This document shows, in pieces, positions 1 through 40,835 of a DNA stretch of 40,835 bases. The notes beneath the pieces were generated by a model, which worked only from the letters and a program-made list of their open reading frames with translations, was not told where the DNA came from and ran no database searches. Each line of letters opens with the position of its first letter. The stretch's first letter is position 1. The position numbers were made by a program, and so were the translations under genes. This DNA comes from Cyanobacteria bacterium SW_9_44_58 (GTDB lineage: Bacteria; Cyanobacteriota; Cyanobacteriia; Cyanobacteriales; Rubidibacteraceae), in contig PXPI01000089.1 in assembly GCA_003021905.1 (NCBI GenBank), positions 1 through 40,835 of the forward strand, written 5' to 3'.

Positions 1-96
1 TTCCGAAAATCAATTGAATAAGGTTGCATGGACACGCTTATTTTAATCTACTGTCTTTCCTTCTCAGTGTACCTTATTGGTCTGAGAATTGCTATA
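1..96. mobile_element. Right end of a MITE/IS-like element inserted in a yrdC-like gene (partial)
   Basis: The segment ends at 87-96 with AATTGCTATA. Read inward on the minus strand it is TATAGCAATT, then 14 nt, then GTACA. Both ends of the 97-bp palindrome at 10963-11059 have the same ten bases, the same spacing and GTACA; I count about 23 of 31 matches to one arm and 20 of 29 to the other. YrdC-like protein similarity starts immediately after position 96, as expected if this element split the gene. The other end lies left of the window, so its size and whether it carries a transposase are unknown. The TA-rich tip would suit a family inserting at TA, but that is inference. Confidence 0.5.
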
Positions 97-494
97 AGCA
101 ATTTCTTGAGCATTTTCCCTATCCAGTGACACTCATTGCGGAACCCAATGAAAAGGTACCATCCGCAGTGCGCAATGGGTTCAAAAATATTTTTGCTGTC
201 TGTCCCGACCAATATATCTATGATTTAGTGGGAGAAGCCCCCTTTCCCATTGCAGCAACTTCTGCCAGTTATTTTGGCGCTTCCAAAGCCACCACCGTTG
301 AACTCGGCTTACGCTTTTTTGATGGGCAGGTTTCTTACGCCGTTGATGGCGGAAAGAGTAAGTATGGAGGCAGTGGCACCCTAATTGATTTAACTGTGGA
401 ACAACCGGCAATGCTAACGTATGGTCCTGTTTCCTACCATGATGTTATCAAAATTGTTCCTGATTTAAAATTGCCTTCGCATATGCGAAAGTAA
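24..494 (+). pseudogene. Sua5/YciO/YrdC-family protein, N-terminally truncated remnant
   Basis: The reading frame runs from a TTG at 24, but only residues from about 25 on look like the family. They include a central PVTLIAEPNEKVPSAVR stretch, then PIAATSASYFG, matching the TSAN-type motif, and a C-terminal GGSGTLIDLT strand like the STIVDLT end of YrdC proteins. YrdC/Sua5 proteins help make threonylcarbamoyl-AMP for tRNA t6A, although many paralogues (YciO type) have unclear roles. Full-length members have about 200 residues; the N-terminal 60 to 80, with the KRP-type nucleotide-binding part, are missing. The frame is closed upstream by a TGA at 15-17. The first 24 codons appear to be mobile-element sequence, so I regard the gene as broken. 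It converges on pheS with a 9-bp gap. Confidence 0.55.
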
Positions 495-503
495 AATTTG
501 ACT

Positions 504-1511
504 TTATACAAACTGGCGTAGGAAGCGCAAATCGCTATTATACAAGCGGCGAATATCATCAATTTGGTGCAACACCATGGCAAAGCGTTCTACCCCTAAT
601 CCGGCGGCAAAGCCGGTATAACGTTCGGGATCATATTCCACCGCCTTTAAAACATTGGGATCAACCATGCCGCAGCCCAGAACTTCCAGCCATTTCCCTT
701 GCCATTGCACATCCACTTCTGCCGAAGGTTCCGTGAAGGGAAAATAACTCGCTCGAAACCGCACCTTGAGATCATCCCCAAACATTTGTCGCAGAAATTC
801 TTTAATGGTGCCGCGGAGGTCAGTGAATCGCAACCCTTCTTCAACGGCTAACAGTTCCAGTTGGTGAAATACTGCCGAGTGCGTAGCATCTACGGTATCC
901 CGCCGATAAACCCGTCCTGGGGCAATGACGCGAATCGGGGGATCATGGTTTTCCATGTAGCGAATTTGAACGGAAGAGGTGTGGGTGCGCAATAAGTTCT
1001 TATCGGGAAGATAAAAAGTATCCTGCATATCCCGCGCCGGGTGATCTTCTGGGGTATTCAGGGCTTCAAAATTATAGTAATCGGTTTCCACTTCAAACCC
1101 TTCGGCCACGGTATAGCCTAACCCCACAAAAATATCCAGCATTTGGTCAATCATGCCATTGAGGGGATGAACTTTTCCCAGAGGACGCATTATCCCTGGC
1201 ATAGTTACATCCAGGGTTTCCGAGGCGAGTTGGGCTTCCAGTTGCGCCTGTTGCAGCCTTTGACGACGATCTTCGATCGCACTTTGAATCGCTTCTTTAA
1301 TCTCGTTCGCCAGGGAACCAATGCGCGGGCGTTCTTCGTCAGAGAGTTTTCCCATTCCCCGCAAAACCTGGGAAAGTTGCCCTTTTTTGCCGAGATATTG
1401 CACCCGCAGCTGTTCTAAGCTGTCTAAATTTTCAGCGGACGCGATCGCGCTTTGGGCTTCGGCTTTTAATTGGCTTAGCTGCGTTTCTAAATCCAGAGAG
1501 GAGGAAGTCAT
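504..1511 (-). CDS. pheS: Phenylalanine--tRNA ligase alpha subunit
   Basis: This is the catalytic subunit of the alpha2-beta2 PheRS, which charges tRNA-Phe in the cytoplasm. At 335 residues it matches the usual bacterial length. The first roughly 90 residues are charged and Gln/Glu-rich, as in the N-terminal coiled-coil arm. Class II core motifs follow: [15 protein letters not shown] around motif 2 and [13 protein letters not shown] at motif 3 near the C-terminus. The ATG at 1511 fits the family N-terminus ([15 protein letters not shown]). No pheT lies beside it, which is normal for cyanobacteria, where the two subunits are often unlinked. It is transcribed away from the ATP-grasp gene, sharing the 231-bp spacer 1512-1742. 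Confidence 0.96.
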
Positions 1512-1742
1512 ACGGGGGAGATTTCAAGACGTCTTATTGCTTAACCTATACCAGTTTAACCGCTGCTCAGTCAACTGAAAATTTGGGAACGCTAGAAGCA
1601 GGGAGCATCCTCGAAAATCCCTCCGCGAGTCATAATGGAATAAGGCGCTTCGATTTCGCCATTGTCCTTTGATCGCATTGCAAAAAGGAGCAATTTTTTT
1701 CTTGTTTGATAATAATGATCACTCCGAGCGAGGTTTGGTATT

Positions 1743-3020
1743 GTGTCCAAAAATGTTTTTGTTGTTGGTCTCGATGAATTTAATTTAGTTAAACTGGAAT
1801 CTTTAAAGCGTGTAATAGACTGCAATTTTCATCCCTTACTTCGCTACGAGGAAATTCGCGGGGTCAAAACTTACTCCCTGCAAGAACTATTGGCCAAAGC
1901 GCAAGCCCAATTGCAAGCATTTCAGGGAAGCGTGGATGCCATTGTGGGCTACTTTGATTTTCCCATTAGCGATATGGTGCCCATGCTATGTCGAGAACGG
2001 GGATTAACCGCTGCTTCTCTGGAAAGTGTGGTCAAATGCGAACATAAGTATTGGAGCCGCCTGGAACAAAAAGCCTCTATTCCCAAGCATATTCCGCAGT
2101 TTGATCTATTTGATCCCTTTGATGACAAGGCAATTGCAAAAATTTCCCTCAATTATCCGTTTTGGATTAAACCGATCAAATCCTTCCGTTCGTTTCTTGC
2201 ATTTCAAATCAACAGCGATCGCGAATTTCAGGAGTGTACGGCAATCATCCGCGATCAAATTGAGACCATTTCGGAACCGTTCAACGATTTGCTGGAATAT
2301 CTCGATCTCCCCCCAGAAATCGCCAGCATTCCCGGACAATATTGCCTTGCTGAACAAATGATTTCCGGGCAGCAATGCACCCTAGAAGGCTATGTTTTTC
2401 GCGGCGAGGTTCACATTTATGGGGTTGTGGATTCTATGCGCTATCCCAACAGTTCTACGTTTTCTCGTTATCAATATCCCTCCCAGTTGCCGGAATCGGC
2501 GCAACAAGAAATGGTTGCCGTTGTCGAGCGGTTAGTCACCCATATCGGCTATGATAATGCCCCCTTTAACGTGGAATTTTTCTATGATCGGCAACAAAAC
2601 AAAGCATGGTTTTTAGAAATTAATCCCCGCATTTCCCAATCTCACGGCGACTTATTCGAGAAAGTGGACGGCATGCCCTACCATAAAATTATGATTGATT
2701 TGGCACTGGGCAATCAACCGGAATTTCCCCATCGACAAGGCAAATACCAGTGGGCTGCCAAATTCTTAGAACGCCGCTTTCAAGATGAACTCGTGGTTAA
2801 GGTTCCCACTCAGCAAGACATTCAGACACTCCAAAATCAATTCCCGAATACGTTAATGGAGATTCTGGTTCAGCCTGGCATGAGACTGTCGCAACTTGCC
2901 AATCAGGATAGCTATAGCTACGAAGTTGCAGATCTGCTATTAGGGGCAAACTCTCCACAAGAATTGTTGGAAAAACATCAGCAGTGTTGGGAAGCGTTGC
3001 CGTTTGAATTTGCGCCGTAA
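1743..3020 (+). CDS. ATP-grasp domain protein, carboxylate-amine ligase-like
   Basis: The 425-residue protein has an ATP-grasp fold. ATP-binding lysine strands appear around residues 93-145 (EHKYWSRLEQKASIPKH and FWIKPIKSFRS), and a Mg-binding strand near 292-298 (FLEINPRISQSHG). The last 110 residues form a separate C-terminal region. ATP-grasp enzymes usually form an acyl-phosphate and join it to an amine or thiol; the substrate here cannot be read from sequence. The start is GTG at 1743 with GAGG nine bases ahead. A CocE/NonD-type hydrolase follows 74-98 bp downstream on the same strand, so the two may be co-transcribed and act on related amide or ester compounds. That link is inference. 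Confidence 0.75.
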   Translation: MSKNVFVVGLDEFNLVKLESLKRVIDCNFHPLLRYEEIRGVKTYSLQELLAKAQAQLQAFQGSVDAIVGYFDFPISDMVPMLCRERGLTAASLESVVKCEHKYWSRLEQKASIPKHIPQFDLFDPFDDKAIAKISLNYPFWIKPIKSFRSFLAFQINSDREFQECTAIIRDQIETISEPFNDLLEYLDLPPEIASIPGQYCLAEQMISGQQCTLEGYVFRGEVHIYGVVDSMRYPNSSTFSRYQYPSQLPESAQQEMVAVVERLVTHIGYDNAPFNVEFFYDRQQNKAWFLEINPRISQSHGDLFEKVDGMPYHKIMIDLALGNQPEFPHRQGKYQWAAKFLERRFQDELVVKVPTQQDIQTLQNQFPNTLMEILVQPGMRLSQLANQDSYSYEVADLLLGANSPQELLEKHQQCWEALPFEFAP

Positions 3021-3080
3021 ATGAAACATCAAATTGAGCTGTTAATTCCGCCCGCATAAAAATTGTTTATAATCACGATA

Positions 3081-3092
3081 GCGCGATCGCGC
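3081..3092. repeat. Extended HIP1 palindrome in an intergenic gap
   Basis: GCGCGATCGCGC is a perfect 12-bp palindrome containing the cyanobacterial HIP1 octamer. It lies between the ATP-grasp and CocE genes, just ahead of the upstream ATG candidate. Other intergenic copies are at 10905-10916 and 29635-29646; many more lie inside genes. Confidence 0.9.
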
Positions 3093-3094
3093 TC

Positions 3095-4693
3095 ATGCCT
3101 AGTACAGGAGACTCTCCGTTGAAAACTGTTACGTTCTTTCCCTATGGGGTAAGAGAAATTGAAAACCTTTGGATTCCCCTTTCCGATGGGTGTCGTTTGG
3201 CGGCTCGCGTATGGCTGCCCGAAGGCGCTGAAGAAACACCGGTTCCCGCCATTTTGGAATATATTCCTTATCGCAAGCGCGATCATACTGTTGAACGCGA
3301 TGCCCGCACTCACCCTTATTTTGCCGGTCACGGCTATGCCTGCGTCCGGGTTGATATCCGCGGCAGCGGCGATTCTGAGGGCGTGCTAACAGATGAATAC
3401 CTGCCCCAAGAACAAAATGATGGCCTGGAAGTCCTGCATTGGCTAGCCCAGCAACCCTGGTGCAATGGTTCCATTGGCATGATTGGCATTTCCTGGGGCG
3501 GCTTTAACGGCTTACAAATTGCCGCCCGTCGTCCGCCGGAACTGAAAGCGGTGATCAGCCTTTGTTCAATGGATGATCGCTATGCCGACGATGTGCATTA
3601 CATGGGAGGTTGCTTGCTTGGGGATAACCTTTCTTGGGCCTCGATTATGTTTGCTTATAATTCCTGTCCCCCTGACCCCGAAATTGTGGGTGAACAATGG
3701 CGGGAGATGTGGCTCGACCGGCTGAAAGGAAGCGGTTTGTGGCTGGAAACTTGGTTGCGTCACCCGTATCGGGATGAATACTGGAAACACGACTCTATTT
3801 GCGAAAATTTCAGCGCGATCGCGTGTCCAGTGATGGCAGTGAGCGGTTGGGCAGATGGCTATTCCAATGCTGTCTTTCGGTTGCTGGCCAACTTAAACGT
3901 GCCTCGACTGGGGTTAATTGGGCCTTGGAGCCATAAATATCCTCATATGGGCGTTCCCGGTCCCGCGATCGGCTTTTTGCAAGAAGCGTTGCGTTGGTGG
4001 GACAAGTGGTTGAAGGGTATCGAAACTGGCATTATGGAGGAGTTTATGGTTCGCGCGTGGATGCAGGAAAGCGTTCCCCCCACCGCCAAGTATCACATTC
4101 GCCCTGGGCGTTGGGTTGCCGAACCGGAATGGCCTTCGCCTCATATTGAGGAGCGCATTTACCCCTTAGGCTCTTGTGAAATTGCCTCACCTGGGCAAAG
4201 GGTTCCCGAAACTGAATTAACCATCCAATCGCCATTAAGTGTGGGCTTGTTTGCGGGGAAATGGTGTTCCTATAGCGCTCCCCCTGATTTGCCCCACGAC
4301 CAGCGTGAGGAAGATGGCGGCTCTCTGGTTTTCGATAGCGCCCCCCTAACCGAGAAACTGGAAATTTTCGGCGCTCCGGCGGTGGAATTGGAATTCTCCG
4401 CCAATCAACCGCTTGCTATGATTGCCATTCGACTTTCCGATGTAGCACCCGACGACAATGCAACCCGAGTAACCTATGGCTTGCTTAATTTGACCCATCG
4501 CAATAGTCATGAAACACCGGAACGACTAGAACCAGGGAAACGCTATCGGGTGCGGGTTCAACTCAATGATATTGCTCACAGCTTTGTAGCAGGCCATCAT
4601 TTTCGGATCTCCATTTCCACCTCCTATTGGCCCCTAGCTTGGATTCCGCCAAAAGCAACGCGGCTCGAATTTACACTGGCAGCAGCTCGCTGA
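3095..4693 (+). CDS. CocE/NonD family hydrolase, catalytic part of a frameshifted gene
   Basis: This is an alpha/beta hydrolase of the peptidase S15 / cocaine-esterase class. The nucleophile elbow GISWGG lies near residue 133, with FAGHGYACVRVDIRGSGDS before it. Acid and histidine regions follow (VSGWADGYSNAV and IGPWSHKYPH). After about residue 330 comes the beta-rich S15 C-terminal domain. Family members have about 650-700 residues; this frame stops at 4693 after LEFTLAAAR, whereas the family continues here with a TGSS...LPVR-like stretch. That stretch is present in another frame downstream. Restoring one T in the run at 4670-4672 joins them into about 680 residues. The start is either ATG 3095 or, more likely, TTG 3119. 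Enzymes of this class cleave acyl esters or amides; the substrate is unknown. Confidence 0.85.
   Translation: MPSTGDSPLKTVTFFPYGVREIENLWIPLSDGCRLAARVWLPEGAEETPVPAILEYIPYRKRDHTVERDARTHPYFAGHGYACVRVDIRGSGDSEGVLTDEYLPQEQNDGLEVLHWLAQQPWCNGSIGMIGISWGGFNGLQIAARRPPELKAVISLCSMDDRYADDVHYMGGCLLGDNLSWASIMFAYNSCPPDPEIVGEQWREMWLDRLKGSGLWLETWLRHPYRDEYWKHDSICENFSAIACPVMAVSGWADGYSNAVFRLLANLNVPRLGLIGPWSHKYPHMGVPGPAIGFLQEALRWWDKWLKGIETGIMEEFMVRAWMQESVPPTAKYHIRPGRWVAEPEWPSPHIEERIYPLGSCEIASPGQRVPETELTIQSPLSVGLFAGKWCSYSAPPDLPHDQREEDGGSLVFDSAPLTEKLEIFGAPAVELEFSANQPLAMIAIRLSDVAPDDNATRVTYGLLNLTHRNSHETPERLEPGKRYRVRVQLNDIAHSFVAGHHFRISISTSYWPLAWIPPKATRLEFTLAAAR
3106..3110 (+). promoter_or_regulatory. Ribosome binding site that favours the TTG start of the CocE-like gene
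   Basis: AGGAG sits 8 nt before the TTG at 3119. The in-frame ATG at 3095 lies upstream of this site and has no purine-rich site of its own, so translation probably begins at 3119, giving a protein starting MKTVTFFPYG. Confidence 0.55.
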
Positions 4694-5145
4694 CACTGCC
4701 GATTCGAGACCCTCGCGAGAGCGACCGAACCCTTTCCTCTTTCCTACCGCCGGAAGGGGCGCCGCCAGTGGCAAAAACGATGCTGGAACCAATGAATCTC
4801 CGTTGGACAGTCATTCGGGATTTAGCGAAAGATGAATCTACCTTAGAAGTGATTAAAGATGAGGGCAAATATCGGTTAGAAGATATTGACCTGGAAGTAC
4901 AGTGGACAACTAAGGAGTGGTACACTTTCCAAAACAACGATTTCAGCTCGGCGCGCGGGGAAACTTACTGTATCCGCGAGTTTAAGCGAGAGGATTGGTC
5001 GGTCGATACCATAACCCGCACGGTTTTAACCTCTGATGCGTCTTACTATTATATTCATGCTGCCCTAGATGCTTATGAGCGCGATCGTCGGGTCTATTCC
5101 CAAAATTGGAATCGTCAAATTCCACGGGAAGGGAAAGTAATGTAA
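4672..5145 (+). pseudogene. C-terminal part of the same CocE/NonD hydrolase, in a shifted frame
   Basis: The frame reads YTGSSSLTLPIRDPRE and then PPEGAPP, VIRDLAKDESTLEVIKDEG, and a closing AYERDRRVYSQNWNRQIPRE. This order is that of the C-terminal domain of CocE/NonD hydrolases, not a separate protein. The ATG that opens the frame at 4627 lies in the overlap with the first part and has no credible ribosome binding site. Its stop abuts the stop codon of the minus-strand transporter gene with no spacer. Either a real 1-bp deletion inactivates the enzyme's C-terminal domain, or the consensus sequence lost a T. Confidence 0.8.
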
Positions 5146-6090
5146 TTATGTTGTTTTCTGAGGAGTTTCACTCCCTTTAACAGAAGCAGCTTCAATAAAA
5201 ATCCGTTTCACTTCTTCGTGAGATTCCCGAATCGTTTTTTCAATGCGTCGAATGGCTAATTCAATTTCATCAGAAGAAAGCTCATCCCTAAATTCGATAT
5301 TAAGGGCCAACATAATATCTCTAGGACCAAGATGAAATGTGATAGGCGGTTCCATTGCTGAGACGGCTTCATCCGATTTCACCAGTGTTTTAATACTTTC
5401 TCGAATTTCGGGTGAAGCACTTTCTCCCACTAATAATCCTTTCGTTTCGGCAACTAAAATGGTGGCAACAACGGTTAAAAGAATTCCAATAATAATCGAA
5501 GCAATGCCATCATAAATGGGATTTTTCGTAACTTCGCTTAAAAAGACCCCAGCAAAGGCTAAACCCAGTCCCACTAAAGCGGCAAAATCTTCCACAATCA
5601 CAATAAAGGAACTGGGATCTTTGCTTTGACGAATGGCTTGCCAAAGACTAACCTCATCATTGCGAGGATAGTTTTTATTAAATTCCCGAATAGAAATAAA
5701 TAAAGCAGTTCCCTCGAAAATTGAGGCCGCGCCTAAGACAATGTAACTGATTAGGGGAGAACGAGAAGACGCCGTGTGTTGAAAGCTATTAATCCCTTCA
5801 TAGACAGAAACACCGCCCCCTAAGGCAAAAATTAACACGGCAACGACTAACGACCAAAAATAGATTTCTTGACCGTGGCCAAGGGGATGTTGTTCATCCG
5901 GCCCCGCTTCGCTCTGTTTTAGACCATAAAGCAGTAAAATCTCATTAATTGAATCCACAACGGAGTGAATTCCTTCCGAAAGCATGGCAGAACTGCCGCT
6001 GATAGCCGCCCCAACAAATTTAGCAATGCCAATGGCAATGTTAGCTTCCATTGCCGCATAAATCGAAACTTTAGACGATTCTGATGCCAT
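5146..6090 (-). CDS. Cation diffusion facilitator (CDF) family transporter
   Basis: CDF proteins export divalent metals (Zn, Fe, Mn, Co) in exchange for protons. The protein has about six hydrophobic segments. Metal-site motifs are visible: LSEGIHSVVDSINE (the HxxxD pair in helix 2) and VIVEDFAALVG in helix 5. A cytoplasmic C-terminal domain follows, rich in acidic residues (ITFHLGPRDIMLALNIEF). I chose ATG at 6090 (MASESSKVSIY); the longer frame would need a TTG at 6114 and adds eight residues unlike the family. It is divergent from the iron-stress genes, sharing a 225-bp spacer. An iron or other metal substrate would fit that setting, but the sequence does not show this. Confidence 0.85.
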   Translation of the reverse strand: MASESSKVSIYAAMEANIAIGIAKFVGAAISGSSAMLSEGIHSVVDSINEILLLYGLKQSEAGPDEQHPLGHGQEIYFWSLVVAVLIFALGGGVSVYEGINSFQHTASSRSPLISYIVLGAASIFEGTALFISIREFNKNYPRNDEVSLWQAIRQSKDPSSFIVIVEDFAALVGLGLAFAGVFLSEVTKNPIYDGIASIIIGILLTVVATILVAETKGLLVGESASPEIRESIKTLVKSDEAVSAMEPPITFHLGPRDIMLALNIEFRDELSSDEIELAIRRIEKTIRESHEEVKRIFIEAASVKGSETPQKTT

Positions 6091-6114
6091 AAATTCAACT
6101 GTTATCCCAATCAA

Positions 6115-6315
6115 CTTCGTTCAGCTTAACTCAACTAAATTAGCAATTACGCCCTGTGCACCAGAAAGTACTCTAACCGTTGGTAATCACTGCCAAGTTG
6201 GCGATATTGTCACTTCATCAATTTTAATAAAAATATTTCGCAATTATTTCCATAATGCGGTAAACTGTTTTAGAAAATCAATTGAATCTAGTTTGCAATA
6301 AGGCAAGGAGGCTTC
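6115..6315 (+). promoter_or_regulatory. Intergenic regulatory region upstream of isiA
   Basis: The 200-bp divergent spacer is very AT-rich near 6225-6260, where AATAAAAATATTTCGCAATT contains short inverted AT motifs of the sort bound by Fur. IsiA genes are classically Fur-repressed, so an operator here is expected, but no clean Fur box stands out. A strong ribosome binding site, AAGGAGG, lies at 6305-6311, four bases before the ATG. Confidence 0.3.
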
Positions 6316-7338
6316 ATGGTGAATTCAAACCAGTCGTGGTGGGCGGGAAATGCTCGCCTGACTAATCTTTCCCAAAAATTGCTTGGCGCTCATGTCGCCC
6401 ATGCCGGCTTAATTGTATTTTGGGCCGGAGCAATGACGCTATTTGAACTGACGCAATTTAACCCTAACCAACTCATGTACGAACAGGGGTTAATTTTATT
6501 GCCTCATCTCGCAGCCCAAGGCTGGGGCATTGGTGATGGCGGCGAAATGGTTAGCACTTATCCCTTTTTCGTTATTGGGGCATTGCATCTAATTTCTTCC
6601 GCCTTTTTAGGCTTTGGCGGCATTTTCCACGTTCGCTCACAGGAAGATGTATTGGATCAAAACAAATTCCCGCTTTTCAGTTATGACTGGCAAGACCAAG
6701 ATAAAATGACGACAATTCTGGGAATTCACTTGGTTTTGCTCGGCGGCGGCGCCTTACTGCTAGTGGCGAAAGCCATGTTTTTCGGTGGATTGTACGACCC
6801 CAATTTGGAAACAGTGCGTACAGTGAGCAATCCTACCCTCTCTCCTGGCACTATCTTTGGCTATCTCGTGGGTGCTGAAGGAAAACACTGGTTAGCAGCA
6901 GTGAATAACTTAGAAGATGTGGTTGGCGGTCATATTTGGATCGCGCTGTTATTGATTGGCGGCGGCATTTTTCACATTCTGACGCGCCCCTTTAGTTGGA
7001 CGCAATCGTTATTTGTGTGGTCTGGAGAAGCCTATCTCTCCTACAGTTTAGGGGCATTAGCCTTGATGGGCTTTATTGCCGCTTATTTTATTTCCGTGAA
7101 CACTACCGTCTATCCGGAAGTTTTCTATGGCCCGGCTTTAGACATCCGTCTCAGCATTGTTCCCGTTTTCTCTTCTCCGGATCCTAATTTGGTCTCTGCT
7201 CGCACCTGGTTGGCAAATGCCCATTTCTGGCTTGCCTTCTTTTTCCTGCAAGGCCATATTTGGCACGCCCTGCGAGCTGCTGGGTTTGACTTTCAACAAG
7301 GTCGCGTGGCCAAGGAAAGTGCTTCTTCCATCACATAA
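6316..7338 (+). CDS. isiA: Iron-stress-induced chlorophyll-binding protein IsiA (CP43')
   Basis: The 340-residue protein matches the 340-350 residue IsiA/Pcb family, which resembles CP43 without its large lumenal loop. The N-terminal [25 protein letters not shown] is characteristic. Six transmembrane helices are visible, with paired His residues as chlorophyll ligands ([34 protein letters not shown]). IsiA forms antenna rings around photosystem I in thylakoids and dissipates energy under iron limitation. The ATG follows AAGGAGG. The paralogous fusion gene starts 44 bp downstream with its own strong ribosome binding site, so the two are probably co-transcribed. The C-terminus ends soon after helix six ([17 protein letters not shown]). 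Confidence 0.93.
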
Positions 7339-7382
7339 TTTTTTCGAGGATAAATGAGAAATAATTGCAAGGAGGTTAAAGA

Positions 7383-8879
7383 ATGACCACTGTTGTTGCA
7401 AACAGTCCTAACAAAGAACAAATCCCCACTGTGGGATGGTGGGCTGGCAATACGCGCTTGATTAACTTGTCAGGCAAATTGCTCGGTGCCCATGTCGCCC
7501 ATGCCGGACTAATTACTTTCTGGGCCGGGGCAATGACCCTATTTGAGTTATCCCGTTTCACGCCCGATGAACCCATGTATGAGCAGGGTTTGATTTTACT
7601 CCCCCACTTAACCGCCTTGGGCTTCGGTGTTGGCAGTGAAGGAGAGGTAATTAGCACCTATCCCTATTTTGTCATTGCTGTTCTACATTTAGTTTCTTCT
7701 GCTGTTTTGGGCGCTGGCGGCATTTATCATGCCCTAATTGGTCCAGAGGTTCTGCCCCAGGATAATCAGCGCTTTGCTGGCTTTTTTGGCTACGACTGGG
7801 CCGATAAAGACAAAATGACGACGATTCTTGGGATTCACTTGACGTTCCTCGGCATTGGCGCCTTTTTACTCGTCTCGAAAGCCATGTTTTGGGGCGGTTT
7901 GTTTGACCCTTGGGCTGGCAGTGACGGTGCTGTGCGTGTGGTGAACAATCCCACGCTCAATCCCATTACCATTTTCGGTTATCTTTGGGGGCAACACGGC
8001 TGGCAAGGCATGGCTGCTGTGGACAACTTAGAAGATGTTGTCGGCGGTCATCTCTGGATTAGCTTAATTCTCTTAGCTGGCGGTGCCTTCCATATTCTGA
8101 CTGCGCCCTTTGCTTGGGCACGGCGAGTGCTGTTTTATTCGGGAGAAGCGTATCTGTGTTACAGCCTCGGCGCGATCGCGTATATGGGGATTTTAGCCGG
8201 TTACTTTGTCAGTGTGAATGACACAGTTTATCCCGAAGTATTTTTCGGTGTAGCTGGCAACTGGGAAACTGCAGAGGGAGTTGTTTCCGCACGCGGTTGG
8301 TTAGCTACCTTCCACTATGCCCTCGGTGCCCTCTTCCTACTGGGACATATCTGGCATGCTATTCGCGTTCGCGGTGCTTTTGCCGGCTTTGATTTCCAAC
8401 AAGGCGATGTCATTCGCGCCTATCGAGAAACCAATGAAGGCAACCTTGCCACTCCCGTTAATGCCAATGATCTTACTCTGAAATTTGTTGCCAATCTCCC
8501 CATCTATCGAGATGGCTTATCGCCCCTAATGCGCGGGTTAGAAATTGGGATGGCACATGGCTATTGGTTAATTGGTCCCTTTGCCGTTTTAGGGCCATTG
8601 CGCAATAGCGAATTTGGTTTATTAGCCGCTTTAATTAGTGCTTGTACTTTAATTGTAATTCTCACCGTTTGCCTGTCTCTTTACGGAACTGTTTCCTTTA
8701 GCAAAACGCAAGAAATTTCCGGCAGTTCCTATGTGGATGAAGCAATTCCCAAAGTTCCTGCCGGTATTAAAACTGAAGAAGGTTGGAGTTTATTTAGCGG
8801 CGGATTCCTCGTTGGCGGTGTTGGCGGTGCCATTTTTGCTTACCTGCTCTTAGATCAATTTATTGATTTCGTTTTCTAA
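7383..8879 (+). CDS. IsiA-type chlorophyll-binding protein fused to a PsaL domain
   Basis: Residues 1 to about 345 are a second IsiA/CP43'-type six-helix antenna ([25 protein letters not shown] to [21 protein letters not shown]). Residues from about 365 to 498 are photosystem I subunit XI (PsaL): [38 protein letters not shown], a helix with [13 protein letters not shown], and [19 protein letters not shown]. Such CP43'-PsaL fusions are known in other cyanobacteria. The PsaL part is expected to occupy the PsaL site of monomeric photosystem I and so tether the antenna. AAGGAGG at 7369-7375 precedes the ATG. A strong hairpin terminator follows at 8899. It is probably expressed with isiA under iron or related stress. 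Confidence 0.93.
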
Positions 8880-8898
8880 TTTTTTCCTAACTTAAATG

Positions 8899-8951
8899 TT
8901 TCCCTTGTCTTTTTCTCTATGAAAGGGCAAGGGAAATACTATGCATTTTTT
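8899..8951 (+). terminator. Rho-independent terminator after the isiA-psaL fusion gene
   Basis: TTTCCCTTG (8899-8907) pairs perfectly with CAAGGGAAA (8928-8936). The stem continues inward through G-T and A-T pairs to about 15 bp. A run of T residues lies at 8945-8951 after a short gap. It separates the two antenna genes from the small-protein/flavodoxin unit. Confidence 0.8.
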
Positions 8952-8988
8952 TAGTAAAAATTAAACGAAAAAAAGCAATAAAAAATAC

Positions 8989-9015
8989 TTGACAAAATCT
9001 AGCAATTGATATTAA
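8989..9015 (+). promoter_or_regulatory. Candidate sigma-70 type promoter for the zinc-ribbon gene and isiB
   Basis: A perfect TTGACA lies at 8989-8994. TATTAA at 9010-9015, after a slightly short 15-bp spacer, is the best -10 match. The surroundings are extremely AT-rich, and AATT-centred inverted motifs overlap the -10 region, which could hold a Fur operator. The position fits a new transcript starting just before the 42-residue gene at 9057. Confidence 0.45.
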
Positions 9016-9056
9016 TTTAAATAAAAAGAAAGCAATCTTCTACATTATTTTTCAAA

Positions 9057-9185
9057 ATGAATACTTGTCTTTGCTGTCGAGGACGGCTCTTGTGCCAAAT
9101 TAGTCGGCGTCGAATTCATTGGTTTTGTTCTTACTGCCGCCAGGAAATGCCAGTTGCTATCAAACGACAGCGTAACGTTTCATAA
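9057..9185 (+). CDS. Small zinc-ribbon-like protein, 42 residues
   Basis: A short frame starting at ATG 9057 encodes 42 residues with two CxxC pairs: Cys4/Cys7 near the start (TCLCCRG) and Cys24/Cys27 (HWFCSYCRQEMP). Two CxxC knuckles about 16 residues apart suggest a small zinc ribbon. I recall similar proteins with a WFC..C.QEMP ending being widespread in cyanobacteria without an assigned function. The gene is 35 bp ahead of flavodoxin and follows a TTGACA promoter, so it is probably co-transcribed with isiB. The sequence is basic and could contact nucleic acid or a protein partner; this is inference. Confidence 0.7.
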   Translation: MNTCLCCRGRLLCQISRRRIHWFCSYCRQEMPVAIKRQRNVS

Positions 9186-9220
9186 TTCATCAAAAATCGT
9201 CATACAGTTTCGGAGGTAAC

Positions 9221-9733
9221 ATGACAAAAATCGGATTATTTTTTGGTTCCACAACCGGCAATACTCAAGATATTGCAGAACGCATTCAAGAAGAATTTAG
9301 CGGCGATAATGTCGTGATGCTTCATGAAATTTCTGAAGTGGAAGAAGATGAGTTTAGCGACTATGACAACATCATTATTGCTTGCCCAACTTGGGATATT
9401 GGCCAATTGCAAAGCGATTGGGAAGGATTTTATCTCGATTTAGATGAAGTAGATTTTAGCGGTAAAAAAGTCGCTTACTTTGGTGTTGGTGATCAAGAAG
9501 GGTATCCCGATAATTTTCAAGATGCCATGGGGATTTTAGAAGCGAAAATTTCAGAATTAGGCGGAAAAACCGTGGGTCATTGGTCCACCGATGGCTATGA
9601 TTTTAATGAATCAAAAGCTATTAAAAATGGCAAGTTTGTCGGGTTAGCCCTCGATGAAGATAATCAAGCTGATCTCACAGATGAACGAATCAGTGTTTGG
9701 GTAAAGCAACTAAAAGATGAATTTGCTCTTTAA
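9221..9733 (+). CDS. isiB: Flavodoxin (long-chain)
   Basis: This FMN electron carrier replaces ferredoxin at photosystem I and FNR when iron is scarce. The phosphate-binding loop GSTTGNTQ is at residues 9-16. The aromatic stretches PTWDIGQLQSDW and FGVGDQEGYPDNF are the two FMN-flanking loops, and the extra strand loop typical of long-chain flavodoxins is present (170 residues). The protein is strongly acidic, as usual. GGAGG at 9212-9216 precedes the ATG. It lies downstream of the isiA genes but behind a terminator and a candidate promoter, so it may be transcribed separately from them. Confidence 0.97.
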   Translation: MTKIGLFFGSTTGNTQDIAERIQEEFSGDNVVMLHEISEVEEDEFSDYDNIIIACPTWDIGQLQSDWEGFYLDLDEVDFSGKKVAYFGVGDQEGYPDNFQDAMGILEAKISELGGKTVGHWSTDGYDFNESKAIKNGKFVGLALDEDNQADLTDERISVWVKQLKDEFAL

Positions 9734-9815
9734 ATGTTAATTAGGAGTTAATGGTTAATTTCAATTATTAATTATTAACTCTTTTAAAAGATGAAGTTTT
9801 TTTTAGGGAAAGAAT

Positions 9816-10103
9816 ATGATGTTACAAATTATTTGCTTTTGCTGTAGCTGGGGACTAATCATTTTCTTAACTTGGAGTGCCTTACGAGCAACAATAAGAG
9901 GGGTCAAATATGTCAAAACTTTACACCAAATTCCTTGTAGTCGCCGTGCCTTTTTCACAAATAACTATTGCTTAAAATGTACGGTTCATCCTTATGAAGC
10001 TGGAACTGAATTAGCGATTAATTGTCAAGAGTTTGAACCAAAACCGGAAATCGATACTTCTAATTCTTATCACCAGACAAGACCTTATCAAGTCAATATT
10101 TGA
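9816..10103 (+). CDS. Conserved cyanobacterial small membrane protein with four cysteines
   Basis: The 95-residue protein has one N-terminal hydrophobic helix (residues 3-24). A short soluble part follows with Cys41, Cys52, Cys55 and Cys70 in the setting HQIPCSRRAFFTNNYCLKCTVHP and ELAINCQEFEP. I recall this IPC...LKCTVHP pattern in uncharacterised cyanobacterial proteins. The four Cys could bind a metal or Fe-S cluster, or form disulfides. It lies between flavodoxin and the IsiC-like gene on the same strand, with gaps of 82 and 40 bp, so a role in the iron-limitation response is likely from context. No function is established by the sequence. Confidence 0.75.
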   Translation: MMLQIICFCCSWGLIIFLTWSALRATIRGVKYVKTLHQIPCSRRAFFTNNYCLKCTVHPYEAGTELAINCQEFEPKPEIDTSNSYHQTRPYQVNI

Positions 10104-10143
10104 ATCAATTACTTTTAGCGTATTCCTAAAACATTGAACAATT

Positions 10144-10896
10144 ATGTCACGAGAACCTATTGCTGTTTGGCTAACACCGAATCCTGTTTTTCACGGATTC
10201 CATTCTCCTTTATTAAGTTATCTTTCTCAAGCTGGTCCCATTGCTCATTGGGAATATTTACAAAATCAAGATGAAGGCACTTCTATCGATAATGTTTTAG
10301 CATCTGTTCAAGATTATTTGGAAACATTATCTCAACCCATTCATCTCATTGGGCACGGGATTGGCGGTTGGTTAGGATTGCTTTATACCCGTCAATTTCC
10401 AGAACAAATTAAATCTTTGACCTTATTAGGCGTCGGAGTAGATCCGGCTTTAGATTGGCAAGCCTATTACTATAGTTTATTTAAGCATTTACATTGTCCC
10501 CAACAGATGATTTTAGAACAGATTGTTTATAGTTTGTTTGGGGAACAAAATCCAACAATGACTCATTATTTATTAGAAGTTTTACGACGGGATTTGCTAT
10601 CTTCTCCTTCTCCCCATTCTCTTTATCAACAAATCAATGGAGAAGAAGGAGGCGTTGAAGTTCCCTTATTAGTTTGTGGCAGTGAAAACGATTTAATTGT
10701 GCCGCCAACAGCGATTAAAGGTTGGCGAAAGTATTTACATCAGTGGGATTACGTTTGGTTAATCCCCTATGGGCATCATTTCTTCCATTATTTTTATCCT
10801 TCTCTTGTTACCCCTCCAATTTTAGAGTTTTGGCAATCTAATGATCAATTCTCCCAAATAGAAAGTTCCTGCTGGGAATACTCTTGGCTCAAATAA
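10144..10896 (+). CDS. isiC: Alpha/beta-hydrolase-fold protein, IsiC-like, lacking the nucleophile serine
   Basis: The 250-residue protein has an alpha/beta hydrolase fold: an oxyanion region near HGFHSPLLSYL, the elbow IHLIGHGIGGWLGLLY at residues 66-81, a candidate acid Asp183 in GSENDLIVPP and His211/His212 in PYGHHFFHY. The elbow reads G-H-G-I-G, with Gly72 (codon GGG) where catalytic Ser would stand, so ordinary hydrolase chemistry is not expected. Position after isiA and isiB matches IsiC of other cyanobacteria, where the role is poorly defined. I believe, from memory and unverified, that other IsiC proteins share this non-Ser elbow. The gene closes the iron-stress cluster. Confidence 0.8.
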   Translation: MSREPIAVWLTPNPVFHGFHSPLLSYLSQAGPIAHWEYLQNQDEGTSIDNVLASVQDYLETLSQPIHLIGHGIGGWLGLLYTRQFPEQIKSLTLLGVGVDPALDWQAYYYSLFKHLHCPQQMILEQIVYSLFGEQNPTMTHYLLEVLRRDLLSSPSPHSLYQQINGEEGGVEVPLLVCGSENDLIVPPTAIKGWRKYLHQWDYVWLIPYGHHFFHYFYPSLVTPPILEFWQSNDQFSQIESSCWEYSWLK

Positions 10897-10904
10897 CGAT
10901 AAAA

Positions 10905-10916
10905 GCGCGATCGCGC
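10905..10916. repeat. Extended HIP1 palindrome after isiC
   Basis: GCGCGATCGCGC directly follows the isiC stop codon by eight bases, ahead of the MITE-like element. HIP1 sites in coding DNA include those near 1441, 3814, 8172, 15050, 24170, 24617, 31042, 35229, 36279 and 38324. Confidence 0.9.
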
Positions 10917-10962
10917 ACACTTTGCGGTTCAATGACTTCACACTGTTCCCAATATTTGGCAA

Positions 10963-11059
10963 TATAGCAATTCCCTGTTAAGGGAAGTACAAATCAAAAG
11001 GCAAAAATTAAAGTCCTACAGCTTAAGAAGTGTACTTCATGAGTTCAAAAATTGCTATA
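10963..11059. mobile_element. 97-bp MITE-like palindromic element
   Basis: The element has perfect 10-bp terminal inverted repeats, TATAGCAATT at 10963-10972 and AATTGCTATA at 11050-11059. A second inner pair (GAAGTAC and GTACTTC) lies at matching distances, so the whole segment can fold into a long interrupted hairpin. It has no coding capacity. A related terminus is found at 87-96 in this window. It sits in the spacer between isiC and psb32, ending seven bases from the psb32 stop codon, and may act as or near a bidirectional terminator. Confidence 0.55.
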
Positions 11060-11065
11060 CAAGCG

Positions 11066-11905
11066 TTAAGTTTTCCCTTCCGAGGGCCTTGATTGATTGA
11101 GGATGGGAAGCAAATAAGCAATTAATGCTGCTGAAGCAAATCCGAGAATATTCCGGAGTAAGGGTAACCAATCAGCAGTTCGGGTAACCACCGGTCCAAT
11201 CCCAAAGGCAATAAAGAGAATGCCCCACAGCGGCGAAAACATTAATGCCCATTGCCAAGCTACAATTTGATCCTCGGTGCGCGGTTTGGCGGCGAAACCA
11301 AAGACTAGCCCCCCAACAACGGAAGTAATGAGGGTTAAAATCCATTGGTCTTGCGGTAACCCCGGGACAACATCACATCCCCCTTCTGCTAAACAGCCCT
11401 TAACGGTATCGAGAGAGGCCGCGATCGCGTTATTTTCGCCATTTTCTCTCACATAGTACATATTGCCAAAGCGGGTTTGCAGTTCTACCCAGAAGGTGCG
11501 CGGCAACAGATCATAGACATCGTCCCCCACATTAAATGCCAGCAGATTTCCCCCGCGGGCATCGGCAATGAGCAGCACACTTTTATCATTTAAATCCCAA
11601 TACTCTTTAACCGCCCGTCCCGGGGTACGGTCATATTGCGTCAAAATACGCAGTTTCCAGCCTGTTTCTCCTTCAAATTGTTTAATCTTTTCCGTTAAGG
11701 ATTCTTCTTGCAGTTTCGGTAGAAAATTCGCTAAATCAATAATGGGCGTTTGCTGTTCCGGCAACAGAGAGGGATCATCGTAAGCTTGGGCTTGATGGGG
11801 ATGGGTCAGCCAAGCCGTTAAACCAAAGCAACAACTGATAAAAAGAACAAGGAGACGTTGCCAAGACGGAATGGACATTTTTATATCGCTGATTTGTTTC
11901 CACAT
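11066..11905 (-). CDS. psb32: TPM-domain thylakoid protein, Psb32/TLP18.3 family
   Basis: Psb32-type proteins help photosystem II repair and protect against photodamage. The N-terminus is a signal peptide (LLVLFISCCFGLTAWL, likely cut after AQA before YDD). A TPM domain of about 130 residues follows, with FLPKLQEESLTEKIKQFE, LRILTQYDRTPG and the conserved KSVLLIADARGGN strand. Two or three transmembrane helices close the protein (VVGGLVFGFAA, WGILFIAFGIG, ILGFASAALIAYLLP). The ATG at 11905 gives 279 residues; an inner ATG at 11878 (MSIPSWQR) would give a more ordinary signal peptide. It converges with isiC. Confidence 0.82.
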   Translation of the reverse strand: MWKQISDIKMSIPSWQRLLVLFISCCFGLTAWLTHPHQAQAYDDPSLLPEQQTPIIDLANFLPKLQEESLTEKIKQFEGETGWKLRILTQYDRTPGRAVKEYWDLNDKSVLLIADARGGNLLAFNVGDDVYDLLPRTFWVELQTRFGNMYYVRENGENNAIAASLDTVKGCLAEGGCDVVPGLPQDQWILTLITSVVGGLVFGFAAKPRTEDQIVAWQWALMFSPLWGILFIAFGIGPVVTRTADWLPLLRNILGFASAALIAYLLPILNQSRPSEGKT

Positions 11906-12025
11906 TTTTTAAATAATGAGTAACAAGCGTCAATAACTTTACACTTGTTTACTTTATTTTAAGGATAGTGAGGAACCAGTTACAGGTCAACTTAGCATTT
12001 TCTAACCTAAGATAGGTTTGTGGGG

Positions 12026-12937
12026 TTATCGTTGCTGGATCCATTCCCGATAACGCTGGTGTAGCTGCCGCGCAGTGGGATAGGCGGAGTTGGGACTGAG
12101 AAAATGGGAAAATTCAAAAGTTACCAGTTTATCGACTTGGGCGAGTTCGGCTTGTTCAATTTTGTAGCGAAGTTTGCGATAATCGATGGGCGGGAACTTC
12201 AAAGGCATGTCGCGATCGAAGCTTTCCACGTTGCTCCATGCGGTTAATCCGTACTTAGCGGCAAGTTCTCGGTTGGCTTGCAAATACGCCGGTAAATCGC
12301 GATAAGCCACATTGCCGTCCTGAAACGCCACAATATCGACAATTCCTTGCAAGCGGGCAAACACTGATTCCCATTCCGTTATATGTTGATCCAGAGAAAT
12401 GGCGGTTTCGCCAAACTGCTTAATGCCTTTAATGTAAGGAGAAATTAAAATCGGCACATCTTGCAATTGTTTCAAGTGAGAAGAAAGATCTTCATAGACC
12501 TGCATCATGCCTTCATCATAAGTATTAATTTCATGACTGATATACCAGCCGCCGAAAGCGGAATGATGGCCATAACGGTTAATAAACTCCTCACAGAAGG
12601 CTTTGTTAATGTCGGTTTCGGTTTGATAATCGCCATTTACCCAGTAATGCCCGGAGTCATAAGTGCCAAAATAAAACGTCATCCCGCAGCGTTGGGCAAG
12701 GGTGAGGAATAATTCTACTAAATCGGTATAGACAGGGAGAATGCCAATTTTGTCTTGCAACACCTGCGAGGGAAATGTTGCTTGTTCTTTATAGCCGGCA
12801 CGAATTAAAATAACAGTGTCGATGCCCACCTGTTGCATGGTGGCAAAATCGGCTTCCCAATCGCGATCGCGCCAATTTTGAGAGGGAATGTCATGGGTGA
12901 TTTCATCGAGGAAGGTTCCGGTGATTGCTGGTTTCAT
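12026..12937 (-). CDS. DUF4434 domain protein, glycoside-hydrolase-like TIM barrel
   Basis: The 303-residue protein opens with the family's ITGTFLDEI...W...DW..DF..M...GIDTVILIRAGY pattern. It then shows barrel strands typical of glycoside-hydrolase-like proteins: MTFYFGTYDS, FGGWYISHEI, PILISPYIKG and VDIVAFQDG. A Glu in WYISHEINTYDE and another in FEFSHF are possible catalytic acids by analogy only. No signal peptide is seen. DUF4434 proteins lack a firm function. The gene is divergent from the MOSC gene across a 74-bp spacer. Confidence 0.75.
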   Translation of the reverse strand: MKPAITGTFLDEITHDIPSQNWRDRDWEADFATMQQVGIDTVILIRAGYKEQATFPSQVLQDKIGILPVYTDLVELFLTLAQRCGMTFYFGTYDSGHYWVNGDYQTETDINKAFCEEFINRYGHHSAFGGWYISHEINTYDEGMMQVYEDLSSHLKQLQDVPILISPYIKGIKQFGETAISLDQHITEWESVFARLQGIVDIVAFQDGNVAYRDLPAYLQANRELAAKYGLTAWSNVESFDRDMPLKFPPIDYRKLRYKIEQAELAQVDKLVTFEFSHFLSPNSAYPTARQLHQRYREWIQQR

Positions 12938-13011
12938 TTGCTACCTTGTCATCATCATCTGATCCATTATCAAATTTAGAGACACAGAATCGGGCAAACG
13001 GTTAAGAAGCA

Positions 13012-13452
13012 ATGGCCAACGGACACATTGAAGCCATCTGGATCAAGCGATTTAAGGGCGGTCCCATGGATGCCGTGCAACAAGCGGAAATGGTCAAGGG
13101 ACGAGGATTAGTGGGCAATGCCAATCAAGGCCGCCGCCGACAGATTACCATTATTGATGCAGCGGTCTGGGAACAAGTCATGGCAGAACTAGGAACTACC
13201 ATTGATCCTGCCGCCCGACGAGCTAATATTATGGTGCGCGGCATCGAGTTAGCCCAGAGTCGGAAAAAAATTCTACAGCTTGGGGACTGTCGCGTCAAAA
13301 TTTTTAATGAAACGAAACCTTGCGAACGCATGGACGAAGTTGTCCCCGGTTTAAATCAAGCCTTGTATGATAACTGGCGCGGGGGTGCCTTTGGAGAAGT
13401 GATTCAAGGCGGCACAGTTTGCGTTGGCGAGATAGCCTATTGGGAAACTTAA
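13012..13452 (+). CDS. MOSC domain protein
   Basis: MOSC domains bind sulfur or molybdenum cofactor through a conserved Cys. Here that is Cys104 in FNETKPCERMDEV. Typical flanking motifs are present: GLVGNANQGRRRQITIID near the N-terminus, RRANIMVRGIEL in the middle and GGAFGEVIQGGTVCVGE at the end. At 146 residues it is a stand-alone MOSC protein of the YiiM/YuaD kind without extra domains. Its physiological substrate is unknown. It converges on the ppsA pseudogene. Confidence 0.85.
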   Translation: MANGHIEAIWIKRFKGGPMDAVQQAEMVKGRGLVGNANQGRRRQITIIDAAVWEQVMAELGTTIDPAARRANIMVRGIELAQSRKKILQLGDCRVKIFNETKPCERMDEVVPGLNQALYDNWRGGAFGEVIQGGTVCVGEIAYWET

Positions 13453-13501
13453 ACTCCCACTAGGAACAAAGAGGGAGATTCCTTCCCCTACTTTGACAGT
13501 T

Positions 13502-15936
13502 CTAGCCTTGTTTTTCCACTTCTGCCACATTCAAAATGGTTTTCAACACCGAATCCGGATTCAGACTCATGGAGTCAATTCCCGATTCCACTAAAAATTG
13601 GGCAAACTCGGGATAATCGCTGGGGGCTTGACCGCAGATGCCGATTTTCTGTCCTTTGTTCTTGACGGTTTCAATGGCCTGTTTCACCATTCGTTTAACC
13701 CCTTCATTGCGTTCATCAAATAGATGCGCCACTAACGCGGAATCGCGGTCCAATCCTAAGGTTAACTGGGTTAAATCATTGGACCCAATGGAGAACCCAT
13801 CAAAAACGTCGCTAAATTCATCGGCCAGCATGACATTGCTGGGCAACTCACACATAACATAAACTTGCAAGCCATTGACCCCTTGTTCCAACCCGTGTTT
13901 TGCCATTTCTGCGATAACATTGCGTCCTTCTTCCGGTGTCCGACAGAAGGGAATCATGGGAATGAGGTTAGTTAAACCCATCTCATCCCGCACTTTTTTC
14001 AGGGCTTGACATTCCAGGGAAAAGCTTCTCGATAATTGGGATCGCAGTAACGAGAGGCACCGCGCCACCCTAACATGGGGTTTTCTTCTTTGGGTTCAAA
14101 CTGGGTTCCCCCTAGCAAATTGGCATATTCATTGGTTTTGAAGTCCGACATCCGCACAATTACCGGTTTGGGATAAAAGGCAGCGGTAATCATCCCCACG
14201 CCGCGGGCAAGTTTATCCACGAAGAAATTGGGTTTATAGTCGTAGCTGGCAGTTAAAGCGGCAATTTGATCTTGGACCCGTTCATCTTGCAGTTGCTCAA
14301 AGTACAGTAGGGCTAAAGGATGGGCTTTAATGTGGTTGGCAATGATAAACTCTAGACGCGCTAACCCCACCCCATCAGCGGGAATATTGGCCAGGGAAAA
14401 GGCTTGTTCGGGATTGCCGATGTTCATTAAAATTTGAGTGCGCGTGCGCGGTAACTCTTCCAAGGGGGCTTGTTGGACATCAAAGCCCAGTAAGCCCTCA
14501 TAAACCTTGCCTTCTTCGCCTTCACTGCACGAGACGGTAATATCTTGCCCGGATTGAATAACTTGGGTGGCGCTGCCGCAGCCAACAATAGCAGGAATTC
14601 CCATTTCACGGGCAATAATGGCGGCATGACAAGTACGCCCTCCTTGGTCGGTCACGATCGCGCTTGCCTGCTTCATAATGGGTTCTCAATCGGGATCCGT
14701 GCGTTTGGTAATTAACACTTCTCCCGGTTTGAAGCGATCAATGTTTTTGGCATTGACAATAATCCGGGCTTTGCCTTGACCAATACTGGAACCAACACTG
14801 CGCCCGGTGGCTAAAACCGCGCTTTGGCTTTGTAGCTGATACGTTTGCAGGAGATTGGCCGCTTTTTGGGATTGGACGGTTTCTGGACGGGCTTGGACGA
14901 TAAAAAGTTCAGCGGTGATGCCATCTTTGGCCCATTCAATGTCCATGGGAGTATCATGGCCCCGCAAATTCGAGTAATGGTCTTCAATTGCCACCGCCCA
15001 TTGTCCCAGTTGCAGAATTTCCTCATCGCTCAAGCAAAATTGGGCGCGATCGCGCTCGGAAACGGCAACGTTGCGTGTCTGTTTCGACCCACCCACATCA
15101 TAGACCATTTTCATCCCCTTCGTCCCGAGGCGTTTTTCTAAGATGGGTTGATAGCCTTCTTTCAGAGTGGGCTTAAACACCAGATATTCATCAGGGTTCA
15201 CTGACCCTTGCACTACGTTTTCCCCTAATCCATAAGCAGCGGTAATTAAAGCCGAATTTTTAAAGCCGGTTTCTGTATCAATGGAAAACATGACGCCAGC
15301 GCTGGCTAAATCCGAGCGAACCATTTTTTGCACACCTACAGACAAGGCAACGGCTAAGTGATCAAAGTTCTTATTTTCCCGATAAGAAATGGCCCGGTTG
15401 GTAAACAAAGAGGCAAAACATTTGTGACAGGCTTCTAAAACCCCCTGAATGCCATGAATGTTAAGATAGGTTTCTTGTTGCCCTGCAAAGCTGGCTTCGG
15501 GCAAATCTTCAGCCGTGGCGCTAGAACGCACAGCCACATCGGTTTCATCGCCGTAGCGGTTGCACAATTCTTGATAGGTTTGGGTAATTGCCGTTTTGAG
15601 TTCCTCAGGAAATGGCGTATTAAAAATCAGCGATCGCGCTTTTTTGCCCGTTTTCTGTAAACTGTTCACATCGTTGATATCCATTTGGGAAAACAGTTCC
15701 CGCAATTGGCTTTCAATGCCCGCATTGGCTATAAAGTGGCGAAAGGCATAAGCGGTGGTGGCAAAGCCGTCAGGAACATTCACTCCTTTGGTTTTTAACT
15801 GTTGGATCATCTCTCCGAGAGAGGCATTTTTGCCGCCAACAATTCCCACATCTTGATTGTTAACTTGTTGGTACCAAAGAACTAGGGCGGTCTCTTTCGT
15901 TGCATCCGATGTATTTTGCTGTAATGTATTAACTAT
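13502..15936 (-). pseudogene. ppsA: Phosphoenolpyruvate synthase, disrupted at three places
   Basis: Reading the minus strand, all parts of PEP synthase (pyruvate + ATP to PEP + AMP + Pi) are present in order. These are the N-terminal ATP-binding domain (VGIVGGKNASLGEM, DVAVRSSATAEDLP), the swivelling phospho-His domain (GGRTCHAAIIAREMG) and the C-terminal PEP barrel ([24 protein letters not shown], catalytic Cys in GICGQAPSD). Lesions: no ATG, GTG or TTG at the expected start, only ATA at 15934-15936 after a strong AAGGAGG; an in-frame TGA at 14686-14688 replacing Trp in TDPDWEPIM; and a missing T in the run at 14020-14023, shifting frame after PNYREAF. With the lesions repaired the protein would have 811 residues, the normal length. 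The open pieces are 14686-15849, 13999-14676 and 13502-14068. Confidence 0.85.
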
Positions 15937-15941
15937 TTTCC

Positions 15942-15948
15942 CCTCCTT
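15942..15948 (-). promoter_or_regulatory. Ribosome binding site of ppsA, facing an ATA codon
   Basis: AAGGAGG on the minus strand is followed after five bases by ATA GTT AAT ACA, in frame with the PpsA N-terminus. No usual start codon lies in frame until GTG at 15849, which would delete conserved residues. The site thus marks the ancestral start, probably an ATG changed to ATA, or a rare ATA start. Confidence 0.5.
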
Positions 15949-16282
15949 GCTCTACTTTTAATTTTATGGGGCTAAGGAAATGCCTACTTTATTTTTGATC
16001 AATTTGTAATAAGAGCTTTTGAGAAGAAATGATGAATATTGCAGTTTATATAAAAAATATAGCACTTAACTTTAGTCATTCTATCTGGACTATATTGTAG
16101 CGTAGGTTATCAGATATGGTATCAGTACTATCAAAATTCAATTCTAAAATAATTGCTAAAATTACAGGATGGGACTTTATTATTCAAGCTTTATTTTAGC
16201 AAAAAAATAATACAATTTCCTAATCGGAATTTTAAACCAGAATTGAAATTATCAATAAATTGCATAAAGTAATAATTGTTAC
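15949..16282. other. AT-rich intergenic region upstream of ppsA, no gene seen
   Basis: About 330 bp of AT-rich sequence separates ppsA (starting leftward) from the terminator of the next minus-strand gene. I see no open frame with family resemblance, tRNA or clear operator. It probably holds the ppsA promoter. The length and low GC could also reflect decayed sequence. Confidence 0.4.
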
Positions 16283-16316
16283 AAAAAATCCCCTAGCAAT
16301 GTACTAGAGGAAAAAA
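16283..16316 (-). terminator. Terminator of the saccharopine-dehydrogenase-like gene
   Basis: CCCCTAG (16290-16296) and CTAGAGG (16304-16310) form a 7-bp stem with a 7-nt loop. On the minus strand it is followed by a T-run (A-run at 16284-16288 on the plus strand). An A-run at 16311-16316 on the other side makes it symmetric. Confidence 0.7.
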
Positions 16317-16334
16317 CTGAAATAATAATAAGAA

Positions 16335-17339
16335 TTAATGAACAAATTTGGGCATCACTTCTGCTGCGGTCATGATGCCCGACCAACCGCGCCGATAAAA
16401 GTCAATGCCAGCATGGAGATAACCGAACGCGGTGCCGCAAACATTGGCTGCCATACTGGTTTCATTGCCAAGGGTAAAAGTATGGGTAGAAATTTTGCCT
16501 TCAAAAGTGCGTCCGGTAACTTGGACATTGGTACTGAGAGGTTTTTCTGCGTGACGAGTGTCAACAATACCGCCTACACAGACGCGATCACGCGGACAAA
16601 TTCCGGCTAACTCCAACATCAAGTCATCGGCATGTTCCATATTTTCCAATTTTAAAATGCCATTGGTTTCTTCCAAAAGCGCAGCCACCTCTTCATCGGT
16701 CATGGCTTTGGCCTGTTCTACAGTATACCCGGGCATATGGGCAATATCCTCGCGAATGGTTGCCCGATAGGCTTCCCAATTGGCAATGCCAACGCCAAAG
16801 GTAATATTGACCTCATGAATTTCAGTGTAACTTTGCGCAGCCACCGTCGCCGCTGCCGTCAATAAACCAGGGGTTGCCCCGCAACCTGTCAAGTAAGTAA
16901 TGCCAGCTTCTTTTAACACCTCGTCCATGCCTAGCAATTCTTCCATGGCACTAGTGCGCTTAAGGGCATCGACTAAAACCCCTTGCCAACCGGCATCCAT
17001 AAATTCTTTTACCACAGATGCCATGAAGGTATTCGGCAAATTGGGAAGGGCAAGAAAATAACCGTCAACCTCGGGATGTTGTCGAATTAAATCACGGATA
17101 CTGGTGGAAGATAAGGCGCCAATCCCTTCTAAATGCCCCACAGAACCTTGATTAGAAGAACAATCAAGACATTCCCTCAGGTTGAGTCCATCTTGTTGAT
17201 AGGCATATCCTTTTTGATCGGCGACTGCCACCCACTGCATTTGCTGTTTTGGGGTTAAAATCTGGGCGGCCGCCTGTCCTAACCCGCCAAATCCGAGGAT
17301 ACCGACATTAATTGCTTCCGTGTGTTGCTTGCTATTCAT
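16335..17339 (-). CDS. Saccharopine dehydrogenase-like oxidoreductase
   Basis: The 334-residue protein starts with a Rossmann dinucleotide-binding motif, [18 protein letters not shown] central [22 protein letters not shown] segment follows, as in saccharopine-dehydrogenase-like and homoserine-dehydrogenase-like folds, then a C-terminal domain with [15 protein letters not shown]. The family is well conserved in cyanobacteria, but its substrate is not established to my knowledge. A role in amino-acid or polyamine-related metabolism is a guess. It is a single gene with its own terminator, divergent from the DUF2997 operon across a 299-bp spacer. The ATG at 17339 fits the family start. Confidence 0.72.
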
Positions 17340-17555
17340 ACTTAATCTCGTAATAATAATGAAGATATCTTAAGTTTTGTAACAAATTACTAAGTATTTT
17401 GCTTAGCAATCAACCCAATTAATTCCCATTTCCTGAACTGACAAGAAAATCAAGATTCTTTTTGGCTTTTGCTTTACTTGACGCTTCAAGAAACTTAAGC
17501 CAAACTTAAAATATATCAGGGCAAATTCCTATTAAAGCATTAATAATTATCAAAA

Positions 17556-17574
17556 ATCAATGAAATCCATTGAT
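17556..17574. promoter_or_regulatory. Inverted repeat, candidate operator
   Basis: ATCAATG (17556-17562), a 5-bp spacer and CATTGAT (17568-17574) form a perfect palindrome with a dimeric-regulator geometry. It lies 65 bp before the DUF2997 start, in the 299-bp divergent spacer 17340-17638, which otherwise shows only AT-rich promoter-like sequence (for example TAATAT near 17599). Confidence 0.4.
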
Positions 17575-17638
17575 GTTAATCAAACTTTATCTTGCCCTAA
17601 TATTGTTTTAATAACCTAAGCAACAACTCAAAAGTCTT

Positions 17639-17854
17639 ATGAGCATGGAAACCCTGGAGTTCATTATTCACCCCGATGGGCGAGTGGAAGAGAAAGTTAC
17701 CGGTATTGTGGGCAATTCTTGTACTGAGGTAACCGAAGCTATTGAAGCCCAACTTGGCGATTTGGTTTCACAAGAAGCGACCTCAGAGTATTTTGCCCAA
17801 AACACGGTTGACTCTACCACAACGACGACGCAAACTACTGCGGCTTCTTGGTAA
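17639..17854 (+). CDS. DUF2997 domain protein
   Basis: The 71-residue protein shows the DUF2997 pattern: METLEFIIHPDGRVEEKVTGIVGNSCTEVTEAIE. The end is Thr-rich (STTTTTQTTAASW) and probably disordered. Its function is unknown. A second ATG six bases in (17645) is an equally good start. It is the first of three genes with Ycf35 and a ferredoxin (gap of 68 bp, then an overlap), an arrangement I recall from many cyanobacteria, which suggests a shared process involving an Fe-S protein. Confidence 0.8.
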   Translation: MSMETLEFIIHPDGRVEEKVTGIVGNSCTEVTEAIEAQLGDLVSQEATSEYFAQNTVDSTTTTTQTTAASW

Positions 17855-17922
17855 ATTTTTTTATAGAAAGGTTTGTTTTGTTAAATTTAAGTAAACTGGC
17901 ACGGAGAATAGGATAAAAGTCC

Positions 17923-18309
17923 ATGTCACACTTTAGTCAAATAAAAACCAAAATTCGCAACCTCTCCTCTTTACAAGCTGCCCTCAGCGACCTTGGCATT
18001 GACTGGAAAGAAGGTCCAGCCAATGTTCGCGGCTATCAAGGGCAAACCCATAATGCGGAAGTGGTCATTGAACAAGACAATCAATACGATGTCGGTTTCC
18101 GTTGGAATGGAAGCGAATATGAACTCGTTGCCGATTTGCAGTATTGGCAGCAACCTTGGAGTGTCAACGGCTTTCTTAATCAAGTCAGCCAACGCTATGC
18201 CTATCATACAGTCAGGAACGCGACCTCTAATGAGGGCTTTCAAGTAGCAGAAGAACAGAAAAACGAAGATGGTTCCCTTCGCCTTGTTGTTCAACGCTGG
18301 AGTGCGTAA
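17923..18309 (+). CDS. ycf35: DUF1257 protein, Ycf35 family
   Basis: The 128-residue protein matches Ycf35, also encoded in some algal plastid genomes. It begins MSHFSQIKTKIRNLSSL..AL..LG, has a central YDVGFRWNGSEYELVADLQYW and ends in a C-terminal EDGSLRLVVQRW. The function is unknown. Its stop codon shares bases with the start of the ferredoxin gene (TAATG), so translation is probably coupled. Confidence 0.88.
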   Translation: MSHFSQIKTKIRNLSSLQAALSDLGIDWKEGPANVRGYQGQTHNAEVVIEQDNQYDVGFRWNGSEYELVADLQYWQQPWSVNGFLNQVSQRYAYHTVRNATSNEGFQVAEEQKNEDGSLRLVVQRWSA

Positions 18310-18752
18310 TGTCTGATTCACCCAATGCCAACCGTTCTGGTTTAGAACCCGAATTAGGCGGCATTTTACGGCATAACCCTGACCGTTCAGGTTACGAACC
18401 GGAATTAGGGGGACAATTTCGGGAGAAAGGCGTTTATGTGGATGAGTCCACTTGCATTGGCTGCAAACATTGCGCTCATACCGCACAAAATACTTTCTAT
18501 ATCGAACCTGAACATGGACGGGCCCGGGCAATTCGTCAAGATGGAGACCCAGAAGAGGTCATCCAAGAAGCCATTGACACTTGTCCGGTCAATTGTATCC
18601 ACTGGGTTAACTATACAGAATTGAAAAAACTAGAGGCGGAACGTCAATTCCAAGTCATCCCCAGCACTGGATTTCCCGTCAGCAAAGGTGTCATTGCCGC
18701 CAAAGAAAGACGTTTGAAACAGCAGCGTCAAAAGGACAATAACCCCGCTTAA
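18309..18752 (+). CDS. 4Fe-4S ferredoxin-like protein with an N-terminal duplicated motif
   Basis: A single [4Fe-4S] site is formed by Cys49, Cys52 and Cys55 (CIGCKHC) with Cys92 in TCPVNCIHW; Cys96 is additional. The domain occupies roughly residues 40-105. The N-terminus carries two copies of RSG(L/Y)EPELGG at residues 9-18 and 26-35, outside the ferredoxin fold. The C-terminus is basic (KERRLKQQRQK). It overlaps ycf35 by one base and is probably an electron donor or sensor for the DUF2997/Ycf35 pair, by context only. Confidence 0.85.
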   Translation: MSDSPNANRSGLEPELGGILRHNPDRSGYEPELGGQFREKGVYVDESTCIGCKHCAHTAQNTFYIEPEHGRARAIRQDGDPEEVIQEAIDTCPVNCIHWVNYTELKKLEAERQFQVIPSTGFPVSKGVIAAKERRLKQQRQKDNNPA

Positions 18753-18776
18753 CCAATTGCTAGCGATGATGGCAAT

Positions 18777-18807
18777 GGCAGAAACGCTCTTAATGAGCGT
18801 TTCTGCC
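18777..18807 (+). terminator. Perfect 13-bp hairpin between convergent genes
   Basis: GGCAGAAACGCTC pairs exactly with GAGCGTTTCTGCC around a 5-nt loop. It lies between the ferredoxin gene and topA, which converge. There is no long T-run on either side, so it is a terminator-like or transcript-stabilising hairpin rather than a textbook terminator. Confidence 0.65.
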
Positions 18808-18860
18808 GTGATCGTTGCTGTGCCCAAGACACGGGATTTTTGTTCATACCCGATGGTTCA

Positions 18861-21545
18861 TTACTCTGTTTTTTTCTGACTCTTGGTCTTGGTTTTACTG
18901 TTAGAAGTTTTCCTGGTAGAACGGCCTTTGCTAGTAGTACTCTTGCCGGATTTGCGGCTTGTTTGATTTTTGGTACTGCTTTTGCTGCTACTGGTTTTAC
19001 CTTTACTTTTGTTTTTTTCCGCTAAAAGTTCCACTGCCCGTTCTAAAGTAATATTCTCAGGAGATTCTCTTTCCGGGAGACCGGCATTTTTGTTGCCATG
19101 ATTGACGTAGGGACCATGAGGCCCTTTGTATAACTTCACTGGTTTCTCGTTGTCAGGATGATTGCCCAGTTCCTTGATTAATTCTTTTTTACGGCCGCCG
19201 CGACCTTTTTTGGGTTGGGCAAGGAGTTCTAAAGCGCGATCTAACCCAACAGTCAAAACATCATCGTCTTTTTTCAAAGAACGATAGTCTTTGCCGTCTT
19301 TTCCCTGATCATGCACTACATAAGGACCATAAGGACCAATGGCGGCCTTGACTGGGGCACCAGTTTCGGGATGTTCTCCCAAAACCCGAGGAAGCGACAG
19401 CAACTTTACTGCCATTTCCAAGGTGACATCTTCCGGTTGTGTTCCTTTAGGAATGGAACAGCGTTTCGGTTTCTTCTTGCCTTCAGTTTCTTCCCCTAAT
19501 TCTACATAAGGCCCATACTTGCCTACTTTTATATAAATGGGGTCTCCCGTTTCCGGATGGGTTCCCAGTTCGTCAGGTCCTTGGGTTTTCTGTTTGATCA
19601 GAACATCCACCTGTTCCGGGTTGAGATCGGCTGGGGTTAAGTCTTGGGGAATGGAAGCCTTGACGAGACCGTCGCCATTTTCGGTTTCGATATAGGGACC
19701 AAAGTAACCCACTTTAACGGTTGCTTCGATGTTGTCTAAGTCAATGGCCTTTGCCGTATTGGGATCAATTTCATTTTCCTTTTCTTCAACTAGCGTGTTG
19801 AGGCCCTTATCTCCTAAATAGAATTCTTCTAAATAGGGAGTTGAATCCGCTTCTCCGGCAGCAATGCGGTCGAGAGTTTCTTCCATCTGGGCAGTAAAGC
19901 GGGGATCCACTAATTCGGCGAAGTATTCTTCTAATAAAGTGGTGACGGCAAAGGCAGTAAAGGTGGGAGTAAGGGCATTGCCTCGCATCTGCACGTAACC
20001 GCGATCGATAATGGTACTAATAATGCTGGCGTAAGTACTGGGTCGTCCAATCCCTTCCTTTTCCAACGTTTTAACCAGGGAAGCTTCCGTATAACGGGCA
20101 GGGGGTTGCGTTTGGTGACCAACGGCTTCTAATTGTTTACAGTTGGGATGATCTCCTTCCTTTAATTCCGGTAAGATGACTTCTTGGTTTTCTAAGGCCA
20201 TTTCTGGATCATCCGATCCTTCTACATATGCCCGGAAAAAGCCTGGAAAATCAATGCGTTTGCCGGTTGAGCGAAATTCCGCATCTTCTACGGTGAGATG
20301 AACCGTAATTTGGGTTAACTGGGCGTTGGCCATCTGACTGGCGACAGTCCGTTTCCAAATGAGGTCGTAGAGGGCCAGTTCTCGACCTTGTAACCCAGTT
20401 TCTTGAGGCAAACGGAAGGTTTCTCCTGCGGGACGAATCGCTTCGTGGGCTTCTTGGGCCCCTTTACTTTGGGTGCTATATTGACGCGGTTTTGGACTCA
20501 GGTATTGTTCGCCATATTTTTCGGTGACACAACTTCTCGCGGCGCTAATGGCTTGTTGGGATAAATGCACGGAATCGGTCCGCATATAAGTAATGTAGCC
20601 ATTTTCATACAGACTTTGCGCCGTCCGCATGGTATCCCGCGCCGAGATATTTAATTTGCGGTTCGCCTCTTGTTGAAGCGTAGAGGTGGTAAACGGCGGC
20701 GAGGGTTTACGAGTATTGGGACGTTCGTCAACTTGTTTAACCGTCCAGGTTTTATCGCTGAGGCGGTCTTTCAGGGCATTGGCATCAGCTTCGTTAAGTA
20801 AAACAACATCGCGCCCCTTGGCAATTTTCCCCGTTTTTGGGTCAAAGTCGCTGCCTGTAGCTAATTTTTTACCGCTAAGGCTGGTGAGTTTCGCTTCAAA
20901 TTCACTGTTTTGATGGTCTAGAGTTGCTTTTAAGTCCCAATAGCTACCGCTTTTGAATGCCTGTCGTTCCCGTTCTTTTTCCACAATGAGACGTACAGCC
21001 ACGGATTGAACGCGGCCTGCAGAAAGGCCCCGGGCAACTTTTTTCCAAAGCAGGGGGGAGAGCGTATAGCCATATAAGCGGTCTAAAATGCGTCGGGTTT
21101 CTTGGGCTTCCACTAAGTCCTCGTTGACATCTCGACACTCGCTTAAAGCATTTTGAATGGCTTCTTGGGTAATTTCATGGAAAACCATGCGTTTGGTAGG
21201 CACTTTCGGCTGGAGAACTTCTTTGAGATGCCAAGAAATGCTTTCTCCTTCCCTATCCTCATCCGTAGCCAGGATGAGTTCGTCAGCCTCTTTTAAGACA
21301 GATTTAAGTTCTTTAACGACTTTTTTCTTGTCGCTGGGAATAACATAAACCGGCTTAAATCCCTCTTGGACATTAACACCTAACCGGGCCCAGCTTTCTC
21401 CTTTAATATTGGCGGGTACTTCTTTCGCCGAGGAGGGTAAGTCTCTTACGTGACCCATTGAAGCTTCGACGCGATAATCATTGGGCAGATATTTACGGAT
21501 GGTTCGGGCTTTAGTGGGGGATTCAACGATGACAAGGGTAGGCAT
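18861..21545 (-). CDS. topA: DNA topoisomerase I (type IA)
   Basis: This enzyme relaxes negative supercoils. The Toprim domain opens with [17 protein letters not shown] and has [15 protein letters not shown] for Mg binding. The catalytic Tyr lies in [14 protein letters not shown]. Instead of Cys4 zinc fingers, the C-terminal third has four repeats centred on G-P-Y-(V/I): [28 protein letters not shown] and [10 protein letters not shown], as in cyanobacterial TopA. A final stretch of about 60 residues rich in Lys, Ser and Thr follows. At 894 residues it is of usual cyanobacterial size. The ATG at 21545 gives the conserved [10 protein letters not shown]. Confidence 0.97.
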
Positions 21546-21645
21546 TGCAGTTGAGGAAAGTGATAAGTTTCAGGGCTGAGATAGGAGGTTAATGATTAAT
21601 GATGAATTTTTACTCAGGACTTCTTCTACTTTTATCAAATTAAAT

Positions 21646-22698
21646 TTAGCATTGCACAGTAGAAAGATAAAGATTGCTCGCTTCTGTCAGGGATAAACGT
21701 GAAGCGACGCTGAGGGTTAAGGGTGAAATTTGATCGCGCTGGTAATGCTGGACCCCGGCACAGGCAATCATGGCTGCGTTGTCAGTACACAGTTTCATGG
21801 GAGGGAAATGCACCTGCAATCCTTGGGCTTCTCCCTTTTGGGTTAGTTTTTCTCGCAATGTCCGGTTGGCTGCCACGCCGCCGCCGACGACAATGGTGGG
21901 CAAATGATACTCTAAGGCACAAGCAACGGTACGGTCGCTCAACGATCGCGCAACTGTCTCCTGAAAAGAAGCTGCCAAATCATTGACGGCGAGCTTTCCT
22001 TCAGATTCCAACTCCTTGACCAGACGCGACACAGCCGTTTTTAAGCCGCTAAAACTAAACTCATAAGGGTAATAGCCGCCGCCGGGACGAGAAACTTTCC
22101 CTTTGGGGAGAGAATAGGCATGGGGATTCCCCGATTGAGCAGCGCGATCGATCGCGGGTCCCCCAGGATAGCCCAATCCCAACAAGCGAGCAGTTTTATC
22201 AAAGGCTTCTCCCACCGCATCGTCCCGCGTTCCTCCTAGCATTGTATAATCCCCGCAGCCGCGCACGGCAATCAAGCTGGTATGTCCCCCCGAAACTAAT
22301 AAGCACAGAAAAGGCGGTTCTAAAGTTGGTTCACTGAGATAACTGGCATAAATATGCCCTTCCAAATGGTGAATCCCTAATAAAGGCTTGTTATGAATAA
22401 TGGCCAAAGTCTTAGCTGTGGTTAATCCCACTAGCAAGGCACCCACTAACCCCGGGACAACTGTAACGGCAATACCATCAATGCTGTCCCAGTCTAATTG
22501 GGCTTGTTGCAACGCCTGTTCCAAACAAGGATTAATCGCTTCTAAATGTTGGCGAGACGCCACTTCCGGGACAACGCCACCATAAGTTTTATGAAGATCG
22601 ATTTGGGAGGCAACAATATTGCTTAAAATTTGACGATTCTTAACAATTGCGACACCCGTCTCATCGCAACTGGTTTCAATAGCTAAGATGGTTGACAT
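21646..22698 (-). CDS. tsaD: tRNA threonylcarbamoyladenosine transferase subunit TsaD
   Basis: TsaD transfers threonylcarbamoyl from TC-AMP to A37 of ANN-decoding tRNAs. The N-terminal ASKHA motif [16 protein letters not shown] is clear. The metal-binding His pair is His111 and His115 in [11 protein letters not shown]. Later motifs are [13 protein letters not shown], the ATP site [14 protein letters not shown], and CTDNAAMIA. The 350 residues match the family. It is co-oriented with topA after a 100-bp gap and divergent from psaF. The truncated yrdC-like gene at the left edge belongs to the family that feeds this pathway, but I see no operon link. Confidence 0.97.
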
Positions 22699-22852
22699 TG
22701 CTAGGCACAGAAATGACTTTGTGTATAGTTGGTAATATTAACTTTACGCAAAAAGAATCCAGGGTTAGGATTAATTTTTAACGTACTCTTGCTTTGTTGC
22801 GTTATCTTTTGTACAAGAAACTAAACTCAGTTGTAACAAAAGGAAATCATTT

Positions 22853-23356
22853 ATGCCAAGACTGCTTGCTTTAATTCTGTCGGCAACGTTGCTGTTGGGC
22901 TTTGCTGGGCCTGCTCACGCTCAGGCCGAAGGAAATTCCCAACTTACTCCCTGTAGCGAATCCGCTGCGTTCCAACAACGGGCGGAAAACTTCCGTAACA
23001 CAACTGCCGATCCCAATTCAGGGCAAAAACGCGCTGAGCGCTATTCTCAAGCGCTATGCGGCCCTGAAGGGCTGCCTCACTTAGTCGTTGACGGCCGCCT
23101 TTCTCGTGCCGGCGATTTTCTCATTCCCAGCATCTTATTCCTTTACATCGCTGGGTGGATTGGTTGGGTAGGTCGTGCCTATCTAATTTCCATTAGAGAA
23201 GAGAAAAAGCCTGAAGAAAAAGAGATTCTCATTGATGTCCCTCGGGCATTTAAAATTATGCTCACTGGTTTTGCTTGGCCATTGGCCGCGACCAAAGAGC
23301 TTCTTTCAGGCGAATTAACTGCGAAAGAAGGCGAAATTCCCATTTCCCCTCGCTAG
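22853..23356 (+). CDS. psaF: Photosystem I reaction centre subunit III
   Basis: PsaF is a lumen-facing PSI subunit that, in some organisms, docks plastocyanin or cytochrome c6. A signal peptide ([20 protein letters not shown], probably cut after AHA) precedes the mature domain with LTPCSES and [17 protein letters not shown] transmembrane segment follows ([23 protein letters not shown]), then the conserved stromal [20 protein letters not shown]. The 167 residues match the family. psaJ follows after 29 bp, the conserved psaFJ operon. The 154-bp upstream spacer is AT-rich and probably has light-responsive sites I cannot identify firmly. Confidence 0.97.
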
Positions 23357-23385
23357 TAATGTGTTGATAACAGGAGATGAATCTT

Positions 23386-23514
23386 ATGGATGGCTTGAAA
23401 ACCTTTATCTCTAGTGCACCGGTTTTAATTATGGTTCTTTTAAGCTTTACGGCAGGACTTTTAATTGAGTTTAATCGGTTTTTCCCCGATTTGCTTTTCC
23501 ATCCCATGCCGTAA
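23386..23514 (+). CDS. psaJ: Photosystem I reaction centre subunit IX
   Basis: The 42-residue frame reads [21 protein letters not shown] and continues with a single membrane helix and [13 protein letters not shown], the standard PsaJ ending. PsaJ is a one-helix PSI subunit next to PsaF. CAGGAG at 23371-23376 is the ribosome binding site. The gene is too short for usual ORF calling but is unmistakable by sequence and by its place after psaF. Confidence 0.95.
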
Positions 23515-23543
23515 GTTTCGGACAATTTGATTAAACTTTAAAG

Positions 23544-23600
23544 ACTCGCAATTGTTAGGTTTTCTGGCTTTGGCTAGTGGGCTTAACGATTGCGAGTTTT
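23544..23600 (+). terminator. Terminator of the psaFJ operon
   Basis: ACTCGCAATTGTTAG (from 23544) pairs with CTTAACGATTGCGAGT (to 23597) over about 16 bp with G-T wobbles and a roughly 20-nt loop, followed by four T residues. Confidence 0.75.
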
Positions 23601-23680
23601 CAATATTGACTCATTTATTGATTATGTAGAATAACTATCAGTTTGAGTAAAACTACAGCGCTTGGGTTATTTTACAAGTG

Positions 23681-24724
23681 TCAATGTTGGATGCGGCGTT
23701 GGGCAGCTTGATGTTCCTCAAAGGTTTTACTAAAAATATGTGTGCCGTCATAACGGGCAACAAAAAAGAGATATTCCGTTTCGGGGGGATTAACAGAGGT
23801 TTTGAGAGAAGGTTTTGCTGGGCTGGCAATGGGCGTTGGCGGTAAACCTGCATTGAGGTAAGTATTGTAGGGGGATGGGGTATTGACTTGTTCTATCGTG
23901 AGAGGCTTGTTTTTACTTTGGGTAATATCTAAGCCATACTCCACTGTGGGATCCGCAGCCAAGCGCATCCCGCGTTCCAAGCGTTCTGCAAAAACAGCGG
24001 CAATGCGCGATCGTTCTCGATCAACGACGGTTTCTTTCTCCACAATGCTGGCAAGGGTAACCCATTCTTTGAGGGTGTAAGGGCTGTCTTGGTTTTGGTA
24101 AAGGGGAAGGGCAGTTTCTTCAAACTGTTTAAGCATTAGGTTGATGATGAATTCTGGAGTAGCGCGATCGCGCGGGAGTTGATAGGTCTCAGGATACAAA
24201 AACCCCTCTAAATGCGGTAAATGATCCGGCAACCAAGGAAAAGCGGCGCGATCGGTGTTGCGAGCGGCTTTGAGAAACGCCTCAGCAGAGAAGTAACCCA
24301 ACTCCTCAAATCGTGCCGCTATCTGCTTTTGCGTCCATCCTTCCGGGATAGTAAAGCGCGTTTCTGTGATCTCCCCCTGACGTATTTTATTGCCAATTGT
24401 CGGCAGCGAGGAGGTTTTCCATAACTGATAGGTGCCTGCTTGTAAATTTGGCGACTGTTGTTGCAATTTGAAACGAAATAGCCAAATTCGCCATGCTAAA
24501 ACTGAGCGAATTAATCCCTTTTCTTCCAGTTTTTTACCAATGGCTTGTGCTGAACTGCCAGGGGAAATTTTTACTGTAACTGCTTCTGAAATGGATGAGG
24601 AAAACTTCATGGGCGCGATCGCGCTTTTCCACCATAACCAGCTGCCTCCTCCCATCAACACTAGAAATACGGCGACGCCCAATAAGGCTGAAAATCCATT
24701 TTTTAGCGTTTTATAACAACTCAA
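23681..24724 (-). CDS. mltG: Endolytic murein transglycosylase MltG
   Basis: MltG cuts nascent peptidoglycan strands and is anchored in the plasma membrane. An N-terminal helix (ALLGVAVFLVLMGGGSWLWW) is followed by a LysM-like region (VKISPGSSAQAIGKKLEEKGLI). The YceG catalytic domain comes next, with FTIPEGWTQKQIAARFEE, LEGFLYPETYQLP and ASIVEKETV, which holds the catalytic Glu (residue 229 by family position). The C-terminus has SPYNTYLNAGLPPTPIASP and YLFFVARYDGTHIFSKTFEEH. The 347 residues are normal. It stands alone here, divergent from the BMC gene. Confidence 0.95.
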   Translation of the reverse strand: MSCYKTLKNGFSALLGVAVFLVLMGGGSWLWWKSAIAPMKFSSSISEAVTVKISPGSSAQAIGKKLEEKGLIRSVLAWRIWLFRFKLQQQSPNLQAGTYQLWKTSSLPTIGNKIRQGEITETRFTIPEGWTQKQIAARFEELGYFSAEAFLKAARNTDRAAFPWLPDHLPHLEGFLYPETYQLPRDRATPEFIINLMLKQFEETALPLYQNQDSPYTLKEWVTLASIVEKETVVDRERSRIAAVFAERLERGMRLAADPTVEYGLDITQSKNKPLTIEQVNTPSPYNTYLNAGLPPTPIASPAKPSLKTSVNPPETEYLFFVARYDGTHIFSKTFEEHQAAQRRIQH

Positions 24725-24958
24725 ATTCTATTACCTGAAAAATAATACATCTCAAATGGGTGAATCGACAAAACTTGCGATTCCGATTCTTCCTATAGCC
24801 ATACTGCGATAAGGATTGACTGAGATAGACGACACTTGAAATCACTGAAGCCCATTAGTTGATCATTGCTTATGGAGCTAACAGCTTATTTAAATTACAT
24901 TACTAAAAATTGTCCGTTATCGTTGATATAGGGGAAGACTTATTATTATCATTTAGAA

Positions 24959-26137
24959 ATGCCATCTCAAAGTAGCGACTTATCCGCACAATCCAACCAA
25001 CAACAACCGCCGTCGCAATATCATTACAGCGATAGTGCGTTGGGCTTAGTGGCCACCAAAAGTTTTCCTGCCATTGTCGGAACTGCCGATATGATGTTGA
25101 AATCGGCAGAAGTGACATTGGTAGGTTATGAAAAAATTGGCAGCGGCCACTGTACAGCGATTGTACGAGGAAAAACAGCAGATGTGCGTTTAGCAGTAGA
25201 AGAAGGAGCAAAGACGGCGGACCAATTTGGTCAATTAATCTCGAAATTAGTCATTCCTCGTCCCATGCCCAATTTAGAGGCGGTCTTCCCCATTGGCACT
25301 CGCTTAGCAGAGTTAGCCCAGCAAAACCAAGGATATAGTCGCCTCAGCAACCGCGCTATTGGTTTGCTGGAAACCAGAGGCTTCCCTGCTATGGTAGCAG
25401 GCGCTGATGCAATGTTGAAAGCGGCAGATGTCCAGTTGGCCTCTTATGAAACCATTGGTGCCGGCTTATGTACAGCAATGATTCGGGGGTCGGTTGCGGA
25501 TGTTGCCATGGCTATTGAAGTGGGCATGGAAGAAGCGGAACGAGTCGGGGAATTGCATGCTGTGATGGTGATTCCTCGGTTATTAGAAGATTTGGAAAAA
25601 GCCCTTCCTGTGGCCTCCTACTGGTTAGATCAACAACCGGAACGGGAAAGCATTTCCTTACCGGAAAAACAGAAAGAAACAGAAAAACAACCCCTTTCTT
25701 TACCGGAGAAACAGAAAGAACCGGAAAAAGAACCGGTTTCCGACCAGCAACAACCAGAGGAAACGGAACAACCGGAAAAAGAACCAATTTCCGACCAGAA
25801 ACAGCAGGAGGAGGAACCGGAACCGGGATTAGAACCGCAACCACCATTAGAAAAAGAACAAGAACCTGTCTCTTTAGAGAAGCAGCAGGAAGAATCCGAA
25901 CGACAACCCCTATCTTTAGAGAAACAGCAGGAGAAATCCCAGGAACAAACCGAACGACAGCCCCTGTCTTTAGAGAAAAAACAGGAGGAACCGGAACAAT
26001 CAGAAACAGAAACCGAAGAAGAGGAAGAACGCCCGTTGGTGCAATTGCCGGAATTAGAGAAAATCGATTATTCCCAACAGAATGAGCAGCAACAGCAAAA
26101 ACGCCAACAAGCTCGACCCCCAGAAGAAGACAACTAA
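24959..26137 (+). CDS. ccmO: CcmO-like carboxysome shell protein with an extended repetitive tail
   Basis: Two bacterial microcompartment (BMC) domains stand in tandem, as in the pseudohexameric shell protein CcmO. The first (residues about 20-100) runs from ALGLVATKSFPAIVGTADMMLKSAEV to LVIPRPM. The second (about 122-205) runs from AIGLLETRGFPAMVAGADAMLKAADV to VMVIPRL. CcmO proteins have about 260-290 residues; here roughly 175 more follow, made almost only of Glu, Gln, Lys, Pro and Ser. Repeats include LPEKQKE, EKEP(V/I)SDQ and RQPLSLEK(Q/K)QE. The tail is likely disordered. The ATG at 24959 lacks an obvious ribosome binding site. The stop overlaps the convergent aminotransferase by 4 bp. 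No other ccm genes are in the window. Confidence 0.85.
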   Translation: MPSQSSDLSAQSNQQQPPSQYHYSDSALGLVATKSFPAIVGTADMMLKSAEVTLVGYEKIGSGHCTAIVRGKTADVRLAVEEGAKTADQFGQLISKLVIPRPMPNLEAVFPIGTRLAELAQQNQGYSRLSNRAIGLLETRGFPAMVAGADAMLKAADVQLASYETIGAGLCTAMIRGSVADVAMAIEVGMEEAERVGELHAVMVIPRLLEDLEKALPVASYWLDQQPERESISLPEKQKETEKQPLSLPEKQKEPEKEPVSDQQQPEETEQPEKEPISDQKQQEEEPEPGLEPQPPLEKEQEPVSLEKQQEESERQPLSLEKQQEKSQEQTERQPLSLEKKQEEPEQSETETEEEEERPLVQLPELEKIDYSQQNEQQQQKRQQARPPEEDN

Positions 26138-27420
26138 CCAACACCGACTGCAGACCCTTGGTAAACTTTTTCCACGACGCTAGCTAAGCGGCGCATTGCG
26201 GTAGCGATTTCTTCGTTGGTGGCTGTTAAACTAATGCGGATACATTGCTGTTTATGTTGCCACTCTTGCCGTAATCCGGGGAAAAAGCTGCTACCGGGAA
26301 CAACAATTACATCTTCTTTTTTCAGTTCTTGATAAAGATCCCAATCGCTAATGGGCAAGTCTTTTAGCCATAACCAAGAGAAAATCGCCCCTTCGCCGCG
26401 ATGGAGAAACCAGGGAATTTCTTGGGGCATATTGGCATCCAAGGTTTCTTCTAAGACTGTGAATTTTTGTTGATAGTAAGGACGGATGACATTTTCGGCA
26501 ATGTGTCCCAATTGACCGGACGCGATCGCGCGCGCGGCAATAGCTTGTCCATAACGTGGGGAATGAATGCATAAATTGGTCTGGAAGGATTCCAACACCT
26601 GAATTAATTCGGGATCCCCAATGGCAACGCCGATTCTTTCTCCGGGCAACCCAGCTTTAGACAGACTGAGACAGTGCAATAAGTTGCCGCCAAACTGGGG
26701 CGTCATTTCCGTAAAATTCAGCGCCGGATAAGGAGGGGCATAAGCAGCATCGAGAATTACTGGAACATTGTAGGGAGCTGCGAGTTCAGAAATTTTGTTT
26801 AATTCTTCTTCGGAGATGACATTGCCTGTGGGATTGCAAGGGCGAGAGAGAATCACGCAACCAGTTTGCTCATTAATCGCTAATTGGTTAAAGTCAGGAC
26901 GATATTTAAACCGATGGGGGTCTTCATCAATATCAAGGGTGGGTTGATAAGCAACCAGGGCTTCTTTGAATAAACTTACCCCGCCATACCCCGTATATTC
27001 AGGACTGAGAGGCAAAACAATTTCTTTGAGATTGCCGTCGGCAGTATAGCCCCCAAAAGCATTGGCAGCGTAAAAATAGAGGGCTTGGGAACCAGGGGTA
27101 ATTAAAATGTTGCGATCGGTTAAATTTAAACCATAACGGTGATTGAAATCATTGACAATGGCTTCAATAAACGGCTCATAGCCCTGGGATGATCCATAGC
27201 GGCACACCACTTCCCCGTATTCCGAACTAGCCATCAACTCGGCAGTACAATCGCGCCACAGTTGTTCCACTTCTGGAATGATAACGGGGTTGCCGGCGCT
27301 CAGGTTAATAAATTCCCGTTCCCCGGCTTGACGGAGAGTTTCAATAATATCTTTCATAATGGCACGCACACCCGTTAACTGCGACATTTGCGTACCAAAG
27401 TGGGAAAGGTGATAATCCAT
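26134..27420 (-). CDS. avtA: Valine--pyruvate transaminase-like aminotransferase
   Basis: This is a fold-type I PLP aminotransferase of 428 residues. The N-terminus FINLSAGNPVIIPEVEQLW is typical of valine-pyruvate transaminases. Cofactor residues lie in LITPGSQALYFYAAN (phosphate), SRPCNPTGNVIS (Asn), VILDAAYAPPYP (Asp/Tyr) and LSLSKAGLPGERIGVAIG (Schiff-base Lys). The family moves amino groups among valine, alanine and pyruvate. It is cytoplasmic, divergent from glmS, and convergent with the BMC gene, whose last four bases it overlaps. The exact substrate is inferred from family resemblance. Confidence 0.88.
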   Translation of the reverse strand: MDYHLSHFGTQMSQLTGVRAIMKDIIETLRQAGEREFINLSAGNPVIIPEVEQLWRDCTAELMASSEYGEVVCRYGSSQGYEPFIEAIVNDFNHRYGLNLTDRNILITPGSQALYFYAANAFGGYTADGNLKEIVLPLSPEYTGYGGVSLFKEALVAYQPTLDIDEDPHRFKYRPDFNQLAINEQTGCVILSRPCNPTGNVISEEELNKISELAAPYNVPVILDAAYAPPYPALNFTEMTPQFGGNLLHCLSLSKAGLPGERIGVAIGDPELIQVLESFQTNLCIHSPRYGQAIAARAIASGQLGHIAENVIRPYYQQKFTVLEETLDANMPQEIPWFLHRGEGAIFSWLWLKDLPISDWDLYQELKKEDVIVVPGSSFFPGLRQEWQHKQQCIRISLTATNEEIATAMRRLASVVEKVYQGSAVGVG

Positions 27421-27527
27421 AATCTTATATATTCTTAAACGTGTTGCGTCTGTACGGACTATGCTAGCCCCTTGTTGCTTGATTGTTTGCTAGTTTATCC
27501 AATTTTGATACTGATTTGGCGATGCCT

Positions 27528-27561
27528 ATCGACAATTAACCATAGAAAATCGACAATTAAC
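27528..27561. repeat. Two 13-bp direct repeats upstream of glmS
   Basis: ATCGACAATTAAC occurs at 27528-27540 and again at 27549-27561. The 21-bp period equals two helical turns, so both copies face the same side of the DNA. They lie about 118 bp before the glmS start and 108 bp before the avtA start. Tandem regulator binding is possible. Confidence 0.6.
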
Positions 27562-27678
27562 GATGAGCACCTTCGCTGCCTCTTATCGACTCCTTCCCGA
27601 ATTTTCTCACTTGTTTGGGAACAATCGGGCGCGATCGCGAGTCAGCAATTCGTTAAATTCAAGCGAGAAAAATCAACT

Positions 27679-29583
27679 ATGTGTGGAATTGTTGCATATA
27701 TTGGCACACAAACCGCAACCGACATCTTAATTTCAGGTTTAGAAAAACTGGAATACCGCGGTTATGACTCAGCAGGCATTGCCACCATTGCTGAAAACCA
27801 GCTAAGCTGTATCCGCGCCAAAGGGAAACTCCATAACCTACGCTCCAAAATAGAACACAGTTCCCTGGAAAGCTCTCTACAACAGGCGCAAATGGGCATT
27901 GGACACACTCGCTGGGCCACTCACGGCAAACCGGAAGAACATAACGCCCATCCCCACGCCGATATGAACAATCGCATCGCGGTGGTGCAAAATGGCATTA
28001 TTGAAAATTATCGGGAACTGCGAAAACAATTACAAGAACAAGGCCATCAATTTCTTTCCGATACTGACACCGAAGTCATTCCCCATCTCATTGCCGAGTG
28101 TTTAAAAGAAACGGAAAACAGTTCTTCCCCTTTCTTAGAAGCTGTACAAAAAGCAGTTCAACAATTGCAGGGGGCTTATGCTTTAGCCGTGATTTGTGCC
28201 GACTATCCAGATGAAATAGTGATCGCGCGGGAACAAGCCCCCCTTGTCATTGGGTTTGGGCAAGGCGAATTTTTCTGTGCTTCCGATACGCCAGCTTTAA
28301 TTGCTTACACCCAAGCGGTTTTACCCCTAGAAAACGGAGAAACAGCTCGGTTAACGCCCTTAGGCGTCGAGGTATATAATGAAGACCGCGATCGCGTCAA
28401 GAAAACCCCTCGCACTCTCAACTGGAACCCGATTGTTGTGGAAAAACAGGGCTTCCGCCACTTCATGCTCAAAGAAATTTACGAGCAACCAGGGGTAGTC
28501 CGCGCTTGCTTAGAAGCCTATCTCAACAAAGACTGGCATCCTGGACAAAATGCCGAAAGTTCTCCCATTCAACTCAATCTCTCTCCCACCTTTGCCGACA
28601 ACTTGGAAAACATTCAAATTTTCGCCTGCGGTACCAGTTGGCATGCCAGTTTAGTCGGTAAATACCTCTTAGAACAACTGGCGGGCATTCCCACCTCGGT
28701 TCAGTATTCTTCAGAATTTCGCTATGCCCCTGCCCCCATTACCCCCAATACCCTTACTATTGGCGTGACACAATCCGGGGAAACTGCAGATACACTTGCT
28801 GCCTTAGACTTAGAACAAAAGCGCCGTGCCGAGTTGGAACCCAAGTTTCAGCCTTACCTGCTGGGGTTGACCAATCGCCCGGAAAGTACCCTGGGAGAAA
28901 TGGTCCATCAAATTATTGATACCCATGCCGGCATTGAAATTGGCGTTGCCGCCACCAAAACCTTTATTGCGCAACTAATGGGCTTTTATTGTTTATCCCT
29001 AGATCTGGCCCATCGCCGCCAAACGCTGTCTGAAGAACGCATTGAACAAATTGTGGATCATTTGCGCTATCTTCCAGCCCAAATTGAACTGATTTTAGAA
29101 ACCCAAGAACGCTACATTGAAGAGTTAGCCCACGACTTTGTCGAAACCCAAGATTTTATTTTTGTCGGGCGAGGCATCAATTTTCCCATTGCCTTGGAAG
29201 GGGCCTTAAAACTCAAAGAAATCAGTTATATCCATGCCGAGGGATATCCGGCAGGAGAAATGAAACATGGCCCCATTGCCCTTTTAGATAGTAAAGTGCC
29301 TGTTATTTCCATTGCCATGCCCGGTACTGTTTATGAAAAAGTACTGTCCAATGCCCAAGAAGCCAAAGCGCGGGATGCAAGGTTGATTGGCGTCACCGTC
29401 ATGAATGATGAACAAGCCGGGGAAACCTTTGATAATTTGCTTCCCGTTCCCGAAGTTGAGGAATTAATTTCGCCGTTAGTGACCGTGATTCCCTTGCAAT
29501 TATTGGCTTATCATATTGCGGCGCGACGGGGCCTAGATGTAGATCAGCCTCGTAATTTGGCAAAATCTGTCACAGTTGAGTGA
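27679..29583 (+). CDS. glmS: Glutamine--fructose-6-phosphate aminotransferase (isomerizing)
   Basis: GlmS makes glucosamine-6-phosphate for peptidoglycan and lipopolysaccharide. I place the start at ATG 27679, since Cys2 must become the N-terminal nucleophile of the glutaminase domain (MCGIVAYIG). The open frame extends upstream to 27472, but those codons are not family-like. The glutaminase domain shows GIGHTRWATHG and VVQNGIIENY. Two SIS sugar-isomerase domains follow (FACGTSWHASLVGKY, VTQSGETADTLAAL, GRGINFPIALEGALKLKEISYIHAE). The C-terminus is NLAKSVTVE. It has 634 residues, slightly over the usual 610-630. Confidence 0.96.
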   Translation: MCGIVAYIGTQTATDILISGLEKLEYRGYDSAGIATIAENQLSCIRAKGKLHNLRSKIEHSSLESSLQQAQMGIGHTRWATHGKPEEHNAHPHADMNNRIAVVQNGIIENYRELRKQLQEQGHQFLSDTDTEVIPHLIAECLKETENSSSPFLEAVQKAVQQLQGAYALAVICADYPDEIVIAREQAPLVIGFGQGEFFCASDTPALIAYTQAVLPLENGETARLTPLGVEVYNEDRDRVKKTPRTLNWNPIVVEKQGFRHFMLKEIYEQPGVVRACLEAYLNKDWHPGQNAESSPIQLNLSPTFADNLENIQIFACGTSWHASLVGKYLLEQLAGIPTSVQYSSEFRYAPAPITPNTLTIGVTQSGETADTLAALDLEQKRRAELEPKFQPYLLGLTNRPESTLGEMVHQIIDTHAGIEIGVAATKTFIAQLMGFYCLSLDLAHRRQTLSEERIEQIVDHLRYLPAQIELILETQERYIEELAHDFVETQDFIFVGRGINFPIALEGALKLKEISYIHAEGYPAGEMKHGPIALLDSKVPVISIAMPGTVYEKVLSNAQEAKARDARLIGVTVMNDEQAGETFDNLLPVPEVEELISPLVTVIPLQLLAYHIAARRGLDVDQPRNLAKSVTVE

Positions 29584-29634
29584 TAAATATAAGGATCGCG
29601 CCGTCAGCTTGTTCAATGATCGGAATGATTGATT

Positions 29635-29646
29635 GCGCGATCGCGC
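29635..29646. repeat. Extended HIP1 palindrome between glmS and the DUF2256 gene
   Basis: GCGCGATCGCGC, the same 12-bp palindrome as at 3081 and 10905, in non-coding sequence. Confidence 0.9.
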
Positions 29647-29681
29647 CAAAATAACGCACTGCCGGTTTCAATAACAATGGA

Positions 29682-29834
29682 TTACTGTTTAGTGTTTTTC
29701 CGTTGTCGACACCGTTGAGAACAATACTTTACCTCATCCCAGCAATCCGCCCATTTTTTACGCCAAGCAAACGGACGACCGCAAACGACACAAGTTTTTG
29801 TTGGCAAATCAGATTTTTTTCGTTGACGGCCCAT
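29682..29834 (-). CDS. DUF2256 domain protein, 50 residues
   Basis: A short minus-strand frame begins MGRQRKKSDLPTKTCVVCGRP. It continues FAWRKKWADCWDEVKYCSQRCRQ, the DUF2256 signature. Cys15, Cys18, Cys38 and Cys42 can form a zinc knuckle, and the ends are very basic. The function is unknown; the form suggests nucleic-acid or protein binding. It is convergent with glmS and divergent from mrp. It lies in the otherwise empty 447-bp gap 29584-30030, which also holds one HIP1 site and AT-rich sequence. Confidence 0.88.
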   Translation of the reverse strand: MGRQRKKSDLPTKTCVVCGRPFAWRKKWADCWDEVKYCSQRCRQRKNTKQ

Positions 29835-30030
29835 AATCCGCAGAACCAGTGCAGTGATTGATTGGCTAACTCTAGTCTAGGAAAACAGAGGTCATCTAAT
29901 AATCAATAATCAATTATACCTCCCAAATATATTTATTATGGTGAACAAAGAGAAAACCACATATCTATTCGGATCCTCGTTACCATCGGAATAAATTAGT
30001 ACGATAACAACGAGTTAACTGAAAACAGCA

Positions 30031-31092
30031 ATGACAGACACTAACAACATTTTAGAAGCACTCCGTCCAGTGCAAGACCCAGAACTGCAAAAAAGTCTGG
30101 TCGAACTGGATATGATCCGAGATATTAATCTCAATAATGGCGCATTGAGCTTTAAGCTGGTTTTAACCACCCCTGCCTGTCCCCTCAAGGATATGATTGT
30201 GGATGATTGTAAGAAAGCGGTGCAGGATTTGCCAGGCGTGGAAAGCGTTGATGTGGAAGTTACTTCTGAAACGCCCCAGCAAAAGTCACTGCCCGATCGC
30301 GAACCAGTGCCCGGTGTGAAAAATATTTTGGCTGTCTCTAGCGGCAAAGGCGGCGTCGGAAAAAGTTCTGTTGCTATCAATTTAGCTGTTTCACTGGCTC
30401 AAAGCGGGGCAAAAGTCGGGTTGTTGGATGCAGATATTTATGGCCCCAATGCCCCCAGTATGTTGGGCTTAGCCGATGCACAAGTCCGAGTGCAGGACTC
30501 AGAAAAAGGAGAAGTGTTAGAACCGGCATTCAACCATGGCGTAAAATTAGTTTCCATGGGGTTTTTAATTGATCCGGATCAACCTGTTGTTTGGCGCGGC
30601 CCAATGTTGAATGGCGTAATTCGTCAATTTCTCTATCAAGTCAATTGGGGAGAATTAGATTATATGGTGGTGGATTTACCCCCAGGAACCGGCGATGCCC
30701 AGCTTACTCTGGCGCAAGCGGTTCCCATGTCAGGCGCTGTTATTGTCACAACCCCGCAAGATGTTTCGCTAATGGATGCCCGTCGGGGATTAAAAATGTT
30801 TGAACAGTTAGGCGTTAGCGTATTAGGGATTGTGGAAAATATGAGTTATTTTATTCCCCCAGATTTACCGGATCGCCGTTATGATTTATTTGGTTCCGGC
30901 GGCGGTGAAAAAGCAGCCAATGAATTAAATATTCCCCTGTTAGGGTGCATTCCCCTGGAAATTTCCTTACGAGAAGGGGGAGATCAGGGGATTCCCATTG
31001 TCATTTCCCATCCCAACTCCGCTTCTGCCCAATCTCTGCACGCGATCGCGCAACAGGTGGCTGCTAAAATTTCCGTTGCCGCCTTGACTTAA
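30031..31092 (+). CDS. mrp: Mrp/ApbC family iron-sulfur cluster carrier ATPase
   Basis: This P-loop NTPase is thought to carry and deliver Fe-S clusters. An N-terminal MIP18/DUF59 domain (residues 1-90, VQDPELQKSLVELDMI and TTPACPLKDMI) precedes the deviant Walker A SSGKGGVGKSSVAINLA near residue 108. DADIYGPNAPSMLGL and VDLPPGTGDAQLTLAQ follow. The CxxC pair found in many bacterial Mrp proteins after ENMSYF is absent: this one reads ENMSYFIPPDLPDRRYDLFG, a form I associate with cyanobacteria. rodA starts 10 bp after the stop, so the two are probably co-transcribed. Confidence 0.92.
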   Translation: MTDTNNILEALRPVQDPELQKSLVELDMIRDINLNNGALSFKLVLTTPACPLKDMIVDDCKKAVQDLPGVESVDVEVTSETPQQKSLPDREPVPGVKNILAVSSGKGGVGKSSVAINLAVSLAQSGAKVGLLDADIYGPNAPSMLGLADAQVRVQDSEKGEVLEPAFNHGVKLVSMGFLIDPDQPVVWRGPMLNGVIRQFLYQVNWGELDYMVVDLPPGTGDAQLTLAQAVPMSGAVIVTTPQDVSLMDARRGLKMFEQLGVSVLGIVENMSYFIPPDLPDRRYDLFGSGGGEKAANELNIPLLGCIPLEISLREGGDQGIPIVISHPNSASAQSLHAIAQQVAAKISVAALT

Positions 31093-31102
31093 TGGCCTGA
31101 CT

Positions 31103-32362
31103 ATGACAAATCTATCCTTTCCAAAATTAAGTTGGCACCGCTTAATTGCCCCTTGGCAAAAAATAGACTGGTTTTTACTGCTATTAGTAAGCGGAGCGGC
31201 ATTTTGGGGCGGTTTGATGATTCAGAGCGTTCAGCTAACCGAAGGGGCAGATGATTGGGTACAACATTGGGTCACTGGCAGCATCGGCATTTTCGTTGTT
31301 CTATTTTTGGCCCGTTTGCGTTACGAGCATTTATTAGCTTGGTCTTGGCTGGTGTACATTGCTACAAATCTATCCCTATTGGCCGTAATTCTAGTAGGGA
31401 TCACCGCCAAAGGGGCCGAACGTTGGATTTCCATTGCCGGGTTTAATGTGCAGCCGTCAGAGTTTGCCAAGTTGGGCGTTATTATTACTCTGGCCGCGCT
31501 CCTCCATTATCGCCCCGCAGAGACTTTGTCATCGGTGTTTCGCGCCTTGCTGCTGGTGGCTGTCCCTTGGGCATTAGTCTTTTTACAGCCGGATTTAGGA
31601 ACTTCTTTAGTATTTATCGCGATCGCGCTGGGAATGTTGTATTGGGCCAATGCCAATTTAGGCTGGTTAATTTTATTAATTTCTCCTGGAGTCGCTGCCA
31701 TTTTGTTTAATGTTTATCTCCCCGCTTGGCTGGCTTGGGCAGCATTAATGTTTGTTATTGGCTGGCGAACCCTACCGGGAAATTGGTTAGCCGGAGGCGG
31801 CGCGATTATTGTCAACTTTATTTCTGGGGAATTAGGCAACCTGCTGTGGGGATTGCTGGAAGATTACCAAAAACAGCGCCTCATTTTATTTTTAGATCCC
31901 AGTAAAGAACCCCTTGGCGGGGGCTATCACCTTATTCAATCCCGCATTGCCATTGGCGCTGGACAAATGTGGGGGCGCGGCTTGTATGAAGGAACCCAAA
32001 CGCAACTGGATTTTATCCCCGAACAAAATACGGACTTTATTTTTAGTGCAATAGGAGAAGAATTAGGCTTTATTGGGGCTTTCGGTTTGGTTGTGTTGTT
32101 TTGGTTAATTTGTTTACGGCTGCTGATGATTGCCCTGAAAGCCAAGGATAATTTCGGTTCCCTACTTGCCATTGGGGTTCTCTGTATGATTGTGTTTCAA
32201 GCGCTGATCAATATGGGTATGACTATTGGCTTAGCCCCGGTAACAGGGCTGCCTCTGCCTTGGATTAGTTCTGGCCGTTCTGCTATGCTTATGAATTTTA
32301 TGGCCATTGGTTTAGTGGAATCAGTCGCCAATCATCAGCAACGAACAACGTTTTTTAGTTAG
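31103..32362 (+). CDS. rodA: Rod-shape-determining glycosyltransferase RodA (SEDS family)
   Basis: RodA polymerises peptidoglycan glycan strands during side-wall growth, working with a class B PBP. About ten transmembrane helices fill 419 residues. Family motifs visible are GAERWISIAGFNVQPSEFAKLG, FLQPDLGTSLVFIAI, YQKQRLILFLDPSKEPLGGGYHLIQS and the loop LAPVTGLPLPWISSGRSAML. The PSEF and YQ..R motifs include functional residues of SEDS proteins. It lies directly behind mrp. Confidence 0.93.
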   Translation: MTNLSFPKLSWHRLIAPWQKIDWFLLLLVSGAAFWGGLMIQSVQLTEGADDWVQHWVTGSIGIFVVLFLARLRYEHLLAWSWLVYIATNLSLLAVILVGITAKGAERWISIAGFNVQPSEFAKLGVIITLAALLHYRPAETLSSVFRALLLVAVPWALVFLQPDLGTSLVFIAIALGMLYWANANLGWLILLISPGVAAILFNVYLPAWLAWAALMFVIGWRTLPGNWLAGGGAIIVNFISGELGNLLWGLLEDYQKQRLILFLDPSKEPLGGGYHLIQSRIAIGAGQMWGRGLYEGTQTQLDFIPEQNTDFIFSAIGEELGFIGAFGLVVLFWLICLRLLMIALKAKDNFGSLLAIGVLCMIVFQALINMGMTIGLAPVTGLPLPWISSGRSAMLMNFMAIGLVESVANHQQRTTFFS

Positions 32363-32512
32363 TTTGAAACAGAATAGGTTTGAAATAACACAATTGCGAG
32401 AGAGAGCAAGCTACACTATCCTTAATTGCCCCTCATGCATTTTTTAAGATGCCAGAATGGGAGTGGAAACGCTTATCTGATTCATTTTAGTAGGGAATTT
32501 TAGACGTAAACA

Positions 32513-33061
32513 ATGGCAAAAGCCAAAGAAACTACTAATCCTTCAACCGCAATATCGAGACGCTTTGCTCATAGTTATTATGGCGTGCTTGGGCTGCATC
32601 CTTCCGCTTCTCCTGTGGAAATTCGACGGGCTTATCGAGAATTGAGCAAACGTTATCATCCCGATACGACAGATTTACCCCAGGATGAGGCAAAGATAAA
32701 GTTTCAAGCCCTGAATGAAGCTTATGCGACTTTGAGCAATCCCCAACGGCGAGCACTTTATGATCATCAAATCGGTTATTCTCACTTGAATGTGATCCAA
32801 CCTTCTCTCCACTTTCAAGCAAAGGAAAAAAACCGCCAAATGTTTGTTGATAGCGCTTATCTCGATAGCAGCGATCGCCCCCTCTCCTCTGGAGAAATTT
32901 TTGTATTATTGATTTTAGGGGCAACATTCTTAGTTTGCATTTTATTGGTCATTATTATTGGTTTAACCCGTGGCGAAGCGGCTTTTCGGATACCGGAAAT
33001 TTCACAAACGTCAACCTTTTTCAAACCCTATTTTCATCTGTTTTTGACAAATCAACTATGA
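32513..33061 (+). CDS. J-domain protein with a C-terminal membrane helix
   Basis: A J domain occupies residues 22-88 (YYGVLGLHPSASPVEIRRAYRELSKRYHPD), with the HPD motif that stimulates Hsp70. It is followed by LNEAYATLSNPQRRALYD. One hydrophobic helix lies at about residues 128-150 (IFVLLILGATFLVCILLVIIIG), so it is probably a membrane-bound Hsp70 recruiter. Glycine/phenylalanine and zinc-finger regions are absent. The stop codon overlaps the start of the DUF3143 gene (ATGA), which implies translational coupling. The dnaK gene further along is a possible partner. Confidence 0.87.
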   Translation: MAKAKETTNPSTAISRRFAHSYYGVLGLHPSASPVEIRRAYRELSKRYHPDTTDLPQDEAKIKFQALNEAYATLSNPQRRALYDHQIGYSHLNVIQPSLHFQAKEKNRQMFVDSAYLDSSDRPLSSGEIFVLLILGATFLVCILLVIIIGLTRGEAAFRIPEISQTSTFFKPYFHLFLTNQL

Positions 33062-33330
33062 CATTTCCCTCTGCTGATACTCCCTTATATAATCATCCCT
33101 TACCTGTTATTGAAGAATGGTTGCAAAGTTTAGGTTGCCAACAAGATCAAGAACAATTGCACTGTTGGTCGCTTCAAACTCCCAACTGGGAAGCACAAAT
33201 TGCTTTAGAAGTAGAAGAATTAACTGTTTCTTACCGAAATACCAAAGGCGGCAATCCTGATGTTACCCGTTCTTTTCCGTATTCTTTAAGTCGTGAAGAT
33301 GTAGAAGCGGCTGTGTTATCAGGCCCTTAA
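33058..33330 (+). CDS. DUF3143 domain protein
   Basis: The start is the ATG at 33058 that overlaps the TGA of the J-domain gene; the open frame reaches further upstream but only inside that gene. The 90 residues show the DUF3143 pattern: DTPLYNHPLPVIEEWLQSLGC, HCWSLQTPNWEAQIALEVEELTVSY and FPYSLSREDVEAAVLSGP. It is soluble and of unknown function. The coupling to a J-domain protein, an order I recall from many cyanobacteria, suggests a joint role. Confidence 0.87.
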   Translation: MTFPSADTPLYNHPLPVIEEWLQSLGCQQDQEQLHCWSLQTPNWEAQIALEVEELTVSYRNTKGGNPDVTRSFPYSLSREDVEAAVLSGP

Positions 33331-33379
33331 AATCATTGATAATATTCGATTTCAAACTGTAAAGGATGATATCTAAACA

Positions 33380-33973
33380 ATGAGTCGCTATCAAAAAAAT
33401 CAAGGAATAGCAAAAGAATTGAAAGACCAGCTTATCATTTTATTTGGCTTAACTGCTGTATTTTGGCTGGTGGAATTAATTGATATATTTATTCTGCAAT
33501 CTTACTCGTTAGATCGCTTTGGGATTATCCCTCGTAATATATTAGGCTTACGGGGCATTATTTTTGCCCCTTTTTTACATGGCAATCTCCCTCATTTAAT
33601 TGCCAATACCATTCCGTTTCTTTCTTTAGGTTGGCTGGTAATGTTACAAAAAACCAGCGATTTTTGGCGAGTAACGGGAGTTACCATGTTAGTGGGGGGA
33701 TTGGGAATTTGGCTAATTGGTCATCCCAATTCCATTCATATTGGTGCCAGTATTTTAATTTTTGGCTACTTAGGATTTTTATTATTTCGAGGGTATTTTC
33801 AACGGAATGCCCCTTCCATTGTCGTTTCGATTATTGTTGGCATTTTTTATGGGGGATTAATTTGGGGGGTACTTCCCAGTGGCGGTGCTATTTCTTGGGA
33901 AGGCCATTTATTTGGTTTTATTGGCGGTGTGATTGCAGCCCGTTGGATTGGTAAAGCAAGATGTCCTAATTGA
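33380..33973 (+). CDS. Rhomboid family intramembrane serine protease
   Basis: The 197-residue protein has six hydrophobic helices. The catalytic dyad is likely Ser124 in IHIGASILIFGYLGF and His176 in SWEGHLFGFIGG. The helix-2 motif HGNLPHLIANT supplies the usual oxyanion His and Asn residues (His72, Asn76). Rhomboids cleave single-pass membrane proteins within the bilayer; no substrate can be named here. It follows DUF3143 after 49 bp on the same strand. Confidence 0.88.
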   Translation: MSRYQKNQGIAKELKDQLIILFGLTAVFWLVELIDIFILQSYSLDRFGIIPRNILGLRGIIFAPFLHGNLPHLIANTIPFLSLGWLVMLQKTSDFWRVTGVTMLVGGLGIWLIGHPNSIHIGASILIFGYLGFLLFRGYFQRNAPSIVVSIIVGIFYGGLIWGVLPSGGAISWEGHLFGFIGGVIAARWIGKARCPN

Positions 33974-34206
33974 TTCTAGTACGGTTAGAACGATTACTGT
34001 CGTTAACGCTGCGCCATCGCCTTCAGCAAGTAGCGGAATCACATCGCGCTACCATAAAAAATTGCTTATTTGTTAAGAAAGGAATGAAGCAAAAATTAGG
34101 GGAACATCCTCCCCCTTTTCATTAAGTAAGCGTAATTGACAAGCCATAAGCCTGCCATTAGAGTAAAGGAACTAATAATAAACAACAAATAGCAAATCAT
34201 CAACTA

Positions 34207-35472
34207 ATGAGTTCACATACCCTTTTGGACAATTTTCAAATCACTGCCAATTCCTCAACCCCATTTGATTCCCAAACCTTTGATCAGTATGTCATGTCCA
34301 CCTATAGTCGCCTTCCCATTGCCATATCTCAGGGGAAAGGTTGCTATCTTTGGGATACCGACGGCAAGCGTTATTTAGACTTTGTTGCCGGAATTGCCGC
34401 TTGTACGCTGGGACATGCCCATCCCACACTGGTTCAAGCAATCAGTGAACAGATACAAAAGCTTCATCATGTTTCTAATTTGTACTATATTCCGGAACAA
34501 GGGGCATTAGCCCAATGGTTAGTGGAACATTCTTGTGCCGATCGCGCGTTTTTCTGCAATTCTGGTGCCGAAGCCAATGAAGCGGCGATAAAATTGGCTC
34601 GTAAATACGCCCACACGGTACTTGGGGTAGAATATCCGGTCATTCTAACGGCAGATGCCAGTTTTCATGGTCGTACACTCGCTACGATTACGGCAACCGG
34701 ACAACCTAAGTACCAGAAAAACTTTGATCCCTTGCCTGGCGGATTTGGTTATGTTCCCTATAATGACATTGCTGCCATCGAACAGGCCATTGAAACCCAT
34801 CAACAGGGCAATCAACAAGTAATCGCGATTTTACTCGAACCTTTGCAAGGAGAAGGCGGGGTTCATCCCGGCGATTTAGAATATTTTTTGCGTTTAAGGA
34901 ACATTTGCAACGAAAAAGGCATCTTATTAATTTTAGACGAAGTTCAAGTCGGCGTCGGACGCAGCGGTAAATATTGGGGGTATGAAAACTTAGGAATTGA
35001 ACCTGATATTTTTACCAGTGCCAAAGGATTAGCCGGCGGCATTCCCATGGGAGCAATGTTGTGTAAAAACTTTTGTGATGTTTTTGACTCCGGTGATCAT
35101 GCTAGCACCTTTGGCGGGAATCCTTTAGTTAGTGCTGTTGCTTTAGCTGTCTTAACTGCCTTGGAACAACAAAATTTATTATCAAATGCGATTGCCCGGG
35201 GTGAACAGTTACGGAGACATCTGCGCGCGATCGCGCTGGATTTTCCAGAAACGTTTACCCAAGTACGAGGATGGGGGCTTATTAATGGCTTGCAAATTAA
35301 TGCCGAAAGCGAATTAACGTCGGTTCAAGTTGTGAAAGCAGCAATGGAACAAGGGTTATTGATTGTCCCTGCTGGACCGAAAGTTTTGCGGTTTATACCG
35401 CCATTAATCGTTTCAGAAAAAGAAGTAGAAGAAGCAGCGGAAAAATTGGAAAATGCCCTAAAAGCGGTATAG
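34207..35472 (+). CDS. argD: Acetylornithine aminotransferase
   Basis: This PLP enzyme of arginine synthesis converts N-acetylglutamate semialdehyde to N-acetylornithine. The 421 residues show class III motifs: LDFVAGIAACTLGHAHP, FFCNSGAEANEAAIKLAR, LEPLQGEGGVHPG, ILDEVQVGVGRSGKYWGYE and the Schiff-base Lys in FTSAKGLAGGIPMGAM. The end has VPAGPKVLRFIPPLIVSEKE. The N-terminus is about 25 residues longer than the minimal family, as in other cyanobacterial ArgD. It stands alone, 233 bp after the rhomboid gene. Confidence 0.95.
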   Translation: MSSHTLLDNFQITANSSTPFDSQTFDQYVMSTYSRLPIAISQGKGCYLWDTDGKRYLDFVAGIAACTLGHAHPTLVQAISEQIQKLHHVSNLYYIPEQGALAQWLVEHSCADRAFFCNSGAEANEAAIKLARKYAHTVLGVEYPVILTADASFHGRTLATITATGQPKYQKNFDPLPGGFGYVPYNDIAAIEQAIETHQQGNQQVIAILLEPLQGEGGVHPGDLEYFLRLRNICNEKGILLILDEVQVGVGRSGKYWGYENLGIEPDIFTSAKGLAGGIPMGAMLCKNFCDVFDSGDHASTFGGNPLVSAVALAVLTALEQQNLLSNAIARGEQLRRHLRAIALDFPETFTQVRGWGLINGLQINAESELTSVQVVKAAMEQGLLIVPAGPKVLRFIPPLIVSEKEVEEAAEKLENALKAV

Positions 35473-35584
35473 GTTAGATCCTTCTACTTACTGAACGCGA
35501 TTTCCAACTCCTCATCGCAATCGCTGATTAAGTTTTCAGGTAAAGATTGGCTATTTCCAGGGCAGGTTTGATGACCCCCCATGT

Positions 35585-35625
35585 GGCGTTAGAGATTACG
35601 CCTTCCTTAGGTTTAGGAAAAGGCG
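35585..35625 (+). promoter_or_regulatory. Two mutually exclusive hairpins upstream of the cpdA-like gene
   Basis: GGCGT (35585-35589) can pair with ACGCC (35598-35602). Alternatively CGCCTTCCT (35599-35607) can pair with AGGAAAAGGCG (35615-35625). The two share the CGCC segment. There is no T-run after the second hairpin. It may be the argD terminator region or a leader switch for the gene at 35676. Confidence 0.3.
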
Positions 35626-35675
35626 AATAACAGTAACCCGTAACGATAAGCAGAACGTTAGTTAAATGAAGAAAA

Positions 35676-36476
35676 ATGATGGAAACTCCCCCGCTTTTGA
35701 TTGCCCAAATAACCGATACTCATTTGTTAGCCTCAGCTGAGGGAAAACTATTGGGACTAGCGACGGAAGAGTCTTTAGCAACTGTTATTGAAGAGATTAA
35801 AAACGATTCTCCCCAACCAAATCGGATTTTATTAACCGGCGATCTTTCTCAAGATGAAACCCTTGATTCTTATTGGCGTCTGCATAAACATCTAAAAACG
35901 CTGAATATTCCGAGTTATTGGATTCCTGGCAATCATGACCAACCTCATTTAATGGAAAAGGTGCTCACGTTTCCTCCTGCCTATGGCGATAAAAGTTTTC
36001 AATGTGGGGGATGGCAGTTTATTTTACTTAATTCGGCAGTTCCAGGGCGCGTGTATGGCCATTTAAATTCAGAAACTCTAGATTGGCTAGATTTACAATT
36101 GCAACAAGCAGGTTCACTTCCCACCCTGATTGCGTTGCATCATCCTCCCTTTGCCGTTGATTCCTACTGGATTGATAAAAGTCGTTTGCAAAATCCCGAA
36201 CAATTATTTAGAGTATTAGATCGCTATCGGCAAGTTCGTTTAGTCCTGTTTGGTCATATTCACCAAGACTTCAGGCGCGATCGCGCAGGGGTTCGTTATA
36301 TGGCAAGTCCTTCTAGTTCAGTCCAATTTAAGCCCCAAAGCCAACAGTTTGCCCTTGATGAAATGCAACCGCCAGGATTTCGACTCCTTTGGCTCTATCC
36401 AGATGGTAAATTTGAAACAGATGTCAAACGCGTTGCGTTTAACTATCGTTTAGATTTGGCAGCGACTGGCTATTAA
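35676..36476 (+). CDS. cpdA: Calcineurin-like phosphoesterase, CpdA-type 3',5'-cAMP phosphodiesterase
   Basis: The metallophosphoesterase motifs are in order: QITDTHL (D-x-H), LTGDLSQDE (GD), WIPGNHDQP (GNHD), ALHHPP and LFGHIHQDF (GHxH). These bind two metals, and the spacing matches the CpdA/Icc class of about 270 residues. CpdA hydrolyses cAMP, and cyanobacteria use cAMP signalling, but related enzymes act on other nucleotides, so the substrate is a family assignment. It is preceded by a 203-bp spacer with alternative hairpins and followed 53 bp later by hemC. Confidence 0.83.
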   Translation: MMETPPLLIAQITDTHLLASAEGKLLGLATEESLATVIEEIKNDSPQPNRILLTGDLSQDETLDSYWRLHKHLKTLNIPSYWIPGNHDQPHLMEKVLTFPPAYGDKSFQCGGWQFILLNSAVPGRVYGHLNSETLDWLDLQLQQAGSLPTLIALHHPPFAVDSYWIDKSRLQNPEQLFRVLDRYRQVRLVLFGHIHQDFRRDRAGVRYMASPSSSVQFKPQSQQFALDEMQPPGFRLLWLYPDGKFETDVKRVAFNYRLDLAATGY

Positions 36477-36529
36477 ATTAACAGATCATTTCCAGTAGTC
36501 ACACTAGCAAACAGGTTTTATTGTTATCT

Positions 36530-37495
36530 ATGACGGCAACGACTTCTTCTGACCGTAAAATTGTCCGCCTCGGAACACGGAAAAGCAATTTGGCAATGGC
36601 GCAAACCTATTGGGTACGGGATAAACTGCAACAACAATTTCCCAATTATGAATTTGAGATTAAGTCCATGAGTACCCAAGGGGATAAAATCCTGGATGTT
36701 TCTTTATCAAAAATTGGTGACAAAGGATTATTTACGAAAGAATTAGAGGTGGGATTGCTTAATGAGGAAATTGATTTGGCAGTTCACTCTCTCAAGGATT
36801 TACCGACGCAATTACCGGAAGGGTTAATGTTAGGCGGCGTTACCAGTCGAGAAAATCCTGCCGATGCCCTGGTTTTAAATGAAAAATATCGAGGCTGCAC
36901 CATTGATACCTTACCAAAAGGAGCGGTGATTGGCACCTCTTCTCTGCGTCGGTTAGCCCAACTGCGCTATCATTTTCCCGATTTTGAATTTAGAGATGTT
37001 CGCGGGAATCTCAATACGCGCTTGAAAAAACTGGATTCAGGGGACTATGATGCACTGGTATTAGCAGTTGCCGGGTTAGCGCGTTTAGGAATGAGCGATC
37101 GCGTTTCCCAAGCGATTCCGGGAGAATTTTCCTTGCATGCTGTAGGACAAGGAGCGTTGGGGCTAGAATGCCGCCAAGGGGATACCGCGACTCTGGATGT
37201 CATTCATACCATTGAAGATTTTGAAACGCGCGATCGCACCTTAGCAGAACGGGCATTTTTACGAGAGTTGGAAGGAGGTTGCCAAGTTCCCATTGGGGTC
37301 AATAGTAAAATAGAAGGAGCAGAGTTGACTTTGACCGGCATGGTTGCCAGTTTAGACGGTCAACAGTTGCTAAAAGACACAATCAATGGCGATCGTGGCA
37401 ATTACGAACAAATTGGCTATGACTTGGCCCAAATGCTTAGACAAAAAGGCGCACAGGCAATTTTAGACGAAATTTTTGCTCAAATTGAACGTTGA
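36530..37495 (+). CDS. hemC: Hydroxymethylbilane synthase (porphobilinogen deaminase)
   Basis: HemC links four porphobilinogen units into hydroxymethylbilane for heme, chlorophyll and bilins. I take ATG 36530; the frame extends to a TTG at 36521 that adds three residues. Motifs are [19 protein letters not shown], the catalytic Asp region [22 protein letters not shown] and [15 protein letters not shown]. The dipyrromethane-bearing Cys lies in [14 protein letters not shown]. The roughly 320 residues are normal. Confidence 0.96.
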
Positions 37496-37579
37496 TGGCC
37501 AATAAGGACTAACCGATAACAAATAACCACCTAACCAATTACCAGTCAGGAAAAATTCAGAGAAGGAGAAACGAAACTC

Positions 37580-39628
37580 ATGGGGCGAGTTGTCGGGATA
37601 GATTTAGGAACTACCAACTCAGTTGTCTCAGTAACCGAGGGCGGGAAACCAGTAGTCATCGCCAATGCAGAAGGAACAAGAACAACCCCCTCTGTTGTTA
37701 GTTTTAATAAAGACGGAGAACTCTTAGTTGGTCAAATGGCACGGCGACAGGCCGTTCTCAATCCTCAAAATACGTTTTTTGGGGTAAAACGCTTTATTGG
37801 ACGCAAATATACAGAATTAAGCGCCCCGAGTAAACGAGTTCCTTACACCATTCGTCGCGATGATACCGGAAATATTAAACTGCGCTGCCCCCGTTTGAAA
37901 AAAGAATTTGCCCCCGAAGAAATCTCGGCACGGATTTTACAGAAATTGGTTCAAGATGCCAGCCGTTATTTGGGAGAACCGGTAACCCAAGCAGTGATTA
38001 CTGTTCCAGCGTATTTTAATGATTCGCAGCGGCAAGCCACCAGAGATGCGGGGCGCATTGCTGGATTAGACGTTTTACGGATTCTCAACGAACCCACGGC
38101 AGCCTCCTTAGCCTATGGACTGGACCAACAAGAGAATAGTTCCGTATTAGTGTTTGACTTGGGAGGAGGAACCTTTGATGTTTCCATTTTAGAAGTCGGT
38201 GACGGGGTTTTTGAAGTAAAAGCCACTAGCGGCGATACCCAGTTGGGAGGAAACGATTTTGATGAAAAAATTGTCAATTGGCTGGCCGAGCAGTTTTTAG
38301 AAGCTGAAGGAATTGATCTTAGGCGCGATCGCCAAGCCCTGCAACGGCTCTCGGAAGCAGCAGAAAAAGCCAAAATTGAATTGTCTGGGGTGGGAACCAC
38401 TGAAATTAATTTACCCTTTATTACCGCCAGTGACAGTGGTCCAAAACATATTGAAACTCAACTAACGCGATCGCAGTTTGAAGGACTGTGCAGCGATTTA
38501 ATGCAACGGTTGCGCCGTCCTCTCAAACGGGCCTTTAAAGATGCTGAATTGCGTCCTTCCGATATTGATGAAGTGGTATTAGTTGGTGGATCAACTCGCA
38601 TCCCCATGGTGCAAGACATGGTGCGGGATTTAATTGGCTTAGAGCCCAATCAAAACGTCAATCCCGATGAAGTAGTTGCAGTGGGAGCCGCGATCCAAGG
38701 TGGAATTTTAGCAGGGGAAGTGAAAGATGTTCTTTTGTTAGATGTCACTCCCCTTTCCTTTGGCATTGAAACCATCGGCGGGGTTATGAAAAAATTAATC
38801 CCCCGCAATACAACGATTCCAGTGCGCCGTTCCGACATTTTTTCCACTAGCGAAAATAACCAGACGATGGTCGAAGTTCATGTCTTGCAAGGGGAACGAG
38901 AAATGGCAGAAGAAAATAAATCCCTTGGGCGGTTTAAATTAACCGGAATTCCCCCTGCCCCGCGAGGCGTTCCCCAAATTTTAGTATCCTTGGATTTAGA
39001 TGCCAATGGTATTTTGAATGTGACAGCCCTAGATAAAACTACAGGACGAGAACAAAGCGTCACGATTCAGGGAGCTTCTACACTCTCTGAAAATGAAGTA
39101 AATCGCATGCTGAAAGAAGCGGAAGAATATAGTCGGGTTGATCAAGAACGAAAAGAAAGAGTTGAAAAGCGCAATCGAGCAGAAGCTCTTGCCGATAGTG
39201 CTCAACGGCGCTTAAAAGAAATTGCCCTTGATTTTGGGACGCAATTTGCCAGCTACTATCGTCGTCGCATTGAAGCTTTAATTGAAGAGTTACGGGAAAG
39301 TTTAGAACGAGATGATGAACGCGGCATTGATCGCGCCCAAGCAGATTTACAAGATGCTCTCTACGAATTAAACCGAAAAGTTCGTTTACAATATGAAGAC
39401 GAAGACGATGATTTATTCGGCTCCATTAAACGGACCTTTTTAGGAGATGAGGAAGAAGAACGAATTCCTCCTTATCGAGGAGAATCTTTTAATTCTCGTC
39501 CACGGAGGCGTTCTCGCTACGAACCGGATTATGATGATTATGAACCTCGCCCACCTCGTCGTTCCTCTCGTCGTCGTCCTTACGAATATGAAAACGATTG
39601 GGATGAAGAAGACGATGATTGGTTTTAA
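37580..39628 (+). CDS. dnaK: Hsp70 chaperone DnaK (long acidic/arginine tail)
   Basis: The nucleotide-binding domain shows [46 protein letters not shown] and [14 protein letters not shown]. The substrate-binding domain includes [16 protein letters not shown] and a helical lid. Instead of the usual EEVD-like end, the last roughly 60 residues alternate Arg-rich and Asp/Glu/Tyr-rich blocks ([19 protein letters not shown]) and finish EEDDDWF. Cyanobacteria hold several DnaK paralogues; the 682 residues and tail resemble the DnaK1 type more than the main DnaK2. A J-domain gene follows 52 bp downstream, a likely partner. The start has AGAAGGAG at 37560-37567. Confidence 0.93.
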
Positions 39629-39680
39629 CCGCAGAATCGCTAACTATCAACAGGGAGTCAGCAATTAGCTTGTCTCAAGT

Positions 39681-40682
39681 ATGAACAATATTCCCAATTA
39701 TTATGAAATTCTCAATGTTTCCCCTGAGGCAACAGTGGAAGATATTAAGCGAGCTTACCGTCGGTTAGCTCGACAATACCATCCTGATATGAATCCGGGA
39801 GATAAAACAGCGGAGGAGAGGTTTAAGAACCTGGTGGAAGCCTACGATGTGCTTTGTGATCCCCAAAAGCGTGAAAAATACGATGAATTAACCGAGTCGC
39901 GGAATCACAAAAATCGCCGTCGGACAAAAAACACCAAACCCAAGAATCGCCGTAGCGGTGCAGTCACTGATTCTCGTCAGTATGGGGGAGGTTTTAATAG
40001 TTTTTTTGAACAAAAATTTGGTAAACAAACTCCACGCCAACAAAACCGAAATCGCACGACTACCTCGCGTCGAGTTCCCCGAGAAGAAGGAAACGCTTAT
40101 CGTCCCGGAACCAAAAAAACTGCTTACAAAGCAGGAAATCAAGAAACTTCCTCACAAAAAGAACGTCCCCGTGATGTAGAAGCAAGATTAAAACTTCCTT
40201 TAGAAAAGGCTTATCGAGGTGGAAAAGAACGCATTCGCTTAGAAGATGGGCGCTCTCTAGAAATTGATATGCCCTCGGGAATGATCGATGGTCAACAAAT
40301 GCGTTTACGGGGACAAGGCATTGCCGGGGGAGATTTATATTTAACGATTACCATTGCATCCCATTGCTTTTTTCAACTACAAGGCAAGGATGTTTTTTGT
40401 CGAGTTCCAATTACGCCCAGTGAAGCTGTTTTTGGAAGCAAAATTCAAATCCCAACCCTAGACGGATTTGTAGAGATGTCGGTTCCGGCAGGTGTTAAAT
40501 CTTGCCAACGATTACGATTGGCCAATAAAGGATATCCGGTAGAAGGAGAACGAGGCGATCAACTAGTAGAGATTCAGATTGTGGTTCCAAAAGAGCCTAC
40601 CCCAAAACAAAAAGAACTTTATCAAAAACTTCAAGAGTTGGAAACGGAAAATCCACGGGACTCACTCCTAAAATCATCATAA
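39681..40682 (+). CDS. DnaJ-class co-chaperone without zinc fingers (CbpA-like)
   Basis: An N-terminal J domain (YYEILNVSPEATVEDIKRAYRRLARQYHPDMNPG, with HPD) is followed by about 95 residues rich in Arg, Lys, Asn and Thr. The DnaJ C-terminal domains come next (DVEARLKLPLEKAYRGGKERIRL, GQQMRLRGQGIAGGDLYLTI, IQIPTLDGFVEMSVPAGVKSCQRLRL). The CxxCxGxG zinc-finger repeats of true DnaJ are absent, so it is a type II J protein like CbpA. It is probably co-transcribed with dnaK and feeds it substrates. It converges on the rRNA operon terminator. Confidence 0.92.
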   Translation: MNNIPNYYEILNVSPEATVEDIKRAYRRLARQYHPDMNPGDKTAEERFKNLVEAYDVLCDPQKREKYDELTESRNHKNRRRTKNTKPKNRRSGAVTDSRQYGGGFNSFFEQKFGKQTPRQQNRNRTTTSRRVPREEGNAYRPGTKKTAYKAGNQETSSQKERPRDVEARLKLPLEKAYRGGKERIRLEDGRSLEIDMPSGMIDGQQMRLRGQGIAGGDLYLTITIASHCFFQLQGKDVFCRVPITPSEAVFGSKIQIPTLDGFVEMSVPAGVKSCQRLRLANKGYPVEGERGDQLVEIQIVVPKEPTPKQKELYQKLQELETENPRDSLLKSS

Positions 40683-40701
40683 TCATAAAGAAATACGGAT
40701 C

Positions 40702-40733
40702 AAAACCAATCCCCCCAGGGAGAACCTAGGGGG
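40702..40733 (-). terminator. Terminator of the rRNA operon
   Basis: On the minus strand CCCCCTAGG pairs with CCTGGGGGG around a 5-nt loop (40711-40733). The distal side reads ATTGGTTTTG, a weak T-tract (40702-40710). It lies just past the 5S rRNA 3' end and also faces the end of the dnaJ-like gene. Confidence 0.75.
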
Positions 40734-40742
40734 AAGAGGGAA

Positions 40743-40835
40743 CCTGGCACCGAGCTATTTTCCCAGACAGTTGCCCGTCTAGTATCTTCGCCGCAACAGC
40801 GTTTCACTGCCGAGTTCGGGATGGGTCGGAGTGGT
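40743..40835 (-). rRNA. rrf: 5S ribosomal RNA, 3' part (runs off the window)
   Basis: On the minus strand the sequence from the right edge reads ACCACTCCGACCCATCCCGA, then ACTCGGCAGTGAAACGCTGTTGC and, near the end, AATAGCTCGGTGCCAGG. These are the conserved loop B/C, loop E and closing-helix segments of cyanobacterial 5S rRNA. About 93 nt are present; some 25 nt of the 5' end lie beyond 40835. The 23S and 16S genes of the operon should lie to the right. Confidence 0.93.

Follow-up and report, generated by a model that had tools for sequence, protein, structure and literature searches.

A four-cysteine microprotein gene ahead of flavodoxin in the iron-stress locus of a Halothece-like cyanobacterium

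Positions 6316 to 10896 of the window, as we call the whole 40,835-nucleotide stretch of DNA analysed here, carry the isi (iron-stress) genes of a Halothece-like cyanobacterium. The cluster is of a known kind, and what it adds is p42, an uncharacterised four-cysteine protein of 42 residues whose gene stands ahead of the flavodoxin gene in many cyanobacteria. The isiAB genes are the standard marker of cyanobacterial iron starvation, and the operon was first described in the 1980s. The explanation that we favour, and consider a little more likely than not, is a two-unit isi locus with a p42 linked to flavodoxin, a second small protein (p95) linked to the antenna, and a hydrolase-fold protein, IsiC, that would probably not be an ordinary esterase.

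Results

All six open reading frames are intact, in the order and at the positions first noted (isiA, isiA-psaL, p42, isiB for flavodoxin, p95 and the hydrolase-fold gene; Table 1), and isiA, isiB and the hydrolase gene share one locus and one strand, which is the layout of the isi operon. That the six-gene set forms a single conserved locus within the genus is supported: isiA, the fusion, p42, p95 and the hydrolase gene occur together in four other genus members, three of which also have the flavodoxin gene. These three keep the full order, and the fourth keeps it minus flavodoxin. A divergent cation-efflux gene on one side (5146-6114) had no tblastn match in any fetched locus, and a convergent TPM-domain gene on the other (11066-11905) matched solely the window's own region in locus L031 (tblastn E 1e-10). 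Since these flanking genes are without matches in other loci, we place the ends of the cluster at 6316 and 10896.

Table 1. Features of the isi locus, in window coordinates
Feature	Position	Strand	Details
isiA, opening unit 1; plain chlorophyll-binding antenna CP43'	6316..7338	+	340 aa; TIGR03041 433.5 bits, cut-off 335; RBS CAAGGAGG
isiA-psaL fusion of the IsiA2 / CBPV type, closing unit 1	7383..8879	+	498 aa; PSII and PsaL Pfam domains; 7y3f alignment
Terminator-like hairpin between the two units	8899..8936	+	T run 9 bases past stem
TTGACA-17-TTAATT, presumed promoter of unit 2	8989..9017	+	conserved by eye before p42
p42, zinc-ribbon-like microprotein with two CxxC pairs, immediately ahead of flavodoxin	9057..9185	+	42 aa; dN/dS; family; AlphaFold
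isiB, long-chain flavodoxin	9221..9733	+	170 aa; TIGR01752 230.2 bits, cut-off 146.75
p95, N-terminal membrane helix and IPCxxC..LKC..C motif	9816..10103	+	95 aa; conserved family; model helix 2-38
isiC, alpha/beta-hydrolase fold, elbow GHGIGG without nucleophile Ser	10144..10896	+	250 aa; PF00561 Abhydrolase_1 36.9 bits, cut-off 25.8

The locus probably comprises two transcription units, an anatomy drawn from the hairpin and the conserved TTGACA region between the fusion and p42. Specifically, the stretch 8876-8960 folds at -24 kcal/mol (z -5.1; none of 200 shuffles was as stable), and by eye a similar hairpin is present in L122, L002 and L061, while the spacer of L121 differs. A TTGACA region, again judged by eye, precedes p42 in all four other genus members that have p42 (L121, L122, L002 and L061). 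The terminator and promoter proposed in the earlier note are supported by this conservation; the standard scans of the window list neither the hairpin at 8899..8936 nor the TTGACA site at 8989. The FurA consensus AAATAAATTCTCAATAAAT, as given in PMC4005646, was scored on eight upstream regions against 300 single-base shuffles. The best sites had 12-14 of 19 matches, and between 13 and 284 of the 300 shuffles scored as high: the lowest count belonged to isiA of L121, with 63 for the window's isiA and 284 for its p42, and no significant FurA box was found upstream of p42 in five genomes.

In unit 1, isiA and the fusion are 44 bp apart and each is preceded by the CAAGGAGG site, as initially described. 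The antenna part of the fusion scores 388.9 bits with TIGR03041 (cut-off 335), so that the N-terminal six-helix IsiA/Pcb domain is present, and its Pfam domains score 252.3 bits (PSII) and 202.7 bits (PsaL, PF02605, at 345-493). Residues 17-491 align in one piece with chain 1 of PDB 7y3f, the IsiA2 of Anabaena (642 bits), a protein that, according to PMC9938196, replaces PsaL in photosystem I (PSI) monomers. The fusion therefore is of the known PsaL-replacing kind, as the suggestion of a PsaL-fused paralogue had it, and judging by this alignment its PsaL half may take the seat of PsaL, with the antenna carried on PSI monomers. The same build, a CP43-like antenna fused to PsaL, is found in IsiA2 of Anabaena PCC 7120, IsiA4 of Leptolyngbya and the PsbC-PsaL hybrid (CBPV) of Nodularia, and the Nodularia hybrid, too, has isiA-type genes, a hydrolase and flavodoxin in its neighbourhood (PMC9938196 and PMC3610870). 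At the residues that set Anabaena IsiA2 apart from PsaL (W426, F427, N451 and W454), the window's fusion has S, F, S and F by hand count on the 7y3f alignment, these residues being marks of one species' protein and not of the family. In the window the fusion is followed by p42, whereas p42 before isiB is absent from all scored Nostocales fusion loci.

p42 is a real gene under purifying selection, with dN/dS of 0.11-0.25 in the seven scorable of ten genus pairs (the other three were omitted for saturated synonymous sites). It belongs to a cyanobacterial, zinc-ribbon-like family with the motif CPCC...YWFCxxC, and the window's copy fits the family pattern C-x2-C-x16-C-x2-C with W/Y-F-C and Q-x-MP. 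No Pfam or NCBIfam model matched it above the cut-off, and a PDB sequence search with p42 and p95 gave no credible match. The AlphaFold model of p42 is a beta hairpin (pLDDT 73) for which the fold search returned no match at E 0.001; among its best matches are the zinc ribbons of RNA polymerase Rpb9/C11 and Thermus ZifS, weak at E >= 0.2 and a likeness of fold only. As modelled, p42 would be of zinc-ribbon type, with putative zinc binding. NblD / NsiR6, the phycobilisome-degradation microprotein, is likewise small, cyanobacterial and equipped with two cysteine pairs; p42 was rejected as an NblD-like phycobilisome factor, as NblD has C-x2-C and C-x7-C 27 residues apart and p42 has two C-x2-C pairs 16 apart. 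In the open-access PMC literature, the wordings tried found nothing on the space between isiA and isiB, and the one tried for cyanobacteria, zinc ribbon, GGDEF and small protein found nothing joining them.

The model of p95 has a helix over residues 2-38, with block-mean pLDDT of 94-97 for residues 1-30 and low values beyond. The description of p95 as a four-cysteine membrane protein holds in that four cysteines follow the helix, but they are not the family's four: at residue 44, the place of the family's second cysteine, it has Arg where all 21 other aligned sequences have Cys, and there is an extra Cys at 52. p95 had no Pfam match above cut-off, none to DUF2555, and no match at E 10 in the fold search. 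Within roughly 1.5 kb to either side of the paralogues at 17 non-isi loci, no neighbour was shared by more than four loci, barring overlapping frames of the p95 gene itself. We rejected an identity with ssl0461 of Synechocystis, an adjacent gene of 83 aa (PMC2823733): by place and length its likeness is to the 83-residue DUF2555 protein that follows the hydrolase in a Synechocystis-like genome (locus L168), a genome from which p95 is absent at E 1e-6.

The hydrolase of the window is supported, by position and fold, as IsiC, corresponding to sll0249 of Synechocystis, which we take to be isiC; the Synechocystis operon likewise runs isiA, isiB and then a hydrolase-fold gene. Its alpha/beta-hydrolase fold is present and the Ser of GxSxG is absent, the GHGIGG of IsiC falling where the lipase 4opm has its elbow GHSLGG. 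Across 73 distinct segments (each scoring 250 bits or more over no fewer than 200 residues), the nucleophile position is Gly in 46, the window included, and Ser in 27, with a minimum of nine changes on a quick tree. The Asp is kept in all 73; the His is present in 45 of the 46 segments with Gly and in 24 of the 27 with Ser. A Gly at the nucleophile elbow is also a feature of alpha/beta-hydrolase pseudoenzymes such as NDRG, but IsiC differs from them in keeping Asp and His and in switching repeatedly between Ser and Gly. Because the pocket is kept and the Ser often missing, an ordinary esterase is less likely, and we infer that ligand binding or unusual chemistry is the likelier role.

Discussion

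The earlier note took p42, p95 and the hydrolase to be one adaptation, perhaps parts of a single machine that assembles PSI-IsiA or handles pigment or iron. Several points speak for this: the three share a locus across the genus, and in Synechocystis sll0249 is co-transcribed with isiA and isiB and iron-induced (PMC3516471). The expected co-occurrence of p95 with the fusion is also seen in raw counts, with p95 at 14 of 22 fusion loci and 15 of 52 loci without the fusion (Fisher p 0.009), and at 26 of 54 loci with isiA and 3 of 20 without (p 0.015); both comparisons ignore kinship, and once kinship is taken into account, the fusion or isiA set against p95, p42 or the hydrolase leaves just two supported independent pairs in each case. 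These neighbourhood counts cover the 74 listed flavodoxin places with E < 1e-60 (weaker or partial ones, mostly from the small-genome family f41, were excluded), with neighbour-gene profiles trained on the same fetched loci that they scored.

In the same loci, p42 seems to follow flavodoxin rather than the antenna, which runs against a single machine. p42 lies upstream of isiB, within 600 bp and on the same strand, in 21 of the 74 loci from several families, and six of the 21 have no isiA within 7.5 kb; the 73 fetched regions, none longer than 15.5 kb, contain 23 p42 matches, 20 of which are the copy within 600 bp upstream of isiB. The predicted co-occurrence of p42 with PsaL-fused IsiA did not appear (3 of 22 fusion loci, 18 of 52 others). 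Nor does the hydrolase need the antenna: its gene comes after isiB in 16 of the 20 loci that lack isiA, and in 33 of the 54 that have it. In the genus of G043, here called Synechocystis-like (the PCC 6803 nsiR6 primer matches exactly in two of its genomes), a p42-like reading frame lies between isiA and isiB in L166 and L168, not in L152, and these three isiB loci, unlike the window, have no fusion. Conversely, G004, a genus member with an assembly 85% complete, has p42 beside the antenna genes with no flavodoxin found in the assembly, which cuts against a flavodoxin-only role and speaks for the single machine. We regard the single machine as unlikely; of the two small proteins, p95 would be the likelier antenna accessory.

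It is quite unlikely, to our reading, that p42 is one of several general-purpose zinc-ribbon paralogues, present at isiB without an iron-specific job, although its family is wide, with 1 to 6 copies each in at least 98 of 386 genomes. Of the best-scoring 150 places for each family, 11 p42 places have a listed flavodoxin within 1 kb (139 do not) and 29 p95 places have one within 8 kb; in these scans limited candidates were scored per genome with profiles mostly from isi loci, and a flavodoxin is listed for just 44 of the 82 genomes in which p42 is listed. As families, the small genes are thus found mostly away from isi genes, an outcome named beforehand as speaking against a shared adaptation, but the window's own orthologues are not. 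Set against a general-purpose role are the 21 isiB loci from several families, the minimum of eight changes of the p42-before-isiB state on a quick flavodoxin tree, and the window genome, where the locus copy is the sole family match at E 0.001. That p42 is a mere leader reading frame coupling or timing flavodoxin translation, its product irrelevant, is very improbable: its stop precedes the start of flavodoxin by 2, 9 and 20 nt in three relatives and by 35 nt in the window, and in L002 the AAGGAG site for flavodoxin lies within the end of p42, but its amino acids are under purifying selection, its cysteines are kept across distant lineages, stand-alone copies occur at places without flavodoxin, and large proteins contain the same domain.

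In the two-unit explanation, unit 1 (isiA and the fusion) would make an antenna ring, in which the fusion's PsaL half would replace PsaL and place antenna on PSI monomers. Unit 2, from its own promoter, would make p42, flavodoxin, p95 and IsiC, with p95 as a membrane-anchored cysteine protein that keeps the company of antenna genes and may be an antenna accessory, and IsiC binding a ligand or using unusual chemistry. The position and spread of p42 tie it to the flavodoxin branch, where it is most likely a small regulator or adaptor. The same ribbon heads signalling proteins: it is the N-terminus of seven long proteins scanned, of which six have GGDEF and one has GAF together with a receiver match below cut-off. 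That p42 is a stand-alone copy of this front module, which reports metal or redox state and tunes flavodoxin or a c-di-GMP pathway, is a speculative reading to which we assign little probability.

A conserved microprotein directly before flavodoxin, Synechocystis-like genomes included, would be an additional candidate part of isiAB. As a member of a ribbon family that also forms the front ends of GGDEF proteins, it offers a first way into the study of that family, and the repeated Ser/Gly switch of IsiC offers a simple prediction for a gene product without an assigned function. If the front-module reading of p42 were true, it would reveal an overlooked regulator inside a long-known operon.

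The six genes that the earlier note assigned to an iron-stress cluster are all found in the window, all intact, and the gene anatomy of the locus as described can be accepted with high confidence. Plain isiA and the isiA-psaL fusion, which make up unit 1, lie 44 bp apart and share a CAAGGAGG site. This unit is of an already known kind. Specifically, residues 17-491 of the fusion align to chain 1 of PDB 7y3f (642 bits), the structure of the PSI-IsiA monomer of Anabaena, where IsiA2 fills the place of PsaL with its C-terminal domain (PMC9938196); a 2013 paper puts forward the same idea for a PsbC-PsaL hybrid of Nodularia (PMC3610870). The closest named relative found, a Halothece MAG, has a fusion of 85% identity. 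The window's genome also carries a second isiA/Pcb-like gene pair (L219, contig C119, 3113-5298; 350 and 353 aa) with 53-55% identity to the antenna part of the fusion, and no counterpart appeared at E 1e-8 in the five other genus members searched.

On a fair reading of the sequence, the cluster would form two transcription units, the second comprising p42 (42 residues, two CxxC pairs), flavodoxin (isiB), p95 (95 residues) and the hydrolase-fold gene isiC. For the 85 bases 3' of the fusion the computed folding energy is -24 kcal/mol, a stability that none of 200 shuffles matched (z -5.1). By eye, a similar hairpin occurs in three of the four other p42-bearing genus members (L121, L122, L002, L061) and the TTGACA region 5' of p42 is kept in all four; generic scans listed neither the hairpin nor the TTGACA site. 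The flanking cation diffusion facilitator gene had no match in any fetched locus, nor the TPM-domain gene in any other fetched locus.

Coordinates of flanking genes and single sites in the window
Feature	Position	Strand	Remark
Cation diffusion facilitator gene	5146-6114	-	divergent from isiA
TTGACA site	8989		5' of p42
p95 codon 44	9945-9947		Arg
TPM-domain protein, weakly Psb32-like	11066-11905	-	convergent with cluster

p42 is a real gene: differences between genus members over its first 33 codons are mostly synonymous (dN/dS 0.11-0.25; 7 of 10 pairs scorable). Its family is cyanobacterial, with the pattern CPCCxxxLLRH...YWFCxxCRQEMP, and reaches 98 of 386 genomes at E 0.001 with a six-sequence profile; no Pfam or NCBIfam model scored above cut-off over p42. 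It is likely a zinc ribbon, since the AlphaFold model is a beta hairpin (mean pLDDT 73) whose best, weak fold matches are polymerase zinc ribbons (E 0.2 or worse), and it may bind zinc. The family is linked to GGDEF proteins: seven of ten scanned relatives are long proteins that begin with the ribbon, six with GGDEF and the seventh with GAF and, below cut-off, a receiver match. At L194-L200 the ribbon is N-terminal in GAF/GGDEF and PAS/GAF/GGDEF proteins, and no Pfam model reached its cut-off over the ribbon itself.

Flavodoxin was searched in 386 genomes and 74 strong places (E below 1e-60), the window among them, were taken; the other 73 regions were fetched and the neighbours of all 74 scored with profiles. 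p42 adjoins isiB across lineages, lying on the same strand within 600 bp upstream in 21 of the 74 loci, with a stop-to-start distance of 2, 9 and 20 nt in three relatives and 35 nt in the window. Two further loci (L133, L160) have p42 after a flavodoxin-isiA pair, and L150 shows isiA-then-p42 in two tandem copies ahead of a single flavodoxin. The proposed tie of p42 to PsaL-fused IsiA was not supported: p42 accompanies 3 of 22 fusion loci, these three being of the window's genus, versus 18 of 52 without fusion, the opposite direction (Fisher p 0.09). isiA is absent within 7.5 kb in 6 of the 21 loci. Outside these counts, Xenococcus (L086) has fusion, p42, flavodoxin, p95 and hydrolase consecutively. 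A role of p42 with flavodoxin only is countered by the genus member G004 (85% complete assembly), in which no flavodoxin was found and contig C137 (L061) keeps isiA, fusion, p42, p95 and hydrolase, with p42 after the fusion. Another member, G002 (99% complete), lacks flavodoxin, fusion, plain isiA and p42 at the cut-offs used. The family sits mostly elsewhere: among its 150 top-scoring places, 11 have a listed flavodoxin no more than 1 kb away.

p95, a single N-terminal helix followed by LHQIPCxxCxYFTxDYRLKCTVHPxxAxSExAIxCxDF, occurs in 29 of the 74 regions and in 112 of 386 genomes at E 1e-6. With related genomes counted as independent, it goes with the fusion (14 of 22 loci versus 15 of 52; p 0.009) and with isiA (26 of 54 versus 3 of 20; p 0.015); a tree-based test, with two supported pairs, neither backed nor contradicted these links. 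The profile was built from isi loci, so top ranks favour such loci, and 29 of its 150 best places have a listed flavodoxin at a distance of up to 8 kb. Three genus members have a second copy; one copy was seen in the window's genome. There, Arg at residue 44 replaces the family's second cysteine, present in all 21 other aligned sequences, and an extra cysteine follows eight residues later, which is either a real change or an assembly error. p95 may serve the antenna.

In 49 of the 74 loci, isiB is followed by the gene for the hydrolase-fold protein IsiC. The window's copy is without the nucleophile serine, its GHGIGG aligning onto GHSLGG of a lipase. Among 73 distinct sequences the elbow has Gly in 46 and Ser in 27, a state changing at least 9 times on a quick tree with the elbow columns left out; of the partner residues, Asp (position 179 in the aligned segment, 183 in the protein) is invariant across the 73, and His (211/215) is present in 45 of the 46 Gly-types and in 24 of the 27 Ser-types. 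IsiC may bind more than it hydrolyses. Its counterpart by position in Synechocystis, sll0249, is strongly iron-induced according to two papers (PMC3516471, PMC11221513).

The explanation as a whole, anatomy and roles together, is slightly favoured. Unit 2 would respond to iron in the window organism, and p42 may act in the flavodoxin branch, either regulating it or serving as an adaptor, a role that can be put forward only tentatively.
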